From contig JAGWBQ010000008.1 in the NCBI GenBank assembly GCA_021295815.1, positions 1 to 64,000 on the forward strand: 64,000 nucleotides of DNA. Direction: 5' to 3'. How positions within the stretch are numbered: position 1 is the first letter of the stretch; each line of letters starts with the position of its first letter. Made by a program: the position numbers and the translations under genes. The stretch comes from Gemmatimonadota bacterium (GTDB taxonomy: Bacteria; Gemmatimonadota; Gemmatimonadetes; Longimicrobiales; Gaopeijiaceae). The notes beneath the pieces were generated by a model that was not told the DNA's origin, ran no database searches, and saw nothing but the letters and a program-made list of their open reading frames with translations. Below, in pieces: positions 1 through 64,000 of this stretch.

Positions 1-63
1 GAGGCGTTCGCCCGCGAATACGAGGAGCGCCTGATCGTGACCGGGCGCATCCGCCGCCGCTAG
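1..63 (+). CDS. 3' end of an unidentified gene (partial)
   Basis: Frame 1 is open from the first base and stops at TAG (61-63). It encodes only the last 20 residues, ending in the basic tail GRIRRR. The stretch EAFAREYEERLIV looks like an amphipathic helix. This is too short to assign a family. No further gene is coupled to it: the next 295 bp carry only a transposase scrap. Confidence 0.5.
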   Translation, partial: EAFAREYEERLIVTGRIRRR

Positions 64-149
64 CCGGTCCCGCCTGCCGCGGCATCTCGAGCTATTGTAT
101 GTTGAATCCGAGACGTAAGCTGTTGACCGGCAAGAATACGTAAACATCC

Positions 150-325
150 GCCTTACCCCAAGTGCCCGGCGGAGATACCGGTCAGCAGCCCGCCGTGATT
201 CGTAGCCGAGCGCCGAGCGGAGCCGGCGGGTGTTGTGGAAGCCCTCGATGAAGTTGAAGACTTCGCGGCTCGCCTCGGCTACCGTCGGAAATTGCCTCCG
301 GTCGAGAAGCTCGCACTCGAGCTTC
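150..325 (-). pseudogene. IS3-family transposase (OrfB) C-terminal fragment
   Basis: Read leftward from about base 325, one frame gives LLDRRQFPTVAEASREV, then FNFIEGFHNTRRLRSALGY. This matches the end of the rve integrase domain of IS3-family OrfB transposases, whose usual consensus is a [T/S]xxEA...I..[Y/F]IE.[F/Y]YN..R.HS.LGY block. The upstream DDE core is absent, so only the last 50-60 codons remain. The usual His before SALGY is Leu here, consistent with decay. The rest of 64-358 shows no gene. Confidence 0.6.
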
Positions 326-358
326 GCGGCGCACCGTCACCTGCGCGGGCGTCTTCCA

Positions 359-2755
359 TCAGTCGGATCCCTTCCTCGGCACCTTGGTGTCGTGCATGGC
401 CGCATTGTAGGCGAAGGCGGCCACGATGACCGCGTTCGTGACGAGTTCGTCAACAGGTAGGGTGTCGTAGAAATCGAGATTGGTGTGCCCGCCCGTGCCG
501 CCCGCGCGCGCCTGCAGGAACTGGAAGGCGGGAAGACCGGCCCGGTCGAAGGGCACGTGGTCGGTACTGCCGACGCTCCGCGGCGAGATGGTGGTCATCC
601 CGAGATCGTGAAACGGCTCCATCCAGTCGGTGAAGAGATCGCGGACGTTCTCGTTGCCCTGCAGCCAGATCCCGCGATAGAGGCCAGGTCCGTAGTCCTG
701 GTTGAAGTAGACGGAGAAGTCGTCGTAGGCGGGCTTGGTGCCGTCCGGGCCGTCGGGGGTGCCGAAGTGGTCTTCGACGTAGGCGGACGATCCGAAGAGG
801 CCCTGCTCCTCCCCGGACCAGAGCGCGATGCGGATCGTGCGACGCGGCCGGGCGCCGACCGCCTTGAGGATGCGCATCGCTTCGAGCATGACCGCCGATC
901 CCGAAGTGTTGTCGCTGGCGTTGGGGCTGGCGTGCCAGGTGTCGAAGTGAGCGCCGATCATGACGACCTCGTTCGCCAGATCGCTTCCGGGGATCTCGCC
1001 GATCACGTTGCGGGCCTCGGTCGCTCCGGCGCCGTGGACATTGCGAACTTCCGCCTCGATGGTGACGGGCGTGCCGCGTTCCAGAATCCGGTACATGCGG
1101 TTGTAGTGCTCTGGCGTCACCGCGACGATCGGCACCGATGCGAGGGTGGCGTCCCGGTCCCACATGTCCACCTTCGCGCCCGGTCGCGCGAAACCGCGTA
1201 CCGCCCCCGGCCAGCCGCTGTTCGATTCCAGGACGACTTCGACCCCCTCCTCGACGTAGAAGGCGAGGCGCTCGGCGGCGGCGAAGCCTTGCACAGGTCG
1301 AGTCGCGGCATCGGACGCGGACTGAGGTGGCTCGCGCGGTCGCGGCGGCGGCTCCGGCTCTTCCAGGGCGCGCATCTCTTGGTCGGTGCGGCGTGGAGTG
1401 CCCGCAGCGAACCGCCGGAGGTCGACGACGGGGGGCGGAGTGGACAGAACCGCCTTGCCACGAAGCTGTCCGCGCAGGGCTTCGAGGTCGCCGCCCGTTC
1501 GAATGTCCGCGATCACGACGTCGAGGGTGCGCTTGCCGTCGGTTCCCGGCGTGTGCGCAATCGGGTACGCGACCAGCGGCTGGTAGTCGGGTTCCAGCAT
1601 GTGCACCGAGACGTACTCGTTGTCCCAGCTTGCTCCGTAATTCATAAAGGGCTCGCGGCGCGGGTTTTCGAGCCCGATCCGACGCATCTCCCCGAGAGCC
1701 CATTCCTGCGCGCGATCCATCGCGACCGAATTGGTCAGCCGCGCCCCGATGATGTCGGTCATGTACGACAGCGTGTTGGGGAGCTGGGAGCGGTTCAGCC
1801 CTTCGTCGCGGATGCGGGCGATCATGTCGTCACCCAGCGGGACTCCGTCGAACTCCCAGGCCGGGTCGATCTCGAATCCGAGGTGATCGAGGGCCGCGGC
1901 CGCGACATCGACGATGTTGGCGGGCCCTGGAGCCGGCCAGTCCGCGGTCGCCGGGCCGCTTCCCAGAATGAAGATGGTCATCTCCTCGGGCGAGTCGCCT
2001 CCGTGGCCGCCGTCGGCGCGCCGGCCGTGGTCGGTGCTCACGAGAACCAGCCAGTCTTCGTGCTCGTATCCGGGACGCTCGCGAATCGCATCGACCATCA
2101 TGCCCACATGCCGGTCCGCCAGCGCGATCGCCTCCCGATATTCGCTGCCGATCGAACCGGTCCGGTGACTGGTCTCGTCGGGGTTGCCGAGATATACGAA
2201 CATCGCGTCGGGGTCCGCCTCGCCGAGGTGTCGCGCCGCGCGGGCCGCGACCTCGCCGTCGGCCACGTCCCACCCCAGGTCGTAGCCGTCGAACACCTCG
2301 CGCACGTCGATCCCGACCGGAAGGGCCGGACCGGGGTCGCCCGGAAGCTCCGCCAGCGGCATCCAGTCGAGAGCGGTGAAGGTGGCCGTCTCGGGCCGGA
2401 TCCCTTCGGCCCTGGCGAGGAACGAGGGAAAGGCCGCGTAGTCCCGTCCATCGAAGCTGTTGTCCGTGACGCCATGCTTGTCCGGCCATACGCCGGTCAG
2501 CATCGAGGACCACGACGGACCGCTGACGGAAGGGGTGGTGGTGAGCGCCCGGTCGGTGAACCATCCGGCTTCGGCGAGCGCGTCGAGGTTGGGGGTGGGG
2601 ACCTCGGCAAGCACGTCCGGGCGGACCCCGTCGATGCCGATGAGCAGGACTTTCGGCGTGCCGCGCGATCCATCCGAGTACTGACACGTCCCCGTCGTGA
2701 GAGCCACCGCACCTACAAGAGCGATCCGGGTCAGTCCGACCCATATCGAGTCCAT
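359..2755 (-). CDS. Secreted fusion of alkaline-phosphatase-superfamily phosphodiesterase and M28 metallopeptidase
   Basis: A 798-aa protein with two catalytic domains. Residues about 33-305 are a nucleotide pyrophosphatase/phosphodiesterase-like alkaline-phosphatase fold: metal Asp in LIGIDGVRPD, probable nucleophile Ser in SVSGPSWSSMLTG, metal motifs PDETSH, STDHG and GGHGG. From about 309 (MIARIRDEGLNRSQLPNTL) to the end is an M28 peptidase with GAHFDTW near 600, NASDNTSG, WSGEEQGLFGS near 648 and GSTDHVPF near 730, covering the expected two-zinc ligands. The frame is unbroken across the join, so this is a true fusion, not adjacent genes. The ATG at 2755 is chosen because it puts a hydrophobic signal segment (IALVGAVAL) at the N-terminus; the frame stays open to a GTG at 2881. 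The product is probably exported, with cleavage or lipidation near TGTC. Substrates are unknown. Confidence 0.85.
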   Translation of the reverse strand: MDSIWVGLTRIALVGAVALTTGTCQYSDGSRGTPKVLLIGIDGVRPDVLAEVPTPNLDALAEAGWFTDRALTTTPSVSGPSWSSMLTGVWPDKHGVTDNSFDGRDYAAFPSFLARAEGIRPETATFTALDWMPLAELPGDPGPALPVGIDVREVFDGYDLGWDVADGEVAARAARHLGEADPDAMFVYLGNPDETSHRTGSIGSEYREAIALADRHVGMMVDAIRERPGYEHEDWLVLVSTDHGRRADGGHGGDSPEEMTIFILGSGPATADWPAPGPANIVDVAAAALDHLGFEIDPAWEFDGVPLGDDMIARIRDEGLNRSQLPNTLSYMTDIIGARLTNSVAMDRAQEWALGEMRRIGLENPRREPFMNYGASWDNEYVSVHMLEPDYQPLVAYPIAHTPGTDGKRTLDVVIADIRTGGDLEALRGQLRGKAVLSTPPPVVDLRRFAAGTPRRTDQEMRALEEPEPPPRPREPPQSASDAATRPVQGFAAAERLAFYVEEGVEVVLESNSGWPGAVRGFARPGAKVDMWDRDATLASVPIVAVTPEHYNRMYRILERGTPVTIEAEVRNVHGAGATEARNVIGEIPGSDLANEVVMIGAHFDTWHASPNASDNTSGSAVMLEAMRILKAVGARPRRTIRIALWSGEEQGLFGSSAYVEDHFGTPDGPDGTKPAYDDFSVYFNQDYGPGLYRGIWLQGNENVRDLFTDWMEPFHDLGMTTISPRSVGSTDHVPFDRAGLPAFQFLQARAGGTGGHTNLDFYDTLPVDELVTNAVIVAAFAYNAAMHDTKVPRKGSD

Positions 2756-3010
2756 CGGGGCCGAAGCGATCATCGACGCTCTCTCCGCTTGCGCGGTGAC
2801 CGCAGAAGGGACGGGTGTTTCGGCTGCCATGGGGAACGGGTCGCGGGGGTCCGACGGTTGCTCTCCCCAATCTGCCCACACTCAAGGACCGCCACAAGCC
2901 GCAGCAGCTCTCCCGTTCCGGCATCCCGCCCCGTCGGCACCGTCCCGAATCGATCGGCGGGCCTTCTCGGCGATCCGCTCGTCATCGGGAAAGGGCCGCC
3001 GCCACTCGAG

Positions 3011-3083
<73 letters not shown>

Positions 3084-3095
3084 GGACAGGCGCCC

Positions 3096-3126
3096 AAGAT
3101 AATGCCTGAACCCCCTGATCGGTCAA
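3096..3126 (-). promoter_or_regulatory. Promoter of tRNA-Lys
   Basis: On the minus strand, TTGACC (3126-3121) is followed after 19 bp by TATCTT (3101-3096), which ends 12 bp before the tRNA. The -10 hexamer matches that of the rnpB promoter at 5822-5827. The -35 lies inside an inverted repeat (ACCCCCT/AGGGGGT, 3110-3132). Confidence 0.55.
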
Positions 3127-3206
3127 GGGGGTACGTCGCACCGGTCGTTGTCCGCCCGTTCGGGGCGCTCGTCCGGTCACCCCATCCAAACCATCGAACC
3201 TGTCAA

Positions 3207-4493
3207 ATGCACGTCGCCAGACTCTTCTTCCGGCGGGCTCCGCTCCCATTTGGACGGGCGAGGCCGCACTCGCCTCGACCGGGAAGCCCGCCCGCTCGAG
3301 GCTCGTCCCGGCTCGGTCCGCGTACCGCTGTCCGAGGTTGCTCCTTCGCGGCGGTGACCGCTTTGGCCTGCACTCCGCCCGGTCCGCCCGAAGCCCTGGC
3401 GGCGCCGGACTTCGCACTGATCGGATCCGCCGTCCTCGAGCGTCTCCATCTGCAAGCCGGCGAGCGCATCCTTCTGGTCGGCGCCCCGGGACGCTGGGAT
3501 CCGCTCCACGACGTCCTGACCGACGGAGCTCGGGCCGCCGGGGCCGAGGCTCTCGGTTCCTGGTCGGTGGCGGGAGCAGGGCCGCCCGAATGGTCGACCG
3601 AGTTCACGACACGGCTGACGGAGACGGAGGCCGACGGGCTCGTCGATGCGCTCTCCGTCGTCGACGTGGGCGTGATGCTGCCGGGCGCGACCCCGGCACA
3701 TCCGGTCTACGCCGCCTATCAGGAGGTGCTGCGCGGCGGAATCGGCAGGGCGGTGCATTTCCACTGGCTCGGGGCGTACGACGGAAGCGGAGCGGAGCTG
3801 GAGGTGGACTCGGAAATCGACGCCCACTATCAGCGGGCTCTGCTGGAGACCGATTACGGATCCCTGGCCGAGCTACAGATGGCCTTCGAGGAGGCCGCGC
3901 GCGGAATGGCGGAGACCGACATCCGGGTGACGACGCCGATGGGCACGGACATCTCGTTCCGGATCGGCGATCGTCCCGTGACCCGCCAGGACGGCGACGC
4001 CTCCGCGGCGAGGGCTCTGCTCGCCAGAAACCTGATCGACCGCGAGATCGAGCTCCCCGCAGGCGCGATCCGGGTGGCTCCGGTCGAGGAGAGCGTGAAC
4101 GGCCGCATCGCCTTTCCGGACGCGGTCTGGAGCGGTGAGTTCGTGCAGGGCCTGGTTCTCACCTTCGAGGGGGGAACGGTCGTTTCGGCAACCGCCGCCA
4201 CCAATGTCGAGGCGGTCGAAGCTGAAATGGCCTCCGCGGCGCCGGCGAGCCGTTCGTTCCGAGAGCTCGCGTTGGGCTTCAACCCTCTGCTGGCTGTCAC
4301 GGAAAACACGGCGGGCGCTCCATGGATACCCTACTACGGATACGGCGCGGGCGTGGTTCGTCTCTCCCTGGGAGACAACTCGGAGCTGGGGGGAGCGGTG
4401 ACCGGCGGATACGTGCGCTGGAATTTCCTTACCGACGCGACGGTGACGGTCGGCGACGAAATCTGGGTCGACAACGGGAGGCTGGTACGCTGA
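3207..4493 (+). CDS. M29-like aminopeptidase homologue lacking metal ligands (probable pseudoenzyme, exported)
   Basis: A 428-aa protein related to M29 aminopeptidases (COG2309). It shows the family landmarks TPMGTDISFRIGDRP, ELPAGAIRVAPVEESVNG, ELALGFNP and a C-terminal beta-rich end. The residues that bind metal in M29 enzymes are changed. The Glu of the usual GE(V/I)xTAP is gone (GAIRVAP). The His of the GGT/H-type motif is not seen. The final HxD is RWN (RWNFLTD). Catalysis therefore seems unlikely. The N-terminus is long and basic, then has SFAAVTALACTPPGPP, which resembles a lipoprotein signal. ATG 3207 is the nearest ATG; an upstream ATG at 3102 is in frame. The stop overlaps the next ATG (TGATG), suggesting co-translation with gcdH. 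Confidence 0.7.
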   Translation: MHVARLFFRRAPLPFGRARPHSPRPGSPPARGSSRLGPRTAVRGCSFAAVTALACTPPGPPEALAAPDFALIGSAVLERLHLQAGERILLVGAPGRWDPLHDVLTDGARAAGAEALGSWSVAGAGPPEWSTEFTTRLTETEADGLVDALSVVDVGVMLPGATPAHPVYAAYQEVLRGGIGRAVHFHWLGAYDGSGAELEVDSEIDAHYQRALLETDYGSLAELQMAFEEAARGMAETDIRVTTPMGTDISFRIGDRPVTRQDGDASAARALLARNLIDREIELPAGAIRVAPVEESVNGRIAFPDAVWSGEFVQGLVLTFEGGTVVSATAATNVEAVEAEMASAAPASRSFRELALGFNPLLAVTENTAGAPWIPYYGYGAGVVRLSLGDNSELGGAVTGGYVRWNFLTDATVTVGDEIWVDNGRLVR

Positions 4494-5677
4494 TGGCGCG
4501 TTTTCGGGGAATCGACTTCTACGACATCGGCTCCCTCCTCGGCGAGGAGGAGCGGATGGTCAGAGACACGATCCGTGACTGGGTGGAAGACCGGCTGATG
4601 CCCATCATCGGCCACGCCTACACCGAGCGGACGTTTCCGACCGAGATCATCCCCGAGCTCGGCGAACTGGGAGTGTTGGGCGCGAACCTTCCCGAAGAAT
4701 ACGGGTGTGCCGGTCTCGGCAACGTCGCTTACGGCCTCATCATGCAGGAGCTCGAGCGCGGGGACTCGGGGATACGCTCCTTCGCCTCGGTCCAGGGGGC
4801 GTTGGTCATGTATCCGATCCACGCCTTCGGCAGCGAAGAGCAGAAGCGCGAGTGGCTTCCTGGCATGGCGAGCGCCGAGAAGATCGGCTGCTTCGGCCTG
4901 ACCGAACCCGACTACGGCTCGAACCCCGCCGGCATGGTGACCACCGCGAAGCGGACGGATTCGGGCTGGGTCCTGAACGGATCCAAGATGTGGATCACCA
5001 ACGGTTCGATGGCCGACGTGGCGGTGGTGTGGGCGCAGACCGGCGAGATCGGAGACGTGCGCGGCATCCGGGGTTTCCTCGTACCCGCCGACGCTCCCGG
5101 CTTTACCGCTCGCGACCAGAAGGGCAAGCTGTCGCTGCTCGCCTCCGACACGAGCGAGCTGGCGCTCTCCGACGTGGAGCTCCCCGTCGACGCCATGCTG
5201 CCCGGAACCTCCGGAGGTCTCAAGCATCCCCTCATGTGCCTGACCCAGGCCCGTTACGGCATCGCCTGGGGAGCCGTGGGGGCCGCCATGGCCTGCTTCG
5301 ACGAGGCGGTCTCCTACGCGAAGGAACGGGTCATGTTCGACACCCCCATTGCCGGAAAGCAGATACAGCAGGTGCGCATCGCCGACATGCTGACCGGAAT
5401 CACGCAGGGTCAGCTGCTCGCCTACCGTCTCGGCCGGCTCAAGGACCAGGGACGCATGACGCCGCAGCAGGTCTCGCTCGCCAAGCGGGCCAACTGCTCC
5501 ATGGCCACCGACGTGGCTCGGGAGGCGCGCAGGCTGCTGGGCGCGAACGGCATCCTCGTCGAGTACCACTCCATGCGTCACATGGCGAATCTGGAGTCGG
5601 TCTACACCTACGAAGGCACGCACGACGTGCACTCCCTGATCCTCGGCCAGACCGTGACCGGGCTGAGCGCGTTCTGA
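4493..5677 (+). CDS. gcdH: Glutaryl-CoA dehydrogenase
   Basis: A 394-aa acyl-CoA dehydrogenase that oxidatively decarboxylates glutaryl-CoA to crotonyl-CoA using FAD, in lysine and tryptophan breakdown. It matches the glutaryl-CoA branch closely. GLTEPDYGSNP and KMWITNGSMAD form the flavin/substrate site. DSGIRSFASVQ carries the Arg (R95) that binds the glutaryl carboxylate. The catalytic Glu is E374 in TYEGTHDVHSLILG, the glutaryl-type signature. The ATG overlaps the stop of the preceding M29-like gene by one base. It is cytoplasmic, with electrons presumably passed to ETF. A GC-rich hairpin follows. Confidence 0.92.
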   Translation: MARFRGIDFYDIGSLLGEEERMVRDTIRDWVEDRLMPIIGHAYTERTFPTEIIPELGELGVLGANLPEEYGCAGLGNVAYGLIMQELERGDSGIRSFASVQGALVMYPIHAFGSEEQKREWLPGMASAEKIGCFGLTEPDYGSNPAGMVTTAKRTDSGWVLNGSKMWITNGSMADVAVVWAQTGEIGDVRGIRGFLVPADAPGFTARDQKGKLSLLASDTSELALSDVELPVDAMLPGTSGGLKHPLMCLTQARYGIAWGAVGAAMACFDEAVSYAKERVMFDTPIAGKQIQQVRIADMLTGITQGQLLAYRLGRLKDQGRMTPQQVSLAKRANCSMATDVAREARRLLGANGILVEYHSMRHMANLESVYTYEGTHDVHSLILGQTVTGLSAF

Positions 5678-5701
5678 CCGCTCCTGGACTAAACCTCCCG
5701 C

Positions 5702-5722
5702 AGGGCGGCGCCGCGCCGCCCT
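5702..5722 (+). terminator. Terminator-like hairpin after gcdH
   Basis: A perfect 9-bp GC stem (AGGGCGGCG / CGCCGCCCT) with a 3-nt loop lies 25 bp after the gcdH stop and before rnpB. It has no T-run, so it may act as a Rho-assisted stop or 3'-end stabiliser and not as a classic intrinsic terminator. Confidence 0.45.
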
Positions 5723-5797
5723 CGGTGCTCGTCGCGAGCTTCGTCCACGGTCTCCCGGGGCTGCTCGATGCCGGCGGTCGGCGGGCCCGAGCCTGCC

Positions 5798-5827
5798 TTG
5801 GACAACTCGCCCTCGACGGTGTATCTT
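5798..5827 (+). promoter_or_regulatory. Promoter of rnpB
   Basis: TTGGAC (5798-5803), an 18-bp spacer and TATCTT (5822-5827) end 6 bp before the predicted 5' end of RNase P RNA, where a sigma70-type promoter should be. This is the best-placed promoter in the window. Confidence 0.65.
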
Positions 5828-5833
5828 TCCATT

Positions 5834-6218
5834 GCGAGCGTGCGCGGGGGGTCGCCGGCGGTGGCCGTATTGCACCGTCGGAGGAAAGTCCGAGCTGCGC
5901 AGGGCAGGGTGCCGGGTAACGCCCGGGCGCCGTGAGGCGACGGAAAGTGCAACAGAGAAGAGACCGCCGATGGCCGGAGGCGTAGCCTGCGGCACAGGCA
6001 AGGGTGAAACGGTGCGGTAAGAGCGCACCGGGCTGCCGGCAACGGTGAGCCGCTGGCAAACCCCACCTGCAGCAAGGCCAAGCAGGAGCGAGGGACGGCC
6101 CGTCCCGTTCGAGCTCCGGGTGGGCCGCACGAGGCCGTCGGCGACGGCGGTCCCAGATGAATGACTCTCGCCTCGCCCGCAGGCGAGGTACAGAACTCGG
6201 CTTACAGCGCGCGCTCGC
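5834..6218 (+). ncRNA. rnpB: RNase P RNA, bacterial type A
   Basis: Catalytic RNA of ribonuclease P, which trims tRNA 5' leaders. The two conserved landmarks are present: GAGGAAAGTCCGAGC near the 5' side, and AGATGAATGACTCTC plus ACAGAACTCGGCTTACAG near the 3' end. The ends are set by helix P1, where GCGAGCGTGCGC (5834) pairs with GCGCGCGCTCGC (ending 6218). The length of 385 nt fits type A. The internal GGTGAAACGGTGCGGTAAGA region fits the P10-P12 neighbourhood. A tRNA gene follows 111 bp later. Confidence 0.95.
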
Positions 6219-6329
6219 CGCAGCTTCGACGCCGGGTACCGAACTTGAGCATCCGCAGGCTCCTTAGTGACCTGCGGCACAACCTAGTAAGTTACAGCTC
6301 GGCTACACCGCAGCCTGAAGCGTCACATA

Positions 6330-6403
6330 GCGCCCGTAGCTCAGTCGGATAGAGCGCATGCCTCCGGAGCATGAGGTCGCAGGTTCGAATCCTGCCGGGC
6401 GCA
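6330..6403 (+). tRNA. tRNA-Arg (anticodon CCG)
   Basis: A cloverleaf with acceptor GCGCCCG/CGGGCGC and discriminator A. The anticodon stem CATGC/GCATG encloses loop CTCCGGA with anticodon CCG, which reads CGG codons. The T arm has GGTTCGAATCC. CCA is not encoded. It lies just upstream of the BNR protein gene. Confidence 0.95.
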
Positions 6404-6426
6404 TTTCTCCAAATGGAACGCAAGCC

Positions 6427-9400
6427 ATGAGCAAGCTGCCCGCACTTCTGCTACCGGTTTTTCTTGTCGTCCCGGTTTCGGCCGCGGCGGTCCTCCAGGA
6501 CTCGGAGGAAGACGAAGCCGGGCGGAGCCGGGTCGAAGACGTTCTGGGCGCCCTCGCTCTGAGGGAGATCGGACCCGCGGTCGCGGGGGGACGGATCGCC
6601 GACATCGCGGTGCATCCCGAAGATCGTTCGGTCTGGTATGTGGCCGTGGGGTCCGGCGGCGTGTGGAAGACGATTAACGCCGGTACGACCTGGACTCCGA
6701 TATTCGACGACCAACCCAGCTACTCGATCGGCACGATCGCCATCGATCCCATCAACCCCGAGGTGGTCTGGGTCGGAACCGGCGAGAACGTGAGCGGACG
6801 TCACGTGGGCTGGGGTTCGGGCGTCTATCGGAGCCTGGACGGCGGAGCGAGCTGGCGCAACATGGGGCTCGAACGCAGCGAGCACATCGGCAGGATCCTG
6901 ATTCATCCCGAGGACGGTCGGACCATTCTGGTGGCTGCGGAGGGACCGCTCTGGTCGGCGGGGGGCGACCGGGGAGTCTTCAAGTCCGTCGACGGCGGCG
7001 AGAGCTGGCGAAGGGTGCTTCGCGTCGACACCCACACGGGCGTCACGGATCTGGAGTTCGCACCCGACGACCCGGGCACGGTCTACGCCGCCACCTACCA
7101 GCGGCGCAGGCACGTGTGGGGCTTCCTGGGCGGCGGACCGGGCTCCGGCATCCACAAGTCCGTCGACGGCGGCGACAACTGGCGGGAAGTCACCACTGGC
7201 CTGCCCTCGGGCGACATGGGCAAGATCGGGCTCGCCACCACGCCGGCCGATCCCGCGCTCGTCTATGCGACCATCGAGGCCGATCCGAGCGAGCGCGGCT
7301 TCTACCGCTCGACCGACCGCGGCGAGAGCTGGGAACGACGCAACTCCTACATATCCGGCGGCACGGGTCCCCACTACTATCAGGAAATCGAGGCCTCGCC
7401 GCACGATCCCGATCTCGTGATCCAGATGGACGTCTTCTTCCAGATCACGCGGGACGGCGGGGCTAGTTTCGACCCCTTGGGCACCGGTCGCGAGAAGCAC
7501 TCCGACAACCACGCGCTCTGGATCGATCCCGACGACCCCGAGCACATGCTGGCAGGTACCGACGCCGGGCTCTACGAGACCTTCGACCACGGGGACTCGT
7601 GGCGGCACTTCCCCAACATGCCCATTTCTCAGTTCTACAAGCTCGCGCTCTCCTCGCACGAGCCCTTCTACGCGATTCTGGGCGGCGCTCAGGACTTGGG
7701 AACGCTCTGGGGTCCCTCGCGCACGCTCAACGTCGAAGGCGTGCGCAACTCGGACTGGTACTTCCCGATGGGCGCGGACGGCTACGGCGTCCAGTTCGAT
7801 CCGCTCGATCCCGACCTCTTCTACCTCATGACCCAGCAAGGCAACCTCTACCGGGTTCACCGCCGGGACGAGGAGGCGATCTCCATTCGGCCCCAGCCGG
7901 CGCCCGACGATCCGCCCGAACGCTGGAACTGGGACTCCCCGATTCTGGTGAGCCCGCACTCGCCGTCCAGAATCTACTTCGCCTCGCAGCGGCTTTGGCG
8001 AAGCGAAGACCGCGGGGACTCCTGGCGCGCCGTCAGCGGCGACCTCACCACCGGGACCAACCGCTACGAGCTGCCCTTCATGGGCCGGGTGTGGGAGCTG
8101 GACGCGCTCCACGACAACGGAGCCATGTCGAAGTACGCGACCGTCACAGCGATCTCGGAGAGCCCCCTCGCGGAAGGGGTCGTCTACGCGGGCACCGACG
8201 ACGGTCTGATCCGGATGACCCCGGACGGCGGCACGAGCTGGCGGACGGCGTCTCCGCTTCCCGGAGTGCCCGAGCGTTCCTTCGTGAACGATGTCGAGGC
8301 CGCGCAGTCGGACACCGCGGTCGTCTTCGCCGTCGCCGACGCCCACAAGGTGGGGGACTACTCGCCTTACGTCTTCCGGAGCGACGACCGGGGCGAAAGC
8401 TGGGAGTCGATCGCCGGCGACCTGCCGCCGGACATGGTCGCCTGGGCCATCGAACAGGATCACGAAACGCCCGAACTTCTCTTCCTGGCCGCCGAGTGGG
8501 GGCTCTTCTTCTCGCCGAACGCCGGCGAGAACTGGCACCGGCTCAGGGGCGCACCCACCATCGCCTTCCGCGACCTCGAACTTCAGCGGCGCGACGGCGA
8601 CCTCGTGGGCGCGACCTTCGGACGGGGCTTCTACGCGCTCGACGACTACTCGCCCCTCCGTGAGATCGCGCGGGGCGCGCTGGAAAACGAGGAAGGCGGC
8701 GTGTGGCCGGTGCGCGACGCGTGGTGGTACGTGCCCAACGTGCCGAACCAGGCGCAGGGACGCCCCACCCTGGGGAGCGCCGCCTACGTCGCGCCCAACC
8801 CGGAATTCGGCGCCACCTTCACTTACCACATGCCCGAACGGCCCGCTTCGGCGGCGGACGAACGCCGCGCACGAGAACGCGCCCTGCGTGACGACGGGCG
8901 CGACATCCCGTTCCCGGGCTACGACGCCCTGACCCTTGAAAGGATGGAAGGTGAGACGCTCGCCCTTCTCCGGGTCTCCGACGCCCGCGGCGTGCCGGTG
9001 AGGCTGATCGAAGGCTCCGTCCGGGCCGGACTGCACCGAGCGAGCTGGGACCTGCGCCATCCCGCTCCCAATCCGGTGAGCTTCGACACCCCCGACTTCA
9101 CCCCGCCCTGGGTCACCGAGCCGGTAGGTCCGCTGGTGGCGCCGGGCGATTACTCGGTCCAGCTCCTTCGGGTGAGCGACGCCGGAGTGGAAGAGCTGGG
9201 CTCGCCGCGGAGCTTCACGCTCAAGCCGACTCCGGGGGCTCCGGGAACCGACTTCGTGGCCGTCGCCGAGTTTCAGCGCGAGACCGCCGGGCTCCAACGC
9301 CAGGTACAGGCGGCCGGGGCCGAGCTCGATCGGCAACGCGACCGTCTCAGATACATGCGGGCGGCGTTGCAGCGGACCCCGGGCGCCGACCTGACCCTCT

Positions 9401-9726
9401 ACCAGCGCATCGACGCTCTGGATTCCGGTTTCGAAATACTCTCCAGACGACTGCGCGGCGATCCTGTTCGGGGCTCGCTCGACGAGTCGCGCGTGCCCGG
9501 CATTTCGGGTCGGGTGGGCAGCGTGGCCGGCGGTCACTGGAACACCCGGCAGCGCCCGACCGCGACCATGCGTTCCAACCTGGAGATCGCTCGCGGCGAC
9601 TTTCAGGAGTTCGCCGTCGAACTGGCGGATTTGATTTCCGGCCCGCTCGCCGAGCTGGAAGAGGCTCTGGCCGCGGCCGGAGCCCCGTGGACTCCCGGCG
9701 GACCGATAGGCGGGATAGGCGATTGA
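6427..9726 (+). CDS. Secreted VPS10/sortilin-type BNR-repeat beta-propeller protein
   Basis: A 1099-aa exported protein. ATG 6427 gives a signal peptide (KLPALLLPVFLVVPVSAAA); the frame is open farther upstream into the tRNA. The body is a long series of BNR/Asp-box-like units such as GSGGVWKTINAGTTW, GVYRSLDGGASW, GVFKSVDGGESW and GIHKSVDGGDNW, typical of sortilin/xyloglucanase-like propellers. About residues 820-960 form a beta-rich region with FnIII-like character. The C-terminus (ETAGLQRQVQAAGAELDRQR) is a likely coiled coil. No glycosidase active site can be assigned. Proteins of this kind are abundant in Gemmatimonadota and Acidobacteriota, with unknown role. A paralogue lies at 12301-15504. 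Confidence 0.85.
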   Translation: MSKLPALLLPVFLVVPVSAAAVLQDSEEDEAGRSRVEDVLGALALREIGPAVAGGRIADIAVHPEDRSVWYVAVGSGGVWKTINAGTTWTPIFDDQPSYSIGTIAIDPINPEVVWVGTGENVSGRHVGWGSGVYRSLDGGASWRNMGLERSEHIGRILIHPEDGRTILVAAEGPLWSAGGDRGVFKSVDGGESWRRVLRVDTHTGVTDLEFAPDDPGTVYAATYQRRRHVWGFLGGGPGSGIHKSVDGGDNWREVTTGLPSGDMGKIGLATTPADPALVYATIEADPSERGFYRSTDRGESWERRNSYISGGTGPHYYQEIEASPHDPDLVIQMDVFFQITRDGGASFDPLGTGREKHSDNHALWIDPDDPEHMLAGTDAGLYETFDHGDSWRHFPNMPISQFYKLALSSHEPFYAILGGAQDLGTLWGPSRTLNVEGVRNSDWYFPMGADGYGVQFDPLDPDLFYLMTQQGNLYRVHRRDEEAISIRPQPAPDDPPERWNWDSPILVSPHSPSRIYFASQRLWRSEDRGDSWRAVSGDLTTGTNRYELPFMGRVWELDALHDNGAMSKYATVTAISESPLAEGVVYAGTDDGLIRMTPDGGTSWRTASPLPGVPERSFVNDVEAAQSDTAVVFAVADAHKVGDYSPYVFRSDDRGESWESIAGDLPPDMVAWAIEQDHETPELLFLAAEWGLFFSPNAGENWHRLRGAPTIAFRDLELQRRDGDLVGATFGRGFYALDDYSPLREIARGALENEEGGVWPVRDAWWYVPNVPNQAQGRPTLGSAAYVAPNPEFGATFTYHMPERPASAADERRARERALRDDGRDIPFPGYDALTLERMEGETLALLRVSDARGVPVRLIEGSVRAGLHRASWDLRHPAPNPVSFDTPDFTPPWVTEPVGPLVAPGDYSVQLLRVSDAGVEELGSPRSFTLKPTPGAPGTDFVAVAEFQRETAGLQRQVQAAGAELDRQRDRLRYMRAALQRTPGADLTLYQRIDALDSGFEILSRRLRGDPVRGSLDESRVPGISGRVGSVAGGHWNTRQRPTATMRSNLEIARGDFQEFAVELADLISGPLAELEEALAAAGAPWTPGGPIGGIGD

Positions 9727-9781
9727 CTCGTCTACCGCCGTTTCGCCCCGCCGACGCACTATCTCCCCAACGCCCAACCGC

Positions 9782-11617
9782 ATGACTCGCATCAAGCTCT
9801 CTCTCGTTCCCGTCGCGGCCGGTCTTCTGCTTGTGCCGGCCGCGCTTCCCGCAAACGCGCAGGAGCCCGCCGACCCCCGGGATCTCGGCGGCGGACGTTG
9901 CGCCGCCAACGTCTACAACTGCGCCGATACGCCCAATCCGCTCCCCGAGGCCACCACGGTGTGGATCGAGGAGATGACCTGGATGGATGTGCGCGACGCT
10001 CTGGCTGCAGGGAAACGGACCGCCCTCGTACCGACGGGAGGCGTCGAACCCAACGGTCCGTGGCTCGCGACCGGCAAGCACAACTACGTGCTGCGGGCCA
10101 ACTGCGACGCCATCGCTCGCGAACTCGGCGACGCTCTGTGCGCACCGGTCCTGCCTTTCGTGCCCGAGGGCGGGATCGAACCGAGGAGCGGCCACATGAC
10201 CAGCCCCGGCACGATCAGCGCCACGCAGGCGACCTACGAGGCCGTTCTCACCGACATCGCCCGTTCGCTCAGGGCTCACGGCTTCGAGAACATCATCTAC
10301 TTCGGCGACTCGGGCGGCAACCAGACCGGGCAGCGGAACGTCGCCGAGAGGTTGACGGAGGAGTGGGGAGGCTCGCCGGTGGTGGCTCACGTCGGGGCTT
10401 ACTACGACTACGCGAGCGTCCGCCGCCACCTGGAGGAAGAGCACGGCTTCCGGGCCGGCGAGGGAGACGGACTCCACGATGATCCCATCATCGCGCTCAA
10501 CATGTTCGCGGACGACCCGAACTCGGTGCGCTGGGCGGAGCGGGTCGAGGCGGGTCTGGCCTCGATCGACGGCTTCTCGCTCGCCGACCGGGTGAGAAGC
10601 CTCGAGCACGCCCGCAGGATCGTGGCCTTCAGGGCGACGACCACGGCATCGGCCATCCGTGAAGCCGTCGCGCACGGCGGTACCGTTCCGCCGCCGGCTC
10701 CGGCAGCGAGCGACCCCGGCGCGGGAGGTGGCCGGACCCGTACGGGGCCACCGCCGCAGCGGCCCGACCCCGACCCGCGCGACATGGGAGGCGGGCGCTG
10801 CGCCGCGAACATCTACAACTGTTCGGACACGCCCAATCCCCTGCCGCCCGTCTCCACGCCGTGGATCGCCGAGATGACCTGGATGGACGTGCGCGACGCT
10901 CTGGCGGAAGGCAGAACCACGGCGATCATCCCGACCGGAGGCGTCGAGCCGAACGGCCCCTGGCTGGTGACGGGAAAGCACAACTACGTGCTCAGGACCA
11001 ACTGCGCCAAGATCGCAGCCGCGCTGGGGAACGCCCTCTGCGCCCCCATCGTGAAATGGGTCCCGGAGGGCGGCCACGATCCGCAGACCGGACACATGCG
11101 CAGCCCCGGCACCATCTCGCTCACTCAGGATACCTACGACGCGCTGCTCACCGACATAGCGCGCTCGTTGAAGGCACACGGCTTCACCGACATCGTCCTC
11201 ATCGGCGATTCGGGCGGCAATCAGGCCGGCCAGGAGCGAGTCGCGACCGCCCTCAGCTCCGAGTGGGGCGGATCGGCCCGGGCTTACCACATTCCGGAGT
11301 ACTACCGCGCCCCCGACGCCCGGAACTTGCTCGTCGAACGAGGAATGGCGCCTTCGCCCGACGACAGCGACGGGCTCCACGACAATCCCACGATCACCCT
11401 CAACATGATGGTCGCGTCTCTGGCTTCCGTGCGCTGGCACGAACGCATGGCGGTGAGGCAGGCGAGCATCGACGGATTTTCGCTCGAGGATCTCAGGCAG
11501 TCGCTGACGCTTGGAAACGAGATAGCGCAGCTCCGAGCCCTACGAGCGGCGAGGGTGATCAGAGAACGCATCGAGGCCGACGACCGTCAGGCCGGCAAGA
11601 CAGGTGGAAGACGATGA
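9782..11617 (+). CDS. Secreted tandem creatininase-family protein (two domains in one chain)
   Basis: A 611-aa protein with signal peptide (LVPVAAGLLLVPAALPANAQ). Two similar creatininase domains (about 32-305 and 333-600) are joined by a Pro/Gly linker. Each begins with DPRDxGGGRCAANxYNCxDT, followed by EMTWMDVRDAL, PTGGVEPNGPWL, TGKHNYVLR, SPGTIS, GDSGGNQ and GLHDxP. In characterised creatininases the metal ligands come from a GSxEQHG motif, a following Asp, and NGHGGN. Here the Glu is kept but the His is Asn (EPNG), Asp is replaced by KHN, and NGHGGN is GDSGGN, so metal binding must differ. These changes are shared by both halves and so predate the duplication or are functional. Amidohydrolase activity on an extracytoplasmic amide is possible but unproven. 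The stop overlaps the next ATG (ATGA). Confidence 0.8.
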   Translation: MTRIKLSLVPVAAGLLLVPAALPANAQEPADPRDLGGGRCAANVYNCADTPNPLPEATTVWIEEMTWMDVRDALAAGKRTALVPTGGVEPNGPWLATGKHNYVLRANCDAIARELGDALCAPVLPFVPEGGIEPRSGHMTSPGTISATQATYEAVLTDIARSLRAHGFENIIYFGDSGGNQTGQRNVAERLTEEWGGSPVVAHVGAYYDYASVRRHLEEEHGFRAGEGDGLHDDPIIALNMFADDPNSVRWAERVEAGLASIDGFSLADRVRSLEHARRIVAFRATTTASAIREAVAHGGTVPPPAPAASDPGAGGGRTRTGPPPQRPDPDPRDMGGGRCAANIYNCSDTPNPLPPVSTPWIAEMTWMDVRDALAEGRTTAIIPTGGVEPNGPWLVTGKHNYVLRTNCAKIAAALGNALCAPIVKWVPEGGHDPQTGHMRSPGTISLTQDTYDALLTDIARSLKAHGFTDIVLIGDSGGNQAGQERVATALSSEWGGSARAYHIPEYYRAPDARNLLVERGMAPSPDDSDGLHDNPTITLNMMVASLASVRWHERMAVRQASIDGFSLEDLRQSLTLGNEIAQLRALRAARVIRERIEADDRQAGKTGGRR

Positions 11618-12273
11618 GCCCGAGAAGACCCGCCGCCCCGCGCACGCTCGGCGGAAGACCCGACATTGAAGCTGTCGCGAATGAGTGCGGCGAGCGGCTC
11701 CCGTCGAGCGAGGAGCCGATCCTGCGCAGCGTGATTCGCTACTTCGAACGCACCGGCACCGACATCGACGTGGCCCGTTCGGCCCGCGGGCACACCGTGG
11801 ACCTGCTGCTCAGGCGTATCCGCGCCGAGTCCTTGAGGGCGTTTGCGAAACCGGGCGAGGGTCCCAGACCCAGCGAAGGGCAGAAGCGGAGCTACCAGCG
11901 TCGCCTGACCTATCTGTCCACGAAGGTCAAGAAGGTCTTCCTTTCGGAACAGGTCGAGACCAACGAGGTCCTTCTCGCCGCCGGTCTCGAACGGAACCGG
12001 CTGGGCAAGCTCGCCGAGATGCGTCCGACTCCCGGACTCTTCAGCCGGCTCCACAAGGACGCTCGCGCGGGGGCCGGGGACGGTCGTCGCAAGCGCGGCA
12101 CGACAGCCAAGAAGGTCTCGCTCGACACCACCTTCGACGATCTCGCCACCTTGGTGAGCGTCGACGCCGACGGGCTCTGGGATCGGCTCGTTCCCTGGCT
12201 GCAGGAGCACAATTTCGAGGTGATCGATCTGGAGGCGGACGCCGACGCTGAGAGGGATAGCCGGGAAATCTGA
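11614..12273 (+). CDS. Hypothetical protein, translationally coupled to the tandem creatininase
   Basis: A 219-aa cytoplasmic-type protein with no signal peptide or membrane segment. I do not recognise it. The ATG overlaps the creatininase stop (ATGA). The N-terminal half is helical, with PILRSVIRYFERTGTDIDVARSARG. The middle is basic (GQKRSYQRRLTYLSTKVKKVF), followed by a Lys/Arg-rich linker (DGRRKRGTTAKK). The end is acidic (LEADADAERDSREI). The charge pattern could suit nucleic-acid binding, but no helix-turn-helix or zinc motif is visible. A bidirectional hairpin lies directly after it. Confidence 0.65.
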   Translation: MSPRRPAAPRTLGGRPDIEAVANECGERLPSSEEPILRSVIRYFERTGTDIDVARSARGHTVDLLLRRIRAESLRAFAKPGEGPRPSEGQKRSYQRRLTYLSTKVKKVFLSEQVETNEVLLAAGLERNRLGKLAEMRPTPGLFSRLHKDARAGAGDGRRKRGTTAKKVSLDTTFDDLATLVSVDADGLWDRLVPWLQEHNFEVIDLEADADAERDSREI

Positions 12274-12280
12274 AGCGGAC

Positions 12281-12300
12281 GCGGTCGGGCTCCCGACCGC
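12281..12300. terminator. Bidirectional terminator between convergent genes
   Basis: A perfect 9-bp stem (GCGGTCGGG / CCCGACCGC) with a 2-nt centre fills the 27-bp gap between the converging stops at 12273 and 12301. There is no strong T-run on either side. Confidence 0.55.
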
Positions 12301-15300
12301 TCAGCTCACCGGTCGTTCCCGCAGGCGAGGCCTGAGCACGGTCCCGAGGGCGTAGCGGGCGAGGGTTTCGTTCAGCTCGTCGAGCCGCTCGCCCAGCAGC
12401 TCTTCCACGCGTGCCCGGTGCGCACCCCAGCGGACCCGCAGGTCGGTGAGCACGTCCCGCGAACCCCGGCTCACCCCGGCGTCGGCCGATTCGGCGTTGC
12501 CGTGCAACCACACATATTGGAATTTCAGGCGGGAAGGGAAGTTGATGACGGTCTGGCCGTCCACCACCCGGGCCTGATAGAGCGAGTCGGCCGCAGCTCC
12601 GAGATCCGCGGCGAGCGAATCCGCCAGCGGTTCGGCCTGGTCCGCGCCGGGCCTCCCGTCGATGAGTTCGACGACCTTCTCTATCTGGGCGCGCACGTCG
12701 TTCACGTCGGTGGCCGCGAAGTGCACCTGGGTCAGCTCGGCCGCCACCTCGGCCACGAATGCGTCCTGTTCGCGGTACTCGGCAATGGTCGCGTCGGAAC
12801 GGGGATCGGCGAGTACCTCCAAGCGCTGCTCGTCGCTCCAATCGCCCAAACGGGCCCGTGCCAGATAGGTTCCCGGAACCACGCGCCTGCCGGCGAGCGA
12901 GCCGAAGACGTAGGCCTCCGGAATGTTGGGGATGCGCTCGTGGCGAAGGTCCCAGCTGTAGCGGTTGTGGCCGGATTTGAAGGGCAGGGGAGAGGCCTCC
13001 GGCGAGAGCTCGGGATCGGGGTGCGACGACAGGGTCCGCACCAGCTCGCCCGACTCGGTGAGGAATTCGAGAGTGAGGGTGTCGGTCTCCGCCACCCCGT
13101 CGGGGAGCACCACGTCGATGATCGCTCCCGTCGGCGGATTGCGGCCTACGTTTCCGCTGCCGCCGAAGCCGCCTCCTCCGCCCGCGATGCGGTAGGCGTG
13201 CCGGGGAGCGAGCAAGGCGATTTCGTCGAAGTCCTCCCCTCGGATTTCGTGGTCGGGGAGCTGCTGTACGGGTGACAGGTCGTCGAGTATCCAGAAGCCG
13301 CGTCCGCTCGTGGATGCGACGAGGTCGTTCTCTCGTATCTGGATCGCGAGATCGGTTATCGGCGTCACCGGCATGTCGAGCTGGAAGGGCTGCCAGCGCC
13401 GCCCTGCGTCCCAGGAGACGTAGAGGCCGAGTTCGGTGCCCAGGTAGAGAAGACCGGGTCGGATCGGGTCCTCCCTGACGACCCGAACCCAAGCTTCCTC
13501 GGCGACGCCTTCGGTCCGCTCGTTCCAGCTCTCACCGTAGTCGTCGGTGACGAAGACGCGCGGCGCGAAGTCGTTGAACTTGTATCGGGTGAAGGCGACG
13601 TAGGCGACGGCAGGATCGTGCGGTGACGGCTCGATGGCGTTCACCAGCCCCTCCTCCATCCCGTCCGGCGTCACGTTCGTCCAGCTCGCACCGTTGTCGC
13701 GGGTGATGTGGACCAGACCGTCGTCGCTGCCGGTCCAGATGAGACCGGCCTCGAGCGCGGACTCGGCGACGTAGCTGATGGTGCCGTAGATCTCGCCGCC
13801 GGCCCCTTCGTTGGTGATGGGCGCGCCGCCGTAGCCCTGCCTGGCGTCGTCGTCGCGGGTCAGGTCCGGGCTGACCTCCTCCCAGGTCATGCCTCGATCC
13901 CGGGTCCGCACGAGGTGATTGGCCGCGTGATAAATGGTGGAGGGGTCGTGGGGCGAAGCCGCGATAGGGGCGTTCCAGTTGTAGCGGTAGCGCATTTCCC
14001 GCCCTTGAAGGGCCGCCGGCAGCACGGGGTAGACGCCGATGTCGCGGGAACCGCCGGTTCGATGGTCGTATTCGCTGATGATGCCCATGTAGCAGCCGGC
14101 GTAGACCAGACGAGGATCGACGGGGTCGAACGCTGTGAAGGCGCTCTCGCAACCTCCCACGGCATACCAGTCCTTCCAGGTGATGCCGCCTCGGCCCCGG
14201 CTTGCGATGGCGACGGTGGAGTTGTCCTGTTGCCCTCCGTAGACGTGGTAGGGGAAGCGGTGGTCGACGGCCACCCGGTAGAACTGCGCGGTCGGCTGGT
14301 TCCGCTGGGTGGACCACGAGGCGCCGGTGTTGAAGGTGACGTTGGCGCCGCCGTCGTTGGCGTTGATCATGTTCGCGTTGTCGACGGGATTGATCCAGAG
14401 ATCGTGCTGATCCCCGTGCGGAACCGAAACGTTGGCGAAGCTGCGTCCGCCGTCGATCGAACGCATGAAGGGCGCGTTCATGACGTAGACCGTCTCGCGG
14501 TCCACCGGATCGGCATAGACCTCGATGTAGTACCAGGCCCGGGCGCGAGCCGACCAGTTGTCGCTCACGCGGCTCCAGGTCTCGCCGGCGTCGTCGGAGC
14601 GGTAGAGGCCGCCGTCGGGATCGGCCTCGACGAGAGCGAAGACGCGGTCGGGATCGGCTCGCGACACGTCGATGGCGGTCTTGCCCAACGGTCTGGGCAG
14701 AGCCTCGTCGATCCGGTTCCAGGTGTCGCCGGCGTCGGTCGACTTCCAGAGACCGCTCCCCGGCCCCCCGCTTCGCACCTGCCAGGGGTAGCGCCGGTGA
14801 TCCCAGAACGCCGCGTAGAGGATCCTGGGGTTGGTCATGTCCATGCTGAGGTCGGAGGCGCCGGCCTCGTCGCTCACGAAGAGGACGAGTTCCCAGGTGC
14901 CGCCGCCGTCGGTCGAGCGATAGACGCCGCGCTCGGGGTTGGCGCCGTAGGCCGCTCCCTGCGCCGCGACGTAGACGAGATCCGGGTCGTGGGGGTGGAC
15001 GCGGATGCGCGAGATGTGCCGGGTGGCCTCGAGGCCGAGATGGGTCCACGTGCGTCCGGCGTCGGTCGAGCGGTAGAGGCCGTCGCCGTGAGAGGTCATG
15101 ACGCCGCGGACGGCGTGCTCGCCCATACCTGCGTAGACGACGTTCGGATCGGACTCGGCAACCGCGAGCGCCCCGACCGAGGACGTGCCCAACTGACCGT
15201 CGGTGACGTTCGTCCAAGTGATGCCGGCGTCGCCGGTCTTCCAGATTCCTCCGCCGACCGTGCCCATGTAGTAGGTGGTCGGGTCGGACGGCACTCCGGT

Positions 15301-15504
15301 CACCGCCACCGAACGCCCGCCGCGGAAGGGTCCGATCTCTCGCCAGCTCATCGACTGGTAGAGCGCGGGGCTTACAGCGTGTTCGACCTCCTGGGCGGCG
15401 AGTGCGGCTTGCGGGGGTAGGGCTAGCGGGTTCGAAGGCGCGAGCGGTTCGCTTGCGGCCAGGGCCGGCACGGCGAGGGCGATGAGGAGGGTTCCGGTGC
15501 GCAT
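12301..15504 (-). CDS. Secreted VPS10/sortilin-type BNR-repeat beta-propeller protein (second copy)
   Basis: A 1067-aa exported protein. ATG 15504 yields a signal peptide ([15 protein letters not shown]). The chain then follows the plan of the protein at 6427-9726: [58 protein letters not shown] and [13 protein letters not shown] central [20 protein letters not shown] block and a C-terminal FnIII-like/helical tail follow. It is a paralogue and not a recent copy, because repeat sequences and loops differ throughout. The frame remains open upstream of the ATG without a credible start. Function unknown; it is probably periplasmic or surface located. Confidence 0.85.
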
Positions 15505-15638
15505 GGCTGATGGTGTCGAGTGTGACTGTGGGTGGGACGGACGGGCCTGAAGCCCGGATCGGTGGCCGGCAGCCCGCTGACGACCTTCTGCAAGCGCCGA
15601 GCGCGATGTGGGGGCTGGGCGCGGCGCTGGCGGAACGG

Positions 15639-17051
15639 TCACGCGGGGCGTTCGAGCCGCCCCAGCACGCCCTCGGCGGCGACTGCGGCGGCCAAGAGCT
15701 CCACGTCGCGTTTCCGACGTCCGACGAGCTGAAGTCCGACCGGCATGCCGGCGTCGTCGAGCCCGCAGGGCAGGGTGATGGCGGGCAGGCCGAGCATGCT
15801 CGCCGGGCAGGTGGGCCGGAGAGCTGTCGAATTGACCGCCACATAGCGACCGAGGTCGGCCTCCACCTCGGCCAAGGTGGGCGGAGTCAGCATGGCGGTC
15901 GGCAACGCGATCAGGTCGACCTCCGTGAAGAGGGTGTCGGCCCGGCTTTGGAGTCGTCCGAGGCGGTGCAAGGTGGCGGTGTGGCGCTCCGAACCGAGAA
16001 CGGGTGTGTCGCCGAATCGGGAGGCGACAAGCGGGTTCAGGCGGTCGCGTCGACCTGGTAGTCGCGTGTCGAGGAAGTGAACGAGCTCGGCGCCGGGGAT
16101 CCCGCCGGTAAGGTAGAGGTCGGCGGCGTCGTCGAGGAGACCGCCGTCGGTCGCCCGCACGCCCCAGCCGGAGTGCGCGAGGCGGTCGACGGCACGGCGC
16201 AGCCCGCGGGCGATGTCGCCCTGGGTCTCCCGCCAGATACCGCACTCTGGCACCCCGACCCGTCGCCTTCTCGGGGCGTGGGCCAGACAGCGCATGAGGA
16301 AGCCGGAGCCGTCCCCCCATTCGGGATCGACGGAACCGAAGAAGTAGGCCTGATCGAGAACCGAACGCGTTAGACCGCCCGCGACGTCCAAGGTGGGCGA
16401 GAGGGGCACGATGCCTTCGGTGCTCCACCTTCCGGTCGAGGTGCGCATCCCGACCGCGCCGGTCATGCCGGCCGGGATCCTGATCGAGCCACCGGTATCC
16501 GATCCGAGAGCGACGAGCGCCGAGCCCTCGGCGAGGCTGACTCCCGCCCCCGACGAAGAGCCTCCGGGAACGCGCCGGCACGCGCGATCCCAAGGGTTGA
16601 CCGGCGTATCGGTCTCGGGATTCACGCCGACCGCTCCGTAGGCGAACTCGACCGTGTGCGTCTTGCCCACAAACACGGCCCCCTGGTTGCGCAGACGAGC
16701 GACGAGCCAGGCGTCCCTGCTCCACGGTCCGTCCGGGAGGGGTTCGGAGCTTCCGGCCGCGATCGGCCAGCCCTCCACACCGTAGAGGTCCTTGACCGAT
16801 ACCGGGATGCCGCACATGGAGCCTGGATCGGCGCTCCCCGAGCGTCCGGCTGCCAGCAGTCGATCAGCGGCGGCGGCCGCCGCCAAGGCTGCGGCGGCGT
16901 CGAAATAGGCGTAGGCGCGGCGCTCGGGGCCGGTGAGTTCGTGCCTGCGCACGGCCTCGGTAGCGAGATCGAGCGCGCAACATGCTCCCGAGCGCAGCCC
17001 GGAGGCTATCTGCAACAGCGGCCACTCGAGGGGGTGCCCGTCTTCGGTCAC
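15639..17051 (-). CDS. Amidase (amidase-signature family)
   Basis: A 470-aa cytoplasmic hydrolase of the amidase-signature family, which cleaves carboxamide C-N bonds. All three catalytic residues are visible: Lys about 87 ([11 protein letters not shown]), the cis-Ser about 166 in PGGSSSGAG, and nucleophile Ser about 189 in [16 protein letters not shown] start at 17051 is chosen because AGGAGG sits 5 bp upstream (17062-17057) and the family's N-terminal helix begins soon after. The substrate is not predictable; it could be a general amidase. It is not GatA, because no GatB/GatC genes are near. It is divergent from the amidohydrolase at 17214, with two palindromes between them. Confidence 0.85.
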
Positions 17052-17152
17052 GGCCGCCTCCTGTTGGGAATGAAGCGACCCTGCAAACCCAGGACTCTTG
17101 CTCCGTTGGACATCCCTCCTCCTCCGGTGGTTCCGGAACCGCGAAATGCGAA

Positions 17153-17193
17153 GGTCCCGTTCTTGGGACCGTGTTATCTTACCGTTCGATAAC
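17153..17193. promoter_or_regulatory. Two adjacent palindromes in a divergent promoter region
   Basis: GGTCCC-N6-GGGACC (17153-17170) is followed 2 bp later by GTTATC-N9-GATAAC (17173-17193). The second contains TATCTT (17175-17180), the -10 hexamer seen at other promoters here, about 33 bp before the amidohydrolase ATG. They are likely regulator-binding sites between the amidase and amidohydrolase genes; the regulator is unknown. Confidence 0.45.
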
Positions 17194-17213
17194 CTACCGC
17201 CTGCGTCCAGACC

Positions 17214-18446
17214 ATGGCAGTATCGGCAAAAGACAAAATGGGGCTCCTCCTGCTCACGGCCACGACTGTCACCGTGGCTGTGCACGCAAAGCCCTGGCAG
17301 AGCGCCGCCGCTCCGGACGGCCTCGCCGTTCTGGCCAATACGGTCGTCGAGCGGACCGGAGTCTCGACCGTCGTCTTCAGGGACTTCAACGTGCTGCCCA
17401 TGGACCGGGAGACCGTCCTGTACCGGCACGTCGTCGTGGTCGAAGACGGAGAGATCGTCGAGGTAGGCAGGCTAGGGGGCGTGCGCGTGCCGCCCGACGC
17501 GCAGGTCGTCGAAGGCCACGGCAGACGTTTCCTCATGCCCGGCCTGACCGACGCCCACGTCCATATCGACGACCGCGCGCACGAGTGGCTTCCGCAACTG
17601 TTGGCCCACGGAATCACCACCGTCTTCTCGGTCACCGATGCGCTGCCGAGCCGCGACGACGGGCGGGGGTTGCCCTCGCCCAACGTCTACCGTACCGGCC
17701 ACGTCACCTTCGCCGGCAAGGAAGAGGAGGGCTCCGAGTCCTCCGGGTTGGCGGGGCTCTGCACCCACGGTCTGACTCCAGCCATGCTCGGGATTCACCT
17801 TCCGGAGGATCTCAGGTCGGTCGCCGTCGACTGGTCCCGTTCCGGCATCTGGCTCACTTCTCGCCTGGTCGCGTTCGACGCCGTGGCCCGGCAATGGGGC
17901 TCGCCCGAAGAGTTCGCCGCCGAGCTGCGTCGCCGGCCGTCGCGAGATCTCACGAGCGAGATGCGACGAGCCTGGACCGTCGACAATCCCTACACCGCCC
18001 TCGACCCGGCCCTGCGTTCCCGCGCGGCGGAGCTCAGCGACTTCAAGCACAGGCTGATCCGGGAGCTGAAGACGGCGGCCTCGCCGGTGCTCGCGGGCAC
18101 CGACACGCCCATGCCGCTCGTCGCGCCCGGCGCATCCCTCCTCGATGAGTTGAGAGCCTTGGAGGACGCCGGGTTCTCGCGTTACGAGGCGCTGGCTGCG
18201 GCCACGACGGCTCCGGCCCGGTTCATCCGCACCTTCATCGATCCGTCCGCGAGCTTCGGCGTGATCCGGCCTGGAGGCCGCGCCGATCTCGTCATGCTCG
18301 AAGGTGACCCCTTGGAGGAGCTCGCCGTGCTCTCGCGCCCGCTCGGTCTTCTGGTGCGCGGGGAGTGGATACCCGGCGAATCGTTGGAGGCGTGGAGCGC
18401 GGCTCCCCGCAGGAACGCTCTCGACAGGAATCCGGTGGGGGGCTGA
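17214..18446 (+). CDS. Secreted amidohydrolase, shortened; at least two metal ligands apparently missing
   Basis: A 410-aa protein with N-terminal signal segment (GLLLLTATTVTVAVHA) and an imidazolonepropionase-like amidohydrolase barrel. H115/H117 (LTDAHVHIDD) and D297 (LAGTDTP) are kept, as is the C-terminal PGGRADLVMLEGDPLEEL. The stretch between HxH and Asp is about 180 residues. In the complete relative at 47504-48850 it is 246. The missing block should carry the carboxylated Lys and the first of two barrel His residues. The reading frame is intact, so this looks like an in-frame deletion. Activity is doubtful unless the metal site is rebuilt (for example by THGL or GIHLP). Confidence 0.75.
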   Translation: MAVSAKDKMGLLLLTATTVTVAVHAKPWQSAAAPDGLAVLANTVVERTGVSTVVFRDFNVLPMDRETVLYRHVVVVEDGEIVEVGRLGGVRVPPDAQVVEGHGRRFLMPGLTDAHVHIDDRAHEWLPQLLAHGITTVFSVTDALPSRDDGRGLPSPNVYRTGHVTFAGKEEEGSESSGLAGLCTHGLTPAMLGIHLPEDLRSVAVDWSRSGIWLTSRLVAFDAVARQWGSPEEFAAELRRRPSRDLTSEMRRAWTVDNPYTALDPALRSRAAELSDFKHRLIRELKTAASPVLAGTDTPMPLVAPGASLLDELRALEDAGFSRYEALAAATTAPARFIRTFIDPSASFGVIRPGGRADLVMLEGDPLEELAVLSRPLGLLVRGEWIPGESLEAWSAAPRRNALDRNPVGG

Positions 18447-18516
18447 ACGCGCCGGATCGTCGGAGCTTCTTTAGGGTAGCAGCGACATTCACTCGGACGA
18501 TGAGCGAGGAACACCG

Positions 18517-18984
18517 ATGAACACGGCAACCGAACAGACAGCGCCGGCGACGATTGAAGTGAAGATGAAGACGCTGGAGCTTGCCGGAGCGCTAAGCATC
18601 TGGATGCTTCTTGCCTCGATAGCTCTCCAGGCGGTATGGGTGCATAGTGTAGTGGGCCTTACGCAGTTGGCAATTGCGACTGGCGCTCTAGCCGTATTTC
18701 CCGCAGGAGCGGGTGTTCTCATGTGGTGCCATCTCAGGCGACGGAAGGCGAAGCGCACCATCGTGACCTCTGAAAAAACAATCCCCGAAACGTTTGAAGT
18801 GAAGACGTTGGCGGTGAAGTTCTTCGCCGTGTACGTAATCAGTTTGGGTTTTGCCTTGGTAACCTATGTGGCCGGATTGGTCTACTATGGTGTAGATTCC
18901 GTGTGGTTGGCAATAGCGGCAGGTGTTTGCGTTCTAGCCGTACTCGCCACAGGGGGTGTTCTCTTTCGGAAGCATGTTGGGTAG
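18517..18984 (+). CDS. Small four-helix membrane protein, unknown
   Basis: A 155-aa protein with four predicted membrane helices in two similar pairs. Pair one is LAGALSIWMLLASIALQAV and LAIATGALAVFPAGAGVLM; pair two is FFAVYVISLGFALVTYVAG and LAIAAGVCVLAVLATGGVL. The pairs are separated by a basic/charged loop. The two halves start alike (TIEVKMKTLELAG, TFEVKTLAVKFFA), suggesting an internal duplication. A GAGGAA lies just upstream of the ATG. Base composition is clearly less GC-rich than its neighbours and it abuts IS debris, so it was probably acquired. I do not recognise a family. Confidence 0.65.
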   Translation: MNTATEQTAPATIEVKMKTLELAGALSIWMLLASIALQAVWVHSVVGLTQLAIATGALAVFPAGAGVLMWCHLRRRKAKRTIVTSEKTIPETFEVKTLAVKFFAVYVISLGFALVTYVAGLVYYGVDSVWLAIAAGVCVLAVLATGGVLFRKHVG

Positions 18985-19059
18985 CGGACGGCAAAACGCA
19001 CTGGAGTTGCCCCGCTAAGACGGACATGTTTCCTTTGGGTGCAACCAAGGAAGTGAGAC

Positions 19060-19350
19060 ATGGCGGGAAGAAGGCGAGGGCGGTATCCGCCCGAGTAAAG
19101 GGAGCGTATCGTCGAGCTGGTGAGGGCCGGGCGTAGTCGGGGGCTCTGGCCCGGGAGTTCGAGGGGCGTCCGCACTCGGATCCCCGCGGCCCTCCTGGCC
19201 GACGGAGAGCGTGCGTGCCGCAAGCGGGTGGCTCGGCTGATGAGGGAGCTGGGCATCGTGGGCCTGACGCGCCGGCGCTTCAAGACGGGTACGACGAAGA
19301 GGGACGCCAAAAACCAACCGTCCGTGAAAGCGGGGCAGGTCCACTCGTAA
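19060..19350 (+). pseudogene. IS3-family transposase remnant (OrfA start plus OrfB piece)
   Basis: From ATG 19060 the reading is MAGRRRGRYPPE, then an in-frame TAA (19096), then RERIVELVRAGRS, then a frameshift into GALAREFE: the N-terminal helix-turn-helix of an IS3 OrfA. Directly after comes an OrfB-like piece, ALLADGERACRKRVARLMRE followed by LGIVGLTRRRFKTGTTKRDA, the HTH_21 region. The OrfA end, the slippage zone and the DDE core are missing. TGGAGTTGCCCC and GACGGACA near 19002-19024 could be the left terminal repeat. Confidence 0.7.
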
Positions 19351-19425
19351 GAACCGGGTGCCGGAAGATCGAGTCGAGAGCCCGAATCGCATACCGTGAG
19401 TTGGTGACCTTCAGGACAAGGTCCT

Positions 19426-19491
19426 TCATCTCTTCGTAAGGAAGAACTCGCACCAGCCGCTCCAGTCGTCGTCGCGCGATACGGATCGCAG
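19426..19491 (-). pseudogene. Possible Fic-family C-terminal scrap
   Basis: The minus strand encodes LRSVSRDDDWSGWCEFFLTK plus a final Arg and stop. Fic-domain proteins often end the catalytic domain with a V..dgdW..W..FFL pattern, so this may be the tail of one. The similarity ends where the IstB scrap of the opposite strand begins (about 19489), which suggests a rearrangement joint. The match is short and based on memory of the family. Confidence 0.3.
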
Positions 19492-19764
19492 CTGCCGGTC
19501 ACGCAGAGTGGCGCGGTCCTCTTCTTCCAGCTCGTCAACAGGCGCTACGGCCACGCCTCGACCGTGCCGACCTCGAACAAGGGCTTCGAGGAATGGGGCA
19601 GGATCCTCGGCGACGAGGTCATGGCCGCCGCCCTGTTGGACCGGCTGCTCCATCGGTGCCACATCGTCAACATCCGGGGCAACAGCTACCGGATGCGCCG
19701 TCACGCGGAGCTCTCGGCGAGATGCGCTTGGTCTCTTTCCACGATTCGGCTTCCGCTTCGGTAG
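19489..19764 (+). pseudogene. IS21-family IstB ATPase C-terminal fragment
   Basis: One frame reads QLPVTQSGAVLFFQLVNRRY, GHASTVPTSNKGFEEWGRIL, GDEVMAAALLDRLLHRCHIV and NIRGNSYRMRRHAEL. This is the well-conserved C-terminal third of IstB, the transposition helper ATPase of IS21 elements. The Walker A and B part and IstA are absent, and the end diverges into unrelated sequence. The fragment stops 28 bp from the menE stop. Confidence 0.8.
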
Positions 19765-19791
19765 CGGACGGGCGACGCCGTACAGGGCTCG

Positions 19792-21096
19792 CTAGCCCGG
19801 CCGCATCTCCCGAGCAAGGACGGACCGATCGACCTTGCCGCCCGCATTGAGCGGCAGACTGGCGCGGAGGTGCCAGAGTCGTGGACGGTGCGACGGCGCT
19901 AGGCGGGTCCGCGTCCACTCGTCGAGCTCCGCCAAGTCGAATTCGCCCTCGACCGGCACGACGCACGCGCACACCTTGTCGCCCCAAAGCTCGTCGGGCA
20001 GACCGATCACGCACGCCTCCGCGACCGCCGGATGCTCGGCCAGAACGTTTTCCACGTCGCCGGCCTCGATGGTGGCTCCTCCGGAAATGATGCGGTCGCT
20101 TCGTCTGCCGGTGATCCAGAGGTCGCCGTCTTCATCCAACCGACCTAGGTCGCCGGTCCGAAACCAGCCACCGGCGTCGGTCCGAGCGGCGAGGACGTCA
20201 CCCTTCACCAGTATCTCGCCACCGGGGGAGATGGCGATCTCGACGCCGGCGATCGGCCTGCCCACGGCGCCCGGCTTCCTCCGTACCTCCTCCGGGGTCG
20301 CGGTCGCCGCCTGGGAGGTGGTCTCGGTCATTCCGTAGGTGAGGGCGATCGGCCATCCCCGTTCGATGCACCGATCGACGAGAGCCCCAGGGGTGCGCGC
20401 GCCGCCCACGAGCACTAGACGGAGCGCGGACGGCGGGTCGCCGCCGGACAGATCGAGCAGGCGAGAGAGCTGGGTCGGCACCAGCGAGAGATGCGTGACC
20501 GGCCCCGGATCTCCGTCGAGCGCCCGCCCTATCTCCGACACGGAAGGCGCCGCGCTCGAACCGGTCACCGCCAGCCGACAGCCCAGCAACCAGGCTCTGG
20601 CGACCACCATCAGCCCACCCACGTGCGCGGGGGAGAGGGAGGCGAGCCAAGTGTCCGAGGAGGTGAGGCCGAGTCTCTCGGAGCCGGCCTTCACGCTCGC
20701 CGTCACGTTTCTCCGGCTCAGGGACAGATAGCGGGGGATGCCCGAGGTGCCGGAGGTTCGGACCATCGCGACCGGAGGGCCGCCCGGCCACCGAGACGGT
20801 CCGGGGTCCTGCCCGGAATTTTCGGGCACGGCACCGAGGTGCGTTCGCGCCGCTTCCATCTCCCGGGCCGGAAGCAGCGGGTTGATCGGGGCGGGAACGG
20901 CTTCAAGCCGCCAGCAAGCGAGCAGATCCAGCACGCCTTCGACGTTCGCGGTGGAGAGCAAAGGGCAGAGGGAGCCGCGGCGCAGCCCGTTTCGGCGCAG
21001 CTCCTCCATTCGGGAGCCGACGCGGCCCTCGAGCTCCCTGCCGCCGAGCTCGCCCTCGCGGGTAACCAGCGTGAACGAACTTCCACCCCTGAGCAA
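19792..21096 (-). CDS. menE: 2-succinylbenzoate-CoA ligase
   Basis: A 434-aa ANL-superfamily enzyme that activates o-succinylbenzoate with ATP and CoA in menaquinone synthesis. Motifs: MVRTSGTSGIPRYL (a diverged P-loop, where TSGTTGxPK is usual), LTYGMTETTSQ, WFRTGDLGRLDEDG, ITGRRSDRIISGG, and the final catalytic Lys in NAGGKVDRSVL. The start is uncertain. A TTG at 21096 with GGAGG close upstream, 13 bp after the menA stop, is preferred because translation upstream would run into menA. It is the last gene of the men operon. Confidence 0.88.
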   Translation of the reverse strand: MLRGGSSFTLVTREGELGGRELEGRVGSRMEELRRNGLRRGSLCPLLSTANVEGVLDLLACWRLEAVPAPINPLLPAREMEAARTHLGAVPENSGQDPGPSRWPGGPPVAMVRTSGTSGIPRYLSLSRRNVTASVKAGSERLGLTSSDTWLASLSPAHVGGLMVVARAWLLGCRLAVTGSSAAPSVSEIGRALDGDPGPVTHLSLVPTQLSRLLDLSGGDPPSALRLVLVGGARTPGALVDRCIERGWPIALTYGMTETTSQAATATPEEVRRKPGAVGRPIAGVEIAISPGGEILVKGDVLAARTDAGGWFRTGDLGRLDEDGDLWITGRRSDRIISGGATIEAGDVENVLAEHPAVAEACVIGLPDELWGDKVCACVVPVEGEFDLAELDEWTRTRLAPSHRPRLWHLRASLPLNAGGKVDRSVLAREMRPG

Positions 21097-21109
21097 GCGC
21101 CCTCCGATG

Positions 21110-22006
21110 CTAGCCTGCCGCCAAACCGAACGCCAGCAGCGCTCCGTAGACCGCGAGCGCGCCTGCGGTGGCGCCGAGTGCGGGTACGAGTGCGACGGGC
21201 TGTCGGGCCCGAAGAACGAGCTTGAGCGGGCGAACGGCGAACGCCATCGCAAAGAGCGCGCCGAGGCTCGCCGCCGGCCATCCGAAGCAGCTCCAGCCGA
21301 CCACCGGAACCGCGACCGCCACGGACAGGCAGGCGACGTATTCCGCCCGAGCGGCGGCCGCTCCCCAGATAACGGCGAGCGTGCGCTTGCCCACTGCCCG
21401 GTCGGTGTGGCGATCGCGCAGGTTGTTGGTCACCAGAATGGCGGTCGAGAGCGCACCGACGCCGGCTCCCGCCAGAAACGCGTCGGTCCCAGGCCAACCC
21501 GACGGGTCCTGGAGATAGACTGTCCCGCCCACCGCGACCAGTCCGAAGAAGAGGAAGGCGAAGATGTCTCCCAGACCGTTGTAGCCCAAGGGGTAGGGCC
21601 CTCCGGTGTAGGCCACCGCGCAGACGAGCGACAGCGCCAGCACGACCGCCATCGGCCAGCCGCCGATGCTTGTCAGCCAGACACCGACGCAGGCGGCGCA
21701 GGCGAGTGCCACCAGCATGCCGTTCCGAACCGCTGCGGGCGTCAGGATGCCGGCCTGCGTCACCCGGGTCGGACCGACTCGGTCTTCGGTATCGGCTCCC
21801 TTGACGAAGTCATAGTAGTCATTCGCCAGGTTGGTCGCGATCTGGATCGTTCCGGTGAGCGCGAGCGCACCGAGCGTGGGAGCTGGAGCGAAGAACCCGT
21901 GGTGCTCCGCAAGTCCGCCGCCTACGGCGACCGGCGCGACCGCGGCCCAGAGCGTCCTGGGGCGGGCCGCCATCGTCCAGGCGCGGAGCCGCGAGATTCC
22001 GCTCAC
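21110..22006 (-). CDS. menA: 1,4-dihydroxy-2-naphthoate polyprenyltransferase
   Basis: A 298-aa integral membrane UbiA-type prenyltransferase that attaches the isoprenoid tail to dihydroxynaphthoate. The first Asp-rich motif is [20 protein letters not shown]. The second is [20 protein letters not shown]. About eight hydrophobic helices are visible. The GTG at 22006 overlaps the menB stop (GTGA), giving the residues [20 protein letters not shown]; an ATG at 21973 is a later alternative. Confidence 0.92.
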
Positions 22007-22842
22007 CAGGGCAACCAAGGGTAGTCCCGGAACTGGGGCTTGCGCTTCTCGACGTAGGCGCGCTTGCCTTCCTGGCCTTGCTCGGTCATGTAGAAGAGGA
22101 GGGTCGCGTTGCCCGCGAGCTCCTGAAGTCCGGCCTGTCCGTCCAGGTCGGCGTTGAAGGCGCTCTTTAGAAGCCGGATCGCCAGCGGACTCTTGTCGAG
22201 TATCTCCTGGGCCCAGCGCCAGCCTTCGTCGTCCAGCTCGTCCAGGGGGACGACCGTGTTGACGAGCCCCATCTCCAAAGCCTCTTCCGCCGAGTACTGC
22301 CGGCAGAGATACCAGATTTCGCGGGCCTTCTTCTGGCCGACGCTCCGTGCCAGGAAGGACGAGCCGAAGCCTCCGTCGAACGAGCCCACGATGGGGCCGG
22401 TCTGGCCGAAGACGGCGTTGTCCGCCGCGATGGTGAGGTCGCACACCACGTGAAGGACGTGGCCGCCGCCGATGGCGTAGCCCGCCACCAGCGCGATCAC
22501 CGGCTTGGGCATCGAGCGCATGTAGCGCTGGAGTTCGAGGACGTTGAGACGCGGCACGCCGTCGGAGCCGACGTAGCCGGCCTCGCCGCGCACCTTCTGA
22601 TCGCCCCCTGCCGAGAAGGCCCACTTGCCGTCCTTGGCCGGCCCGTTGCCGGTGAAGAGCACGACGCCGATCCCGATATCCTCGCCGGCATCCACGAAGG
22701 CCGCCTGCAGCTCCGCCAGCGTCCGGGGTCGGAAGGCGTTGCGCACCTCCGGACGGTTGAAGGCGATGCGGGCGACGCCGTCCGCCTTGTGGTAGGTGAT
22801 GTCCTGGTACTCGGCGACCTGTCGCCAGACCGGCTTCTCCAT
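22003..22842 (-). CDS. menB: 1,4-dihydroxy-2-naphthoyl-CoA synthase
   Basis: A 279-aa crotonase-fold enzyme that closes the naphthalenoid ring of o-succinylbenzoyl-CoA. Features typical of Men[12 protein letters not shown] (oxyanion site and mobile loop), [40 protein letters not shown], and the C-terminal [31 protein letters not shown] purine tract precedes the ATG. It is cytoplasmic and follows menD by 26 bp. Confidence 0.96.
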
Positions 22843-22868
22843 GTCGTCCCGCTCCTCTTCTTAGAAGG

Positions 22869-24662
22869 CTAAGTTGTCTTCGGCGGCCGGAGACGGCAGG
22901 CCGCCAGCGCGGCGGTGACTCTTTGCGAGACCGCTTTCGCAGAATCTCCTCGCAACCGGTGATCCCGGCTCCTATCGAGCTTCACCCTGACGATGGTCGT
23001 CTTCCCCGCCTCGAGTGCTTCGGCTGCGGCCCGGCCGACCTCGGCGATTTCGACGGTTGTGGTCGCGGCCCCGTGCGTCGCCCCCGCATCGGAAAGATCG
23101 CTCCCGTGAGGAGTGGCGAAGAAACGCGTGAACTCGGGCTCGCGGTCGGCTATGGGCAGCGCGTGAAATATCCCGCATCCGTCGTTGTCGGCAAGTACGA
23201 AGATCACCGGGATACCGTCTCCGCTCCACAGTAGACCGTTCCGGTCGTGCAGGAACGCCACGTCTCCGATCAGGCAGAGGGTCGGTCCGACCGTCGCGGC
23301 GCTCACCCCGAAGGCGGTCGAGACCACTCCATCGATACCGCTGGCGCCCCGATTTCCGTAGACCGCAAGCGGCTCCGAACGCGCACCGCCGAACGCGTCG
23401 AGATCGCGCACCGGCATGGAACTCGACACGACCAGGCTCGATCCCGTGGGCATTGCATCGACGAGCTGGGCTGCGATGTAGCCCTCGTGAGGCTCGGACC
23501 GGTTCTCTGCGAGCGCCGAACGCGCGGCGGTCTCCGCAGTGAACCAGGCTTCCCGCCAGGAGGGGTCCGTCCTCGCGCGGTTCTTCGGTTCGCCACCGCT
23601 TACGGCCAGTTCGGCGAGCACGCCCGCCGGGTCCGCCACGAGGTAGTGGCTCGCGCTGGCGAGGTGGTCCTTCCAGCTCGCTCCCCCGTCGATCACGACC
23701 TGATGGACGTCCCGGTGGCGATCGATCCAGTCCAGAAGCGCCGAGGATGTGGGGGAGGGCCCGACACGGATGACGATCTCCGGCTCGAGCGACGCCGCAA
23801 CTTGGGGATCGCGGAGGAAGAGATCGTAGGCGGCGACGGCTTGGGCGGCATCTCCGCCGTAACGTCCGCCGGAGAGAGGATCCGCCAGAAGCGGGTAGCC
23901 GCTCGACCGGGCGAAGGCGCGCAGACGAGGTCCCAGGCGTTTGGGATCGGAAGCGGGACCGGCGATGATCACGCCTCGGGCTCGAGCCTCGACCATTTCC
24001 CGAAGCTCGGTCAGCGTTTCGGACGAGAGGGCGCGGCGCCCGCGCTCGACCCGCAGCGGCGGCGGACCGGACAATACGGTCTCCACACCCCGCCTCGGGT
24101 CGGCTTCCTCCGCAGGTTCGAGCGGCTTGTCGAAGGGGAAGTTCACGTGCACCGGTCCTGCGGGCGCACCCTTCGCCTCCGCGACCGCCCGATGCGCCAG
24201 CGCCCGGAGGTGACGGAGCGCAGCCGGATCGGACCCGGGAGGAGCCGCCTCCCAGGAAGCGAGCGGATAGCGGCCGAAAGGACGGATCTGGTCGATCGCC
24301 TGGTTCGCGTCGGAGTCCCGCAGGTGGTGCGGCCGGTCCGCCGTCAGCGCGATGAGGGGAACCTCCGCTTTCGCGGCCTCGACGATGGCCGGATAGAGGT
24401 TGGCGACCGCCGTGCCCGATGTGGTCAGAACCGCAGCCGGGGTCCGACTCGCCTTCCCCACTCCGAGGGCGAAGAAGCCGCACGAGCGCTCGTCCAGATG
24501 GACCCGGCAACGGATGCGTTCCTCCCGGGCGAAGGCCATTACCAGCGGGGTCGAGCGGGAGCCCGGAGCCAGCGCCAGTTCCCGGAGTCCGGCATCCGCG
24601 AGCGCGGTCACGAAGCTTCTTGCCCACAGGGTTGTCGCGGCCCGCCCGCCGTCGGCGCTCAA
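22869..24662 (-). CDS. menD: 2-succinyl-5-enolpyruvyl-6-hydroxy-3-cyclohexene-1-carboxylate synthase
   Basis: A 597-aa thiamine-diphosphate enzyme joining isochorismate and 2-oxoglutarate. LALAPGSRSTPLVMAF and RCRVHLDERSCGFFALGVGK mark the N-terminal ThDP/isochorismate region. GTAVANLYPAIVEA, ADRPHHLRDSDANQAIDQ and the C-terminal GDVAFLHDRNGLLWS (Mg-ThDP motif) follow, then ADNDGCGIFHALPIA. A TTG start at 24662 overlaps the menF stop (TTGA) and has GGAGG 7 bp upstream, giving LSADGGRAATTLWARSFVTA; the next upstream possibilities lie inside menF. Confidence 0.93.
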   Translation of the reverse strand: MSADGGRAATTLWARSFVTALADAGLRELALAPGSRSTPLVMAFAREERIRCRVHLDERSCGFFALGVGKASRTPAAVLTTSGTAVANLYPAIVEAAKAEVPLIALTADRPHHLRDSDANQAIDQIRPFGRYPLASWEAAPPGSDPAALRHLRALAHRAVAEAKGAPAGPVHVNFPFDKPLEPAEEADPRRGVETVLSGPPPLRVERGRRALSSETLTELREMVEARARGVIIAGPASDPKRLGPRLRAFARSSGYPLLADPLSGGRYGGDAAQAVAAYDLFLRDPQVAASLEPEIVIRVGPSPTSSALLDWIDRHRDVHQVVIDGGASWKDHLASASHYLVADPAGVLAELAVSGGEPKNRARTDPSWREAWFTAETAARSALAENRSEPHEGYIAAQLVDAMPTGSSLVVSSSMPVRDLDAFGGARSEPLAVYGNRGASGIDGVVSTAFGVSAATVGPTLCLIGDVAFLHDRNGLLWSGDGIPVIFVLADNDGCGIFHALPIADREPEFTRFFATPHGSDLSDAGATHGAATTTVEIAEVGRAAAEALEAGKTTIVRVKLDRSRDHRLRGDSAKAVSQRVTAALAACRLRPPKTT

Positions 24663-26071
24663 AATCCGGCCTCCGACGCCGTCGAAGGCAGATCGAGTCC
24701 GCCTGCGGCAAGTGCCCGGAGCATGGGAGTGAACTTCAGGCTCGTCTCCCGCCACTCGGAGTCGGCGTCGGAACCCGCGACTATCCCGGCCCCCGCGAAG
24801 AGCCGCCACCCGCCGGAGTTAGTCACTCCGGTGCGCAACGCGGGCACGAAGGAGCCGTTCCCGGCCGTGTCGAACCAGCCCACCGGACCCGCATACCATC
24901 CGCGATAAAAAGGCTCTTCAGCCTCCAGCGCGGCTTCCGCCGCCTGTCGGGGGACCCCGCAGACGGCCGGCGTGGGGTGGAGAGAGCCCAGGAGGTCGAG
25001 CACGCCTGTGCCCCTGGGCACCCGCGCCCGTATGCGCGTTTCGAGGTGTTGCAGGTTGGCGAGACGAAGCACGTGCGGCTCCGGGTCGAAGTCCACCTCG
25101 CGGCAGAGGCTCCGCAGCCGGGCGACCATGTCTCGCACGACCATTCGCTGCTCACCCCTGTCCTTGGCGCTGGCGAGAAGCGTCCGGCCCAGCGACGCGT
25201 CCTCGTCAGCCGTCCTCCCGCGCCCGACGGAGCCGGCGACCGCAGTCGCATGGAATGATTCGCGGCGGACCGCGGCGACCGTTTCCGGCGCCGCTCCCAC
25301 CAGCGCGACACCCGCTTTCGGTTCGATGAGGAAGATGTGGCTCTCGTCTCCCACGTGCCAGAGCCGGTCGACGACATCGACCGGATCCACGACCCGCTCG
25401 CCTCGGACATCGAGGGTGCGGGCCAGCACCACCTTGCGCACCTGGCCGGAGCGCACCCGCCGGAGAACGCTCTCGACTCCGCTCCTCCATGCGGGAAACC
25501 GGGTCCCGCAGAGCCGGGCGGGCGCCGGGTCCGCCCCGGAGCCCGCGCGTTCCAGACCGAACGGCCCGACCAGGCGGTCCGAGTAAGCCTTCGCCGCCTC
25601 GAACATGCGATCCGTGACAGCCCGGGTCACCTTTCCCTCGGTCAGCTCGTTGACCTTCAGGAGAGCTCCCGCGCCATCCCCCTCCAGCTCGTAGCGCGGC
25701 AGGTGGAAGAGGGCGTCGGGGAAGCCGTCCCAACATTCCCTTCCGTCGCCGGAGCCCGCGACCTCGCCCGCCGCTCTGAAGGTGAAGCCGCCGTAGAAGC
25801 GAGCGGGCACGGGTTTGGGGCCGTTCGACCCCGAGCCGGCCAGATGGAGTTCGCGAACGGGAACCAGACGCTCGGCCATCGCCTTCGCCTTCCGGAAACG
25901 GTCGTCTTCGCCGCCTTCGATCTTCAGGACCGCGGCGATACCTGCACACGCCACCCACTCGTTTCCCCGGGCCGCGAATCCGCGAGCTTCTCCCGCCGCC
26001 GCGCGCATGAATGGACCCGGACGCGCTCCGGATACAGGTGCCGCGACCGTGACCAGCCGACGCTCGTCCAT
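24659..26071 (-). CDS. menF: Isochorismate synthase
   Basis: A 470-aa chorismate-binding enzyme that starts menaquinone synthesis. The conserved core lies in the C-terminal half: RKVVLARTLDV, FLIEPKAGVALVGAAPE, TAVAGSVGRGRTADED, LASAKDRGEQRMVVRDM, LQHLETRIRARV, LHPTPAVCGVPR and YRGWYAGPVGWFDTAGNG. It starts at an ATG 3 bp after the phospholipase-D gene and overlaps menD. It is cytoplasmic and Mg-dependent. Confidence 0.92.
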   Translation of the reverse strand: MDERRLVTVAAPVSGARPGPFMRAAAGEARGFAARGNEWVACAGIAAVLKIEGGEDDRFRKAKAMAERLVPVRELHLAGSGSNGPKPVPARFYGGFTFRAAGEVAGSGDGRECWDGFPDALFHLPRYELEGDGAGALLKVNELTEGKVTRAVTDRMFEAAKAYSDRLVGPFGLERAGSGADPAPARLCGTRFPAWRSGVESVLRRVRSGQVRKVVLARTLDVRGERVVDPVDVVDRLWHVGDESHIFLIEPKAGVALVGAAPETVAAVRRESFHATAVAGSVGRGRTADEDASLGRTLLASAKDRGEQRMVVRDMVARLRSLCREVDFDPEPHVLRLANLQHLETRIRARVPRGTGVLDLLGSLHPTPAVCGVPRQAAEAALEAEEPFYRGWYAGPVGWFDTAGNGSFVPALRTGVTNSGGWRLFAGAGIVAGSDADSEWRETSLKFTPMLRALAAGGLDLPSTASEAGF

Positions 26072-26074
26072 CCG

Positions 26075-27298
26075 CTATCGGGGTCGAATCATCGCGGCCA
26101 GGGCGCAGCCGGCCCGCACGGGAAGACCCCGAATCCAGTTGGCCGGAGCGCTCAGACGGGTGCGCCGCACCGCCGGTCGATACGCGTTGGAAGCCTCCAG
26201 GTCGGGTTCGAGCACCAGACGGCGGAAGGCGTCGACCACTTCGGGATGACGAATTACGGAGATCTGCTCCGCCAGAAATCCGTGGTAGCTCATCAGATCG
26301 AAGTTCGACGAACCGCCGACCAGGACCCGCCCGTCGATCAGCATGAATTTCAGGTGCAGCATGCCCGGCTCGTAGAGTCGCACGTCGAGCCCCAGACCGG
26401 CCGCCTCGGCCAGAAGATAGTCCTGCAGGTACCCCTTGTTGTTGTGGCCGGGAGTAACCACCCGCACGTGCACGCCCCGCCTCGCGGCCGCGGAGAGATG
26501 GTCTGTGAAGGGCGGGCTCACGTAAGGCGAGATGACGTCGATGCTCTTTTCGGCCTCCTCCATGAGACGGATAATGGGGATCATCGCCTCGCGGTTGCCC
26601 GGGCCGGCCAGCAAATGGATCTCGGTGTCGATGTGAGGGAAGTCGCGGACGGCGGGGACGGAATCGCCTCGCCACGAACTCTCGAAGTCGTCGCGCAGGA
26701 AGGCGGCGAGCTCCTCGTCCTCGTAGCGAATCATTACTTCGTGCCACCTGAAGTTGTGTTCGGTGAAGTTGAGCCCTCCCAGGTAGACGACGTGATCGTC
26801 GAAGAGCACGAGCTTCTTGTGGTCGCGATCAAAGAAGCGGCGGCCGAGAAATCCGAACGGACGACCGAGCCGAACTCCGACGCCCTCAGCGGCGAGCTCG
26901 CGCATGAGCCGGCGCCGGTTCCGCGCCTCCGCCCTAGCGCGGGTGTCGAAGAGGGACCCGGGGGTGACCAGCCAGCGATCGCTCTGGTTGACCCTCGAGT
27001 ATGAATCGACCAGAAGGCGCCTGTCCCGAGCGGTCGAGCTGGCAAGGACCGATGCGAGACTTTCGCCCACGCCGTCTCCGTCGAAGGCGTAGGTCTGCAC
27101 CAGCGCCCTTCGCCGGGCTCGACTCAGGTCGCGCTTGACCGCGCTCCATATGACGTCCGAGTCGACGAGAACCTGCGGATTCGACCGTGCCGCCCCGAGT
27201 TCGCCGGGACCGACCGGCGAGCCGCCACCGGTCAAGGCGAACGGATCCGTCCCGGAAGCGGGCCTCCCGATCTCAGCCGCGAAGCTCTCGGGTCCCAA
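26075..27298 (-). CDS. Phospholipase D / cardiolipin synthase-like protein
   Basis: A protein of about 407 aa with two HKD motifs: DHKKLVLFDDHVVYLGGLN near residues 170-190, and LHLKFMLIDGRVLVGGSSNF near 320-340. Each HxKx4D motif is complete, so phosphatidyltransferase or phospholipase activity is likely. No N-terminal membrane helices are seen, unlike classical ClsA, so it resembles the shorter ClsB/YbhO-type enzymes. The start is uncertain: a TTG at 27298 is the first in frame and has only a weak ribosome-binding site. It sits between a one-helix membrane protein and menF as part of the same operon. Confidence 0.85.
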   Translation of the reverse strand: MGPESFAAEIGRPASGTDPFALTGGGSPVGPGELGAARSNPQVLVDSDVIWSAVKRDLSRARRRALVQTYAFDGDGVGESLASVLASSTARDRRLLVDSYSRVNQSDRWLVTPGSLFDTRARAEARNRRRLMRELAAEGVGVRLGRPFGFLGRRFFDRDHKKLVLFDDHVVYLGGLNFTEHNFRWHEVMIRYEDEELAAFLRDDFESSWRGDSVPAVRDFPHIDTEIHLLAGPGNREAMIPIIRLMEEAEKSIDVISPYVSPPFTDHLSAAARRGVHVRVVTPGHNNKGYLQDYLLAEAAGLGLDVRLYEPGMLHLKFMLIDGRVLVGGSSNFDLMSYHGFLAEQISVIRHPEVVDAFRRLVLEPDLEASNAYRPAVRRTRLSAPANWIRGLPVRAGCALAAMIRPR

Positions 27299-27313
27299 CC
27301 TGAGACGACCCGA

Positions 27314-27469
27314 TCACCGGTGCCCGAACGAAGCGAGCGATTGGCCCATCTTAGGGGCGAGAAGAACGACGCTCGTCGCAACCAGGAGGATGATCACGAG
27401 CGCCGTCTTCCAGTTGCGTCCGGCACTCCGTCGGATGTTGTCCGCGACCGCTCTATCTGATTTCGTCAT
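27314..27469 (-). CDS. Small single-span membrane protein
   Basis: A 51-aa protein: a basic cytoplasmic N-terminus (MTKSDRAVADNIRRSAGRNW), one helix (TALVIILLVATSVVLLAPKM) and a short outside tail. It lies 15 bp before the phospholipase-D gene and is first in the men operon. Small size and clear topology make it plausible; no family is recognised. It might anchor or regulate the phospholipase. Confidence 0.55.
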   Translation of the reverse strand: MTKSDRAVADNIRRSAGRNWKTALVIILLVATSVVLLAPKMGQSLASFGHR

Positions 27470-27552
27470 GATCCCAAAAATAACGCCGCCGGTAGAAAAG
27501 GTTACGTTATCCGACAAGTCGAAGACGAACCGATCCCCGCAGACCGAGCACG

Positions 27553-30498
27553 ATGACGACGAGAACGATTTCGAGAACGGCCGCGCCTCTTCTGGCCTTC
27601 GCCGCAACCCTTCACGGCGCCGAAGTCGCCCCGCAGGCGCCTGAGAGCGATGTCTGGCTCGTGCCCTATGCCACGGGTCCCGACGGCTCTTTGGAATTCG
27701 GAGATCCGGTCAACGTCACTCAGCGTCCCGGCTACGACAATCAGCCGCACTTCACCCGGGACGGTCGGTCGTTCTGGTACACCATCTACGATGGACACAC
27801 CATGCAGTCCGACATCTGGCGCTACGACATCGGCCCGGAAACCGTCGCGCAGATCGTGGCCAGCAACCCGGAGAGCGAGTACTCGGCGACTCCGCTTCCA
27901 GACGGTTCCGGCATCTCGGTGGTGAGAGTGGAGGCCGACTCCACGCAACGTCTCTGGCGCTTCGACATGCGCGGCTACGGCGGAGAGGTTCTGCTGCCGG
28001 GGGTCGCCCCGGTGGGTTACCACGTCTGGGTCGACGAGAGCACCGTGGCGCTCTTCGTACTCGGCAGCCCGCCCACCTTGCAAATGGCGGACCTCGCCGA
28101 AGGCACGTCCCGCGTGGTAGCGTCGAACATCGGTCGGTCCCTCCAGCGGATACCCGGGTCCGGCCTGGTCAGCTTCGTGCAAGTGGCCGACGACGGGAGC
28201 CGGGCCGTCTCGACTCTCGATCCGGTCGACGGCGCGGTCAAGCACCTGGCGCCGACGCTGGAGGGCGGGGGCGACGACCACGCATGGACCCCGGACGGCC
28301 GCCTGCTGCAAGGGCGGGGAGGCGAGCTCCATGTCTGGGACGAAGGCGTTCGCAGTTGGACCCAGGTGGCCGACTTCGGGACCGGCGGACCTCGCAACAT
28401 CACCAGGATCGCGGTGAGCCCGATGGGAGACGCGATCACCGTGGTCGACGTCCTGACCATGCCTGGATCGGGGCTGGCGGACGAGTCGGACGAAGGGGCG
28501 GAAGATCCGGACGAGGGCGTGCCGACGCTGAGGGCCGAGCCCCCGGCCGTCGAACTTCGTGCGGGCGAGTCCGCCCCCATCTCGGTGCGCGCCGTCGATG
28601 CCCGAGGCAACGAGGTGGAGGGGATGGCGGTGCGGATCGTCGCGCCGCGAGCAGCCGGGACCGTCGAGGACGGTATGATTCGCGCGACCGCGCCGGGAAA
28701 CTGGGTTATTGTCGCAAGCGCCGTTCCACCAGCCCCGGGCGTCAACCCCGAGGCGACCCCCATGCCCGAGCCCGTGCGCATCCCGCTGACCGTCCTGCGT
28801 TCTCGGGCACGGTCGATCACGCTTTCGACTCCCTTCGCTCCTTACGTCGGTACGGAAGTGAGGCTGGGGGCGACGGTCGAGCTCGAGGACGGAAGCATGC
28901 ATCCCGAAGCGGAGCTGGCGTGGCGGAGCTCGAACGAAGCGGTCGCCGAGGTCGACGCCTTCGGCACGGTGACGGCGGTCACGCCCGGCACTGCGGAGAT
29001 CGGCGCCGAGCTCGACGGCGTGCAAGGCGCCCTGTCGGTGGAGGTGCAGGCGTTTCCGGGAGTCGAACTGACGCTCGAAGGCGCTCCCGAAGAGGTGATC
29101 CGCACCGGTGACGTCGTCCATTTCGCCGCTACGGTGAGGGACGCCCAGGGCGACGAGGTCGAAGACGCGCGAGTGGCGCTCACCCATTCGTACCGCGCAC
29201 CGGAGCAACTGCCGGGAGCTTCGGCCGCCGCCCAGATGCGCGGCTCCAGCTTCGTGGCCGACCTGCCGGGCATCCACACGGTGCGGGCTCAAGCGGGTCC
29301 GCTCACGGCCAGCGCTTCGTTCCGGGTCGCCGAACGCGATGTGGTGGAGGAGCTTGCCGTCGTCGGGCGGGTCGGGGAGAGCCGCTACCGGACCACGGAC
29401 ATCTGGGTTTTCGAAGGGGTGGACGGACGCGACTACGCCATCACCGGCTCCAAGCTCTCCGGCGGCTACGCCTTCTTCCACGACGTCACCGACCCGGCCG
29501 GGATGGTCAAGTACGACTCGATCCTCGTGGACGCCCGCACGGTGAACGACGTCAAGGCGTCGCCCGACGGACGTTACGCCGTCCTCTCGCGGGAAGGGGC
29601 GACCAATCGCCGCGACGGCCTGGTCATCATCGACATGGCCCAGCCGCAGGAGCCCCGCATCGCCGCGTTCTACGACGAGGGCATCACCGGAGGCGTGCAC
29701 AACATCTTCGCAACCGACCGCTACCTCTACGCGCTCGCGGGAGGAGACAAGTACGTCATCATCGACATGGCCGACATCTACGAGCCCCGGTACGTGAGCG
29801 AATACAACCACCCCGACTCGCGGCTCCACGACGTCTGGGTTCATGACGGTCTCGCCTACTCCTCGGAATGGCAGACCGGAGTGGTGGTCGTCGATGTCGG
29901 GAACGGACGCTGGGGCGGTTCTCCCGAGAACCCGGTTCCGGTCACCACCTTCCCGACTCCGTCCGGAGCGACTCACGCCGCCTTCCCCTATTTTCAGGAG
30001 TCCACCGGCAAGACCTACCTCTTTCTCGGTGACGAGATCATGAGCCGTCAGGGTCTGGCATGGGCCGGCTATCCCCGTTCCATGGGCTCCTACTCGCAAC
30101 GCTACGACCCCGAGAGCGGTAGCGGCGGCATTCCGCTGGCGACCCGCGGCTACATCCAGATAGTCGATTTCACCGACCCCGAAAATCCGGAGATGGTCGC
30201 TCGCTACGAGGTCCCCGAGTTCGGGACCCACAACATGTGGGTGGAGGACGACCGGCTCTACCAGGCCTACTACGAAGGCGGGGTGAGAGTTGTGGACGTC
30301 AGCGGCGAGCTCATGGGCAACCTTTACACGCAGGGCCGCGAGATTGCCGTGTTCAAATCGGCCTCGCCCGCCGGCTACACGGCCAACTCCACCATGGTGT
30401 GGGGCACCATGCCGCACAAGGGCCATCTCTTCTTCTCGGACACCAACTCGGGACTCTGGTCGGTCCGGTTGGTGCCGAAGAGGCGACCGGTGAGCTAG
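27553..30498 (+). CDS. Exported multi-domain protein: propeller, Ig-like (Big_2) and LVIVD repeats
   Basis: A 981-aa protein with a short signal segment (TAAPLLAFAATLHGAEVA). Residues about 30-300 are a TolB/PD40-like propeller. About 325-500 contain Ig-like domains, including a Big_2 type (AWRSSNEAVAEVDAFGTVTA). About 595-981 are LVIVD repeats (GLVIIDMAQPQEPRIAAFYD, YVIIDMADIYEPRYV, YIQIVDFTDPENPEMV) that form another propeller. It carries no catalytic motif; binding or structural display on the cell surface is likely. It is transcribed divergently from the men operon with an 83-bp shared promoter region. Confidence 0.8.
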   Translation: MTTRTISRTAAPLLAFAATLHGAEVAPQAPESDVWLVPYATGPDGSLEFGDPVNVTQRPGYDNQPHFTRDGRSFWYTIYDGHTMQSDIWRYDIGPETVAQIVASNPESEYSATPLPDGSGISVVRVEADSTQRLWRFDMRGYGGEVLLPGVAPVGYHVWVDESTVALFVLGSPPTLQMADLAEGTSRVVASNIGRSLQRIPGSGLVSFVQVADDGSRAVSTLDPVDGAVKHLAPTLEGGGDDHAWTPDGRLLQGRGGELHVWDEGVRSWTQVADFGTGGPRNITRIAVSPMGDAITVVDVLTMPGSGLADESDEGAEDPDEGVPTLRAEPPAVELRAGESAPISVRAVDARGNEVEGMAVRIVAPRAAGTVEDGMIRATAPGNWVIVASAVPPAPGVNPEATPMPEPVRIPLTVLRSRARSITLSTPFAPYVGTEVRLGATVELEDGSMHPEAELAWRSSNEAVAEVDAFGTVTAVTPGTAEIGAELDGVQGALSVEVQAFPGVELTLEGAPEEVIRTGDVVHFAATVRDAQGDEVEDARVALTHSYRAPEQLPGASAAAQMRGSSFVADLPGIHTVRAQAGPLTASASFRVAERDVVEELAVVGRVGESRYRTTDIWVFEGVDGRDYAITGSKLSGGYAFFHDVTDPAGMVKYDSILVDARTVNDVKASPDGRYAVLSREGATNRRDGLVIIDMAQPQEPRIAAFYDEGITGGVHNIFATDRYLYALAGGDKYVIIDMADIYEPRYVSEYNHPDSRLHDVWVHDGLAYSSEWQTGVVVVDVGNGRWGGSPENPVPVTTFPTPSGATHAAFPYFQESTGKTYLFLGDEIMSRQGLAWAGYPRSMGSYSQRYDPESGSGGIPLATRGYIQIVDFTDPENPEMVARYEVPEFGTHNMWVEDDRLYQAYYEGGVRVVDVSGELMGNLYTQGREIAVFKSASPAGYTANSTMVWGTMPHKGHLFFSDTNSGLWSVRLVPKRRPVS

Positions 30499-30547
30499 CC
30501 GCGCTTCACTTTCGGAGCCCGGGTCCGACAACCGTGTCCCGGTCGGC

Positions 30548-31870
30548 TCACAGCCGCTCCGCCACCTCGCGCAGCCTTCCACCTATCTGACGCACCATCA
30601 CCGCAGGCACGTCGGCGGCTCGAGCCTCCCGCTCCCACCCCGCCACCGCCTCCGTCACCTCTTCAACAATCAGCCGACCACCCTGCGGAACGTCGAAGAT
30701 ATCGCCCACTTCGAGCAGATCACGGAGGGTGATCTCGCGGAATTTACGGTTCACCGAAAGCTGATGCCAGCGGGTCCACCCTTCGTTCTCGGCGTAGGTC
30801 ACGTCGTACGCCGGCGCCAGACGCCACCTGCCCGACGGGTTCATCAGGAAGCCGAAGTTCTTGACGTGGTCGTCGCAATTGACGGTGGCTACGGTGAAGA
30901 CCATGCGCCGAAACGCCTCGTTCACAGAGTTCTGGCCGAGCCCAATAGCGCGAATGGTGTCGAACCATCCTTCGTAGCTGAAGACGTACTGGTCGTTGAA
31001 GTCGACATGCTGGAGCCCACCCAGGCTGTGGAAATGGAGCCGCCGAAGGTTTCCGGAGGCCGAGTCCGATGTGCGATCGAAACGCCGGACCATGAAATGT
31101 GCGAGGTTTCCGTCACGGAGAAGGTAGGTCTCGGGCATGTCGATTCCCGCGTTCCTCGCCATGATGGAGTATGCGTATTCGATTCGTCCCCAAGGCCCTG
31201 GGCGACCGCCGGCGCGCATGTCCTTTGCTCCCGGGTCGTGCGTCACCCCGTCGAACTTGATCAGCCACGACTCCTCGCGGAGCTGGGCGCTCGCAAATCC
31301 CGATCGTACCCGGTTGGCCCCGCGATCCCACAGGATGAGCGCCTTCGGCCGGGCTCCGCCCGCACTGCCGCCTACCTGCATGATTTCCGGTACGGCAACG
31401 GACACGTCTCCCTCGATCACGCGACGGGCCTGGTCGACCAGTTCCCTAACCTCCAATGCCTCATCGGTGTCTGGGCCGCGATCCAGGGGAGGACGGAACT
31501 CGAGAGCGCCCATAGCGCGGTCGCCGACGTACAGGAGCCGTTGCAGGGGAGACATGGCGTCGCTCGCCCGTCCTTGCTGCTCGAAATAGCGACGGATGAC
31601 GGCGTTGCCGAATTGGTCCGGCAGGGCGTCGGCGAAGACCCCCGGAAGCCCGCGAAAGGCCGGCTTGCGTGCCAGCTCCGGGAACGAGGCGGGTCCACCG
31701 CGAGCCGTGGGCAGGTGTATGGGTGAGATTTCGATGCCGGACGCCACGAAGGCGCGGTCGTATTCGAAAGTGATCCGCCCTTCCGCTCCCTCCCGGAGCA
31801 TCCCGACGTCGCGCCCCCAGATGCCCACTCGGACTCTCACCTCACCATTCATCTCGGCTCCGTGACGCAC
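30548..31870 (-). CDS. hipA: HipA-family serine/threonine kinase toxin
   Basis: A protein of about 440 aa with the HipA fold. The glycine-rich ATP loop is VGGSAGGARPKALILW. The catalytic motif is NCDDHVKNFGFL (D333/D334) and the Mg-binding Asp is D356 in LAPAYDVTY. The spacing D333-D356 equals that of D309-D332 in E. coli HipA. Known HipA kinases phosphorylate aminoacyl-tRNA synthetases such as GltX and cause persistence; the target here is unknown. The N-terminal subdomain (GRITFEYDRAFV) is present. The start is a GTG at 31870 or ATG at 31852; both overlap the hipB end, so the two genes are coupled. Confidence 0.9.
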   Translation of the reverse strand: MRHGAEMNGEVRVRVGIWGRDVGMLREGAEGRITFEYDRAFVASGIEISPIHLPTARGGPASFPELARKPAFRGLPGVFADALPDQFGNAVIRRYFEQQGRASDAMSPLQRLLYVGDRAMGALEFRPPLDRGPDTDEALEVRELVDQARRVIEGDVSVAVPEIMQVGGSAGGARPKALILWDRGANRVRSGFASAQLREESWLIKFDGVTHDPGAKDMRAGGRPGPWGRIEYAYSIMARNAGIDMPETYLLRDGNLAHFMVRRFDRTSDSASGNLRRLHFHSLGGLQHVDFNDQYVFSYEGWFDTIRAIGLGQNSVNEAFRRMVFTVATVNCDDHVKNFGFLMNPSGRWRLAPAYDVTYAENEGWTRWHQLSVNRKFREITLRDLLEVGDIFDVPQGGRLIVEEVTEAVAGWEREARAADVPAVMVRQIGGRLREVAERL

Positions 31871-32159
31871 GGCGCCTCACCTTTCCCCTCAGTCTCTCGA
31901 CGTCGTACGGCGACACCTCGGGTACGGGGACGAACACCTCGAAGGCCTGCAACCGCCCCAACGCGCGCATGACCCGTACCAGGTTGTCCGTCCCGACGCT
32001 GCTTCCCGCCTCGAGCCGATTGATCGTGCGCTGACTCACCCCGGAGGCGGCCGCGAGGTCGCTCACCCGTCGGTTCTGCTGGAGGCGAAGCGCTTTCAGC
32101 CGCGCACCCAATTCCCTAAGCACGTCCGGGGTCCGGCTGGTGGCGACGATGGCTCTCAT
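31842..32159 (-). CDS. hipB: HipB-like helix-turn-helix antitoxin
   Basis: A 105-aa XRE-family repressor. The HTH is LGARLKALRLQQNRRVSDLA followed by AASGVSQRTINRLEAGSSV. The basic C-terminal tail (RGKVRRRASRSRDEW) overlaps the hipA start. ATG 32159 has AAGGAG 10 bp upstream. HipB partners neutralise HipA and repress their own promoter; direct repeats in the region upstream are candidate operators. Confidence 0.9.
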   Translation of the reverse strand: MRAIVATSRTPDVLRELGARLKALRLQQNRRVSDLAAASGVSQRTINRLEAGSSVGTDNLVRVMRALGRLQAFEVFVPVPEVSPYDVERLRGKVRRRASRSRDEW

Positions 32160-32207
32160 CGATCGGTACGCTCCTTGCGGCATCTGGGTAACCTGGAGGT
32201 CAATCGT

Positions 32208-32243
32208 GCTATACCGCCATATCTGGCAGTTTGTTCCGCCATA
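32208..32243 (-). promoter_or_regulatory. hipBA promoter/operator with repeated TATGGCGG sites
   Basis: On the minus strand TATGGCGG occurs twice (32243-32236 and 32221-32214), 22 bp apart, so on the same face of the helix. Each is part of an imperfect inverted repeat with an upstream TGCC. A -10-like TATAGC (32213-32208) abuts the second copy. HipB autoregulation through repeated inverted sites is known in E. coli. Confidence 0.45.
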
Positions 32244-32412
32244 GAGGTTTGGTACGGCAGATGTGACGTGTTGCAACGTGCAGGCCGGTCGGTCCCGGTC
32301 GCCCGATATGGATCGGCCGAAGCTGTTCGACGAGCTGATCCGGCTGCTTCGACACGCGCCCCGACGAGAACGTCTTCCGGGTCGGCAGCATGGCGCGGGA
32401 CGGGACCGGAGG

Positions 32413-32442
32413 CTGGACGGTGCACACCGTCCGTCTTATCTT
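32413..32442 (+). promoter_or_regulatory. Promoter with embedded palindrome for the 324-aa/PIN module
   Basis: CTGGAC (32413-32418), an 18-bp spacer and TATCTT (32437-32442) match the rnpB promoter in sequence and spacing. The spacer and -35 contain the palindrome GGACGGT-GCAC-ACCGTCC (32415-32432), ideally placed for a repressor. The expected start site near 32449 leaves an untranslated leader of about 77 nt. The hairpin followed by GTCTTATCTT could also act as a terminator. Confidence 0.5.
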
Positions 32443-32446
32443 CCCC

Positions 32447-32464
32447 ATAACTTGCATAACTTGC
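32447..32464. repeat. Tandem 9-bp repeat
   Basis: Two perfect head-to-tail copies of ATAACTTGC lie just after the -10 element, at or near the predicted transcription start. They could be a second regulator site. No coding sequence is evident in 32160-32525 apart from these signals. Confidence 0.6.
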
Positions 32465-32525
32465 GGTATCATAGAGCGATTGCCGCTGGACCTACCGCCA
32501 CTCAACGAGAACGGGAGATAGGAAG

Positions 32526-33500
32526 CTGAGCAAGAAGCCCTACCATTTCAGGCTCTCCGGTCTCGACGAGTCCGAGGGACGCATCGCGGCCAACACTCTG
32601 ATCCGCGCCCTTGGTGCTCTCGTGAAGACCGCCGAGAGCGCCACGCGGCTGGCTGCTACCGGTCAGAGTGGTACGGTCGGTGCCAAGCCGCGCTGGCTCA
32701 AGGAGGCCCTGGACGTTACCGTCACGAAGTTGCTGCCGGGATCGACTATTCTTGAAATGGAGGTTCCCCGTTTGGGCGACGTACCGGCTCTCGACTTGTC
32801 TCAGCAAGACTTGTGGCTCCAGCAGCCGCGAGCCCAGGACACTGCACTTGATCTGGCCGCTCTGGCGACGGCCGAGGTGCAAGATTCGGACGCATCCGGG
32901 GATTACTACGACGACAACGTCCTCAAGGCGATTCTCAAATTCGGTCGCGCATCGAGATCCAAGAGTGCGCGGTTCGAATTGGCTCCGGCGAATGGGTCTC
33001 GGCCCGGGTTCAGCCTCGCGGCGGCGTCCTGCAAGGAAATCGCGGAACGCCTCCCTCTCATTCCTGCTCCGCAGGCATGCGTCGTCAGTGGTCGCCTCGA
33101 CGAAATCGGGCACGGGTTACGACGGTTTCGGCTCCAGATTGGCGATAAGGTCCTGCAGGGCCGGTTGGACGAAGGGATTGTCGACGTGGAACTCCTGCGG
33201 CCGCTCTGGGGCAGGCAGGTCACGGTACAAGGAATGGTTCGCTTCAAGTCCAATGGCTGGCCGAGAGTAATTCAGGCTCGTCGGATCGATGAACGGGCTG
33301 ATGGAGATCGCTTTTTCGAGAAGATGCCTCAAGCCGAGTTGCCGGGTCGCGGGCCCATTGACCAGTTCAAGGCGCGGGATGGGCCCGCAGGACGTGCTGG
33401 ACCGACGGGTCGATTGTGGGGTCAGGTCGATCCGATGATCCTTTGGGGTGCGTGGCCCGGCGACGAGCCGATCGAAGAGCTGTTGGCGGCGCTGGATTGA
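32526..33500 (+). CDS. 324-aa protein partnered with a PIN RNase; candidate non-standard antitoxin
   Basis: I do not recognise a named family. The start is probably CTG at 32526, with GGGAGATAGGAAG just upstream; no ATG, GTG or TTG occurs between the upstream stop (32472) and GTG 32622, which would cut off the helical N-terminus (KKPYHFRLSGLDESEGRIAA). Residues about 1-60 are helical; about 60-180 are mixed, with an acidic patch (DSDASGDYYDD). About 185-265 look like a small beta barrel (CVVSGRLDEIGHGLRRFRLQ, QVTVQGMVRFKSNGWPRVIQ). The tail DPMILWGAWPGDEPIEELL resembles short Trp/acidic peptides by which antitoxins plug PIN toxins. The stop overlaps the PIN start (TTGA), so a 1:1 coupled partner is likely. 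There is no RHH, AbrB or HTH domain. Confidence 0.7.
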   Translation: MSKKPYHFRLSGLDESEGRIAANTLIRALGALVKTAESATRLAATGQSGTVGAKPRWLKEALDVTVTKLLPGSTILEMEVPRLGDVPALDLSQQDLWLQQPRAQDTALDLAALATAEVQDSDASGDYYDDNVLKAILKFGRASRSKSARFELAPANGSRPGFSLAAASCKEIAERLPLIPAPQACVVSGRLDEIGHGLRRFRLQIGDKVLQGRLDEGIVDVELLRPLWGRQVTVQGMVRFKSNGWPRVIQARRIDERADGDRFFEKMPQAELPGRGPIDQFKARDGPAGRAGPTGRLWGQVDPMILWGAWPGDEPIEELLAALD

Positions 33501-33985
33501 CGAAGCGGTTGGTGCGACGTTTCCTGCTTGACACGAACATTATCCTTGGCATCACGAGGGGAGCCTCGTGGGCCCGGAGGGCGAGCAACCAATTCGGATT
33601 TGGCAGGCGGGAAGTAGTGTGTGCCACTTCGGTCGTGTGCGTGGGCGAGATCCGGGCGCTTGCTGAGAAGTCGGGGTGGGGCAGTAAACGGAGAATCCGG
33701 CTGGAGAGTCTTCTCGAGAAATTCCTTGTGCTGCCAATTAAGAATCACGAGATTCTGACTGCATACGCTCTGATTGACGCCTGGACATCCGGGAAGCCGG
33801 TTGAAGCTCCTTTGGGGACACCTCCTCTCAGACCAGCTAGGAAAATGGGGAAGAACGACTTGTGGATCGCGGCGACGGCGCACGTGACGAGGGCCGCTCT
33901 GTTGTCGACCGACCGCGACTTCGAGCACCTGGGTGACGTATGGTTCGTGTATCATTTCGTAGATCAGGCGGAAGAGCCGACTTGA
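33497..33985 (+). CDS. PIN-domain ribonuclease (VapC-like)
   Basis: A 162-aa PIN-fold nuclease, likely a toxin that cuts RNA with Mg2+. Four acidic residues fit the active site: D12 in RFLLDTNIILG, E51 in VGEIRAL, D121 in MGKNDLWIAATA and D139 in LLSTDRDFEHL. It starts at TTG 33497, overlapping the previous stop by TTGA; there is no better start before the LLDTN motif. Base composition is lower in GC than the surrounding metabolic genes, as for its partner. It is paired with the 324-aa protein, not with a normal VapB. Confidence 0.85.
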   Translation: MTKRLVRRFLLDTNIILGITRGASWARRASNQFGFGRREVVCATSVVCVGEIRALAEKSGWGSKRRIRLESLLEKFLVLPIKNHEILTAYALIDAWTSGKPVEAPLGTPPLRPARKMGKNDLWIAATAHVTRAALLSTDRDFEHLGDVWFVYHFVDQAEEPT

Positions 33986-34099
33986 TGGGCAGGCACAGCC
34001 GCAAGATGTGACGCGGGTGAGGCGCTGGCGGCCGCAGGCTCGGTGGAGACCGGCGCCTCCCTCTCTCCCTTCAGCCGTCCCCGCGTTAGATTGCCCCCC

Positions 34100-34846
34100 A
34101 TGACATCAACCGACCCGGCGGACCTCCAGGGCAGGGTCGCCATCATCACCGGCGCGACCGCCGGCATAGGCGCGGCGGTCTCCGAGGGAGCCGCCGTGGT
34201 CCTCGCCGCCAGACGCGAAGACCGCCTCGAGGCCGAGACCCGCAGGCTGACCGATCAAGGCTGTCGCGCGCTTGCGGTCAGGGCCGACGTCACCGACATG
34301 GCCGACATGCGGGCTCTGGCCGACACGACCCTTGCCGAGTTCGACCGCATCGACATTCTCGTAAACAACGCGGGCGTCCTTCTGGCGTCTCCCTTCACCG
34401 ACGCCAACGTGGAGGAGTGGACGCGCATGGTCCAGGTCAACGTCAACGGCGTCCTTCACGGCGTCGGCGCGGTACTTCCCGCCATGCTCGAACAGGGCGG
34501 CGGCCACATCGTCAACCTCGGTTCGGTGGCCGGACGCAGACCCTTCACCGGGGCGTCCGTCTACGCTGCGACCAAGTTCGCGGTGCGGGCCCTCTCCTGG
34601 GGCATGCACCTCGATCTCGGCCAGGCTCATGGCATCCGCGTCACCGACATCCAGCCCGGCTTCGTCTCCACCGAGATTCTAGGCTCGCTTCCCGGCGAGG
34701 CCCGGACGGAGTGGGAGCGAAGCTGGGAGGGGCTGCGCCCGCTGAAGGTCGAGGACATCGCAAGGGCCGTGGTGTTCGCGGTCACGGCCCCCGAGCACGT
34801 TTCGGTCAGCGAAGTCCTCATCCGCCCTCTCGATCAGCCGGCCTGA
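34100..34846 (+). CDS. Short-chain dehydrogenase/reductase, with a shortened cofactor helix
   Basis: A 248-aa SDR. Features: Rossmann motif TGATAGIG, RR after the second strand (NADP preference), NNAG, catalytic Ser in NLGSVAG, and YAATK with Tyr/Lys. Typical SDRs have about nine residues between GIG and the next EGA; here only AAVS is present, an in-frame loss of about five residues in helix B. A -10-like TTAGAT lies only 8 bp before the ATG, so translation may be leaderless. The substrate is unknown. It begins a rightward run of transporter genes. Confidence 0.82.
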   Translation: MTSTDPADLQGRVAIITGATAGIGAAVSEGAAVVLAARREDRLEAETRRLTDQGCRALAVRADVTDMADMRALADTTLAEFDRIDILVNNAGVLLASPFTDANVEEWTRMVQVNVNGVLHGVGAVLPAMLEQGGGHIVNLGSVAGRRPFTGASVYAATKFAVRALSWGMHLDLGQAHGIRVTDIQPGFVSTEILGSLPGEARTEWERSWEGLRPLKVEDIARAVVFAVTAPEHVSVSEVLIRPLDQPA

Positions 34847-34872
34847 ATCCGGGCAAGGAGGCCGCTCCGCAC

Positions 34873-35088
34873 ATGAGACACCACTTCCTTCCGCGCACCC
34901 GGAACGGACGTATCGCCTTCGTCGCCTTCGTTCTGCTCTTCGGGCTCGTGATACCGCCGTTCACCCACACCGTCCTCAACCGCGTCGATCTGAGTTTCGC
35001 CGGGATTCCCTTCCTCTACATCGCCCTCTTCGCCGTCTACTCCGCTCTGATCGCGGTGCTGATCTGGGCGTACCGCAAGGGGGTATAG
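34873..35088 (+). CDS. DUF3311 small membrane protein
   Basis: A 71-aa two-helix protein (FVAFVLLFGLVIPPFTH and FLYIALFAVYSALIAVLIWA) ending in YRKGV. DUF3311 proteins usually precede a sodium:solute symporter and are thought to be an accessory subunit. Here the symporter starts 4 bp downstream. Overall size and topology match the family. Confidence 0.78.
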   Translation: MRHHFLPRTRNGRIAFVAFVLLFGLVIPPFTHTVLNRVDLSFAGIPFLYIALFAVYSALIAVLIWAYRKGV

Positions 35089-35092
35089 CAGC

Positions 35093-36622
35093 ATGGCGAC
35101 CTGGGTAGTGGCCACAAGCCTGATCGTGATCTACCTGCTGGTGACGCTGGGCTTGGCCGTGGTGGCGAACCGTCGCCTCACCGTCGACATGGAGGACTTC
35201 CTCCTCTGCGGCAGAAAGACGGGCTTCATCGTCCTCTACCTTACGGTGTGCGCCACATTTCACTCGGCCTTCGCCTTCCTGGGCTCGGGCGGATTCTTCT
35301 ACACCCACGGCGTCGGCTTCTGGGCGGCGGGCGCGTGGACGGTCCTCGTCGGCGCCTGCACCTACGTGATCGGGACGCGCATCTGGGCTCTGGGCAAGAC
35401 CTTCGGCTACATAACGCCGGCGGACATGCTGGCCGACTTCTATCAGTCGGAGAGCGTGCGGATCGTGGTGGCGCTGGTCTCGGTGCTATTCACCATCCTC
35501 TACATCCAGGTCCAGGCGGTGGCTCTGGGCTACATCGTCGAGGTCGCCACCGACGGGAATGTGAGCCGCAGGGTCGGGATCCTGGTCATGCTCACCGTAG
35601 CGGCAATTCACCTGATGATCGGAGGGCTGCGCGCCGTCTACTGGACCGACGTCTTCCAGGGCATCTGGATGTACGTGGCGATCTGGGTGGGCGCTCTCGT
35701 GCTCTCCTTCGAGCTCTTCGGGGGTCCGCTCGAACTCTGGCGCCAGGTCGCGGCCTCACGCCCGGACATGCTCTCGCTGCCGGGTCCGCAAGGTTTTTTC
35801 ACCCCGGGGATGTGGGTCGGGATGGTGATCACGCTCTCGTTCGGGATCATCCTCCAGCCCCACATGATGATCCGCTACTACACCGCCGTCGACGGTAAGA
35901 CCCTGAAGCTGTTGGGAGCGACCACGCCCATCTACCTGATGACCCTTTTCATTCCCGCGGCTTTGGTGGGGATGGGGGGCGCGGTGGCGATGCCCGGTAT
36001 CGAGAATCCGGATCGAATCTTCCCCCAGCTCCTCTTCGCGCATGCCCCGGCGTGGCTGACCGGCCTCATCCTGGCGGGCGCGGCGGCGGCGGCGATGTCC
36101 ACGCTCGACTCGATCCTGCACGCCAACATGACCGTCCTCACACGCGACGTCTACCAGCGCTACCTCGGCAAGGAGAAGAGCCAGAGCCACTACGTGCTCG
36201 TGGGGCGCATGATCGTGGTGCTGCTGCTGGTGGTGGGCTACTTGATTTCCGTCCAGGAAGAAAATGATCTCCTGGTCGCCATAGTTTCGCTTTCCGGCGC
36301 CGGGGCGCTCCAGTTCCTTCCGGCCGTGATCGGCGTGTGCTTTCCGGGCGGCCGCTCGCTCAGCCGTGCCGGGGTCGTGGCGGGCATCCTCGCCGGAGTC
36401 GCTACGCTCGTTCTGACTCTGGGAATTTCAGGTTCGTTCGGCGTCGAGCTCCCTTGGGGAACACACCCGCTCGGCGTTCACGGCGGAGTATGGGGCTTGG
36501 TCGCCAACTTCGCGGTCGCGATCCTGGTTTCCTCGCTGACCGAACCGCCTCCTGCGAAAACGGTCGCGCGGGTCCATGGAGCGGTCGAGGAGTTCGTCTA
36601 CGGAGAAAGGAAAACCGACTGA
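35093..36622 (+). CDS. Sodium:solute symporter (SSS/SLC5 family)
   Basis: A 509-aa inner-membrane transporter with about 13 helices and the LeuT-like SSS fold. It begins VVATSLIVIYLLVTLGLAVV and shows the family's MEDFLLCGRKTGF loop, GGLRAVYWTDVFQG, and AAAAAMSTLDSILHANMTVL, the helix-8 region that binds Na+. The substrate is not readable from sequence; neighbours suggest an organic acid, amino acid or small peptide. It is coupled to the DUF3311 gene. Confidence 0.88.
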   Translation: MATWVVATSLIVIYLLVTLGLAVVANRRLTVDMEDFLLCGRKTGFIVLYLTVCATFHSAFAFLGSGGFFYTHGVGFWAAGAWTVLVGACTYVIGTRIWALGKTFGYITPADMLADFYQSESVRIVVALVSVLFTILYIQVQAVALGYIVEVATDGNVSRRVGILVMLTVAAIHLMIGGLRAVYWTDVFQGIWMYVAIWVGALVLSFELFGGPLELWRQVAASRPDMLSLPGPQGFFTPGMWVGMVITLSFGIILQPHMMIRYYTAVDGKTLKLLGATTPIYLMTLFIPAALVGMGGAVAMPGIENPDRIFPQLLFAHAPAWLTGLILAGAAAAAMSTLDSILHANMTVLTRDVYQRYLGKEKSQSHYVLVGRMIVVLLLVVGYLISVQEENDLLVAIVSLSGAGALQFLPAVIGVCFPGGRSLSRAGVVAGILAGVATLVLTLGISGSFGVELPWGTHPLGVHGGVWGLVANFAVAILVSSLTEPPPAKTVARVHGAVEEFVYGERKTD

Positions 36623-36636
36623 TTCGGGAGAAGACC

Positions 36637-37539
36637 ATGAAGAGAGGATCAAGGAGATCGGTGATCGCGGGCGCTGTTCTGCTCGCGGCCGCGCTTGGGC
36701 CCGGCGCCGTCGCGGGCCAGGAAGGCGGCCCGCAGGTGGGCCCGGAGAGGGGAGCGCTGGTGATCGTGGGCGGAGCGATGCGGTCTCCCGAGATCTACCG
36801 GCGTTTCATCGAGCTTGCCGGAGGTCCCGACGCTCCGCTCGTGATGATTCCGACGGCGGGCGGTGGCGAGGAGTACGACGATTTCTACCAGGGGCTGAAC
36901 AGCTGGCGAGCCAACGGTGCGCACAACCTCACCGTCCTTCATACCAACGATCCGGCGGAGGCCGATACCGAGGAGTTCGTCCAGCCTCTCCTCGATGCCG
37001 CCGGCGTCTACTTCTTCGGGGGACGCCAATGGCGGTTGGTGGACGCCTACGGAGGAACACGAACCGAGCGCGAGATCAGGGCCGTGCTCGACCGGGGCGG
37101 CGTGATCGGAGGGTCTTCCGCAGGAGCGACCATCCAGGGCTCGTACCTGGTCCGGGGCGACACGCGCACCAACACCGTCATGATGGGCGACCACACCGAA
37201 GGCTTCGGGTACCTGAGAAACGTCGCCATCGACCAGCACGTCCTACGCCGCAACCGTCACTTCGACCTCATCGAGGTGATCGAGACCCACCCGCATCTGC
37301 TCGGCATCGGAGTCGACGAAAACACCGCTCTCGTGGTGCGGGGCGACGCCGCCGAAGTGATCGGCGAATCCTACGTTCTGGTCTACGACAATCGAACGAC
37401 CACGGGACCGTCCGGAGAATTCTATTTCCTCGCACCTGGCGACCGCTTCAACCTCGCCACCAGGGAGGCCACCCGTCCCGCGAGGACGGAACGTCCGCTC
37501 GACAACCTCAGCAGACGCCCGTGGGGCCGGTCCCGGTGA
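36637..37539 (+). CDS. Secreted cyanophycinase-family (S51) peptidase
   Basis: A 300-aa protein with signal peptide (VIAGAVLLAAALGPGAVAGQ). The S51 features are GALVIVGGAMRSPEIYRRF, IPTAGGGEEY, AGVYFFGGRQWRLV and nucleophile Ser161 in IGGSSAGATIQG; MGDHTEGFGYL and IDQHVLRRNRHFDLIEVI follow, as in cyanophycinases. Such enzymes release beta-Asp-Arg from cyanophycin or cleave related beta-aspartyl peptides. Export implies that an external polymer or peptide is the substrate. It lies 14 bp after one symporter and overlaps the accessory subunit of the next (GTGA). Confidence 0.88.
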   Translation: MKRGSRRSVIAGAVLLAAALGPGAVAGQEGGPQVGPERGALVIVGGAMRSPEIYRRFIELAGGPDAPLVMIPTAGGGEEYDDFYQGLNSWRANGAHNLTVLHTNDPAEADTEEFVQPLLDAAGVYFFGGRQWRLVDAYGGTRTEREIRAVLDRGGVIGGSSAGATIQGSYLVRGDTRTNTVMMGDHTEGFGYLRNVAIDQHVLRRNRHFDLIEVIETHPHLLGIGVDENTALVVRGDAAEVIGESYVLVYDNRTTTGPSGEFYFLAPGDRFNLATREATRPARTERPLDNLSRRPWGRSR

Positions 37540-37796
37540 GTTCCGGCTACTGGCGGAAGAACCTCCGCCTGCTCGGCGTCCTGCTCTCGATCTGGTTCGT
37601 CGTCTCGTTCGGGCTCGGCATCCTGCTCGCCGAACCTCTCAATGCGGTCCACCTTCCCGGAACCGGCTTCCCGTTGGGCTTCTGGTTCGCGCAGCAAGGA
37701 GCGATCTACGTCTTCGTCGTCATCATCTTCGTCTACGTGCGACTGATGAACCGGCTCGAGGCTTCGTCCGGGTCCGGGAACGGCTCGGGGGAATGA
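37536..37796 (+). CDS. DUF4212 symporter small subunit
   Basis: An 86-aa two-helix protein starting at GTG 37536, which overlaps the cyanophycinase stop. SGYWRKNLRLLGVLLSIWFV, GFWFAQQGAIYVFVVIIFVY and the following RLMNRL match DUF4212, the small partner of solute:sodium symporters. Its stop overlaps the ATG of that symporter (ATGA). Confidence 0.85.
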   Translation: MSSGYWRKNLRLLGVLLSIWFVVSFGLGILLAEPLNAVHLPGTGFPLGFWFAQQGAIYVFVVIIFVYVRLMNRLEASSGSGNGSGE

Positions 37797-39469
37797 ACGT
37801 CCAGGAGTGGACTCTGGCGCTGGTGATCGCCACGTTCGCGCTCTACGTGGGGATCGCGATCTGGTCGAGGGTCGCTTCAACAAAGGACTTCTACGTGGCC
37901 GGAACCGGCGTCTCGCCGCTGACGAACGGCATGGCCACCGCCGCCGACTGGATGAGCGCGGCTTCGTTCATCTCCATGGCGGGGCTCATCTCGTCCATGG
38001 GGTACGACGGCTCGGTGTATCTGATGGGGTGGACCGGCGGATACGTGCTCCTGGCCCTTCTGCTCGCGCCCTACCTGCGCAAGTTCGGCGCCTTCACGGT
38101 CCCGGACTTCGTCGGCGACCGCTACTATTCGCAGACGGCTCGGATAGTCGCCCTCGTCTGCGCCATCTTCGTCTCGTTCACCTACGTCGCAGGCCAGATG
38201 CGGGGCGTGGGCATAGTCTTTTCGCGCTTCCTCGAAGTGGAAGTGAACGTCGGGGTGTTGATCGGAATGGCCGTGGTCTTCTTCTACGCCGTGATGGGTG
38301 GTATGAAGGGGATAACCTACACGCAGGTCGCGCAGTACTGCGTCCTCATCTTCGCATACATGGTGCCGGCCATCTTCCTCTCACTGATGGTGACGGGAAA
38401 TCCGATCCCGCAATTGGGCTTCGGGGGAGAGTACGGCGACTCGGGCACGACCCTGCTCGAGCGCCTTAACGGACTGCACGAGGAGCTGGGCTTCGCGGAA
38501 TACACCTCCGGCACGAAATCCCTGCGCGACGTCTTCTTCATCACCGCCGCGCTCATGGCGGGGACGGCCGGGCTTCCCCACGTCATCATCCGCTTCTACA
38601 CGGTCTCCAAAGTGCGGCACGCGCGCAGCTCGGTCGGCTGGGCTCTTCTCTTCATCGCCCTGCTGTACACCACTGCTCCAGCGGTCGCGGTCTTCGCCCG
38701 CACCAATCTGATCGAGAGCGTCTCGGGGCGGCCATACGCCGAGGTTCCGGAGTGGTTCACCAACTGGGAAGCGACCGGCCTGCTCGAATTCGACGATCTC
38801 AACGGCGACGAGCTGATCCAGTTCACCGGACCCGACTCGGAGATCCCCAACGAGCTCACCGTGAACCCCGACATCATGGTGCTCGCGAATCCGGAGATCG
38901 CCGCCCTGCCCGACTGGGTGGTCGGACTAGTGGCCGCAGGGGGGCTGGCCGCAGCGCTCTCGACCGCCGCCGGACTCCTGCTCGTGGTCTCGTCCGCAGT
39001 GAGCCACGACCTGCTCAAACGCTCTCTGCACCCCAACATCAGCGAACGCGGAGAGCTGATCGCGGCGCGCGTCGCCGTGGGCGGCGCGGTCCTCGTCGCC
39101 GGCTACCTGGGAATCAACCCGCCGGGATTCGTGGGCGAGGTGGTCGCGTTCGCCTTCGGGCTCGCCGCGTCATCCTTCTTCCCCGCGCTCTTCCTAGGGA
39201 TATTCTGGAAGCGGGCGACTCGAGAAGGCGCGATCGCCGGGATGGTCTCGGGGATAACGCTGACCGCGGGCTACATCGCCTGGTTCACACTTCTCAGGCC
39301 GGAGCTCGACAGCGCCGAGCACTGGTTGCTGGGCATCAGCCCGGAAGGAATCGGCACCGTGGGTATGGCGATCAACTTCGCGGTAACGGTGATCGTGTCG
39401 CGCCTGACTCCGCCGCCGCCCGCCGAGGTGGAAGCGCTGGTCGACAGGGTCAGGGCGCCGGAGAGGTAG
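37793..39469 (+). CDS. Solute:sodium symporter, acetate-permease-like large subunit (VC_2705 type)
   Basis: A 558-aa SSS transporter with about 13 helices. DFYVAGTGVSPLTNGMATAA and ADWMSAASFISMAGLI are characteristic of the ActP/VC_2705 branch. GGMKGITYTQVAQYCVLIFA and AAALSTAAGLLLVVSSAVSH follow. Members of this branch work with a DUF4212 subunit, supplied by the overlapping upstream gene. Organic-acid or amino-acid uptake is likely. It ends the rightward SDR-symporter operon. Confidence 0.88.
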   Translation: MNVQEWTLALVIATFALYVGIAIWSRVASTKDFYVAGTGVSPLTNGMATAADWMSAASFISMAGLISSMGYDGSVYLMGWTGGYVLLALLLAPYLRKFGAFTVPDFVGDRYYSQTARIVALVCAIFVSFTYVAGQMRGVGIVFSRFLEVEVNVGVLIGMAVVFFYAVMGGMKGITYTQVAQYCVLIFAYMVPAIFLSLMVTGNPIPQLGFGGEYGDSGTTLLERLNGLHEELGFAEYTSGTKSLRDVFFITAALMAGTAGLPHVIIRFYTVSKVRHARSSVGWALLFIALLYTTAPAVAVFARTNLIESVSGRPYAEVPEWFTNWEATGLLEFDDLNGDELIQFTGPDSEIPNELTVNPDIMVLANPEIAALPDWVVGLVAAGGLAAALSTAAGLLLVVSSAVSHDLLKRSLHPNISERGELIAARVAVGGAVLVAGYLGINPPGFVGEVVAFAFGLAASSFFPALFLGIFWKRATREGAIAGMVSGITLTAGYIAWFTLLRPELDSAEHWLLGISPEGIGTVGMAINFAVTVIVSRLTPPPPAEVEALVDRVRAPER

Positions 39470-39662
39470 AGGGCCGCCGGCCTTCCGCAGGTGTGCGCCA
39501 CATGGTTTCCGACAGCGCCGCGCTCGAAGCGGCGAGGCCGTTGCGGTGAGGTAGCACGCCATGGTTCGTCGGAGTAGTTTGTGGTTGCCGGACCGTGCAA
39601 CCGCCCGATCAAGCGGCCGCGTCGAACGAATCGGATCCAACCCGCCCGCCGAGTTCGGTCAC

Positions 39663-39698
39663 ATGAAGCCACGAGACCCCATGAAGCCACGAGACCTG
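39663..39698 (+). repeat. 18-bp tandem duplication over the start codon
   Basis: ATGAAGCCACGAGACCCC is followed directly by ATGAAGCCACGAGACCTG (16 of 18 identical), so the N-terminus reads MKPRDPMKPRDL. A slip-strand duplication has doubled the start codon. Confidence 0.85.
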
Positions 39699-40925
39699 CC
39701 GATCCCACGACCCGAAAAGCGGGGCGACCTCCGGAAGTTCTCCGTACTCGCGACCGTCCTCGTTCTGGGCGCCTTCGCTTGCGGCGAGGACGAGGGTCCG
39801 GCCGGCGCATGGACTCCGGGCGGGGATCCGATTCCGCTGGGCGAACCGGAGGCCGTCTTCCCGGAGGATTTCGGTTTCTTCAGCAGCGTCCGGGAGCTGG
39901 CAGACGGAAGCGTCCTGCTCGCGGACCCGCTCGGAAGCGCTCTCTTCCGGGTGGACATGGAAGCCGGTGCGCGGGAGCGGATAGGGACGCGGGGAGAGGG
40001 ACCGGGAGAGTATCTCCAGCCGGACGCCACCTGGCCGCTTCCCGGCGATTCAACTCTTGTCGTCGATCTGGGCAACACCCGCATGGTACGGATCGGCCCG
40101 GACCTGGCCTTCGGCGAGACCCACTCCCTCATGCTCGGTACCGGAGGAGCCATGGTCATGGCCCTCCCGTCGGCCATTGACGGAACGGGACGGATCTACA
40201 CGGCGGGAATGTCGTTCGGCTTACCTGAGGAGGACTCCGCCGCCATCGTCCGCATCGACCTCACCGAGTCCACAGCCGATACCGCGGGTACCTACGTACC
40301 GGAGAAGTTCAACGTCACCCGGGAGGCCGTTCAAGGCGGCGAGAGCGTGAACGTCTCGCGAATTCCTTACGCACCTGCGGACGGCTGGGGCGTGGCGCCC
40401 GACGGCAGCCTGGTCATCGCGCGCTGGGCGGACTACGCGGTCGAATGGAGAAGCCCGACCGGAGAGACCGTGTTCGGCGAACCTGTACAGCACGCTCCCG
40501 TAGCGATCGGCGACGCGGAGAAGGAGGAATACTTCGAGGCCAATCGGCGCGGCGGCGGACTCCAGGTCGCCAGGACCGACAACAACGGCGTCGTGACGAC
40601 CACAATGCGTCGCGGCGGCTTCGTCAGCCGAGGTGGCGATAACGAACCGGACTACGGCCAGTACGAATGGCCGTCGCACAAGCCGCCGTTCTACCGGGGC
40701 ACGATTCCGGTGGACTCGCGAGACCGCGCCTGGGTCCGTCGTCACGTTTCTCCCGGTAAGGGGACGCGCTACGACGTCTTCGACCGGCAGGCCCGCCAAA
40801 TCGGCTCCTATTCCCTGGAGGGCGTCCGGGAGATCGTGGGCTTCGGTTCCGAGTCGGTGTACGTGGTGGCTTTCGACGAGTTCGATCTGGCGTATCTTGA
40901 GAAATACGCTCTGCCAGGGACCTAA
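39663..40925 (+). CDS. Exported six-bladed beta-propeller protein, probable lipoprotein
   Basis: A 420-aa protein. After a basic N-terminus it has a hydrophobic segment with a possible lipobox (VLATVLVLGAFACGEDEG). The rest is NHL/6-bladed-propeller-like, with TRGEGPGEYLQP, the hallmark of the Gemmatimonadota/Bacteroidota 6-bladed beta-propeller family. The start has two consecutive ATG copies (39663, 39681) created by an 18-bp tandem duplication; either could be used, and the second yields a shorter n-region. It is followed after 10 bp by the PD40-amidohydrolase, probably in one operon. Confidence 0.75.
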   Translation: MKPRDPMKPRDLPIPRPEKRGDLRKFSVLATVLVLGAFACGEDEGPAGAWTPGGDPIPLGEPEAVFPEDFGFFSSVRELADGSVLLADPLGSALFRVDMEAGARERIGTRGEGPGEYLQPDATWPLPGDSTLVVDLGNTRMVRIGPDLAFGETHSLMLGTGGAMVMALPSAIDGTGRIYTAGMSFGLPEEDSAAIVRIDLTESTADTAGTYVPEKFNVTREAVQGGESVNVSRIPYAPADGWGVAPDGSLVIARWADYAVEWRSPTGETVFGEPVQHAPVAIGDAEKEEYFEANRRGGGLQVARTDNNGVVTTTMRRGGFVSRGGDNEPDYGQYEWPSHKPPFYRGTIPVDSRDRAWVRRHVSPGKGTRYDVFDRQARQIGSYSLEGVREIVGFGSESVYVVAFDEFDLAYLEKYALPGT

Positions 40926-40935
40926 CAGCCCGTTC

Positions 40936-43900
40936 ATGATCCGTTTCGGCCTGCTCTTGCCGCTAGCGCTCGTCGCGGCTTCGTCTCCCGGTTCGCAGGT
41001 TCGGCAGGAGGTCACCGTGAACGAGGGCACCAACATGGCGGCGGCGCTCTCGCCCGACGGCTCCACCATCGCTCTCGATCTGCTGGGCCGGATATGGGTG
41101 GTGCCGGCCGAAGGCGGCGTCGCGGAGCCGCTGACCGACGAACTCGGCGATGCCCGGCAACCCTCCTGGTCGCCCGACGGCGAACGGATCGTTTTCCAGG
41201 CGTACTGGGCCGGAGACTACGACATCTGGACGGTGGGCGCCGACGGAAGCGGACTCAGTCAACTGACCGCAGGTCCCTTCGACGACCGCGAGCCGGCATG
41301 GCACCCTTCCGGCGACCGTGTGGCCTTTTCCTCCGATCGGGGCGGGAGCTACGACATCTGGGAGCTCGACCTGGCGAATGGAGGGCTCACTCGGATCACC
41401 GAGGGCGCGGACAACGAGTACGGACCGGCGTGGCGCCCGGAGTCCGGCGCCGACTCCCTCTCCGGCGCCCTGGTCTACTCGACGGATGGGGAGACGGCCG
41501 GGATCTGGATGTTCGGAGACGGAGCTTCCGTAAGGCTCGCCCACGATCCCGAAGGGGCGGACCGCGGCTTCTTCGCCCCAGCCTGGATTCCGGGTCCGAC
41601 GGGTTACGACGTCGCCTACACGCTCCAAACCCACGGATCCAGCGAGCTCTATCTGGCAGAGGTTGGCGGGTCGGGCGGGTCGGACGGCCGAGGCCGCCTG
41701 TTGAGCGACGAAGACGAGGATGTGTTTCCGTTCCGCGCCTCTTGGTGGGGCGGTTCGTTCGTCTACACGGCGGATGGGCGGCTGCGCTCGCGCGAGGTGG
41801 GAGGTGGACCGACGGCCGACATCCCGTTCACCGCCACGGTCACTTTGGAACGTGCTCCCTACCGCAGGGCCCGACGCGACTTCGACGACACCGATCCCAG
41901 ATCGGTCAAGGGTATCGTCTCGCCGTCTCTCTCGCCCGATGGCGAACGGGTGGCCTTTTCCGCGCTCGGCGATCTCTGGGTCATGCCTGTCGGCGGGACG
42001 CCCGAGAGGCTGACCGACGACCACTGGATCGAGGCCGATCCCTCCTGGTCGCCCGACGGCCGAAGCCTCGCCTTCGGCTCCGACCGGTCCGGTCAGCTCC
42101 AGGTCTGGGTGCGCGATCTCGTGACCGGCACCGATCGACAAGTCACGAGCCAGGGCGGCTCTCTCCCGGTCTGGTCGCCCGACGGAGAACGACTGGCCTT
42201 CAAGCTGCCGGGACGGGGGCTCCAAGGCGGTATCGGCGTGATCGAGCTGTCCGGCGACCGGGCCGGCGAGGTGCGAACCCTCCGGCAAGGGCTGAATTCA
42301 CCGGGTCGGGTTACCTGGAGTCCGGACGGCGCCTCGGTCGCCGTTTCCGCTCACAGGCCCTACTCGACACGCTTCCGCGAGGGAGTGAACGGCATCATGG
42401 TCGTACCGGTCGGTCCGGGGCCGGCGGCCGAAGAGCCGATGTGTCTCGTACCCGCCGCCTCGGCGGCTCAGGAGCCGACGGACCGCTGGCTCGACATGCC
42501 TCCCCACCACTCGGCAGGGACGCGGGCGACCGACGGCCCGGTGTGGTCGCCGGACGGTCGGCGCATGGTCTACGTCGCCGAAGGCGTGCTCTGGAGCTTG
42601 CCGATCTCCAGCGGAGAGGTGGCCGGACCTCCGGTGCGCCTCACCAACGAGATCAGCGACGATCCCACTTGGAGCGGGGATTCGAGGTCTATCCTCTTCC
42701 TCGGGTCCGGCGGGCTGCGCCTGTTGGACGTGGATGACGGCGGCGTGACTTCCTTACCCGTTCCGTTGGAGTGGCGGCGGTCCCTTCCGACAGGCCGCAC
42801 CGTGGTCTACGCCGGCACCCTTTTCGACGGCGTCGACCCTGCGCCTCGAGGCGACATGGAGATCGTGATCAGGAGCAACCGCATCGAGGCGGTCGCACCC
42901 CGCGGCACGACCACCCCCGAACCCTCGGACCGGATAGTTGACGCCTCCGACGCCTTCGTCGGCCCCGGGCTCATCGAGATGCACACGCACGGCGGTCTCG
43001 CTGGCGGCGAGTGGCTGGGACGAGCCTGGCTCTCATATGGGATCACCAGCGTGCGCATACCTGCCGGCGACGGCTACGACCTTGCGGAGGCCAGGGAGTC
43101 CGTGGCGTCGAGTCGCCGGCCCGGACCTCGTACCTTCGGCACCGGTGGCACCGTCGACGGCTCCCGCGTATACTATTCGGGTGCACCGGCGCTCTCGTCC
43201 AGATCACAGATCGCTCTCGAACTGACGCGAGCTCGGGCCCTCCCGTACGATCTCGTGAAGACATACGTCAGACTTCCCGACGTAGTCCAGCGGCGCGTGA
43301 TCCATGAAGCTCACGCCATAGGTCTTCCCGTAACCTCGCACGAACTCTACCCGGCGGTCGCCTTCGGAGCCGACGGGGTGGAACACGTTCGGGGCACCTC
43401 GCGCCGCGGCTATTCGACCAAGGTGACCGAGCTCAACCGGAGCTACGGCGACGTGGTCTCGCTGCTCACCGCCTCGGGGATGGCGTTGACCCCCACAGTA
43501 GGCATCTACGGCGCATACGGTCTGCTCGCTCGCGACGACCCCGCGTTGCTGGACGACCCCAGGGTGCGGACTTTCTTTCCGTGGGCGCCGCTCGCCGTTC
43601 CGCAGCCCGGCGATCCCGCGACCGGCATGAATGCCGCGGACGAGGCCGCGTCTCGGCGACTCGTGAGCGACATGAGCTCGCTCGCACGTCGGGTGGCGGA
43701 AGGCGGCGGCGTTGTGGTGATGGGCACCGACTCGCCCATAATCCCGCAAGGACTCTCCTACGTCGCGGAGATGGAAGCGCTGGTTCGCTACGGCGGTCTC
43801 GCCCCGGTCGACGCCCTGCGGGCCTCGACCTCGACCGCCGCCGCCGTTCTCGGCTACGAGGGCGAGCTGGGCGTCATCGCGCCGGGAGCCCTCGCCGACC

Positions 43901-44022
43901 TGGCGATCTTCGAGGCCAGCCCCCTCGACGAGATCTCGAACGTCAGGCAGCTCCGCATCACGATAGCCGATGGTCGGGTCTATTCGGTGAACGAGCTTCT
44001 GGAGCCGCCGCCGGAAGGTTAG
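40936..44022 (+). CDS. Exported PD40-propeller amidohydrolase
   Basis: A 1028-aa protein with a signal peptide (GLLLPLALVAASSPGSQ). Residues about 35-620 carry TolB/PD40 repeats (ARQPSWSPDGERIVF, REPAWHPSGDRVAFSSDRGG, ADPSWSPDGRSLAFGSDR). From about 628 (VVYAGTLFDGVD) an amidohydrolase barrel has a complete metal set: HTH near 683 (EMHTHGG), Lys near 774 (DLVKTYV), His near 801 (TSHELY), His near 816 (VEHVRG) and Asp near 931 (MGTDSPI). This known architecture is thought to hydrolyse small amides or dipeptides outside the cytoplasm. It is probably co-transcribed with the upstream propeller lipoprotein. Confidence 0.88.
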   Translation: MIRFGLLLPLALVAASSPGSQVRQEVTVNEGTNMAAALSPDGSTIALDLLGRIWVVPAEGGVAEPLTDELGDARQPSWSPDGERIVFQAYWAGDYDIWTVGADGSGLSQLTAGPFDDREPAWHPSGDRVAFSSDRGGSYDIWELDLANGGLTRITEGADNEYGPAWRPESGADSLSGALVYSTDGETAGIWMFGDGASVRLAHDPEGADRGFFAPAWIPGPTGYDVAYTLQTHGSSELYLAEVGGSGGSDGRGRLLSDEDEDVFPFRASWWGGSFVYTADGRLRSREVGGGPTADIPFTATVTLERAPYRRARRDFDDTDPRSVKGIVSPSLSPDGERVAFSALGDLWVMPVGGTPERLTDDHWIEADPSWSPDGRSLAFGSDRSGQLQVWVRDLVTGTDRQVTSQGGSLPVWSPDGERLAFKLPGRGLQGGIGVIELSGDRAGEVRTLRQGLNSPGRVTWSPDGASVAVSAHRPYSTRFREGVNGIMVVPVGPGPAAEEPMCLVPAASAAQEPTDRWLDMPPHHSAGTRATDGPVWSPDGRRMVYVAEGVLWSLPISSGEVAGPPVRLTNEISDDPTWSGDSRSILFLGSGGLRLLDVDDGGVTSLPVPLEWRRSLPTGRTVVYAGTLFDGVDPAPRGDMEIVIRSNRIEAVAPRGTTTPEPSDRIVDASDAFVGPGLIEMHTHGGLAGGEWLGRAWLSYGITSVRIPAGDGYDLAEARESVASSRRPGPRTFGTGGTVDGSRVYYSGAPALSSRSQIALELTRARALPYDLVKTYVRLPDVVQRRVIHEAHAIGLPVTSHELYPAVAFGADGVEHVRGTSRRGYSTKVTELNRSYGDVVSLLTASGMALTPTVGIYGAYGLLARDDPALLDDPRVRTFFPWAPLAVPQPGDPATGMNAADEAASRRLVSDMSSLARRVAEGGGVVVMGTDSPIIPQGLSYVAEMEALVRYGGLAPVDALRASTSTAAAVLGYEGELGVIAPGALADLAIFEASPLDEISNVRQLRITIADGRVYSVNELLEPPPEG

Positions 44023-44235
44023 GTGCAGCTTGTTCAGCATGTCGACGACCCTTTGGCTGAACGCTTCAGACAGCTAGGTGCGCTCGGTCATCCGGGCCGC
44101 TTGGATCGCAGGATCGATCGATCAGGTGGACTAAGAGCGGGCCTGCGCCGCCCTCCCCGCCGTCGAGGGTTCCACGGTAGGGGCCGAAGAGCTCACGATC
44201 ACCAGACAAGCAAGCTGTTCGGCGTCGCGGGGCTT

Positions 44236-44277
44236 ACGGCCCTCACGTTACGGCCCTCACGTTACGGCCCTCACGTG
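44236..44277 (+). repeat. Three tandem copies of a 14-bp unit
   Basis: ACGGCCCTCACGTT occurs three times head to tail, the third ending in G. It lies in a 276-bp stretch (44023-44298) where I see no credible gene. Confidence 0.9.
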
Positions 44278-44298
44278 GGGCCTGCGGCTCGTCACGGG

Positions 44299-44547
44299 CT
44301 AGTCATAAACGAGCGATCCTCCACCTGGTAATTCGCAGGTAAGTGGACTAGCCAGTTCTCGCCTCAACCCTCCGGCGCTGCCTACTACCTCGGTCGCCAG
44401 CGTCCCGCTCAAAGACTCGCAGTAGGCAATAAACTTTTGATAGTCATTCCAGAATCCCAAGCAGTGCTCGTCGTCGAAAAGGCAGCCCACAACGATACCG
44501 GTGACAAACCCGACCAACCAACGACCGGCCTGCGCCGTAGCAGTCAC
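44299..44547 (-). CDS. Small hypothetical protein, weak
   Basis: A possible 82-aa protein from GTG 44547. It has one hydrophobic segment (RWLVGFVTGIVVGCLF) followed by DDEHCLGFWNDYQKFIAYCE, containing three cysteines with the one in the segment. There is no strong ribosome-binding site, and the frame is closed by a stop 39 bp upstream. Composition is lower GC, like the gene at 44625. The sequence could be a real orphan or chance. Confidence 0.3.
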   Translation of the reverse strand: MTATAQAGRWLVGFVTGIVVGCLFDDEHCLGFWNDYQKFIAYCESLSGTLATEVVGSAGGLRRELASPLTCELPGGGSLVYD

Positions 44548-44624
44548 GGTATCCGGGGGAGCAACGGTTTGGGCTTGGAGCTCCTGCTAGTCCGAAGAAT
44601 GGGAGGGGGGGGCAGAAAACGGGA

Positions 44625-45197
44625 TCAGGCAGGTATCTCGCAATGCACGTGGGCGGCCATTGCCACGCGGGTTTTGCCAGCCCCTTCGTATTCGTAATCC
44701 GTATCGCACAATTTCCTGGTGTAGTGCGTATCCCAGCAATCGTCGAATTGAGCTTCCTCTTCTAGATATTCCTCGGTGAAATTGCCCTCTTCGTCACGCA
44801 TCGGGATCGTCAAATCGAGGGAGCACGTTGGATCGGGGTCGTAACCTTGGGTTTGGAGTCGTAGCACGAATTGTCTGAAACGCTTTCGGTCTCCGGTTTC
44901 CATCGCCGCTATTAGCTCCGCCTCTTCACCGGGGGGGAGAGGCGCGGACTTCACCACGCCAGCGGTAAAGGTACCCGGAGGGAGTCCGAGACGTTCGTTG
45001 ATGTAAGCCGTTCGGTCGGCTTCGGTCGGAAAAGTCATGTCCTGGTGGGCGGCGACGATTACGCGAGCTACGGATCGCGGCTCCGGCGTCTCTTCGGTTA
45101 CGGGCGGCAGGGTGCCAGCATCGCCGCACGCCACCAGCACCAGCAACGGGAGCGCCGAGAAGGTGCGGATGGGTTGCTTCGGGGCGGTTCGAGGCAT
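44625..45197 (-). CDS. Hypothetical lipoprotein
   Basis: A 190-aa protein with a clear lipoprotein signal (TFSALPLLVLVACGDAGTLP). ATG 45197 is preferred; an earlier start at 45233 would lengthen the n-region. The mature part is acidic and contains five cysteines (CSLDLTIPMRDEEGNFTEEY, FDDCWDTHYTRKLCDTDY, HVHCEI), suggesting disulphides. No family recognised. GC is lower than in flanking metabolic genes, and the surrounding 1.4 kb is otherwise nearly gene-free, so it may be a recent acquisition. Confidence 0.6.
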   Translation of the reverse strand: MPRTAPKQPIRTFSALPLLVLVACGDAGTLPPVTEETPEPRSVARVIVAAHQDMTFPTEADRTAYINERLGLPPGTFTAGVVKSAPLPPGEEAELIAAMETGDRKRFRQFVLRLQTQGYDPDPTCSLDLTIPMRDEEGNFTEEYLEEEAQFDDCWDTHYTRKLCDTDYEYEGAGKTRVAMAAHVHCEIPA

Positions 45198-45473
45198 CTG
45201 TTTCGGTCCGTTAAAGGTGAATGTGACTGGCAAAATAACGGCATGTTAAGGACATGCAAGAGCCGGGTTGCAGCCACGTCCTCGGGGCCGGCAGAGAGGC
45301 GCAACGCCTCCCAGAATCCGAGAATGCGCCGCGTCTTTTCCAAGGCGTTCTCCCGATACGCCCTCGCCTCTTCGGGCTTGCGGTCGATCCCGTGCGGCTC
45401 CGATGGCTGCTCTGGGCGTACTATTGGCGGAAATCGGCGGCGAGGCTAGCTGCGGATGGCAGCTAGGACTCCC

Positions 45474-46166
45474 TCAGCGGACTGGTATCAGTCCCAGTTT
45501 GAACACTAGGAAGGCCCGGCCGTTCTGGTGGGGATTCGCTATGAGCGAGACGCTGGCCGGCGGCGCGTACGAATCGGTGATCCTGAGGAATCGGCGCGCC
45601 GTGACCGCAACGCTGACGAGGGCGCCCGTCTCGGTCCCATAGAACGCGCTCTTTCCGGCCACGGCGCCCGCGTGGACATCGAGTTCGACCTCGGTGCCCG
45701 CGAGTATGGGCACGCCGGCCTCCACGTAGACCGAGTTGTCCAAGTCGAACATGAGGCCGCCGAACAGGGTGAAGCTAAGAGATTCCGGACCCAGCAGCGC
45801 CGCAAAGAGCTCCAGATTGTGGGCGTCGGCTTCCCGGAGCCCCAGGCCGCCCGGGGAGGGGAAGTAGTAGTCGGTGATGCCGGCCGACACGCCCGCACCT
45901 CCGTCCGTCCGGAGGGTGTAACTGGCGGTGAGGTCGATCTCGTTCGCTCCGGCCCCCGAGGCGCTGATCGAATAAGACCCCCATGCCGCGACCTCGAGTC
46001 CCACCGCCTCGAACGATACGGACGGCTGGACGGCCATGGATTCGCCGAAGTCGTACCCCCGCCACACATAGCGGCTGACGATATCGGCCCCGGTGGACAC
46101 CGTCTGGGCGGAGAGGCCTCCCGCTACCAACATTCCGGCCGCGACAAGTCGCGCGGTCCTCATCAT
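45474..46166 (-). CDS. TorF-family putative outer-membrane porin
   Basis: A 230-aa protein with signal peptide (TARLVAAGMLVAGGLSAQ), then STGADIVSRYVWRGYDFGES, the conserved opening of the TorF/Gcw_chp family. Alternating beta strands follow, ending in FLVFKLGLIPVR. The ATG at 46166 overlaps the stop of the upstream lipoprotein (ATGA), with ATG repeated next to it. It is presumably an outer-membrane channel of about 10-12 strands, serving the same operon as the permease and amidohydrolase. Confidence 0.78.
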   Translation of the reverse strand: MMRTARLVAAGMLVAGGLSAQTVSTGADIVSRYVWRGYDFGESMAVQPSVSFEAVGLEVAAWGSYSISASGAGANEIDLTASYTLRTDGGAGVSAGITDYYFPSPGGLGLREADAHNLELFAALLGPESLSFTLFGGLMFDLDNSVYVEAGVPILAGTEVELDVHAGAVAGKSAFYGTETGALVSVAVTARRFLRITDSYAPPASVSLIANPHQNGRAFLVFKLGLIPVR

Positions 46167-47455
46167 TTCGGTGACCTTTTCAGAAAAAAGACTCCCTGCT
46201 GCATCGATGTGACGGCGATGACTCCGCTCTCGAAGTACGGGTAGTTGCTCCAAGCCCCCAGGTAGTCCGGGGTCGAGAGATTCGGTTCGGTGTCGAAGTA
46301 CAGCACCTCTCTGGGATACGCTCGGTTGGAGATGTCGAGGACCCGGAGGCCGCTCGTGTAGTTCGACTGGTACATGTAGTCGTCCCGGACGTACAGGTTG
46401 TGGTCCGTCGAGGTGGTCTGCGCCCGGTACTCGTTCACCACCACCGGGTCGTCCAGCTCCGCGACGTCCCACACCACCGTGCGGGTGCGCCGCACGCCGC
46501 TGTTCTCGTCCGCCTCGTCGTTCAGATAGAAGTACTCGTGGTCCTCGTCGAGCCACCCCTGGTGGGTGTAAGCGGCGAACGGGTAGGTGGCGGCCGCCAG
46601 CGACATGGGCCGGTTCTTGTCCGTGACATCGACGATACTCAGGTGGGTCTCGTTCGCACCGAAACAGATCTCTCTGCCTCGGTGTTCGGCATCGGGTCCG
46701 CGGTAGATCACGCATTGCACGTCGTGCGTGTACCCGCGCACGAGCCGCCCGGTCGCGGGATCCGTGAAACAGCCGGCGTACATCGGGTTCGACGGGTTGC
46801 GGATGTCCACCATGTGGAGGCCCGCGAGGCAGGCGCTCTCGCCACCGTTGGCCCCCACGATGTACGCGAAACCCGATGCCTCGTTGATGGCGATGTTGTG
46901 GGCGCTCGGCACTTGGTCGTAGCGGGCGGTCTCCCGGAAGGTGACGGGTGGGTCGCGTGCGTCGCGTAGCCGGGTCAGGTCAAAGACCTGCATTCCATGG
47001 CTCCACGCCGCGTCCGCAACGATGAAGGCGTGGTTTCGGTACACCTTGATGTCGCGCCAGATGCTCGCCCTCGATCCCTCTGTCATGGGCAAGATACCCG
47101 CGTATAACGGGTTCCCGGGGTCGGAAAGGTCGATGAAGCTGGTTCCGGTTGCGTGGGCGACCAAGGCCCACTCGGTGCCGGTGGCGGGATCGGTCCAGCC
47201 CCACAGGTCGTTCACCACGCCGGCCGAGTGCAAGCCGGTTAGGCCTGGGCCGAGTTTGCCTACCCCCATCTCCTCCAGCGGCAGGAAGGCGAGGAGATCG
47301 AGACCTCGGCAGGCGTATTGCCCCGCTCGACCGTATTCGCACGGCACCACGCCATCCGTGACGCTCGGCGCGTCCTCGACCTCGACGGCCGACGGCTCGA
47401 CACACGCCGAAAGTACGAGCAGCGCAACAACGACGCACCATCGAGCGATTATCAT
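46163..47455 (-). CDS. Choice-of-anchor B / LVIVD-repeat lipoprotein
   Basis: A 430-aa lipoprotein (signal VVALLVLSACVEPS). The mature chain is made of LVIVD-like units: GTSFIDLSDPGNPLYAGILP, MQVFDLTRLRDARDPPV, LHMVDIRNPSNPMYAGCF, HLSIVDVTDKNRPMSL and LRVLDISNRAYPREVLYF. NDLWGWTDPATGTEWALVA is the signature opening of the choice-of-anchor-B domain. It has several cysteines (PCEYGRAGQYACRGLDLL). A surface binding role is likely; no catalytic residues. It is coupled to the porin downstream and 48 bp from the amidohydrolase upstream. Confidence 0.85.
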   Translation of the reverse strand: MIIARWCVVVALLVLSACVEPSAVEVEDAPSVTDGVVPCEYGRAGQYACRGLDLLAFLPLEEMGVGKLGPGLTGLHSAGVVNDLWGWTDPATGTEWALVAHATGTSFIDLSDPGNPLYAGILPMTEGSRASIWRDIKVYRNHAFIVADAAWSHGMQVFDLTRLRDARDPPVTFRETARYDQVPSAHNIAINEASGFAYIVGANGGESACLAGLHMVDIRNPSNPMYAGCFTDPATGRLVRGYTHDVQCVIYRGPDAEHRGREICFGANETHLSIVDVTDKNRPMSLAAATYPFAAYTHQGWLDEDHEYFYLNDEADENSGVRRTRTVVWDVAELDDPVVVNEYRAQTTSTDHNLYVRDDYMYQSNYTSGLRVLDISNRAYPREVLYFDTEPNLSTPDYLGAWSNYPYFESGVIAVTSMQQGVFFLKRSPK

Positions 47456-47503
47456 GGTTCCATCTCTCCTTGGTCGTCGAAGCTCTCCACGATGGACGTA
47501 CCG

Positions 47504-48850
47504 CTACCCCTCGCCGTCCTCTTCCTCCAGAACCGGCCTGCCGCCGACGTAGACCTGTTCCAAGGTCTTGGTGTTGGTGATGTCGCGGAAAGGACTGGCG
47601 CCCAGCACCAAAAAGTCGGCTCGCTTGCCGGGTTCCAGCGTTCCCACATTGTCGAGCCCGAGGCACTCCGCTGCGGTGCCGGTAGCCGTCCTCAGGGCTT
47701 CGGTCGGAGTCAGACCGGCGCCGCCGACCATCAGCGCGAGCTCCATGTGCTCGAAGAAGCCGGGGAAGCGGCCCGGAGGTCCGGCGTCGGTCCCGAACGC
47801 GATCCGTACTCCCGCTTCGTTTAGGGCGGTGAGGTTGGAGAGAGCCTGGACGAGCGCGACCCGATAGCGCGCCGCCGTCTCGCTGGTCCGCACCTGCTCC
47901 ATGTAGGTGGAGTCGCTCAGCCGTTCGACCTCGGAAGCCATGGCCCGAGCGGTGAAGAACTCCTCGTCGAAGAAGCCGGGACGCCGGCCGTAGACGAAAG
48001 TGCTCACCTCGCGGGTCAGCGTGGGAACGTAGCACACGCCGCTCTCGGTCAGGCCGGTTGTGAACTCGTCGTCCACGTCCGCGTCGCGGACCGAGTGGGC
48101 GATCAGCCCGGCCCCCATCTCGAGAGCTCGGCGAGCGTCCTCCAGGTAAAAGATGTGCGTCGCCACCGGCACGCCCGCCTCCCGACCGACGTTCACCACG
48201 GCCTCGACCGCTTGCCAGGGCATCTTCTCGCTGGTGCCGAGGTTGTCGTCGATGCGCAGCTTGAGCCAGTCCGCCCCGGCGGCCACGACCTCGCGCGCTG
48301 ATGCGGCCGCCTCGGAGGGCTCCCGGGCGGTGATGACCGGCCCGGAGGCCAGCAGGGCGGCCAGGCCGGCTGCGTCGGCGATCTCGTCCCGCGCCTCGAT
48401 CACCTCGACGGCGTCGCCGAGCGAGTTCACAGTCGTGACGCCGTAGGCCGCGAAGAGACCTAGATCGGCCTTCACCCTCTCGACGATGTCGTCCTCGCCG
48501 TTTTCCATCCAGCGTCCCGACACGTGCGCGTGGGTGTCGATGAGTCCCGGAATGACATACTTGCCTTCGAGCAGGACGATCTCCGCGTCGGCGGGGATGC
48601 CGCCGGTGGTGGAGACCGAGACGATCGTTCCGTCGGTGACGACGATGGTCGCACCCGATGTCGGTTCGGAGCCGGTGCCGTCCCAGACCGTCGCGCCCAC
48701 GAATGCGACCGTGGTGGCGGCCGTGCTCTGCTGAACGCCGGAGGACGCGCTCCCGATGTCCGGGGTGAGGCTTGCGAAGGCCGGCGACGGCGTCACCGCG
48801 AAGAGGGTTGGAATCGCCGTGATAGCTTGAAGGCGGACTGGTATTTTCAT
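47504..48850 (-). CDS. Exported amidohydrolase (imidazolonepropionase-like)
   Basis: A 448-aa protein with signal segment (LQAITAIPTLFAVTPSPAFA). A full binuclear amidohydrolase site is visible: H107/H109 (LIDTHAHV), carboxylated K197 (ADWLKLRID), H232 (VATHIF), H252 (IAHSV) and D355 (FGTDAGP). The C-terminal LEPGKRADFLVLGASPF is typical. Hydrolysis of small amides or dipeptides is likely. The ATG overlaps the stop of the fused permease gene (ATGA), so hydrolase and transporter are made together. Confidence 0.88.
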   Translation of the reverse strand: MKIPVRLQAITAIPTLFAVTPSPAFASLTPDIGSASSGVQQSTAATTVAFVGATVWDGTGSEPTSGATIVVTDGTIVSVSTTGGIPADAEIVLLEGKYVIPGLIDTHAHVSGRWMENGEDDIVERVKADLGLFAAYGVTTVNSLGDAVEVIEARDEIADAAGLAALLASGPVITAREPSEAAASAREVVAAGADWLKLRIDDNLGTSEKMPWQAVEAVVNVGREAGVPVATHIFYLEDARRALEMGAGLIAHSVRDADVDDEFTTGLTESGVCYVPTLTREVSTFVYGRRPGFFDEEFFTARAMASEVERLSDSTYMEQVRTSETAARYRVALVQALSNLTALNEAGVRIAFGTDAGPPGRFPGFFEHMELALMVGGAGLTPTEALRTATGTAAECLGLDNVGTLEPGKRADFLVLGASPFRDITNTKTLEQVYVGGRPVLEEEDGEG

Positions 48851-50973
48851 TTCCGCATATCCGGTTGGTACCGTCTCCGCACGGCGGTGATTCCCTCTTC
48901 GGAGCCGATCACCGTCAGGCGGTCGCCGGCGCGGAGAAGTGTCTTGGAGTCGGGTATGATAAGCTCTTCACCCCTGACCACCATAGTGGGTAGAGTCCTC
49001 GGAGGAAAGGCAATCTCGCCCAGAGTCCTGTTCACCAGGCCGGCGTCGTCCACGTTGAGCTGCGCCACGAGCTCGTCCTGCAGCAGGGTCGTACGCAGTT
49101 GGTCGTTCCCTTCCGCAGCGACCCAGGCGTCCATGAACTCCACATGGTCCGCTCGGCGGGCGATATGGGCCAAGGTCCGGAGGTGGCGCCCGGGTGCGCT
49201 CTTGGGCGAGACCAGGAAGAACACGGCCCGGACCGGCTCGGCCTTGGGGGGCGCAGTCGGGGGAGGCGGAGTCGCTTCGGACCTTGCGATATCGGTGACT
49301 CGCGGCGCTCGGGCTATCGCCAGGTAGGGTCGATCGATGGAATCCAGGGTGAGGTGCGGGAGCGCTACCCCGTGTGAAACCGGGGTGGCTCCGCTGCGTC
49401 TGCCCTCCATGAAGGCCGCGTTGAGGCTGGCGGCGTCGGCGGTTTCGCTTACCGCGCCGGGGGCGATCAGTTCGGCTAGACGCCGAGACGCCAGTTCGGC
49501 CAGTTCGGCGAAGGCGACCGGGCGGGCGTAGTCGAGAACCGGAGCCTTGGTCACCAGCGCGAAGAAGGGATCGGCCTCGCTGGCGGAGTGCTCCTTCATG
49601 ATCTCGCGGAGCTCGCGGTCGAGCCCGGTGTGACGTTTTCGTCCCAGTCTTTCGAAGACGTGGAGAATAGCTCCGCCGCGGTCCACGCGGTGCTGGGCGT
49701 AGTAGCTGTACCAGCTCGCTCCCAAAACCACCAGACCGCCCGCGAAGAGAGACGGCAGCGTACCCAGCGTCACGATCATCCAGCCCGAGGCCAGGATGCC
49801 GCCGATGTGAAGCGCCGGATACAGGGGAGACCTGAAGCCGGGGTCGTACGAAGCGAGCCCGCTTTCTCGCATCACGATCACTCCCAGGCAGGCGAGCGAG
49901 AAGGTCAGGAGCAGGAAGGCGCTCGCCAGCTTGGCGATGTTGCTTGGACCCAGCGAGACGAATGCGATGACGAGCGCCACCGTCACCACGATGCCCACCG
50001 TAGGAGTGCCTTGTCGGCTTATGCGCCCGAACAGCGGCGGAAGGATGCCGTCGCGGGCCATCGCCAAAGGGTAGCGCGAAGAGTAGAGTATGCCCGCGTT
50101 CGCCACCGCAAAGAAGGCGAGCAGAGCCGCGACGGCCGCGAGCGTCGGCCCCAGCGTCGAGCCCCATCCGGTGGCGAGTACCTCGGCGGTGGTGGCGACG
50201 GGAGTCAGATCGCCGCCGTCGGCCGCGAGACGGTCCGCGCCGACAACTCCGACCATGACGGTTGTACCGCCGATGTAGACGAGCAGCACCGTGCCGAACG
50301 CGAGAAAGATGCCGGTCGGAAAGCTCCGGGCGGGATCGCGGACCTCTTCCGCGACACTGGCGACGTTCGATAGTCCCATGTAGCTGACGATGACCAGCCC
50401 GGCGGTCGCGACGAGGCCGGAATCGAGATTACGTCCGATTCCTGCGAAGCCGCCAGGGTCGACCTGAAACGAGCCGGCTCCGATGAAGAGAGCGAGCAGT
50501 GGCAGCAGGCCGACGATCAGGATCGCCTGAAACCGTCCCGTGATCCTCGCGCCCAGGGCGTTCACGGCACCGAAGACGATAGCTAGCGCCCATGCGATGG
50601 GCGTCGCCGGCAGGTCGTCGAAGAAGATGCCCAGGTAGGCGCTGATGCCCACCAGGGCGAAGGCGGCCTTGAGCATCAGCGAGATCCAGATGCCGAAGCC
50701 CGCGATCGTCCCCACGAGTGGCCCCATGGCTCGGTCGGCGAAATAGTAGACGCCGCCCGCCTTGGGCATGGCGGTGGTCAGTTCCGCGACGCTCAGCAGC
50801 CCCGGCGCCAGGACGAGCCCCGCCAGCGCATAGGCAAGCGGGACTGCGGGACCGACCTCATTGGCCGCCAGTCCGGGCAGCAGGAAGAAACCCGAGCTGA
50901 GTGTCGCCCCTACCGCGAGGGCGTAGACATCTCTGGTGCCGAGGGATTTCGGGAGCCCCTTGCCGAGACTCAT
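48847..50973 (-). CDS. APC-family permease fused to a PTS IIA-like and a TrkA_C domain
   Basis: A 708-aa protein. Residues 1-435 form a 12-helix amino-acid/polyamine-type permease (AVGATLSSGFFLLPGLAANE, MPKAGGVYYFADRAMGPLVG). After a basic linker, about 465-615 resemble a PTS EIIA type-2 (IIA-Ntr) domain, with the phosphorylatable His at H540 in SHGVALPHLTL. About 630-705 is a TrkA_C/RCK_C domain (NRTLGEIAFPPRTLPTMVV, LLRAGDRLTVIG). The IIA-like module suggests phospho- or ligand-dependent gating. Substrate unknown, probably an amino acid released by the coupled amidohydrolase. Confidence 0.85.
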   Translation of the reverse strand: MSLGKGLPKSLGTRDVYALAVGATLSSGFFLLPGLAANEVGPAVPLAYALAGLVLAPGLLSVAELTTAMPKAGGVYYFADRAMGPLVGTIAGFGIWISLMLKAAFALVGISAYLGIFFDDLPATPIAWALAIVFGAVNALGARITGRFQAILIVGLLPLLALFIGAGSFQVDPGGFAGIGRNLDSGLVATAGLVIVSYMGLSNVASVAEEVRDPARSFPTGIFLAFGTVLLVYIGGTTVMVGVVGADRLAADGGDLTPVATTAEVLATGWGSTLGPTLAAVAALLAFFAVANAGILYSSRYPLAMARDGILPPLFGRISRQGTPTVGIVVTVALVIAFVSLGPSNIAKLASAFLLLTFSLACLGVIVMRESGLASYDPGFRSPLYPALHIGGILASGWMIVTLGTLPSLFAGGLVVLGASWYSYYAQHRVDRGGAILHVFERLGRKRHTGLDRELREIMKEHSASEADPFFALVTKAPVLDYARPVAFAELAELASRRLAELIAPGAVSETADAASLNAAFMEGRRSGATPVSHGVALPHLTLDSIDRPYLAIARAPRVTDIARSEATPPPPTAPPKAEPVRAVFFLVSPKSAPGRHLRTLAHIARRADHVEFMDAWVAAEGNDQLRTTLLQDELVAQLNVDDAGLVNRTLGEIAFPPRTLPTMVVRGEELIIPDSKTLLRAGDRLTVIGSEEGITAVRRRYQPDMRK

Positions 50974-50989
50974 TTCCAGATGTGGTTCG

Positions 50990-51574
50990 TTAGCCGGAGG
51001 CCTCTACGATCCGATCCAGATACTCGTCGATCTTCGCGACGGCCGCGAGCGTCTCGGACTGAGAGTCGGCCCCGGCGATGGCCATCGCGAACTTCATCAT
51101 TTCCCGCCGGGCGGCGTCGCGATCGAAGGTCGAGGCCTTGTGGGCGGCGGTGACCGGGGCCGCCTTGGGAGCCGAGGCGCGTCCGCGCGGCTGCTTGCGC
51201 GGAGTCTCGGTCGCGGCGGAAACGATCTTCCACGGCATCTCCTGACCCTTGGCGGCGGGGGTCGGCGGTACGGGTTCGGGAGCCGCGTCGGCGACGGCGC
51301 CCGGAGCGGGAGCGATCGGCTGGGGCTTCTTCTTCCGGCGTCCGTTCTTCGGCACCCTCTTGGGCGCCGGCGGCAACTTGCCTTCGTCCCGCAGCTCGCG
51401 GTAGGCCGGCAGTCGGTACTTGCCCTGGAACTGTCTGATCGACAGGTCCGCCACGGAAGAACTGATCTCCGTAGCCCGACGCTGGAGATCTTCGTTCCGG
51501 GTCTTGGGATCCTTGAGTACCTCGGTCTTTACGAACGCCAGGACGCGGGCGTACTCGGTGGTTGCCTCATTCAT
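50990..51574 (-). CDS. Hypothetical protein with Pro/Ala/Lys-rich linker
   Basis: A 194-aa soluble protein from ATG 51574. The N-terminus (NEATTEYARVLAFVKTEVLK) and the LSIRQFQGKYRLPAYRELRD block look like a short folded helical domain. The centre is disordered and basic, rich in Pro, Ala and Lys (PKNGRRKKKPQP). The C-terminus is helical (MMKFAMAIAGADSQSETLAA). It ends 16 bp before the permease start. No family recognised. The layout (folded end, basic linker, helical end) could fit a DNA-binding or scaffolding protein, but this is only a composition argument. Confidence 0.6.
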   Translation of the reverse strand: MNEATTEYARVLAFVKTEVLKDPKTRNEDLQRRATEISSSVADLSIRQFQGKYRLPAYRELRDEGKLPPAPKRVPKNGRRKKKPQPIAPAPGAVADAAPEPVPPTPAAKGQEMPWKIVSAATETPRKQPRGRASAPKAAPVTAAHKASTFDRDAARREMMKFAMAIAGADSQSETLAAVAKIDEYLDRIVEASG

Positions 51575-51662
51575 GCTCGATAAGGGGTGTGAGGAGGGGG
51601 CCGCCGGACAAGCTTCCAAGTAAGATACCGCACTATCACACAGACAACAAGTAGGAAGGCGT

Positions 51663-51668
51663 TATCTT
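51663..51668 (+). promoter_or_regulatory. -10 element of tyrS
   Basis: TATCTT lies 6 bp before the tyrS ATG, with a weak -35 (CAGACA, 51641-51646, spacer 16). If it is used, transcription starts at or next to the ATG, giving a leaderless message; the AGGAAGG at 51652-51658 would then lie outside the transcript. Confidence 0.4.
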
Positions 51669-51674
51669 TCCGCC

Positions 51675-52955
51675 ATGAGCGACCTATCCCGGGAACTGAA
51701 ATGGCGCGGCCTTCAGCAGGACGCGACGCAAGGGGCCGAGCCGCACCTGGCCGAGGCTCCCCGCTCCATCTACATCGGTTTCGATCCGACCGCGCGCTCG
51801 CTGCACGTGGGCAGCCTGCTCGTCATCTCCACTCTCGCCCTGGCTCAGCGTTGCGGCCACACGCCGATCGCCCTGGTCGGCGGCGGTACCGGACTCATCG
51901 GCGATCCTTCGGGGAAGAGCGACGAGCGCAATCTGCTCTCCGAGGAGACCGCAATGGAGAACAGCGAGGCGATCGGCGCGCAGTTGGCCGCCTTTCTCGA
52001 TTTTTCGCCTTCGCTCTCGAACCGGGCCCTGGTATGCAACAATCTCGACTGGTTGGGCGGGCTCGGTCTGGTACCCTTCCTCAGAGACATCGGCAAGCAC
52101 TTCTCAGTGAATCGCATGGTTGCGCGCGAGTCGGTGAAGCGTCGGGTGGAGACTAGCGAATCCGGCATCTCCTTCACGGAGTTCTCCTACTCCCTCCTCC
52201 AGGCCTACGACTTCCTGGAACTCTACCGACGCCACGGCTGCACGGTTCAGATGGGCGGCAGCGATCAGTGGGGCAACATCACGGCAGGCACCGAGCTGGT
52301 CCGCAAGGTCGAGGGCGTTCGGGCCTTCGGCGTCGTCTCGCCGTTGGTCACGAATTCTTCGGGGACCAAATTCGGCAAGACCGAGTCCGGCAACGTCTGG
52401 CTCGATCCCGAACTGACCTCTCCCTACGAGTTCTATCAGTTCTGGCTGAATACCGCGGACGCCGACGTGGTGCGACATCTGAAGGCGTTCACGCTCCTGG
52501 GCCGGGAGGAGATAGACGGAATGGCGGCGGAAATCGATAGCGCACCTCACCGACGGGTGGCTCAGCGAGCCCTCGCGGCGGAGGTCACGCGGCGGGTCCA
52601 CGGGGACGTGGGCCTTGCAGGAGCCGAGCGAGCGACGCGGGCGTTCTTCGGCGGCGAGCTCCGGGAGCTGAGCGAAAAGGAGCTCGGCTGGGTGTTCGCA
52701 GACGCTCAGGCGGTCGAAATGGAAAGGGAAAGATTGGCTGCCGGGGTGCCGGTGACGCACTTCGCGGTCGCCAGCGGGGTAGCCGGTTCTCTCAGCGACG
52801 CCCGCCGCAGGCTCGCGGAAGGAAGCTTCTACCTCAACAACGTCAGGGTGACCGATCCCGAGCACGTGGTCGCGACCGAGCATGTCATCGGGTCCCGGTA
52901 TATTGTCGCTCGCCGAGGCAAGAAACGTTACGTACTCGTCAGGGTGGTCGGGTGA
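51675..52955 (+). CDS. tyrS: Tyrosyl-tRNA synthetase
   Basis: A 426-aa class I aminoacyl-tRNA synthetase that charges tRNA-Tyr. HIGH-type motif: LHVGSLL (44-50). GGTGLIGDPSGKSDER and VQMGGSDQWGNITAGTEL form the tyrosine/ATP site. The KMSKS-type motif is KFGKT, as in the KFGKS-bearing bacterial TyrRS. A C-terminal S4 RNA-binding domain (ARRRLAEGSFYLNNVRVTDP) is present. Its stop overlaps the purE GTG (GTGA). Confidence 0.96.
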   Translation: MSDLSRELKWRGLQQDATQGAEPHLAEAPRSIYIGFDPTARSLHVGSLLVISTLALAQRCGHTPIALVGGGTGLIGDPSGKSDERNLLSEETAMENSEAIGAQLAAFLDFSPSLSNRALVCNNLDWLGGLGLVPFLRDIGKHFSVNRMVARESVKRRVETSESGISFTEFSYSLLQAYDFLELYRRHGCTVQMGGSDQWGNITAGTELVRKVEGVRAFGVVSPLVTNSSGTKFGKTESGNVWLDPELTSPYEFYQFWLNTADADVVRHLKAFTLLGREEIDGMAAEIDSAPHRRVAQRALAAEVTRRVHGDVGLAGAERATRAFFGGELRELSEKELGWVFADAQAVEMERERLAAGVPVTHFAVASGVAGSLSDARRRLAEGSFYLNNVRVTDPEHVVATEHVIGSRYIVARRGKKRYVLVRVVG

Positions 52956-53482
52956 CCGGCTCGCCGTCCAACAATGGAGAACCAGGAAAAGTGTCAGTAA
53001 GAAATCCCCTCGTCGGAGTGGTCATGGGCTCTAGCTCCGACTGGGGCACGATGGAGCATTGCGTTAAAACGCTCGACGCCCTCGGCGTCGCCAACGAGGT
53101 CAAGGTGCTTTCGGCGCACCGCACGCCTCACGAGGCCGCCGAGTACTCGGAGACCGCAGCGGACCGCGGATTGAAGACCATCATCGCCGCAGCCGGCGGG
53201 GCCGCGCATCTGGCCGGGGTCCTGGCGTCCCTCACGCACCTGCCTGTGCTGGGCGTTCCAATGAAGGCCTGGTCGCTCGACGGTCTCGACTCGCTGCTCT
53301 CGACGGTGCAGATGCCGCGTGGAGTTCCGGTTGCCACCTTCGCCATCGGCAAGGCCGGCGCCGTGAACGCCGCCATCTTTGCCGCCCAACTGATCGGGCT
53401 CTCCGATTCGGAAACCGCCGCGTCGGTCGCGCGGGACCGTCGGGAGAGGCGCGACGCGGTTCTCGTCGAGACCCTCGGGTAG
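52952..53482 (+). CDS. purE: N5-carboxyaminoimidazole ribonucleotide mutase
   Basis: A 176-aa (or 163-aa) PurE class I protein, which converts N5-CAIR to CAIR in purine synthesis. [15 protein letters not shown] (phosphate-binding loop with Ser and Asp), [16 protein letters not shown] (catalytic His) and [20 protein letters not shown] are conserved. Two starts are possible: GTG 52952, overlapping the tyrS stop, or GTG 52991 with AGGAAAA upstream; the latter gives the usual short PurE N-terminus. No purK is next to it here. Confidence 0.94.
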
Positions 53483-53490
53483 GCCGGCCG

Positions 53491-53955
53491 ATGCTCGACG
53501 AGATCAAGGGACGGCTGGAGGGGGAGATCTCCCGGCTCAAGCGCGAGCTGAACATCGATCTGCCCAAGAGAATCGAGGCGGCGTTGGAGCTCGGCGACCT
53601 GCGCGAGAACTCGGAATACAAGGCCGCCAAGGAACGGCAGGCGTTCGTCGAAGCCAGGCTCGGCCAGCTCAGCTCGCGGGTCTCCGGGCTGGCGAAGATC
53701 AACCTCGACGAGATGGAGCTTGACCGAGTGGCGATCGGCTCCGAGGTTAAGGTGCTCGACTTCGCATCCGGGCAGGAGTTCACCTTCACAATCACCCCCG
53801 GCGACTTCATAGACCTCGACGCCGGCCAGGTGTCGATGGCCTCGCCCATCGGTCAGGCTCTGATGGGATCATCGGAGGGGGACGAGGTGGATGTGCGCCT
53901 CCCTGGCGGGGTGCGACGTTATCGCGTCGAAAAACTCACGGCCCTCGGGGGTTGA
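53491..53955 (+). CDS. greA: Transcription elongation factor GreA
   Basis: A 154-aa protein. The N-terminal coiled coil ([20 protein letters not shown]) carries the acidic tip [16 protein letters not shown], whose Asp and Glu coordinate Mg2+ in RNA polymerase. The C-terminal FKBP-like domain ([20 protein letters not shown]) is complete. It rescues arrested polymerase by promoting transcript cleavage. It starts 8 bp after purE, so tyrS-purE-greA look like one operon. Confidence 0.95.
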
Positions 53956-54050
53956 AGGTCCGGTAGGCCGGACCGGCCGTGACTTTCGATCCCGGGGCGG
54001 TCGGGCGCCACGGAACCGACGCAGAACATCTTCCCGCAGGAGGTCCGACC

Positions 54051-55355
54051 GTGCCGAGCAAACCGAACCGACGAGAATTCGCCCGCCTTTTCGCCGCAGG
54101 CGGATCGGCGGCTCTCCTCGGCCATCCCGCCCTCGAGGGCCTGCTCTCAGGCAGGTCCGCCGCAGCCGCTTCCCCGCCCGCTCTCGGGCCCGGTGGCGTC
54201 CGTCCACGGGCCGGAGCCGATGTCGACTGGAAGGCGGTGCGGGCAGCCTTCCTCATGCCCGAGGAGCTCTCGGTTCTGAACGCGGCGAATCTCTGCCCTG
54301 CGCCCTCCCACGTCATCGCCTCGGTTCGTGAGGATACCGAACGGCTCGACCGGGAGCCGGTGCCGTCGTTCCGGGCCGAGATGCACGGGGTGCGGGAGCC
54401 GGTGCGGGATCTGCTCGCGGATTTTCTCGGAGTGACGCCTGAAGAGATCATCATCGTCCGCAACACCAGCGAGGCGAACAACTGGGTCTCCGCCGGTCTC
54501 GATCTCGGTAGCGGCGACGAGGTGGTGATCGTGGCCGACAACCACCCGAGCAGCAACCGGGCCTGGAAGGGGCGCGCCGAGCGTTTCGGTTTCACGGTCA
54601 GGGAGATCGTCCCGCCTTCGCCTCATCCGGGGCCGGACTACTACGTCGACGCCTTTCGTCGGGAGATCACGTCTTCCACACGGCTGATCGCCTTCACCCA
54701 TCTCACCAACACGGCCGGAGACCTCTTTCCGGCGGCGGAGCTCTGCGCCCTGGCGCGGGAACGCGGAGTGCTGTCGCATGTGGACGGTGCGCAGTCCTTC
54801 GGCCTCTTCGACGTGAATCTGCGAGAGATGGGGGCGGATTTCTACAGCGGAAGCGCGCACAAATGGCCCTGCGGTCCGAAGGAGGCGGGAGTCCTCTACG
54901 TCCGCGCGGAGGTCGCCGATCGACTCTGGCCCTCGGTTTACTCGGCCTACCCCGGGAGGCGGGGACTGTCGCGCACCCACGAGGGCATGGGCCAGCGGGA
55001 CGAACCCGCTCTCCGCGCCTTCGGACGGCAGATCGAGTTCCTGAACGGAATCGGGATGGTCGAGATCGAAGAACGCTCGCGCTACCTGGCGAGCCTGCTG
55101 CACGATGCGCTCGTCGAACTGCCGGGGATCCGCATGTGGACCTCGCCCCATGCCGAGCGCAGAGCGGCGGTGGTGACCTTCCGACCGGCTTCGCTCGACC
55201 CGGCCGAGGTGATCGCCGCACTGGAGGAAGACGGAATAGTCGCCGCGGCTCGGACCGGGAGCGACCGGCCGGGCGTGCGCTTCTCGCCGCACTTCTACAA
55301 CTCGGAGACCGACGTGGAACGGGCGGTGGCGGCGATCTCGCGTTATCTGGTCTGA
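54051..55355 (+). CDS. Class V aminotransferase-fold PLP enzyme with Tat-type signal
   Basis: A 434-aa PLP enzyme. The N-terminus reads NRREFARLFAAGGSAALLGH, a twin-arginine signal. The GTG at 54051 is fixed by AGGAGGT 6 bp upstream. The fold is class V (isopenicillin-N-epimerase/cysteine-desulfurase-like): VRNTSEANNWVSAGLDLGSG, HVDGAQSFGLFDVNLREMGA, and the Schiff-base Lys in YSGSAHKWPCGPKEAGVLYV. Tat export would allow a cofactor-loaded enzyme to act outside the cytoplasm. Substrate unknown; desulfurase, epimerase or lyase chemistry are all possible. Confidence 0.82.
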   Translation: MPSKPNRREFARLFAAGGSAALLGHPALEGLLSGRSAAAASPPALGPGGVRPRAGADVDWKAVRAAFLMPEELSVLNAANLCPAPSHVIASVREDTERLDREPVPSFRAEMHGVREPVRDLLADFLGVTPEEIIIVRNTSEANNWVSAGLDLGSGDEVVIVADNHPSSNRAWKGRAERFGFTVREIVPPSPHPGPDYYVDAFRREITSSTRLIAFTHLTNTAGDLFPAAELCALARERGVLSHVDGAQSFGLFDVNLREMGADFYSGSAHKWPCGPKEAGVLYVRAEVADRLWPSVYSAYPGRRGLSRTHEGMGQRDEPALRAFGRQIEFLNGIGMVEIEERSRYLASLLHDALVELPGIRMWTSPHAERRAAVVTFRPASLDPAEVIAALEEDGIVAAARTGSDRPGVRFSPHFYNSETDVERAVAAISRYLV

Positions 55356-55360
55356 CACTC

Positions 55361-55391
55361 GGTTCACGCAAGAACACCGAGCTCGTGAACC
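55361..55391. terminator. Terminator-like inverted repeat between convergent genes
   Basis: GGTTCACG (55361-55368) and CGTGAACC (55384-55391) form a perfect 8-bp stem with a 15-nt loop, between the stops at 55355 (+) and 55430 (-). No T-run follows. Confidence 0.45.
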
Positions 55392-55429
55392 CTGCTCCGG
55401 CGGCAGCGCCGGGGGAGGGTGAAGGACTC

Positions 55430-56698
55430 CTACCAGCCGCCGAGGCTCGGACCGAAGACGAGCACTCGAGGTTCGCCCAGGCCGTCGAACGCGCGAGCCA
55501 GGGACTCCGGCGTCACAGCTGAAATTTCGGAGCCGAGACGCCGGACTCGACCTTCCCTGAGCAGGTCGCCGCTGATCCGGAGGCCGGCGTCGGAGCCGTT
55601 AGCGTCGGCAAGCAGGCTTCGTGCCCGGAAGGCCCTGCGGGCCAGCAGGAAAAGCGTGCCGTCGGGAGGGGAACCTCGCAGTTCCCGTACCGTTGCCAGA
55701 GCGTCGTCGATCCACCGGGCGGCGCGGTCGGGATGGAATGCGGCGCGTACCAGCACGACGGTTCCGTCCGGCACCTCGGCGATCGCCACGTCGACGCCGT
55801 AGGTGGAGGGCCGGGGCGGATCGGGCATGAGTTCGGCGCGCACGAGGTCCGCCGCGAACTCGAGCTCGGTTCGCGGGACGTCGGACTGCACCGGATAGGC
55901 CAGACCGATCCATGAAGCGGTCACGTTGCGCCGGAGGTCCGACCGTCGGCCGGTCGCCCACGGGGCTCCGACCGCCGCGATCCCGGTGTTGGCACCCATC
56001 TCGGCGACCGCCGCCGAGTCGACCGTTCCCGACGCCTCGGCCCGGCCAGGCGCTTCGAGGCCGGCGGAAGGCAGCGCCCAACCGGGGCCGGTGACGACGG
56101 TCAGGGCGCGGGAAGACCGGTAACCGGAGCGGTGAAGGGCGTCGACGTCGGCGAACGAGACCGACGCAGGGTCGCCTGCCCGGGCCTGCCGTGCCGCCCG
56201 CCCCGTCAGAAGCGCGGTCAGCTCCGCCTCGAATTCCTCTACCGGGGATCCGTCCGAAAAGGCCGCAGCTGCGACGGCGCGCGACCTGACTTCCTCGAAC
56301 CGGGCCGCGGGAGGGGACGAGAATATTGCTGCCGAGGCAAGCTCCCACGCCGCGTCCCACCCCGTCGGAGACGAGACCAGTTGGAAGCGTGTGGAGACCC
56401 GGCCGACCGACGCCTCGACCCTTGCGGTGCGGCCCGCCAGACGGCGGTTCGCCTCGGCGACCAGGGCCTCAGCGAGGAGCGACGCCGTGCCCGATGACAC
56501 GTTCGAGCCGGAAAGAGAGCCGACCGGCACGGTGAGCGTGACTACCACCGCCCCTGTTGCCCTAGCTTCGACGTACCGCGGAACCCCCTGGCCGGCCGCA
56601 GTGCCGGGCTGGGCCAACAGGGCGAGAGCGAGGACCGCCAGCGCCCGTCCGCGGAATCCTTTGATGGCCGCCGGCACCGGAAACGCCCTAGTCGTCAT
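55430..56698 (-). CDS. M16-like protein without the catalytic HxxEH (second of a pair)
   Basis: A 422-aa exported protein (signal AVLALALLAQPGTAAGQ). It has the M16 layout: VVVTLTVPVGSLSGSNVSSG at the first strand and helix, a linker, then SFADVDALHRSGYRSSRALT and a second half-barrel. The zinc motif HxxEH should lie at GTASLLAEAL, but both His and the Glu are absent, so it cannot be a normal peptidase. The ATG overlaps the stop of the other M16-like gene (ATGA). In known two-subunit M16 enzymes one chain is inactive; here both appear to be. Confidence 0.75.
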   Translation of the reverse strand: MTTRAFPVPAAIKGFRGRALAVLALALLAQPGTAAGQGVPRYVEARATGAVVVTLTVPVGSLSGSNVSSGTASLLAEALVAEANRRLAGRTARVEASVGRVSTRFQLVSSPTGWDAAWELASAAIFSSPPAARFEEVRSRAVAAAAFSDGSPVEEFEAELTALLTGRAARQARAGDPASVSFADVDALHRSGYRSSRALTVVTGPGWALPSAGLEAPGRAEASGTVDSAAVAEMGANTGIAAVGAPWATGRRSDLRRNVTASWIGLAYPVQSDVPRTELEFAADLVRAELMPDPPRPSTYGVDVAIAEVPDGTVVLVRAAFHPDRAARWIDDALATVRELRGSPPDGTLFLLARRAFRARSLLADANGSDAGLRISGDLLREGRVRRLGSEISAVTPESLARAFDGLGEPRVLVFGPSLGGW

Positions 56699-57936
56699 CG
56701 CCCGAGGTCGGCGTAGCGAGGTCCGTCGAGGGTCTCGACGTATTCCAACATCTCGGCGAGCCCCAGGCTCTCCAGCTGCCGGAGACGTTCGGATGCGGCG
56801 GCGAGCTCGCCTGTGGTTCCGTAGGCATCGGTGATCGCCCTCAGAACCGCAGCCGGTCGGTCCAGTCTCGTCCAGCGCTCGAGGGCCGCCTCGCGGGCGG
56901 CCTCGCGAACCTCCTGCTCGGTGAGCGTCTCGCGCACTCGGTCTACGATGCCTCTCAGCAGCTCGCGAACCGTGTTGGCGCCGCGTGGGTAGGCGGCGCC
57001 GGTCACTACTATCGCGGAGCGGTCCGCGAGGGTGAGAAGCCTCACGGCCATGACCGACTCGTCGGGCCCCGAGTTCATGCGGGCGGCGATCAGCCTGACC
57101 AGCACCTCGGCTCGCGGATCCGCAGGTGATCGGTCCGCCCAGACCGACCCGTGCCAGCGCCTGATGGTCGACGGCCGTCCGGATGCCGCTATGGACGGAT
57201 GGGGCAGATCGTCGAGTCCGGCGGGAGGCGGATCCCGGTTGCCGAGGATGCCCAGAGCGGCAAGCACGACTGCCGGTTCCGCCGAAGTGTGCACGAAGAC
57301 CGCCATCGAGCCCGGAACGTGGGTGCGAGCCCAGAGTTCACGGATTCCGGCGAAGCGCAGTTCGCCCGCGGCCGAGGCGGTCGTGACGCCCAGTTCGGTG
57401 AGCAGGCGCGCTACGAGGTACTCCTCCGGCGACTCCTCCCGGCGGGACGCCTCTTCTCGCGAGAGCACGAGAATTTCGGGGAGGTTGCCGTCGCCGGGCG
57501 AGGGTGCGGCGACCCCGGTCCGGATCAGGAAGCCGAGAAAATCGAGATCGATCTCGGCCCCCTCGACCGAGTAGCTGATCCCCCAGGGCGAGCGGGTCGC
57601 GGAGACGTCGGCTCCCGTCGAGCCTACTGCGCCCCTCATGCGCCGTTCGGCGAGCTCCGCGACGACCGCTCCGGCTCCTCTCTCCACCGGATGCTCGGTT
57701 ACGGGGACGAAGACTCTGATCGCGGCGACGCCCGTGGCTTCGGCAGGGAAGAGAAAGATCTCCGGGCCGTCCACCAGCCGGATGATCGTATCCGGCGACG
57801 GCAGGAGGTCCTGCGCGTCAACGGGCCCGGCCGGATCCGATGCGATGGAAAGGCTCCACGCGACGAGAAAAGGTACCGCGCGCGACGACGGCGGGCGAGG
57901 CCGAAGGATCCCCACTGTGAGGCCGCCCTTCCTCAC
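56695..57936 (-). CDS. M16-like protein without the catalytic HxxEH (first of a pair)
   Basis: A 413-aa protein with N-terminal hydrophobic signal (AVPFLVAWSLSIASD) from GTG 57936. VAAIRVFVPVTEHPVERGAG followed by AVVAELAERRM aligns with the M16 zinc helix, but His, Glu and His are all missing. Later parts fit M16 (ELWARTHVPGSMAVFVHTSA). It is coupled to the second gene, so the two probably form a heterodimer that binds peptides or acts as a scaffold. Assignment rests on layout, as sequence similarity to M16 is low. Confidence 0.65.
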   Translation of the reverse strand: MRKGGLTVGILRPRPPSSRAVPFLVAWSLSIASDPAGPVDAQDLLPSPDTIIRLVDGPEIFLFPAEATGVAAIRVFVPVTEHPVERGAGAVVAELAERRMRGAVGSTGADVSATRSPWGISYSVEGAEIDLDFLGFLIRTGVAAPSPGDGNLPEILVLSREEASRREESPEEYLVARLLTELGVTTASAAGELRFAGIRELWARTHVPGSMAVFVHTSAEPAVVLAALGILGNRDPPPAGLDDLPHPSIAASGRPSTIRRWHGSVWADRSPADPRAEVLVRLIAARMNSGPDESVMAVRLLTLADRSAIVVTGAAYPRGANTVRELLRGIVDRVRETLTEQEVREAAREAALERWTRLDRPAAVLRAITDAYGTTGELAAASERLRQLESLGLAEMLEYVETLDGPRYADLGR

Positions 57937-57994
57937 CGCGACCAGAGCGCATGCAGCGCCGCGCTGCCGGTGGAGGCCTTGGCCACGGGGGCGT

Positions 57995-58927
57995 TTAGTC
58001 CCGGATTTCCTCGGGGAAGAAGTAGTTCATGGGGTTGCGCGGTACCCCGTTCACATGCACCTCGTAGTGGACGTGGGTCGAGGTGGAGGTTCCCGTACTT
58101 CCCATCAGACCCACGGGATCGCCGCGTTTCACCATTTGACCGACCCTGACCAGAAGCTTGTCGGCGTGAGCGTATCGGGTGACGAAGCCGTAGCCGTGGT
58201 CGATATCCACGGTCAGTCCGTATCCGGGCAGGTTGGAGGCACGAATCACTCTGCCTTTCGCGGTCGCCCACACCTGCGACCCGCGCACTCCCGAGATGTC
58301 GACGCCGTGGTGAGGCAACGGCAGATTGTGGATCGGATGGAGACGCTCCTGCGAAAAACCGCTCGCGATCCATCCGGCGGCCGGTTTGATGGAGGGGAGA
58401 GATTCGAGCATGTCGCGCTTGGCGCTCGCTTCGTCCACCGCCGCAGTCAGACTCGCCAGCAGGATGTCGGCCCGGCGCGTAGCTTCGTCGAGCGCGTCGG
58501 AGATGCCGAAAGCCCGAGTCCGCGAGGTCGAGTCGAGTTCGTCGAGGTAGTAGGTTTCCAAGGTCGGGGAGCCCGGCCCTCCGACTCCGGCCATGAGCAC
58601 CTCGGGGTCGAGCGGATCGAGACCGGCCAGGGTGCGGAGCTGAGCGTCGCGTTCGGCGATCTCGCCGATTCGGTCGCTGATCGAGGCGGCCTTGTCTTCA
58701 AAGGCGAGGAGCTCTTCGCCGAGAGTCGAGGTGCGAGCCTCCAGGACGCCGACATGTACGGCCTGCGTGAGCCCGTACGTCGCAAGAACGAGCAGGGCGA
58801 GCCCCAGGAAGGCCGCCAGCCCTCCCGCCCAGCAGATTTTCCGGCCCAGGGTCCGCGACAGGGAGAGGTGGGTTGTCTTCCCGGACCGTTCGTCCATGAC
58901 CACCACCGACCAGCGTCGACCTCTCAT
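57995..58927 (-). CDS. M23 (LytM-type) peptidase, membrane anchored
   Basis: A 310-aa protein. One N-terminal helix (AGGLAAFLGLALLVLATYGL) is followed by a coiled coil (residues about 60-110 and 140-170), then a LytM domain. Zinc ligands: HHGVDISG (HxxxD) and THVHYEVHVNG (HxH). IRASNLPGYGLTVDIDHGYG and TRYAHADKLLVRVGQMVKRG are typical of M23 peptidoglycan endopeptidases. Coiled-coil plus LytM resembles EnvC/MepM-type division or wall-remodelling factors. A 203-bp gap without a gene separates it from metG. Confidence 0.88.
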   Translation of the reverse strand: MRGRRWSVVVMDERSGKTTHLSLSRTLGRKICWAGGLAAFLGLALLVLATYGLTQAVHVGVLEARTSTLGEELLAFEDKAASISDRIGEIAERDAQLRTLAGLDPLDPEVLMAGVGGPGSPTLETYYLDELDSTSRTRAFGISDALDEATRRADILLASLTAAVDEASAKRDMLESLPSIKPAAGWIASGFSQERLHPIHNLPLPHHGVDISGVRGSQVWATAKGRVIRASNLPGYGLTVDIDHGYGFVTRYAHADKLLVRVGQMVKRGDPVGLMGSTGTSTSTHVHYEVHVNGVPRNPMNYFFPEEIRD

Positions 58928-59130
58928 GCGGGACTTGCCGTATTCGTGTCGTCAGGTGTTCCGAGCATCGGTTCCTTGGTCAGGCTGTCTGCCACGCTGA
59001 TTGGAGAGTGCAAAGATGCCAAGCCGCAGCCGAGGTGTCAAGGTCGCACACGGAAAACGGACGAAGCCACGCGCCGCCGTTACGCCGCTCTCGGCGCTCG
59101 TAGTTTCACCGCGGACGGTGGAGGAACACC

Positions 59131-60681
59131 TCACCGCAGGCTTTCCACCTTGGGGAAGAGCGGCTCGAGCGCGTCGAGGCTGCGGCCCGCGAGGGAGCCT
59201 GCGGTAGCTTCCTCCAACGTGGGCGCCGCATCCGTTCCGAAACAGCGAGCGAGGCGCACCATGGCGTTCGGGGTGACGGGCTCGAAGAGCGCACAGAGCA
59301 CCAAGACCACCCGGGCGAGGCTGGCCAAAGCCTCGTCGAGCTCTTCCGCCGCGCCGCCGTCCGCTAGCTTGGCCAGCTTCCACGGCTGCGAAGCTTCCAC
59401 GTATCCGTTCGCGATGCGGGCCAGCTCCATCGCTGCAGCCAGCGCTTCGTGGAGTCTGAGCCGCTCCATCTCCGACCTCACCCGTTCCACCGCACCTTCG
59501 ATCTCGGCGGCGAGCCCTTCTCCCGGGGCGTCGGGCACGATTCCGTCCCGGTAGCGGCGGATCATCGAAACCACTCTCGACGCAAGATTGCCCAATATGT
59601 TGGCGAGCTCGGAGTAGCGGGCGAGGAAGCGTTCGGGCGTGTAAGAGGCGTCCGATCCGGTGGGCATCTCCCTGAGCAGATACCAGCGCACCGCGTCGGC
59701 CCCGAAATCGCGGCTGATCCCGAGCGGATCCACCACGTTGCCGAGGGACTTGGACATCTTGGTGTCTCCCACCACCCACCAGCCGTGCGCGAGCAGCCGG
59801 GCGGGCGCCGGCAGCCCCACCCCCATGAGCAGCGTCGGCCAGTAGACGGCGTGCGTGGTGATGATGTCCTTGCCCACCACATGGAGATCGCACGGCCAGC
59901 GCGAGTCGCCCCAGTCGTCGAAGCCCTGCCGTTCCGGCTCGGCGTCCGGGTCGATCGCGCCCGACGCGGTAAGGTAGTTGATGAGGGCGTCCACCCACAC
60001 GTAGGCGACGTGGTCGCGGTCGAAGGGCAGCTCGACGCCCCACGACACCCTCGACTTGGGACGTGAGATCGAGAGGTCGGCGAGCGGCTTCTCCAGAAAG
60101 CCCCGGATCTCGTTCAAACGCGAGCGTGGAACGATCCAATCCGGGTTGGCGTCGATATGTCGCAGCAGGTCTTCCCGGAACGCGCTCATGCGGAAGAAAT
60201 AGTTCTTCTCCTCGATCCGACGCACTGGTCGCGAGCAGTCCGGGCAGGTGTCGCCCGGCCCCAGATCCTTCTCGGTCCAGAAGCGCTCCTCGTGGATGCA
60301 GTACCAGCCCGAGTATCTGCCTTCGTATATGTGCCCGCGTTCGTGGAGCCGGGTGAGAAACGCGGTCACTACGGCCTTGTGCTCGTCCTCCGTCGTGCGG
60401 ATGAAGCGGTCGTGAGAGATGTCGAGCTCCTCCCAGGCCGCCAGGAAGCGGTCGGCCATGGTGTCGCAGAGCTCGATAGGGGTGACGCCTCGCCTGGACG
60501 CCTCCTCCTCGATCTTGGGGCCGTGCTCGTCGGTCCCGGTGAGGAAGAGCACGTTCGATCCCTCCCGGCGCCAGAAGCGAGCGAGCGCGTCCGCCAGGAT
60601 GGTCGTATAGGCGTGTCCGATGTGCGGTTCGCCGGAGGCGTAGTAGATGGGCGTGCTGACGAAGCGCCCAGATCCGGTCAT
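59131..60681 (-). CDS. metG: Methionyl-tRNA synthetase
   Basis: A 516-aa class I synthetase that charges tRNA-Met. HIGH motif PHIGHAYT near residue 19; KMSKS in DTKMSKSLGNVV. The zinc-finger region is CIHEERFWTEKDLGPGDTCP then DC, where the first CxxC has lost its second Cys, so only three Cys remain. It has no C-terminal EMAP-like tRNA-binding domain, as in the short bacterial form. The ATG overlaps the stop of the ricT-like gene (ATGA). Confidence 0.96.
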   Translation of the reverse strand: MTGSGRFVSTPIYYASGEPHIGHAYTTILADALARFWRREGSNVLFLTGTDEHGPKIEEEASRRGVTPIELCDTMADRFLAAWEELDISHDRFIRTTEDEHKAVVTAFLTRLHERGHIYEGRYSGWYCIHEERFWTEKDLGPGDTCPDCSRPVRRIEEKNYFFRMSAFREDLLRHIDANPDWIVPRSRLNEIRGFLEKPLADLSISRPKSRVSWGVELPFDRDHVAYVWVDALINYLTASGAIDPDAEPERQGFDDWGDSRWPCDLHVVGKDIITTHAVYWPTLLMGVGLPAPARLLAHGWWVVGDTKMSKSLGNVVDPLGISRDFGADAVRWYLLREMPTGSDASYTPERFLARYSELANILGNLASRVVSMIRRYRDGIVPDAPGEGLAAEIEGAVERVRSEMERLRLHEALAAAMELARIANGYVEASQPWKLAKLADGGAAEELDEALASLARVVLVLCALFEPVTPNAMVRLARCFGTDAAPTLEEATAGSLAGRSLDALEPLFPKVESLR

Positions 60682-61652
60682 GCCCGCCGTTCGGCCCTTG
60701 GGGCGGCCATTTCCTTCTGAAGATCGCCCAAGGTCACCATCCTTCTGTCTCCGTCATCGTTCTTCAGCCAGACCTCCTCCTTGAAAATATCGATATCGAC
60801 GACCCTCTCGCGTCCGTCGGCCAGCGCGAGCACTCGCCCCTTGCGCGGGAAGCGGCGCCGAGCCTCCACGTAACTGGAGTGTTCGTGAAGCAGGCAGCAC
60901 ATGAGGCGCCCGCAATTGCCGCTGATCTGCTCCGGATTGAGCGAGAGATCCTGATCTCGGGCCACGGCCACGGTCACCTTGCGGAAGGAGGTCATCCAGG
61001 TCGAACAGCACTGTTCGCGTCCGCATCTGCCGACGCCGCCCAACTGCTTGGCCTCTTCTCGCGCGGTAAGATGCTCGAGCCGCACGCGGGCCCTGAAGGT
61101 GCGAGCGAGCTCGGGGAGGAAACGACGGAAGTCGACCCGTCTGGGGGCGGTGAAGTAGAGGATCAGGTAGCGTCGATCGAAGCGCCACTCGGCGTCGGAG
61201 AATTTCATCTCCAGACCGCTCTCAAGAGCCATCTCCCTGGCACGTCGACACACGCGCTCGTCATCCGCTCTCAGCTCGGGGAGCTTGGCCACGTCGTTCT
61301 TGGTGGCGAGCCTGATCACGTCGAGCTCGGGGGTCGGGGTGGCGCAGCCCGTGGAGGTGGAACACTTGCGTTCGGCGACGGCTCCCAAGGCGGTGACCCG
61401 CCCCAGGTCCCAGCCTCCCTCGGCCTCGACTATGACCCGGTCTCCGGTACTGAGGTCGATCCCGCGGCTGCCGAAATATCCCTTGCGCGCACCCTTGAAG
61501 CTCACCTCGGCGAAGAGGGTCGCCCATTCGGATTCCTGTTCGCCGTTACGCGGGGCGGGGGGAGGTGAATGAACGGCCGTCGGTGGTGGCGCGGCGGCGG
61601 GTGCGAGCGGGGAGGGAACGGGTCGGTCGTCGCCGGGGGCTGAGCTGGACAC
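60678..61652 (-). CDS. ricT: PSP1-domain protein, RicT (YaaT)-like
   Basis: A 324-aa protein. After a Pro/Ala-rich leader, the PSP1 domain includes ERKCSTSTGC, LILYFTAPRRVDFRRFLPEL, a cysteine cluster GRCGREQCCSTW, and SGNCGRLMCCLLHEHSSY. In Bacillus, RicT/YaaT joins RicA and RicF in a [4Fe-4S] complex that promotes RNA maturation by RNase Y; the cysteines fit cluster binding. GTG 61652 follows the accA stop by 3 bp. Being next to metG mirrors a common arrangement. Confidence 0.85.
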   Translation of the reverse strand: MSSSAPGDDRPVPSPLAPAAAPPPTAVHSPPPAPRNGEQESEWATLFAEVSFKGARKGYFGSRGIDLSTGDRVIVEAEGGWDLGRVTALGAVAERKCSTSTGCATPTPELDVIRLATKNDVAKLPELRADDERVCRRAREMALESGLEMKFSDAEWRFDRRYLILYFTAPRRVDFRRFLPELARTFRARVRLEHLTAREEAKQLGGVGRCGREQCCSTWMTSFRKVTVAVARDQDLSLNPEQISGNCGRLMCCLLHEHSSYVEARRRFPRKGRVLALADGRERVVDIDIFKEEVWLKNDDGDRRMVTLGDLQKEMAAPRAERRA

Positions 61653-61655
61653 CGG

Positions 61656-62609
61656 CTACGCGTTCGCCTCCCGCCAGGCTCCGACGGCTTCGTACTTGGC
61701 GTGGCGCGCCGCGATCAGCGCGTCCGGGGTCAGGGCTGCGAGTTCGTCCAGCAGACTGCCGAGGGCGGAGCTCAGGCTTTTGGCGGCGGCGTCCCAATCG
61801 GAATGGGCTCCGGCGTCGGGCTCGGGCACGATCTTGTCGCACACCCCCATCTCGACGAGGTCCTTGGCGGTGAGCCGAAGAGCCACCGCGGCCTCCTCCT
61901 TCTTCTCGGCGGTGCGCCAGAGTATGGCGGCGCATCCCTCTGGAGAGATCACCGAGTAGATCGAGTGCTGCAGCATGACGATCCGGTCCGTGACGCCGAT
62001 ACCCAGGGCGCCGCCCGACATGCCTTCTCCGATGACCACGGAGACCGTGGGCACCTTCAGGCAGGCCATCTCCCGGAGGTTGCGGGCGATGGACTCGGCG
62101 ATCCCGCGTTCCTCCGACCCGATTCCGGGGAAGGCGCCCGGCGTGTCGATGAAGGTCACGACCGGGCGTCCGAACTTCTCGGCCTGGCGCATGAGGCGGA
62201 GCGCCTTGCGATAGCCCTCGGGGTGCGGCATGCCGAAGTTGCGTCGAAGGTTCTCCTTCATGTCGCGCCCCTTCTGATGCCCTATCACCATCAGCGAACG
62301 ATCGCCCAGGCGGGCCCAGCCCCCCACGATCGCCTCGTCGTCCCTGAAGTTGCGGTCGCCGTGGAGCTCGATCCAATCGGTGAAGATCCGCTCCACGTAG
62401 TCGAGCGTGTAAGGACGACGCGGGTGACGCGCCACCTGCACCTGCTCCATGGGAGAGAGGTTCCGATAGGTCTCGTTCGTCACTTGAGTCAGGCGAGTCT
62501 CCATCTCTTCGATCCGGGAGGAGTCCTGTCCGCGCTGCTTCGAGTCGCGCTTGAGCTTCTCGATCTGGGTGCGTATCGTCTCGATATTGCGCTCGAATTC
62601 GAACTGCAT
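61656..62609 (-). CDS. accA: Acetyl-CoA carboxylase carboxyltransferase subunit alpha
   Basis: A 317-aa subunit of the carboxyltransferase that, with AccD, moves CO2 from biotin to acetyl-CoA for fatty-acid synthesis. HPRRPYTLDYVERIFTDWIE, GHQKGRDMKENLRRNFGMPH, FIDTPGAFPGIGSEERGIAE and VIGEGMSGGALGIGVTDRIV are diagnostic. ATG 62609 begins MQFEFERNIETIRTQIEKL, the usual helical N-terminus. It heads the leftward accA-ricT-metG operon. Confidence 0.96.
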   Translation of the reverse strand: MQFEFERNIETIRTQIEKLKRDSKQRGQDSSRIEEMETRLTQVTNETYRNLSPMEQVQVARHPRRPYTLDYVERIFTDWIELHGDRNFRDDEAIVGGWARLGDRSLMVIGHQKGRDMKENLRRNFGMPHPEGYRKALRLMRQAEKFGRPVVTFIDTPGAFPGIGSEERGIAESIARNLREMACLKVPTVSVVIGEGMSGGALGIGVTDRIVMLQHSIYSVISPEGCAAILWRTAEKKEEAAVALRLTAKDLVEMGVCDKIVPEPDAGAHSDWDAAAKSLSSALGSLLDELAALTPDALIAARHAKYEAVGAWREANA

Positions 62610-62880
62610 TTCGTGAGACGGTATGGAGGCGCGTGCGGGGTGGAGAGCGCGGGCGTCGGCCGCTCGCGGGCGAAACATGGGCGAGAACCTGGGAACGCCG
62701 ACCGCCGAGTCGGCCGGAGCCGGTGTCCGCCGGAGACGCGGTGATGGCGAACGATGGGGAACACCGGAGCCGCGCAGGGTGTTCCGATGCAGAACAGTCC
62801 GTCGATGACGCGCCGCTCTACCGTGGCAGTTCCTGGCTGCGGGCTGCCACTGCTTCGAGCGCCACGATACGGCTGGTCCG

Positions 62881-63609
62881 GTGACCCGTTTTCTCTCCCC
62901 CGAGCTCGTTCCCTTCCCACTCTTCGGGACCGCGCACCTGGCCACCCTGGCGCTGGCGGCGGTCGTGGGCTTCCTGATGGTGCGGGGCGGTCGTCGCTCG
63001 AAGGCGCGGAGGTCGCGGCTGAGATGGGCCATGGTCGCGGGCTTCCTCATCGGCGAGTCGCTCTCGAACGGATGGAGCGCGAGCGTGGGACGATGGCAGC
63101 TCGATTCGGACCTCCCCCTGCACCTGTGCGGCGTGATGGTGTGGGTGAGCGTCTACGGGCTGGTCAGCCGGGCGCGCTGGGCGCGCACCCTAATGTACTT
63201 CTTCGGCGTCGCCGGCGCATCCCAGGCGCTGCTTACGCCTTCGGCCGAACACGGCATCGCCCACATCGCCTACCTGGCCACCATGCTCTCCCACGGACTC
63301 CTGGTGATCGCCGGGCTCTGGGTCGTGCTCGTCGAGGAATACCGACCCGGGATTCGTGACCTCGTGGTCGCCTTCGTCATTCTGAACATCTACGCGCTGG
63401 CCCTCTACCCGGTAAACCTCCTGCTGGGCTCCAACTACATGTACCTCGTGTCCAAGCCGGAATCGCAGTCGCTCTTCGATGTCTTTCCGAGCTGGCCCTG
63501 GTACCTTCTGCTAACGGAGTTCGTCGCGTTCGCCCTCTTCGTGTTGATGTATCTGCCTTTCCGACGAGGCAGGTCTACCCGGATCCGACGGGGGGCTCGG
63601 GGAGCTTGA
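62881..63609 (+). CDS. TIGR02206 (YwaF-like) integral membrane protein
   Basis: A 242-aa protein with about seven helices and GTG start at 62881. FPLFGTAHLATLALAAVVGF, WQLDSDLPLHLCGVMVWVSV and LALYPVNLLLGSNYMYLVSK followed by PE match the TIGR02206 family of unknown function. It is divergent from accA with 271 bp between the starts, in which I see no gene. Its 3' end overlaps the MFS gene on the opposite strand by 35 bp. Confidence 0.85.
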   Translation: MTRFLSPELVPFPLFGTAHLATLALAAVVGFLMVRGGRRSKARRSRLRWAMVAGFLIGESLSNGWSASVGRWQLDSDLPLHLCGVMVWVSVYGLVSRARWARTLMYFFGVAGASQALLTPSAEHGIAHIAYLATMLSHGLLVIAGLWVVLVEEYRPGIRDLVVAFVILNIYALALYPVNLLLGSNYMYLVSKPESQSLFDVFPSWPWYLLLTEFVAFALFVLMYLPFRRGRSTRIRRGARGA

Positions 63610-64000
63610 ACCACACCAGGATTCCGGTGGCGATTATGAAGGCGGCGGCAAGCACGGTGTTCACGAAGAAGCCGCTGTCGGCGTAGACCGGGCCCGCCGC
63701 TGCGGAGCCGACCGCATATCCCACGTGGCCTGCGGCGACTGTGAGGCTCATCAGTTGCCCGCGGTTCCTGCCGCTCACGAGCGATGTGAGCAGAGCCGAG
63801 AACGGTGAGAGTCTCATGGCGACGAGGGCCATGGTGAGAAAGAAGTAGATGTAGCCGAGCCAGGCGTTCCGCACGAACGGGACCGTGGCCAAAGTGAGGA
63901 CGCAGAGACCGATGCAGGCGATCAGGACGAGACGTTTCCGGCCGACCCGGTCCGAGAGCTTTCCGGCTCGGGGTCCGCTGACCACGTTCGCGACTCCTCC
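63575..64000 (-). CDS. MFS transporter, C-terminal part (partial)
   Basis: The frame enters from beyond the window end and stops at 63575, leaving about 141 residues. GKLSDRVGRKRLVL is the conserved MFS cytoplasmic loop (GxLxDRxGRK), followed by four or five helices (LVLIACIGLCVLTLATVPFV, AAGHVGYAVGSAAAGPVYA). The loop may be that of either MFS half; the remaining length favours the C-terminal one. Substrate unknown. Confidence 0.85.
   Translation of the reverse strand, partial: GGVANVVSGPRAGKLSDRVGRKRLVLIACIGLCVLTLATVPFVRNAWLGYIYFFLTMALVAMRLSPFSALLTSLVSGRNRGQLMSLTVAAGHVGYAVGSAAAGPVYADSGFFVNTVLAAAFIIATGILVWFKLPEPPVGSG

Follow-up and report, generated by a model that had tools for sequence, protein, structure and literature searches.

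PtsN of Escherichia coli inhibits YcgO, an RCK-bearing K+ transporter, in trans, with YcgO activity being set by unphosphorylated PtsN; the manner in which PtsN opposes the RCK domain of YcgO is described as undecided, and PtsN is proposed to dock on CorC rather than on RCK (PMC11808508). TrkA is another binding partner of E. coli PtsN (Lee 2007, as cited in PMC13104625). Fusions of transporters to cytosolic domains are known as well, and APC permeases with universal-stress-protein (Usp) tails are mentioned as a class in PMC12159084. Among the matches listed in our searches of the open-licence literature, some of which were aimed at PtsN, no title or abstract describes an APC permease fused to both a IIA and a TrkA_C domain.

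The stretch of DNA analysed here (the window; 64,000 nucleotides of contig C8 of a Gemmatimonadota genome) encodes such a protein. Similar to YcgO, it is a transporter with a cytosolic RCK domain. However, YcgO, a CPA1 K+/H+ antiporter, has an RCK-CorC tail and responds to a separate PtsN, whereas here an APC permease carries a PtsN-like domain fused before RCK_C, and Pfam yields no CorC match in the protein at E 0.1. That a PtsN domain is paired with a partner carrying TrkA_C is likewise reminiscent of TrkA, although in E. coli the two are separate proteins acting on K+ transport, while here they form one polypeptide with an amino-acid permease.

Domain organization of the permease

The permease gene occupies positions 48847-50973 of the minus strand, with its ATG at 50973 and its stop at 48847-48849, and encodes 708 amino acids; the plus-strand reading of the same interval contains stops and is not open. 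Residues 11-408 (49750-50943) form the APC membrane domain recognized by PF13520 and PF00324, AA_permease_2 (PF13520) itself matching residues 11-403 with an E-value of 4.5e-43. Its best solved relatives are 6f34 (E 7e-32) and 5oqt (E 1.1e-31), which we take to be GkApcT, as we take 3gia to be ApcT/MJ0609; the likeness to GkApcT and ApcT is that of an APC membrane domain, and the GkApcT match is confined to it. K191 on helix 5 of GkApcT, presumably involved in proton coupling, aligns by pairwise placement with L156 of the window protein, a position held by L in 62, V in five, and T in one of the 69 family rows, with one gap.

A conserved linker (residues 430-470; 49564-49686), in which R432, A435, F440, and E454 are identical in 70/70 tails, connects the membrane domain to the PtsN-like IIA domain (about residues 476-631; 49081-49548). 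Within the latter, PTS_EIIA_2 (PF00359) matches residues 514-631 with an E-value of 9.9e-9 and 35.8 bits (cut-off 27), spanning positions 37-142 of the 144 in the profile. A profile of 43 tails extends this assignment, matching the solved PtsN structure 2a0j over chain residues 14-147, nearly the whole protein (E 9.1e-14), and alignment of 28 family IIA domains with the PtsN of the host genome gave an hhalign probability of 95.8. The IIA domain also contains a variable Pro-rich loop (residues 560-582; 49228-49296), defined by length differences among the members, with 68 of the 70 tails showing a gap at columns 569-571. The C-terminal TrkA_C/RCK_C domain (residues 641-701; 48871-49053) is matched by Pfam with an E-value of 7.2e-12 and 45.5 bits (cut-off 27), and the last part of the tail matches the TrkA structure 3jxo with both the 43-tail profile (E 3.2e-11) and the family profile (E 5.6e-13). 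All these features lie on the minus strand. Single-sequence structure prediction of the window protein was uninformative (mean pLDDT 38).

Pfam, the profiles, and the family thus bear out the initial annotation, which had described a permease followed by a IIA-like domain with the motif SHGVALPH and an RCK C-terminal domain. The motif begins at residue 533 and provides the GxAxPH context of a phospho-histidine; the numbering of H540 is therefore correct.

Conservation across the family

The combination of IIA and TrkA_C domains is a family trait and not chance: permease and IIA were matched in 69/69 scanned members and TrkA_C in 68. H540 (codon 49354-49356), which aligns with the phosphorylated histidine of PtsN, and H597 (49183-49185), which aligns with the second histidine conserved in IIA proteins, are unchanged in 70/70 tails, as are R555, L601, F613, and W617. 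The initial annotation had made its reading dependent on conservation of H540 in homologues, and the residue is kept throughout. The preceding proline, P539, is found in 47 of the 70 tails; in other IIA proteins of the phylum, a proline precedes the histidine in 21/21 sampled.

Two truncated tail ORFs without the H540 site (L101 and L102) were left out of all site counts. L050, a tail without permease, was left out of the tree and of the 69-member alignment, in which L008 and L082, both cut at contig ends, were retained. L082, which ends at the contig edge, is also the probable lone member without a TrkA_C match.

Phosphodonors and lineages without a detectable PTS

The absence of PTS partner genes from the window, also pointed out in the initial annotation, is explained by the location of EI, HPr, and a standalone PtsN on contig C6. 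The genome search for a phosphodonor that had been suggested alongside recovered matches to EI (C6:94043-94375) and HPr (C6:94414-94629) in adjacent genes on this other contig. All three host proteins show the expected motifs, whose functional meaning we presume from general knowledge of these proteins. Judged from sequence, phosphorylation of the IIA domain by the PTS is plausible where a PTS exists.

EI, HPr, and standalone PtsN were undetected in 13 related genomes of two genera; one of the 13 retains an EI stump beside metK. The permease tail is present in all 13, and 12 of them include the H540 site: H540 and H597 are kept in 12/12 of these members, and residue 539 is E or T, with P in 0/12; in one PTS-less relative the site reads SQGVVLEH. 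Among PTS-bearing genomes, 47 of 58 members have P539; the 11 members without it comprise ten of family f4 plus G339, on account of which P539 was rejected as a clear-cut indicator that a PTS is present. On the tree, four changes between P and non-P are placed, two of them on the two stems of PTS loss; the chance of hitting both stems is 3.2e-4 when changes are spread by branch length, a post hoc estimate. In the PTS-less lineage g4, five IIA positions are fixed differently from 13 sisters, three of them within eight residues of H540. In the other, g8, the substitution at P539 is among 28 fixed differences that set its IIA domain apart from near relatives and is therefore not specific there.

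Given that the tail, H540, and H597 survive without a detectable PTS, phosphorylation is unlikely to be the sole job of the IIA domain. The domain reading of the initial annotation thus stands and this genome encodes a donor, but the putative PTS coupling is unlikely to be the whole story, the tail being kept in 13 PTS-less genomes. The second histidine of PtsN has been reported to point away from the active site, and retention of the IIA histidines may be structural.

Proposed mechanism and alternative readings

By analogy, we consider the most likely reading to be a counterpart of the E. coli PtsN-YcgO/TrkA circuit that works in cis and gates the transport of amino acids (rough probability 0.47). 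A cytosolic two-part switch, in which RCK_C follows a PtsN-like IIA domain, would gate the APC permease in cis; in hosts with a PTS relay, H540 would most likely be phosphorylated by EI-HPr, which would allow transport to track the PEP/energy state. The IIA-like domain would touch RCK_C, or both would touch the membrane domain, similar to PtsN acting in trans on YcgO and TrkA, and RCK_C would bind a small ligand. H540 and H597 would in addition have a PTS-independent role in inter-domain contact, ligand binding, or structure, and this proposed role could account for their being kept after PTS loss.

It is the RCK_C fold by itself that suggests coupling to a small ligand. We propose c-di-AMP as the leading candidate because the host genome carries a diadenylate cyclase (DAC) gene and the family profile matches the antiporter-like structure 5f29 (E 2.1e-8), which we take to be a c-di-AMP complex of CpaA. 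The potassium-transport protein 4xtt, presumably a c-di-AMP complex of KtrA, is matched with an E-value of 0.0037, and a DAC gene is present in 46 of 52 genomes.

It is also possible, if tentative, that the main role of H540, R555, and H597 is PTS-independent, consisting of ligand sensing or in-cis docking to RCK_C to gate the transporter, and that phosphorylation is an optional layer dropped in some lineages. Somewhat doubtful, in our view, is the claim that the IIA-like domain is not phosphorylated in this family and constitutes a repurposed fold, in which H540, R555, and H597 would bind a ligand or RCK_C. Maintenance of the tail in two separate lineages where EI, HPr, and standalone PtsN go undetected points in this direction, as do the 12 intact H540/H597 sites together with the low median dN/dS in g4 (IIA 0.093; membrane domain 0.096), and H597 is stricter here (70/70) than its equivalent in other IIA proteins of the phylum (17/21). 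However, P539 is kept in most PTS-bearing members and gone in both PTS-less lineages, and the window protein has an intact motif in a genome encoding EI and HPr.

That the tail is a remnant, with a permease that works unaided and two tail domains, IIA-like and RCK_C, that merely stabilize or oligomerize it, appears improbable. While the modest IIA score of the window protein, the variability of P539, and the truncated ORFs L101 and L102 would fit such decay, near-universal retention of both domains and a tail dN/dS well under 1 in g4 and g2 argue against it, as does the existence of L050 as a 284-aa ORF of its own. Group translocation, in which the IIA domain would be a true PTS component handing phosphate to the substrate, has in its favor the presence of the two histidines conserved in IIA proteins that pass phosphate on. 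It was nevertheless rejected as very improbable, since Pfam finds neither a IIB nor a IIC domain in the protein, members are retained where EI and HPr go undetected, and amino acids are not known to be PTS substrates.

The presence of PtsN-like and RCK_C domains in one protein offers a convenient construct for studies of structure and transport. A natural experiment on the requirements of IIA domains is provided by the two lineages in which EI, HPr, and PtsN go undetected; it may separate the needs of phosphotransfer (P539 and its surroundings) from other needs (H540 and H597). If the second function is true, histidines that look catalytic in a fused IIA domain do not suffice to prove PTS control without a check for the donors.

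Gene neighbourhood and distribution

Downstream of the permease, an amidohydrolase gene (47504-48850, minus strand) begins with an ATG that overlaps the permease stop (ATGA), and from this arrangement the amidohydrolase is probably translationally coupled to the permease. It is not a conserved neighbour: two other permeases have weak relatives of it nearby (27% and 30% identity), encoded on the opposite strand. Upstream, a 194-aa ORF (50990-51574, minus strand) without a Pfam match ends 16 bases before the permease ATG and has no relative in 58 other neighbourhoods. Across these 58 loci and the window, counted without ORFs on or straddling the permease, none of the 25 largest clusters occurs in more than seven loci; there being no conserved neighbours, the context does not reveal the substrate.

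Whole genomes were sampled within Gemmatimonadota, and we do not claim that the family is restricted to this phylum. A contig scan with the whole protein found seven actinobacterial loci, which match within the permease half only, and the tail alone had no match among plasmids at E 1e-3. The full protein of member L019 matched 1113 plasmid records, none covering 80%; among the best 30 of these 1113, three haloarchaeal proteins were examined and all carry a Usp tail instead of IIA and TrkA_C. One of them, from Haladaptatus sp. DYSN1 (WP_277506302.1), shares with the window protein 41% identity over a 494-column alignment as well as the presence of a fused cytosolic domain; Usp is absent from the families found in the 69 members at E 0.001. 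CPA Na+/H+ exchangers of the same phylum (L144 and L145 with Usp, L146 with TrkA_N) likewise join a transporter to a fused IIA domain, although their membrane domain is a different one and IIA is located at the C-terminal end.

Architecture and conservation of the permease family

The permease gene is encoded on the minus strand from 50973 to 48847 (708 codons plus stop); the plus-strand reading of 48847-50973 is interrupted by stops. Pfam matches above the curated cut-offs place an APC amino-acid permease domain at residues 11-403, PTS_EIIA_2 at residues 514-631, and TrkA_C at residues 641-701, all on the minus strand, as are the tail linker (residues 430-470) and a variable loop within the PtsN-like domain (residues 560-582). 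When 43 tails are combined into a profile, its IIA portion covers almost the entire PtsN structures 2a0j, 4gqx, and 3urr, and the final part aligns with TrkA and the antiporter RCK_C structure 5f29, indicating that the tail comprises linker, PtsN-like domain, and RCK_C. The Pfam matches and this profile bear out the initial annotation, which had described a permease with a IIA-like and then an RCK C-terminal domain. We file the domain as PtsN-like rather than PtsN, given that its phosphorylation is a prediction and that close relatives occur without a detectable donor.

The best of 39 NCBIfam models is TIGR00909, a general amino-acid transporter, at 172 bits against a cut-off of 556.8, and none of the best 25 of these 39 models reaches its cut-off. 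The closest solved proteins are 6f34/5oqt, which we take to be GkApcT with a helix-5 lysine that is presumably the proton-coupling residue. This position is L156 in the window protein; across the 69 rows of the family alignment it is occupied by L, V, or T in 68 and by a gap in one. At 48847-48850, ATGA is common to the permease stop and the start of an amidohydrolase gene, which suggests translational coupling; this overlap is absent from 58 other permease neighbourhoods examined.

At E 1e-5, the tail query matched in 115 of 395 genomes of the phylum, and judging by frame length and position, many of these matches are probably other IIA proteins or other transporters. The tails spanning the histidine site comprise 69 homologues plus that of the window protein (70 rows, 68 genomes), including one from genome G203 that occurs without the permease. 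AA_permease and PTS_EIIA_2 are found in all 69 permease-bearing proteins (window protein included), and TrkA_C in 68. Ten residues are invariant in 70/70 tails (R432, A435, F440, E454, H540, R555, H597, L601, F613, and W617), and H540, the histidine of SHGVALPH singled out by the initial annotation, is thus conserved throughout. In the 43-tail profile, H540 falls on the histidine at which PtsN is phosphorylated, and H597 on the second histidine conserved in that protein. Among 21 other IIA proteins of the phylum (the PtsN of this genome and 20 picked proteins, mostly best tail matches, some with frames of ≤432 aa), all have P-H at the site and 17 the H597 equivalent; the standalone PtsN of this genome (C6:82210-82632) and three of the 20 picked proteins carry Tyr in place of the second histidine.

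The G203 tail is a 284-aa ORF (L050:2912-3766, plus strand) of linker, IIA-like domain, and TrkA_C with SHGAALPH intact. The permease part is absent and no permease relative was found within the surrounding 8.3 kb, so that this ORF may represent the tail as a free protein. Two loci from different genera, L101:4537-4911 and L102:4523-4924 (both plus strand), contain ORFs of 124 and 133 aa from the first start codon. These consist of TrkA_C and the latter half of the IIA-like domain, with open frames starting near the variable loop; they could have arisen by decay or be a genuine short form.

The tail in genomes without a PTS

The assembly of this genome (2.47 Mb, 35 contigs, 96.08% complete) contains both phosphodonor genes that the initial annotation had named, HPr and EI, adjacent at the end of contig C6. 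They carry GMHARPA (HPr) as well as TRSAH and VCGE (EI), which we take to be the motifs expected of these proteins. EI lies immediately upstream of metK, the standalone PtsN gene is located ~10 kb from the pair, and an EIIA-Man match is found on contig C18. HprK has no match in the contigs of this genome, possibly owing to an assembly gap, as C6 ends just upstream of HPr.

Across the phylum, 361/395 genomes have EI, and the same number have HPr. A site-spanning tail occurs in 68 genomes. EI is present in 56 of them, which except for G226 (no HPr match) also have HPr (55 genomes), and both are missing in 12, eight from genus g4 and four from genus g8; a thirteenth, G084 (g8), carries a tail fragment only. 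Given that a tail or fragment occurs in 13 of 34 EI-less versus 56 of 361 EI-bearing genomes, the tail occurs independently of the PTS. In the 13 genomes, the EI C-terminal domain (except for a 99-aa stump in G102), EIIA-Man, and HprK were undetected, and PTS_EIIA_2 matched nothing besides the permease or the tail fragment.

The g8 genomes retain metK and the nuclease gene next to it, and in 4/5 of them EI was not found in the 1.5 kb upstream of metK. In G102, the space between metK and a glycosyltransferase gene still contains a 99-aa ORF (L106:1623-1922, minus strand) with 82 residues that match EI residues 503-584, a fossil of PTS loss in this genus. EI occupies this metK position in the PTS-bearing controls G115 and G057. 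EI loss in g8 is therefore a deletion, and the kept metK region, the stump, and the intact controls rule out an assembly gap. In g4, metK was found in 8/8 genomes with both EI and nuclease absent beside it; EI absence in g4 therefore rests on domain searches. The two genera fall into separate clades of the permease tree.

Sequence change after PTS loss

H540 and H597 are retained in 12/12 PTS-less members. The preceding residue is proline in 47/58 members from PTS-bearing genomes versus 0/12 PTS-less members, which have E (g4) or T (g8) at position 539. Parsimony yields four P/non-P changes, two on the two PTS-loss stems and two in PTS-bearing lineages (family f4 and G339); the chance of both stems being hit is ~3.2e-4, assuming changes spread by branch length and for a column chosen post hoc. 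Relative to 13 invariant sisters, g4 shows only five fixed IIA differences (478, 521, 532, 539, and 542). On the longer g8 stem, P539 is one of 28 fixed IIA differences from near relatives, and its change there is thus not specific. Median dN/dS in g4 is 0.093 for the IIA domain and 0.096 for the membrane domain (Nei-Gojobori; 27 pairs, dS > 0.02), which places the former under purifying selection; in g8, mean dN is 0.047 and mean dS 0.236, and the median ratio of 0.397 comes from six close pairs, too small a sample to carry weight. A feature tied to phosphotransfer may have been relaxed once the PTS vanished. We read the two histidines as serving a purpose that outlasted the PTS, a structural one being among the possibilities.

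A candidate regulatory circuit and related transporters

In E. coli, unphosphorylated PtsN has been reported to bind the K+/H+ antiporter YcgO and proposed to counter its activation by the RCK domain, with CorC as the proposed docking site and markedly weaker binding of phosphorylated PtsN (PMC11808508). YcgO is a K+/H+ antiporter with RCK and a separate PtsN, whereas here the PtsN-like domain is fused to an APC permease. By analogy, and because the family joins PtsN-like and RCK_C domains in one chain, an in-cis version of this circuit behind an amino-acid permease is the simplest model and the most likely mechanism; it is drawn, like all the evidence here, from the comparison of sequences. 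CorC has no match in the window protein, so that the interface would have to differ from that in YcgO. For the RCK_C ligand, c-di-AMP would be the leading candidate, as a lead only, based on the tail profile match to 5f29 and a diadenylate cyclase gene in this genome and 46 of 52 genomes tested (out of 69 with tail or fragment), including all 13 PTS-less ones.

Among the literature matches listed, none describes the combination of APC, PtsN-like, and RCK_C domains; fusions of Usp to amino-acid permeases have been published (PMC12159084). A permease on a Haladaptatus plasmid shares 41% identity with the window protein (494 alignment columns) and has a Usp tail instead; 3/3 haloarchaeal relatives examined are Usp-tailed. 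On a Haladaptatus plasmid (L103:2067-4669, plus strand), a Usp-tailed amino-acid permease gene begins within the end of a 142-aa TrkA_N gene, the two sharing four bases, near an Lrp-type regulator, possibly a split RCK-permease pair. Given that other permeases and exchangers bear Usp, IIA, TrkA_N, or TrkA_C tails, the window gene is one case of transporters with exchangeable cytosolic regulators.

Stop-to-stop frames of 432 and 441 aa (L148:1097-2392 and L150:1455-2777, both minus strand) have IIA as their last third and no Pfam match at E 0.001 in their first part. Three CPA Na+/H+ exchangers with C-terminal IIA are further transporter-IIA fusions of the phylum: L144:172-2793 (plus strand) and L145:462-2969 (minus strand), with Usp before IIA, and L146:2547-4901 (minus strand), with TrkA_N before it. 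Another Na+/H+ exchanger, from a genome of the same order (L147:1441-3186, minus strand), resembles YcgO in carrying TrkA_C and a sub-threshold CorC match.
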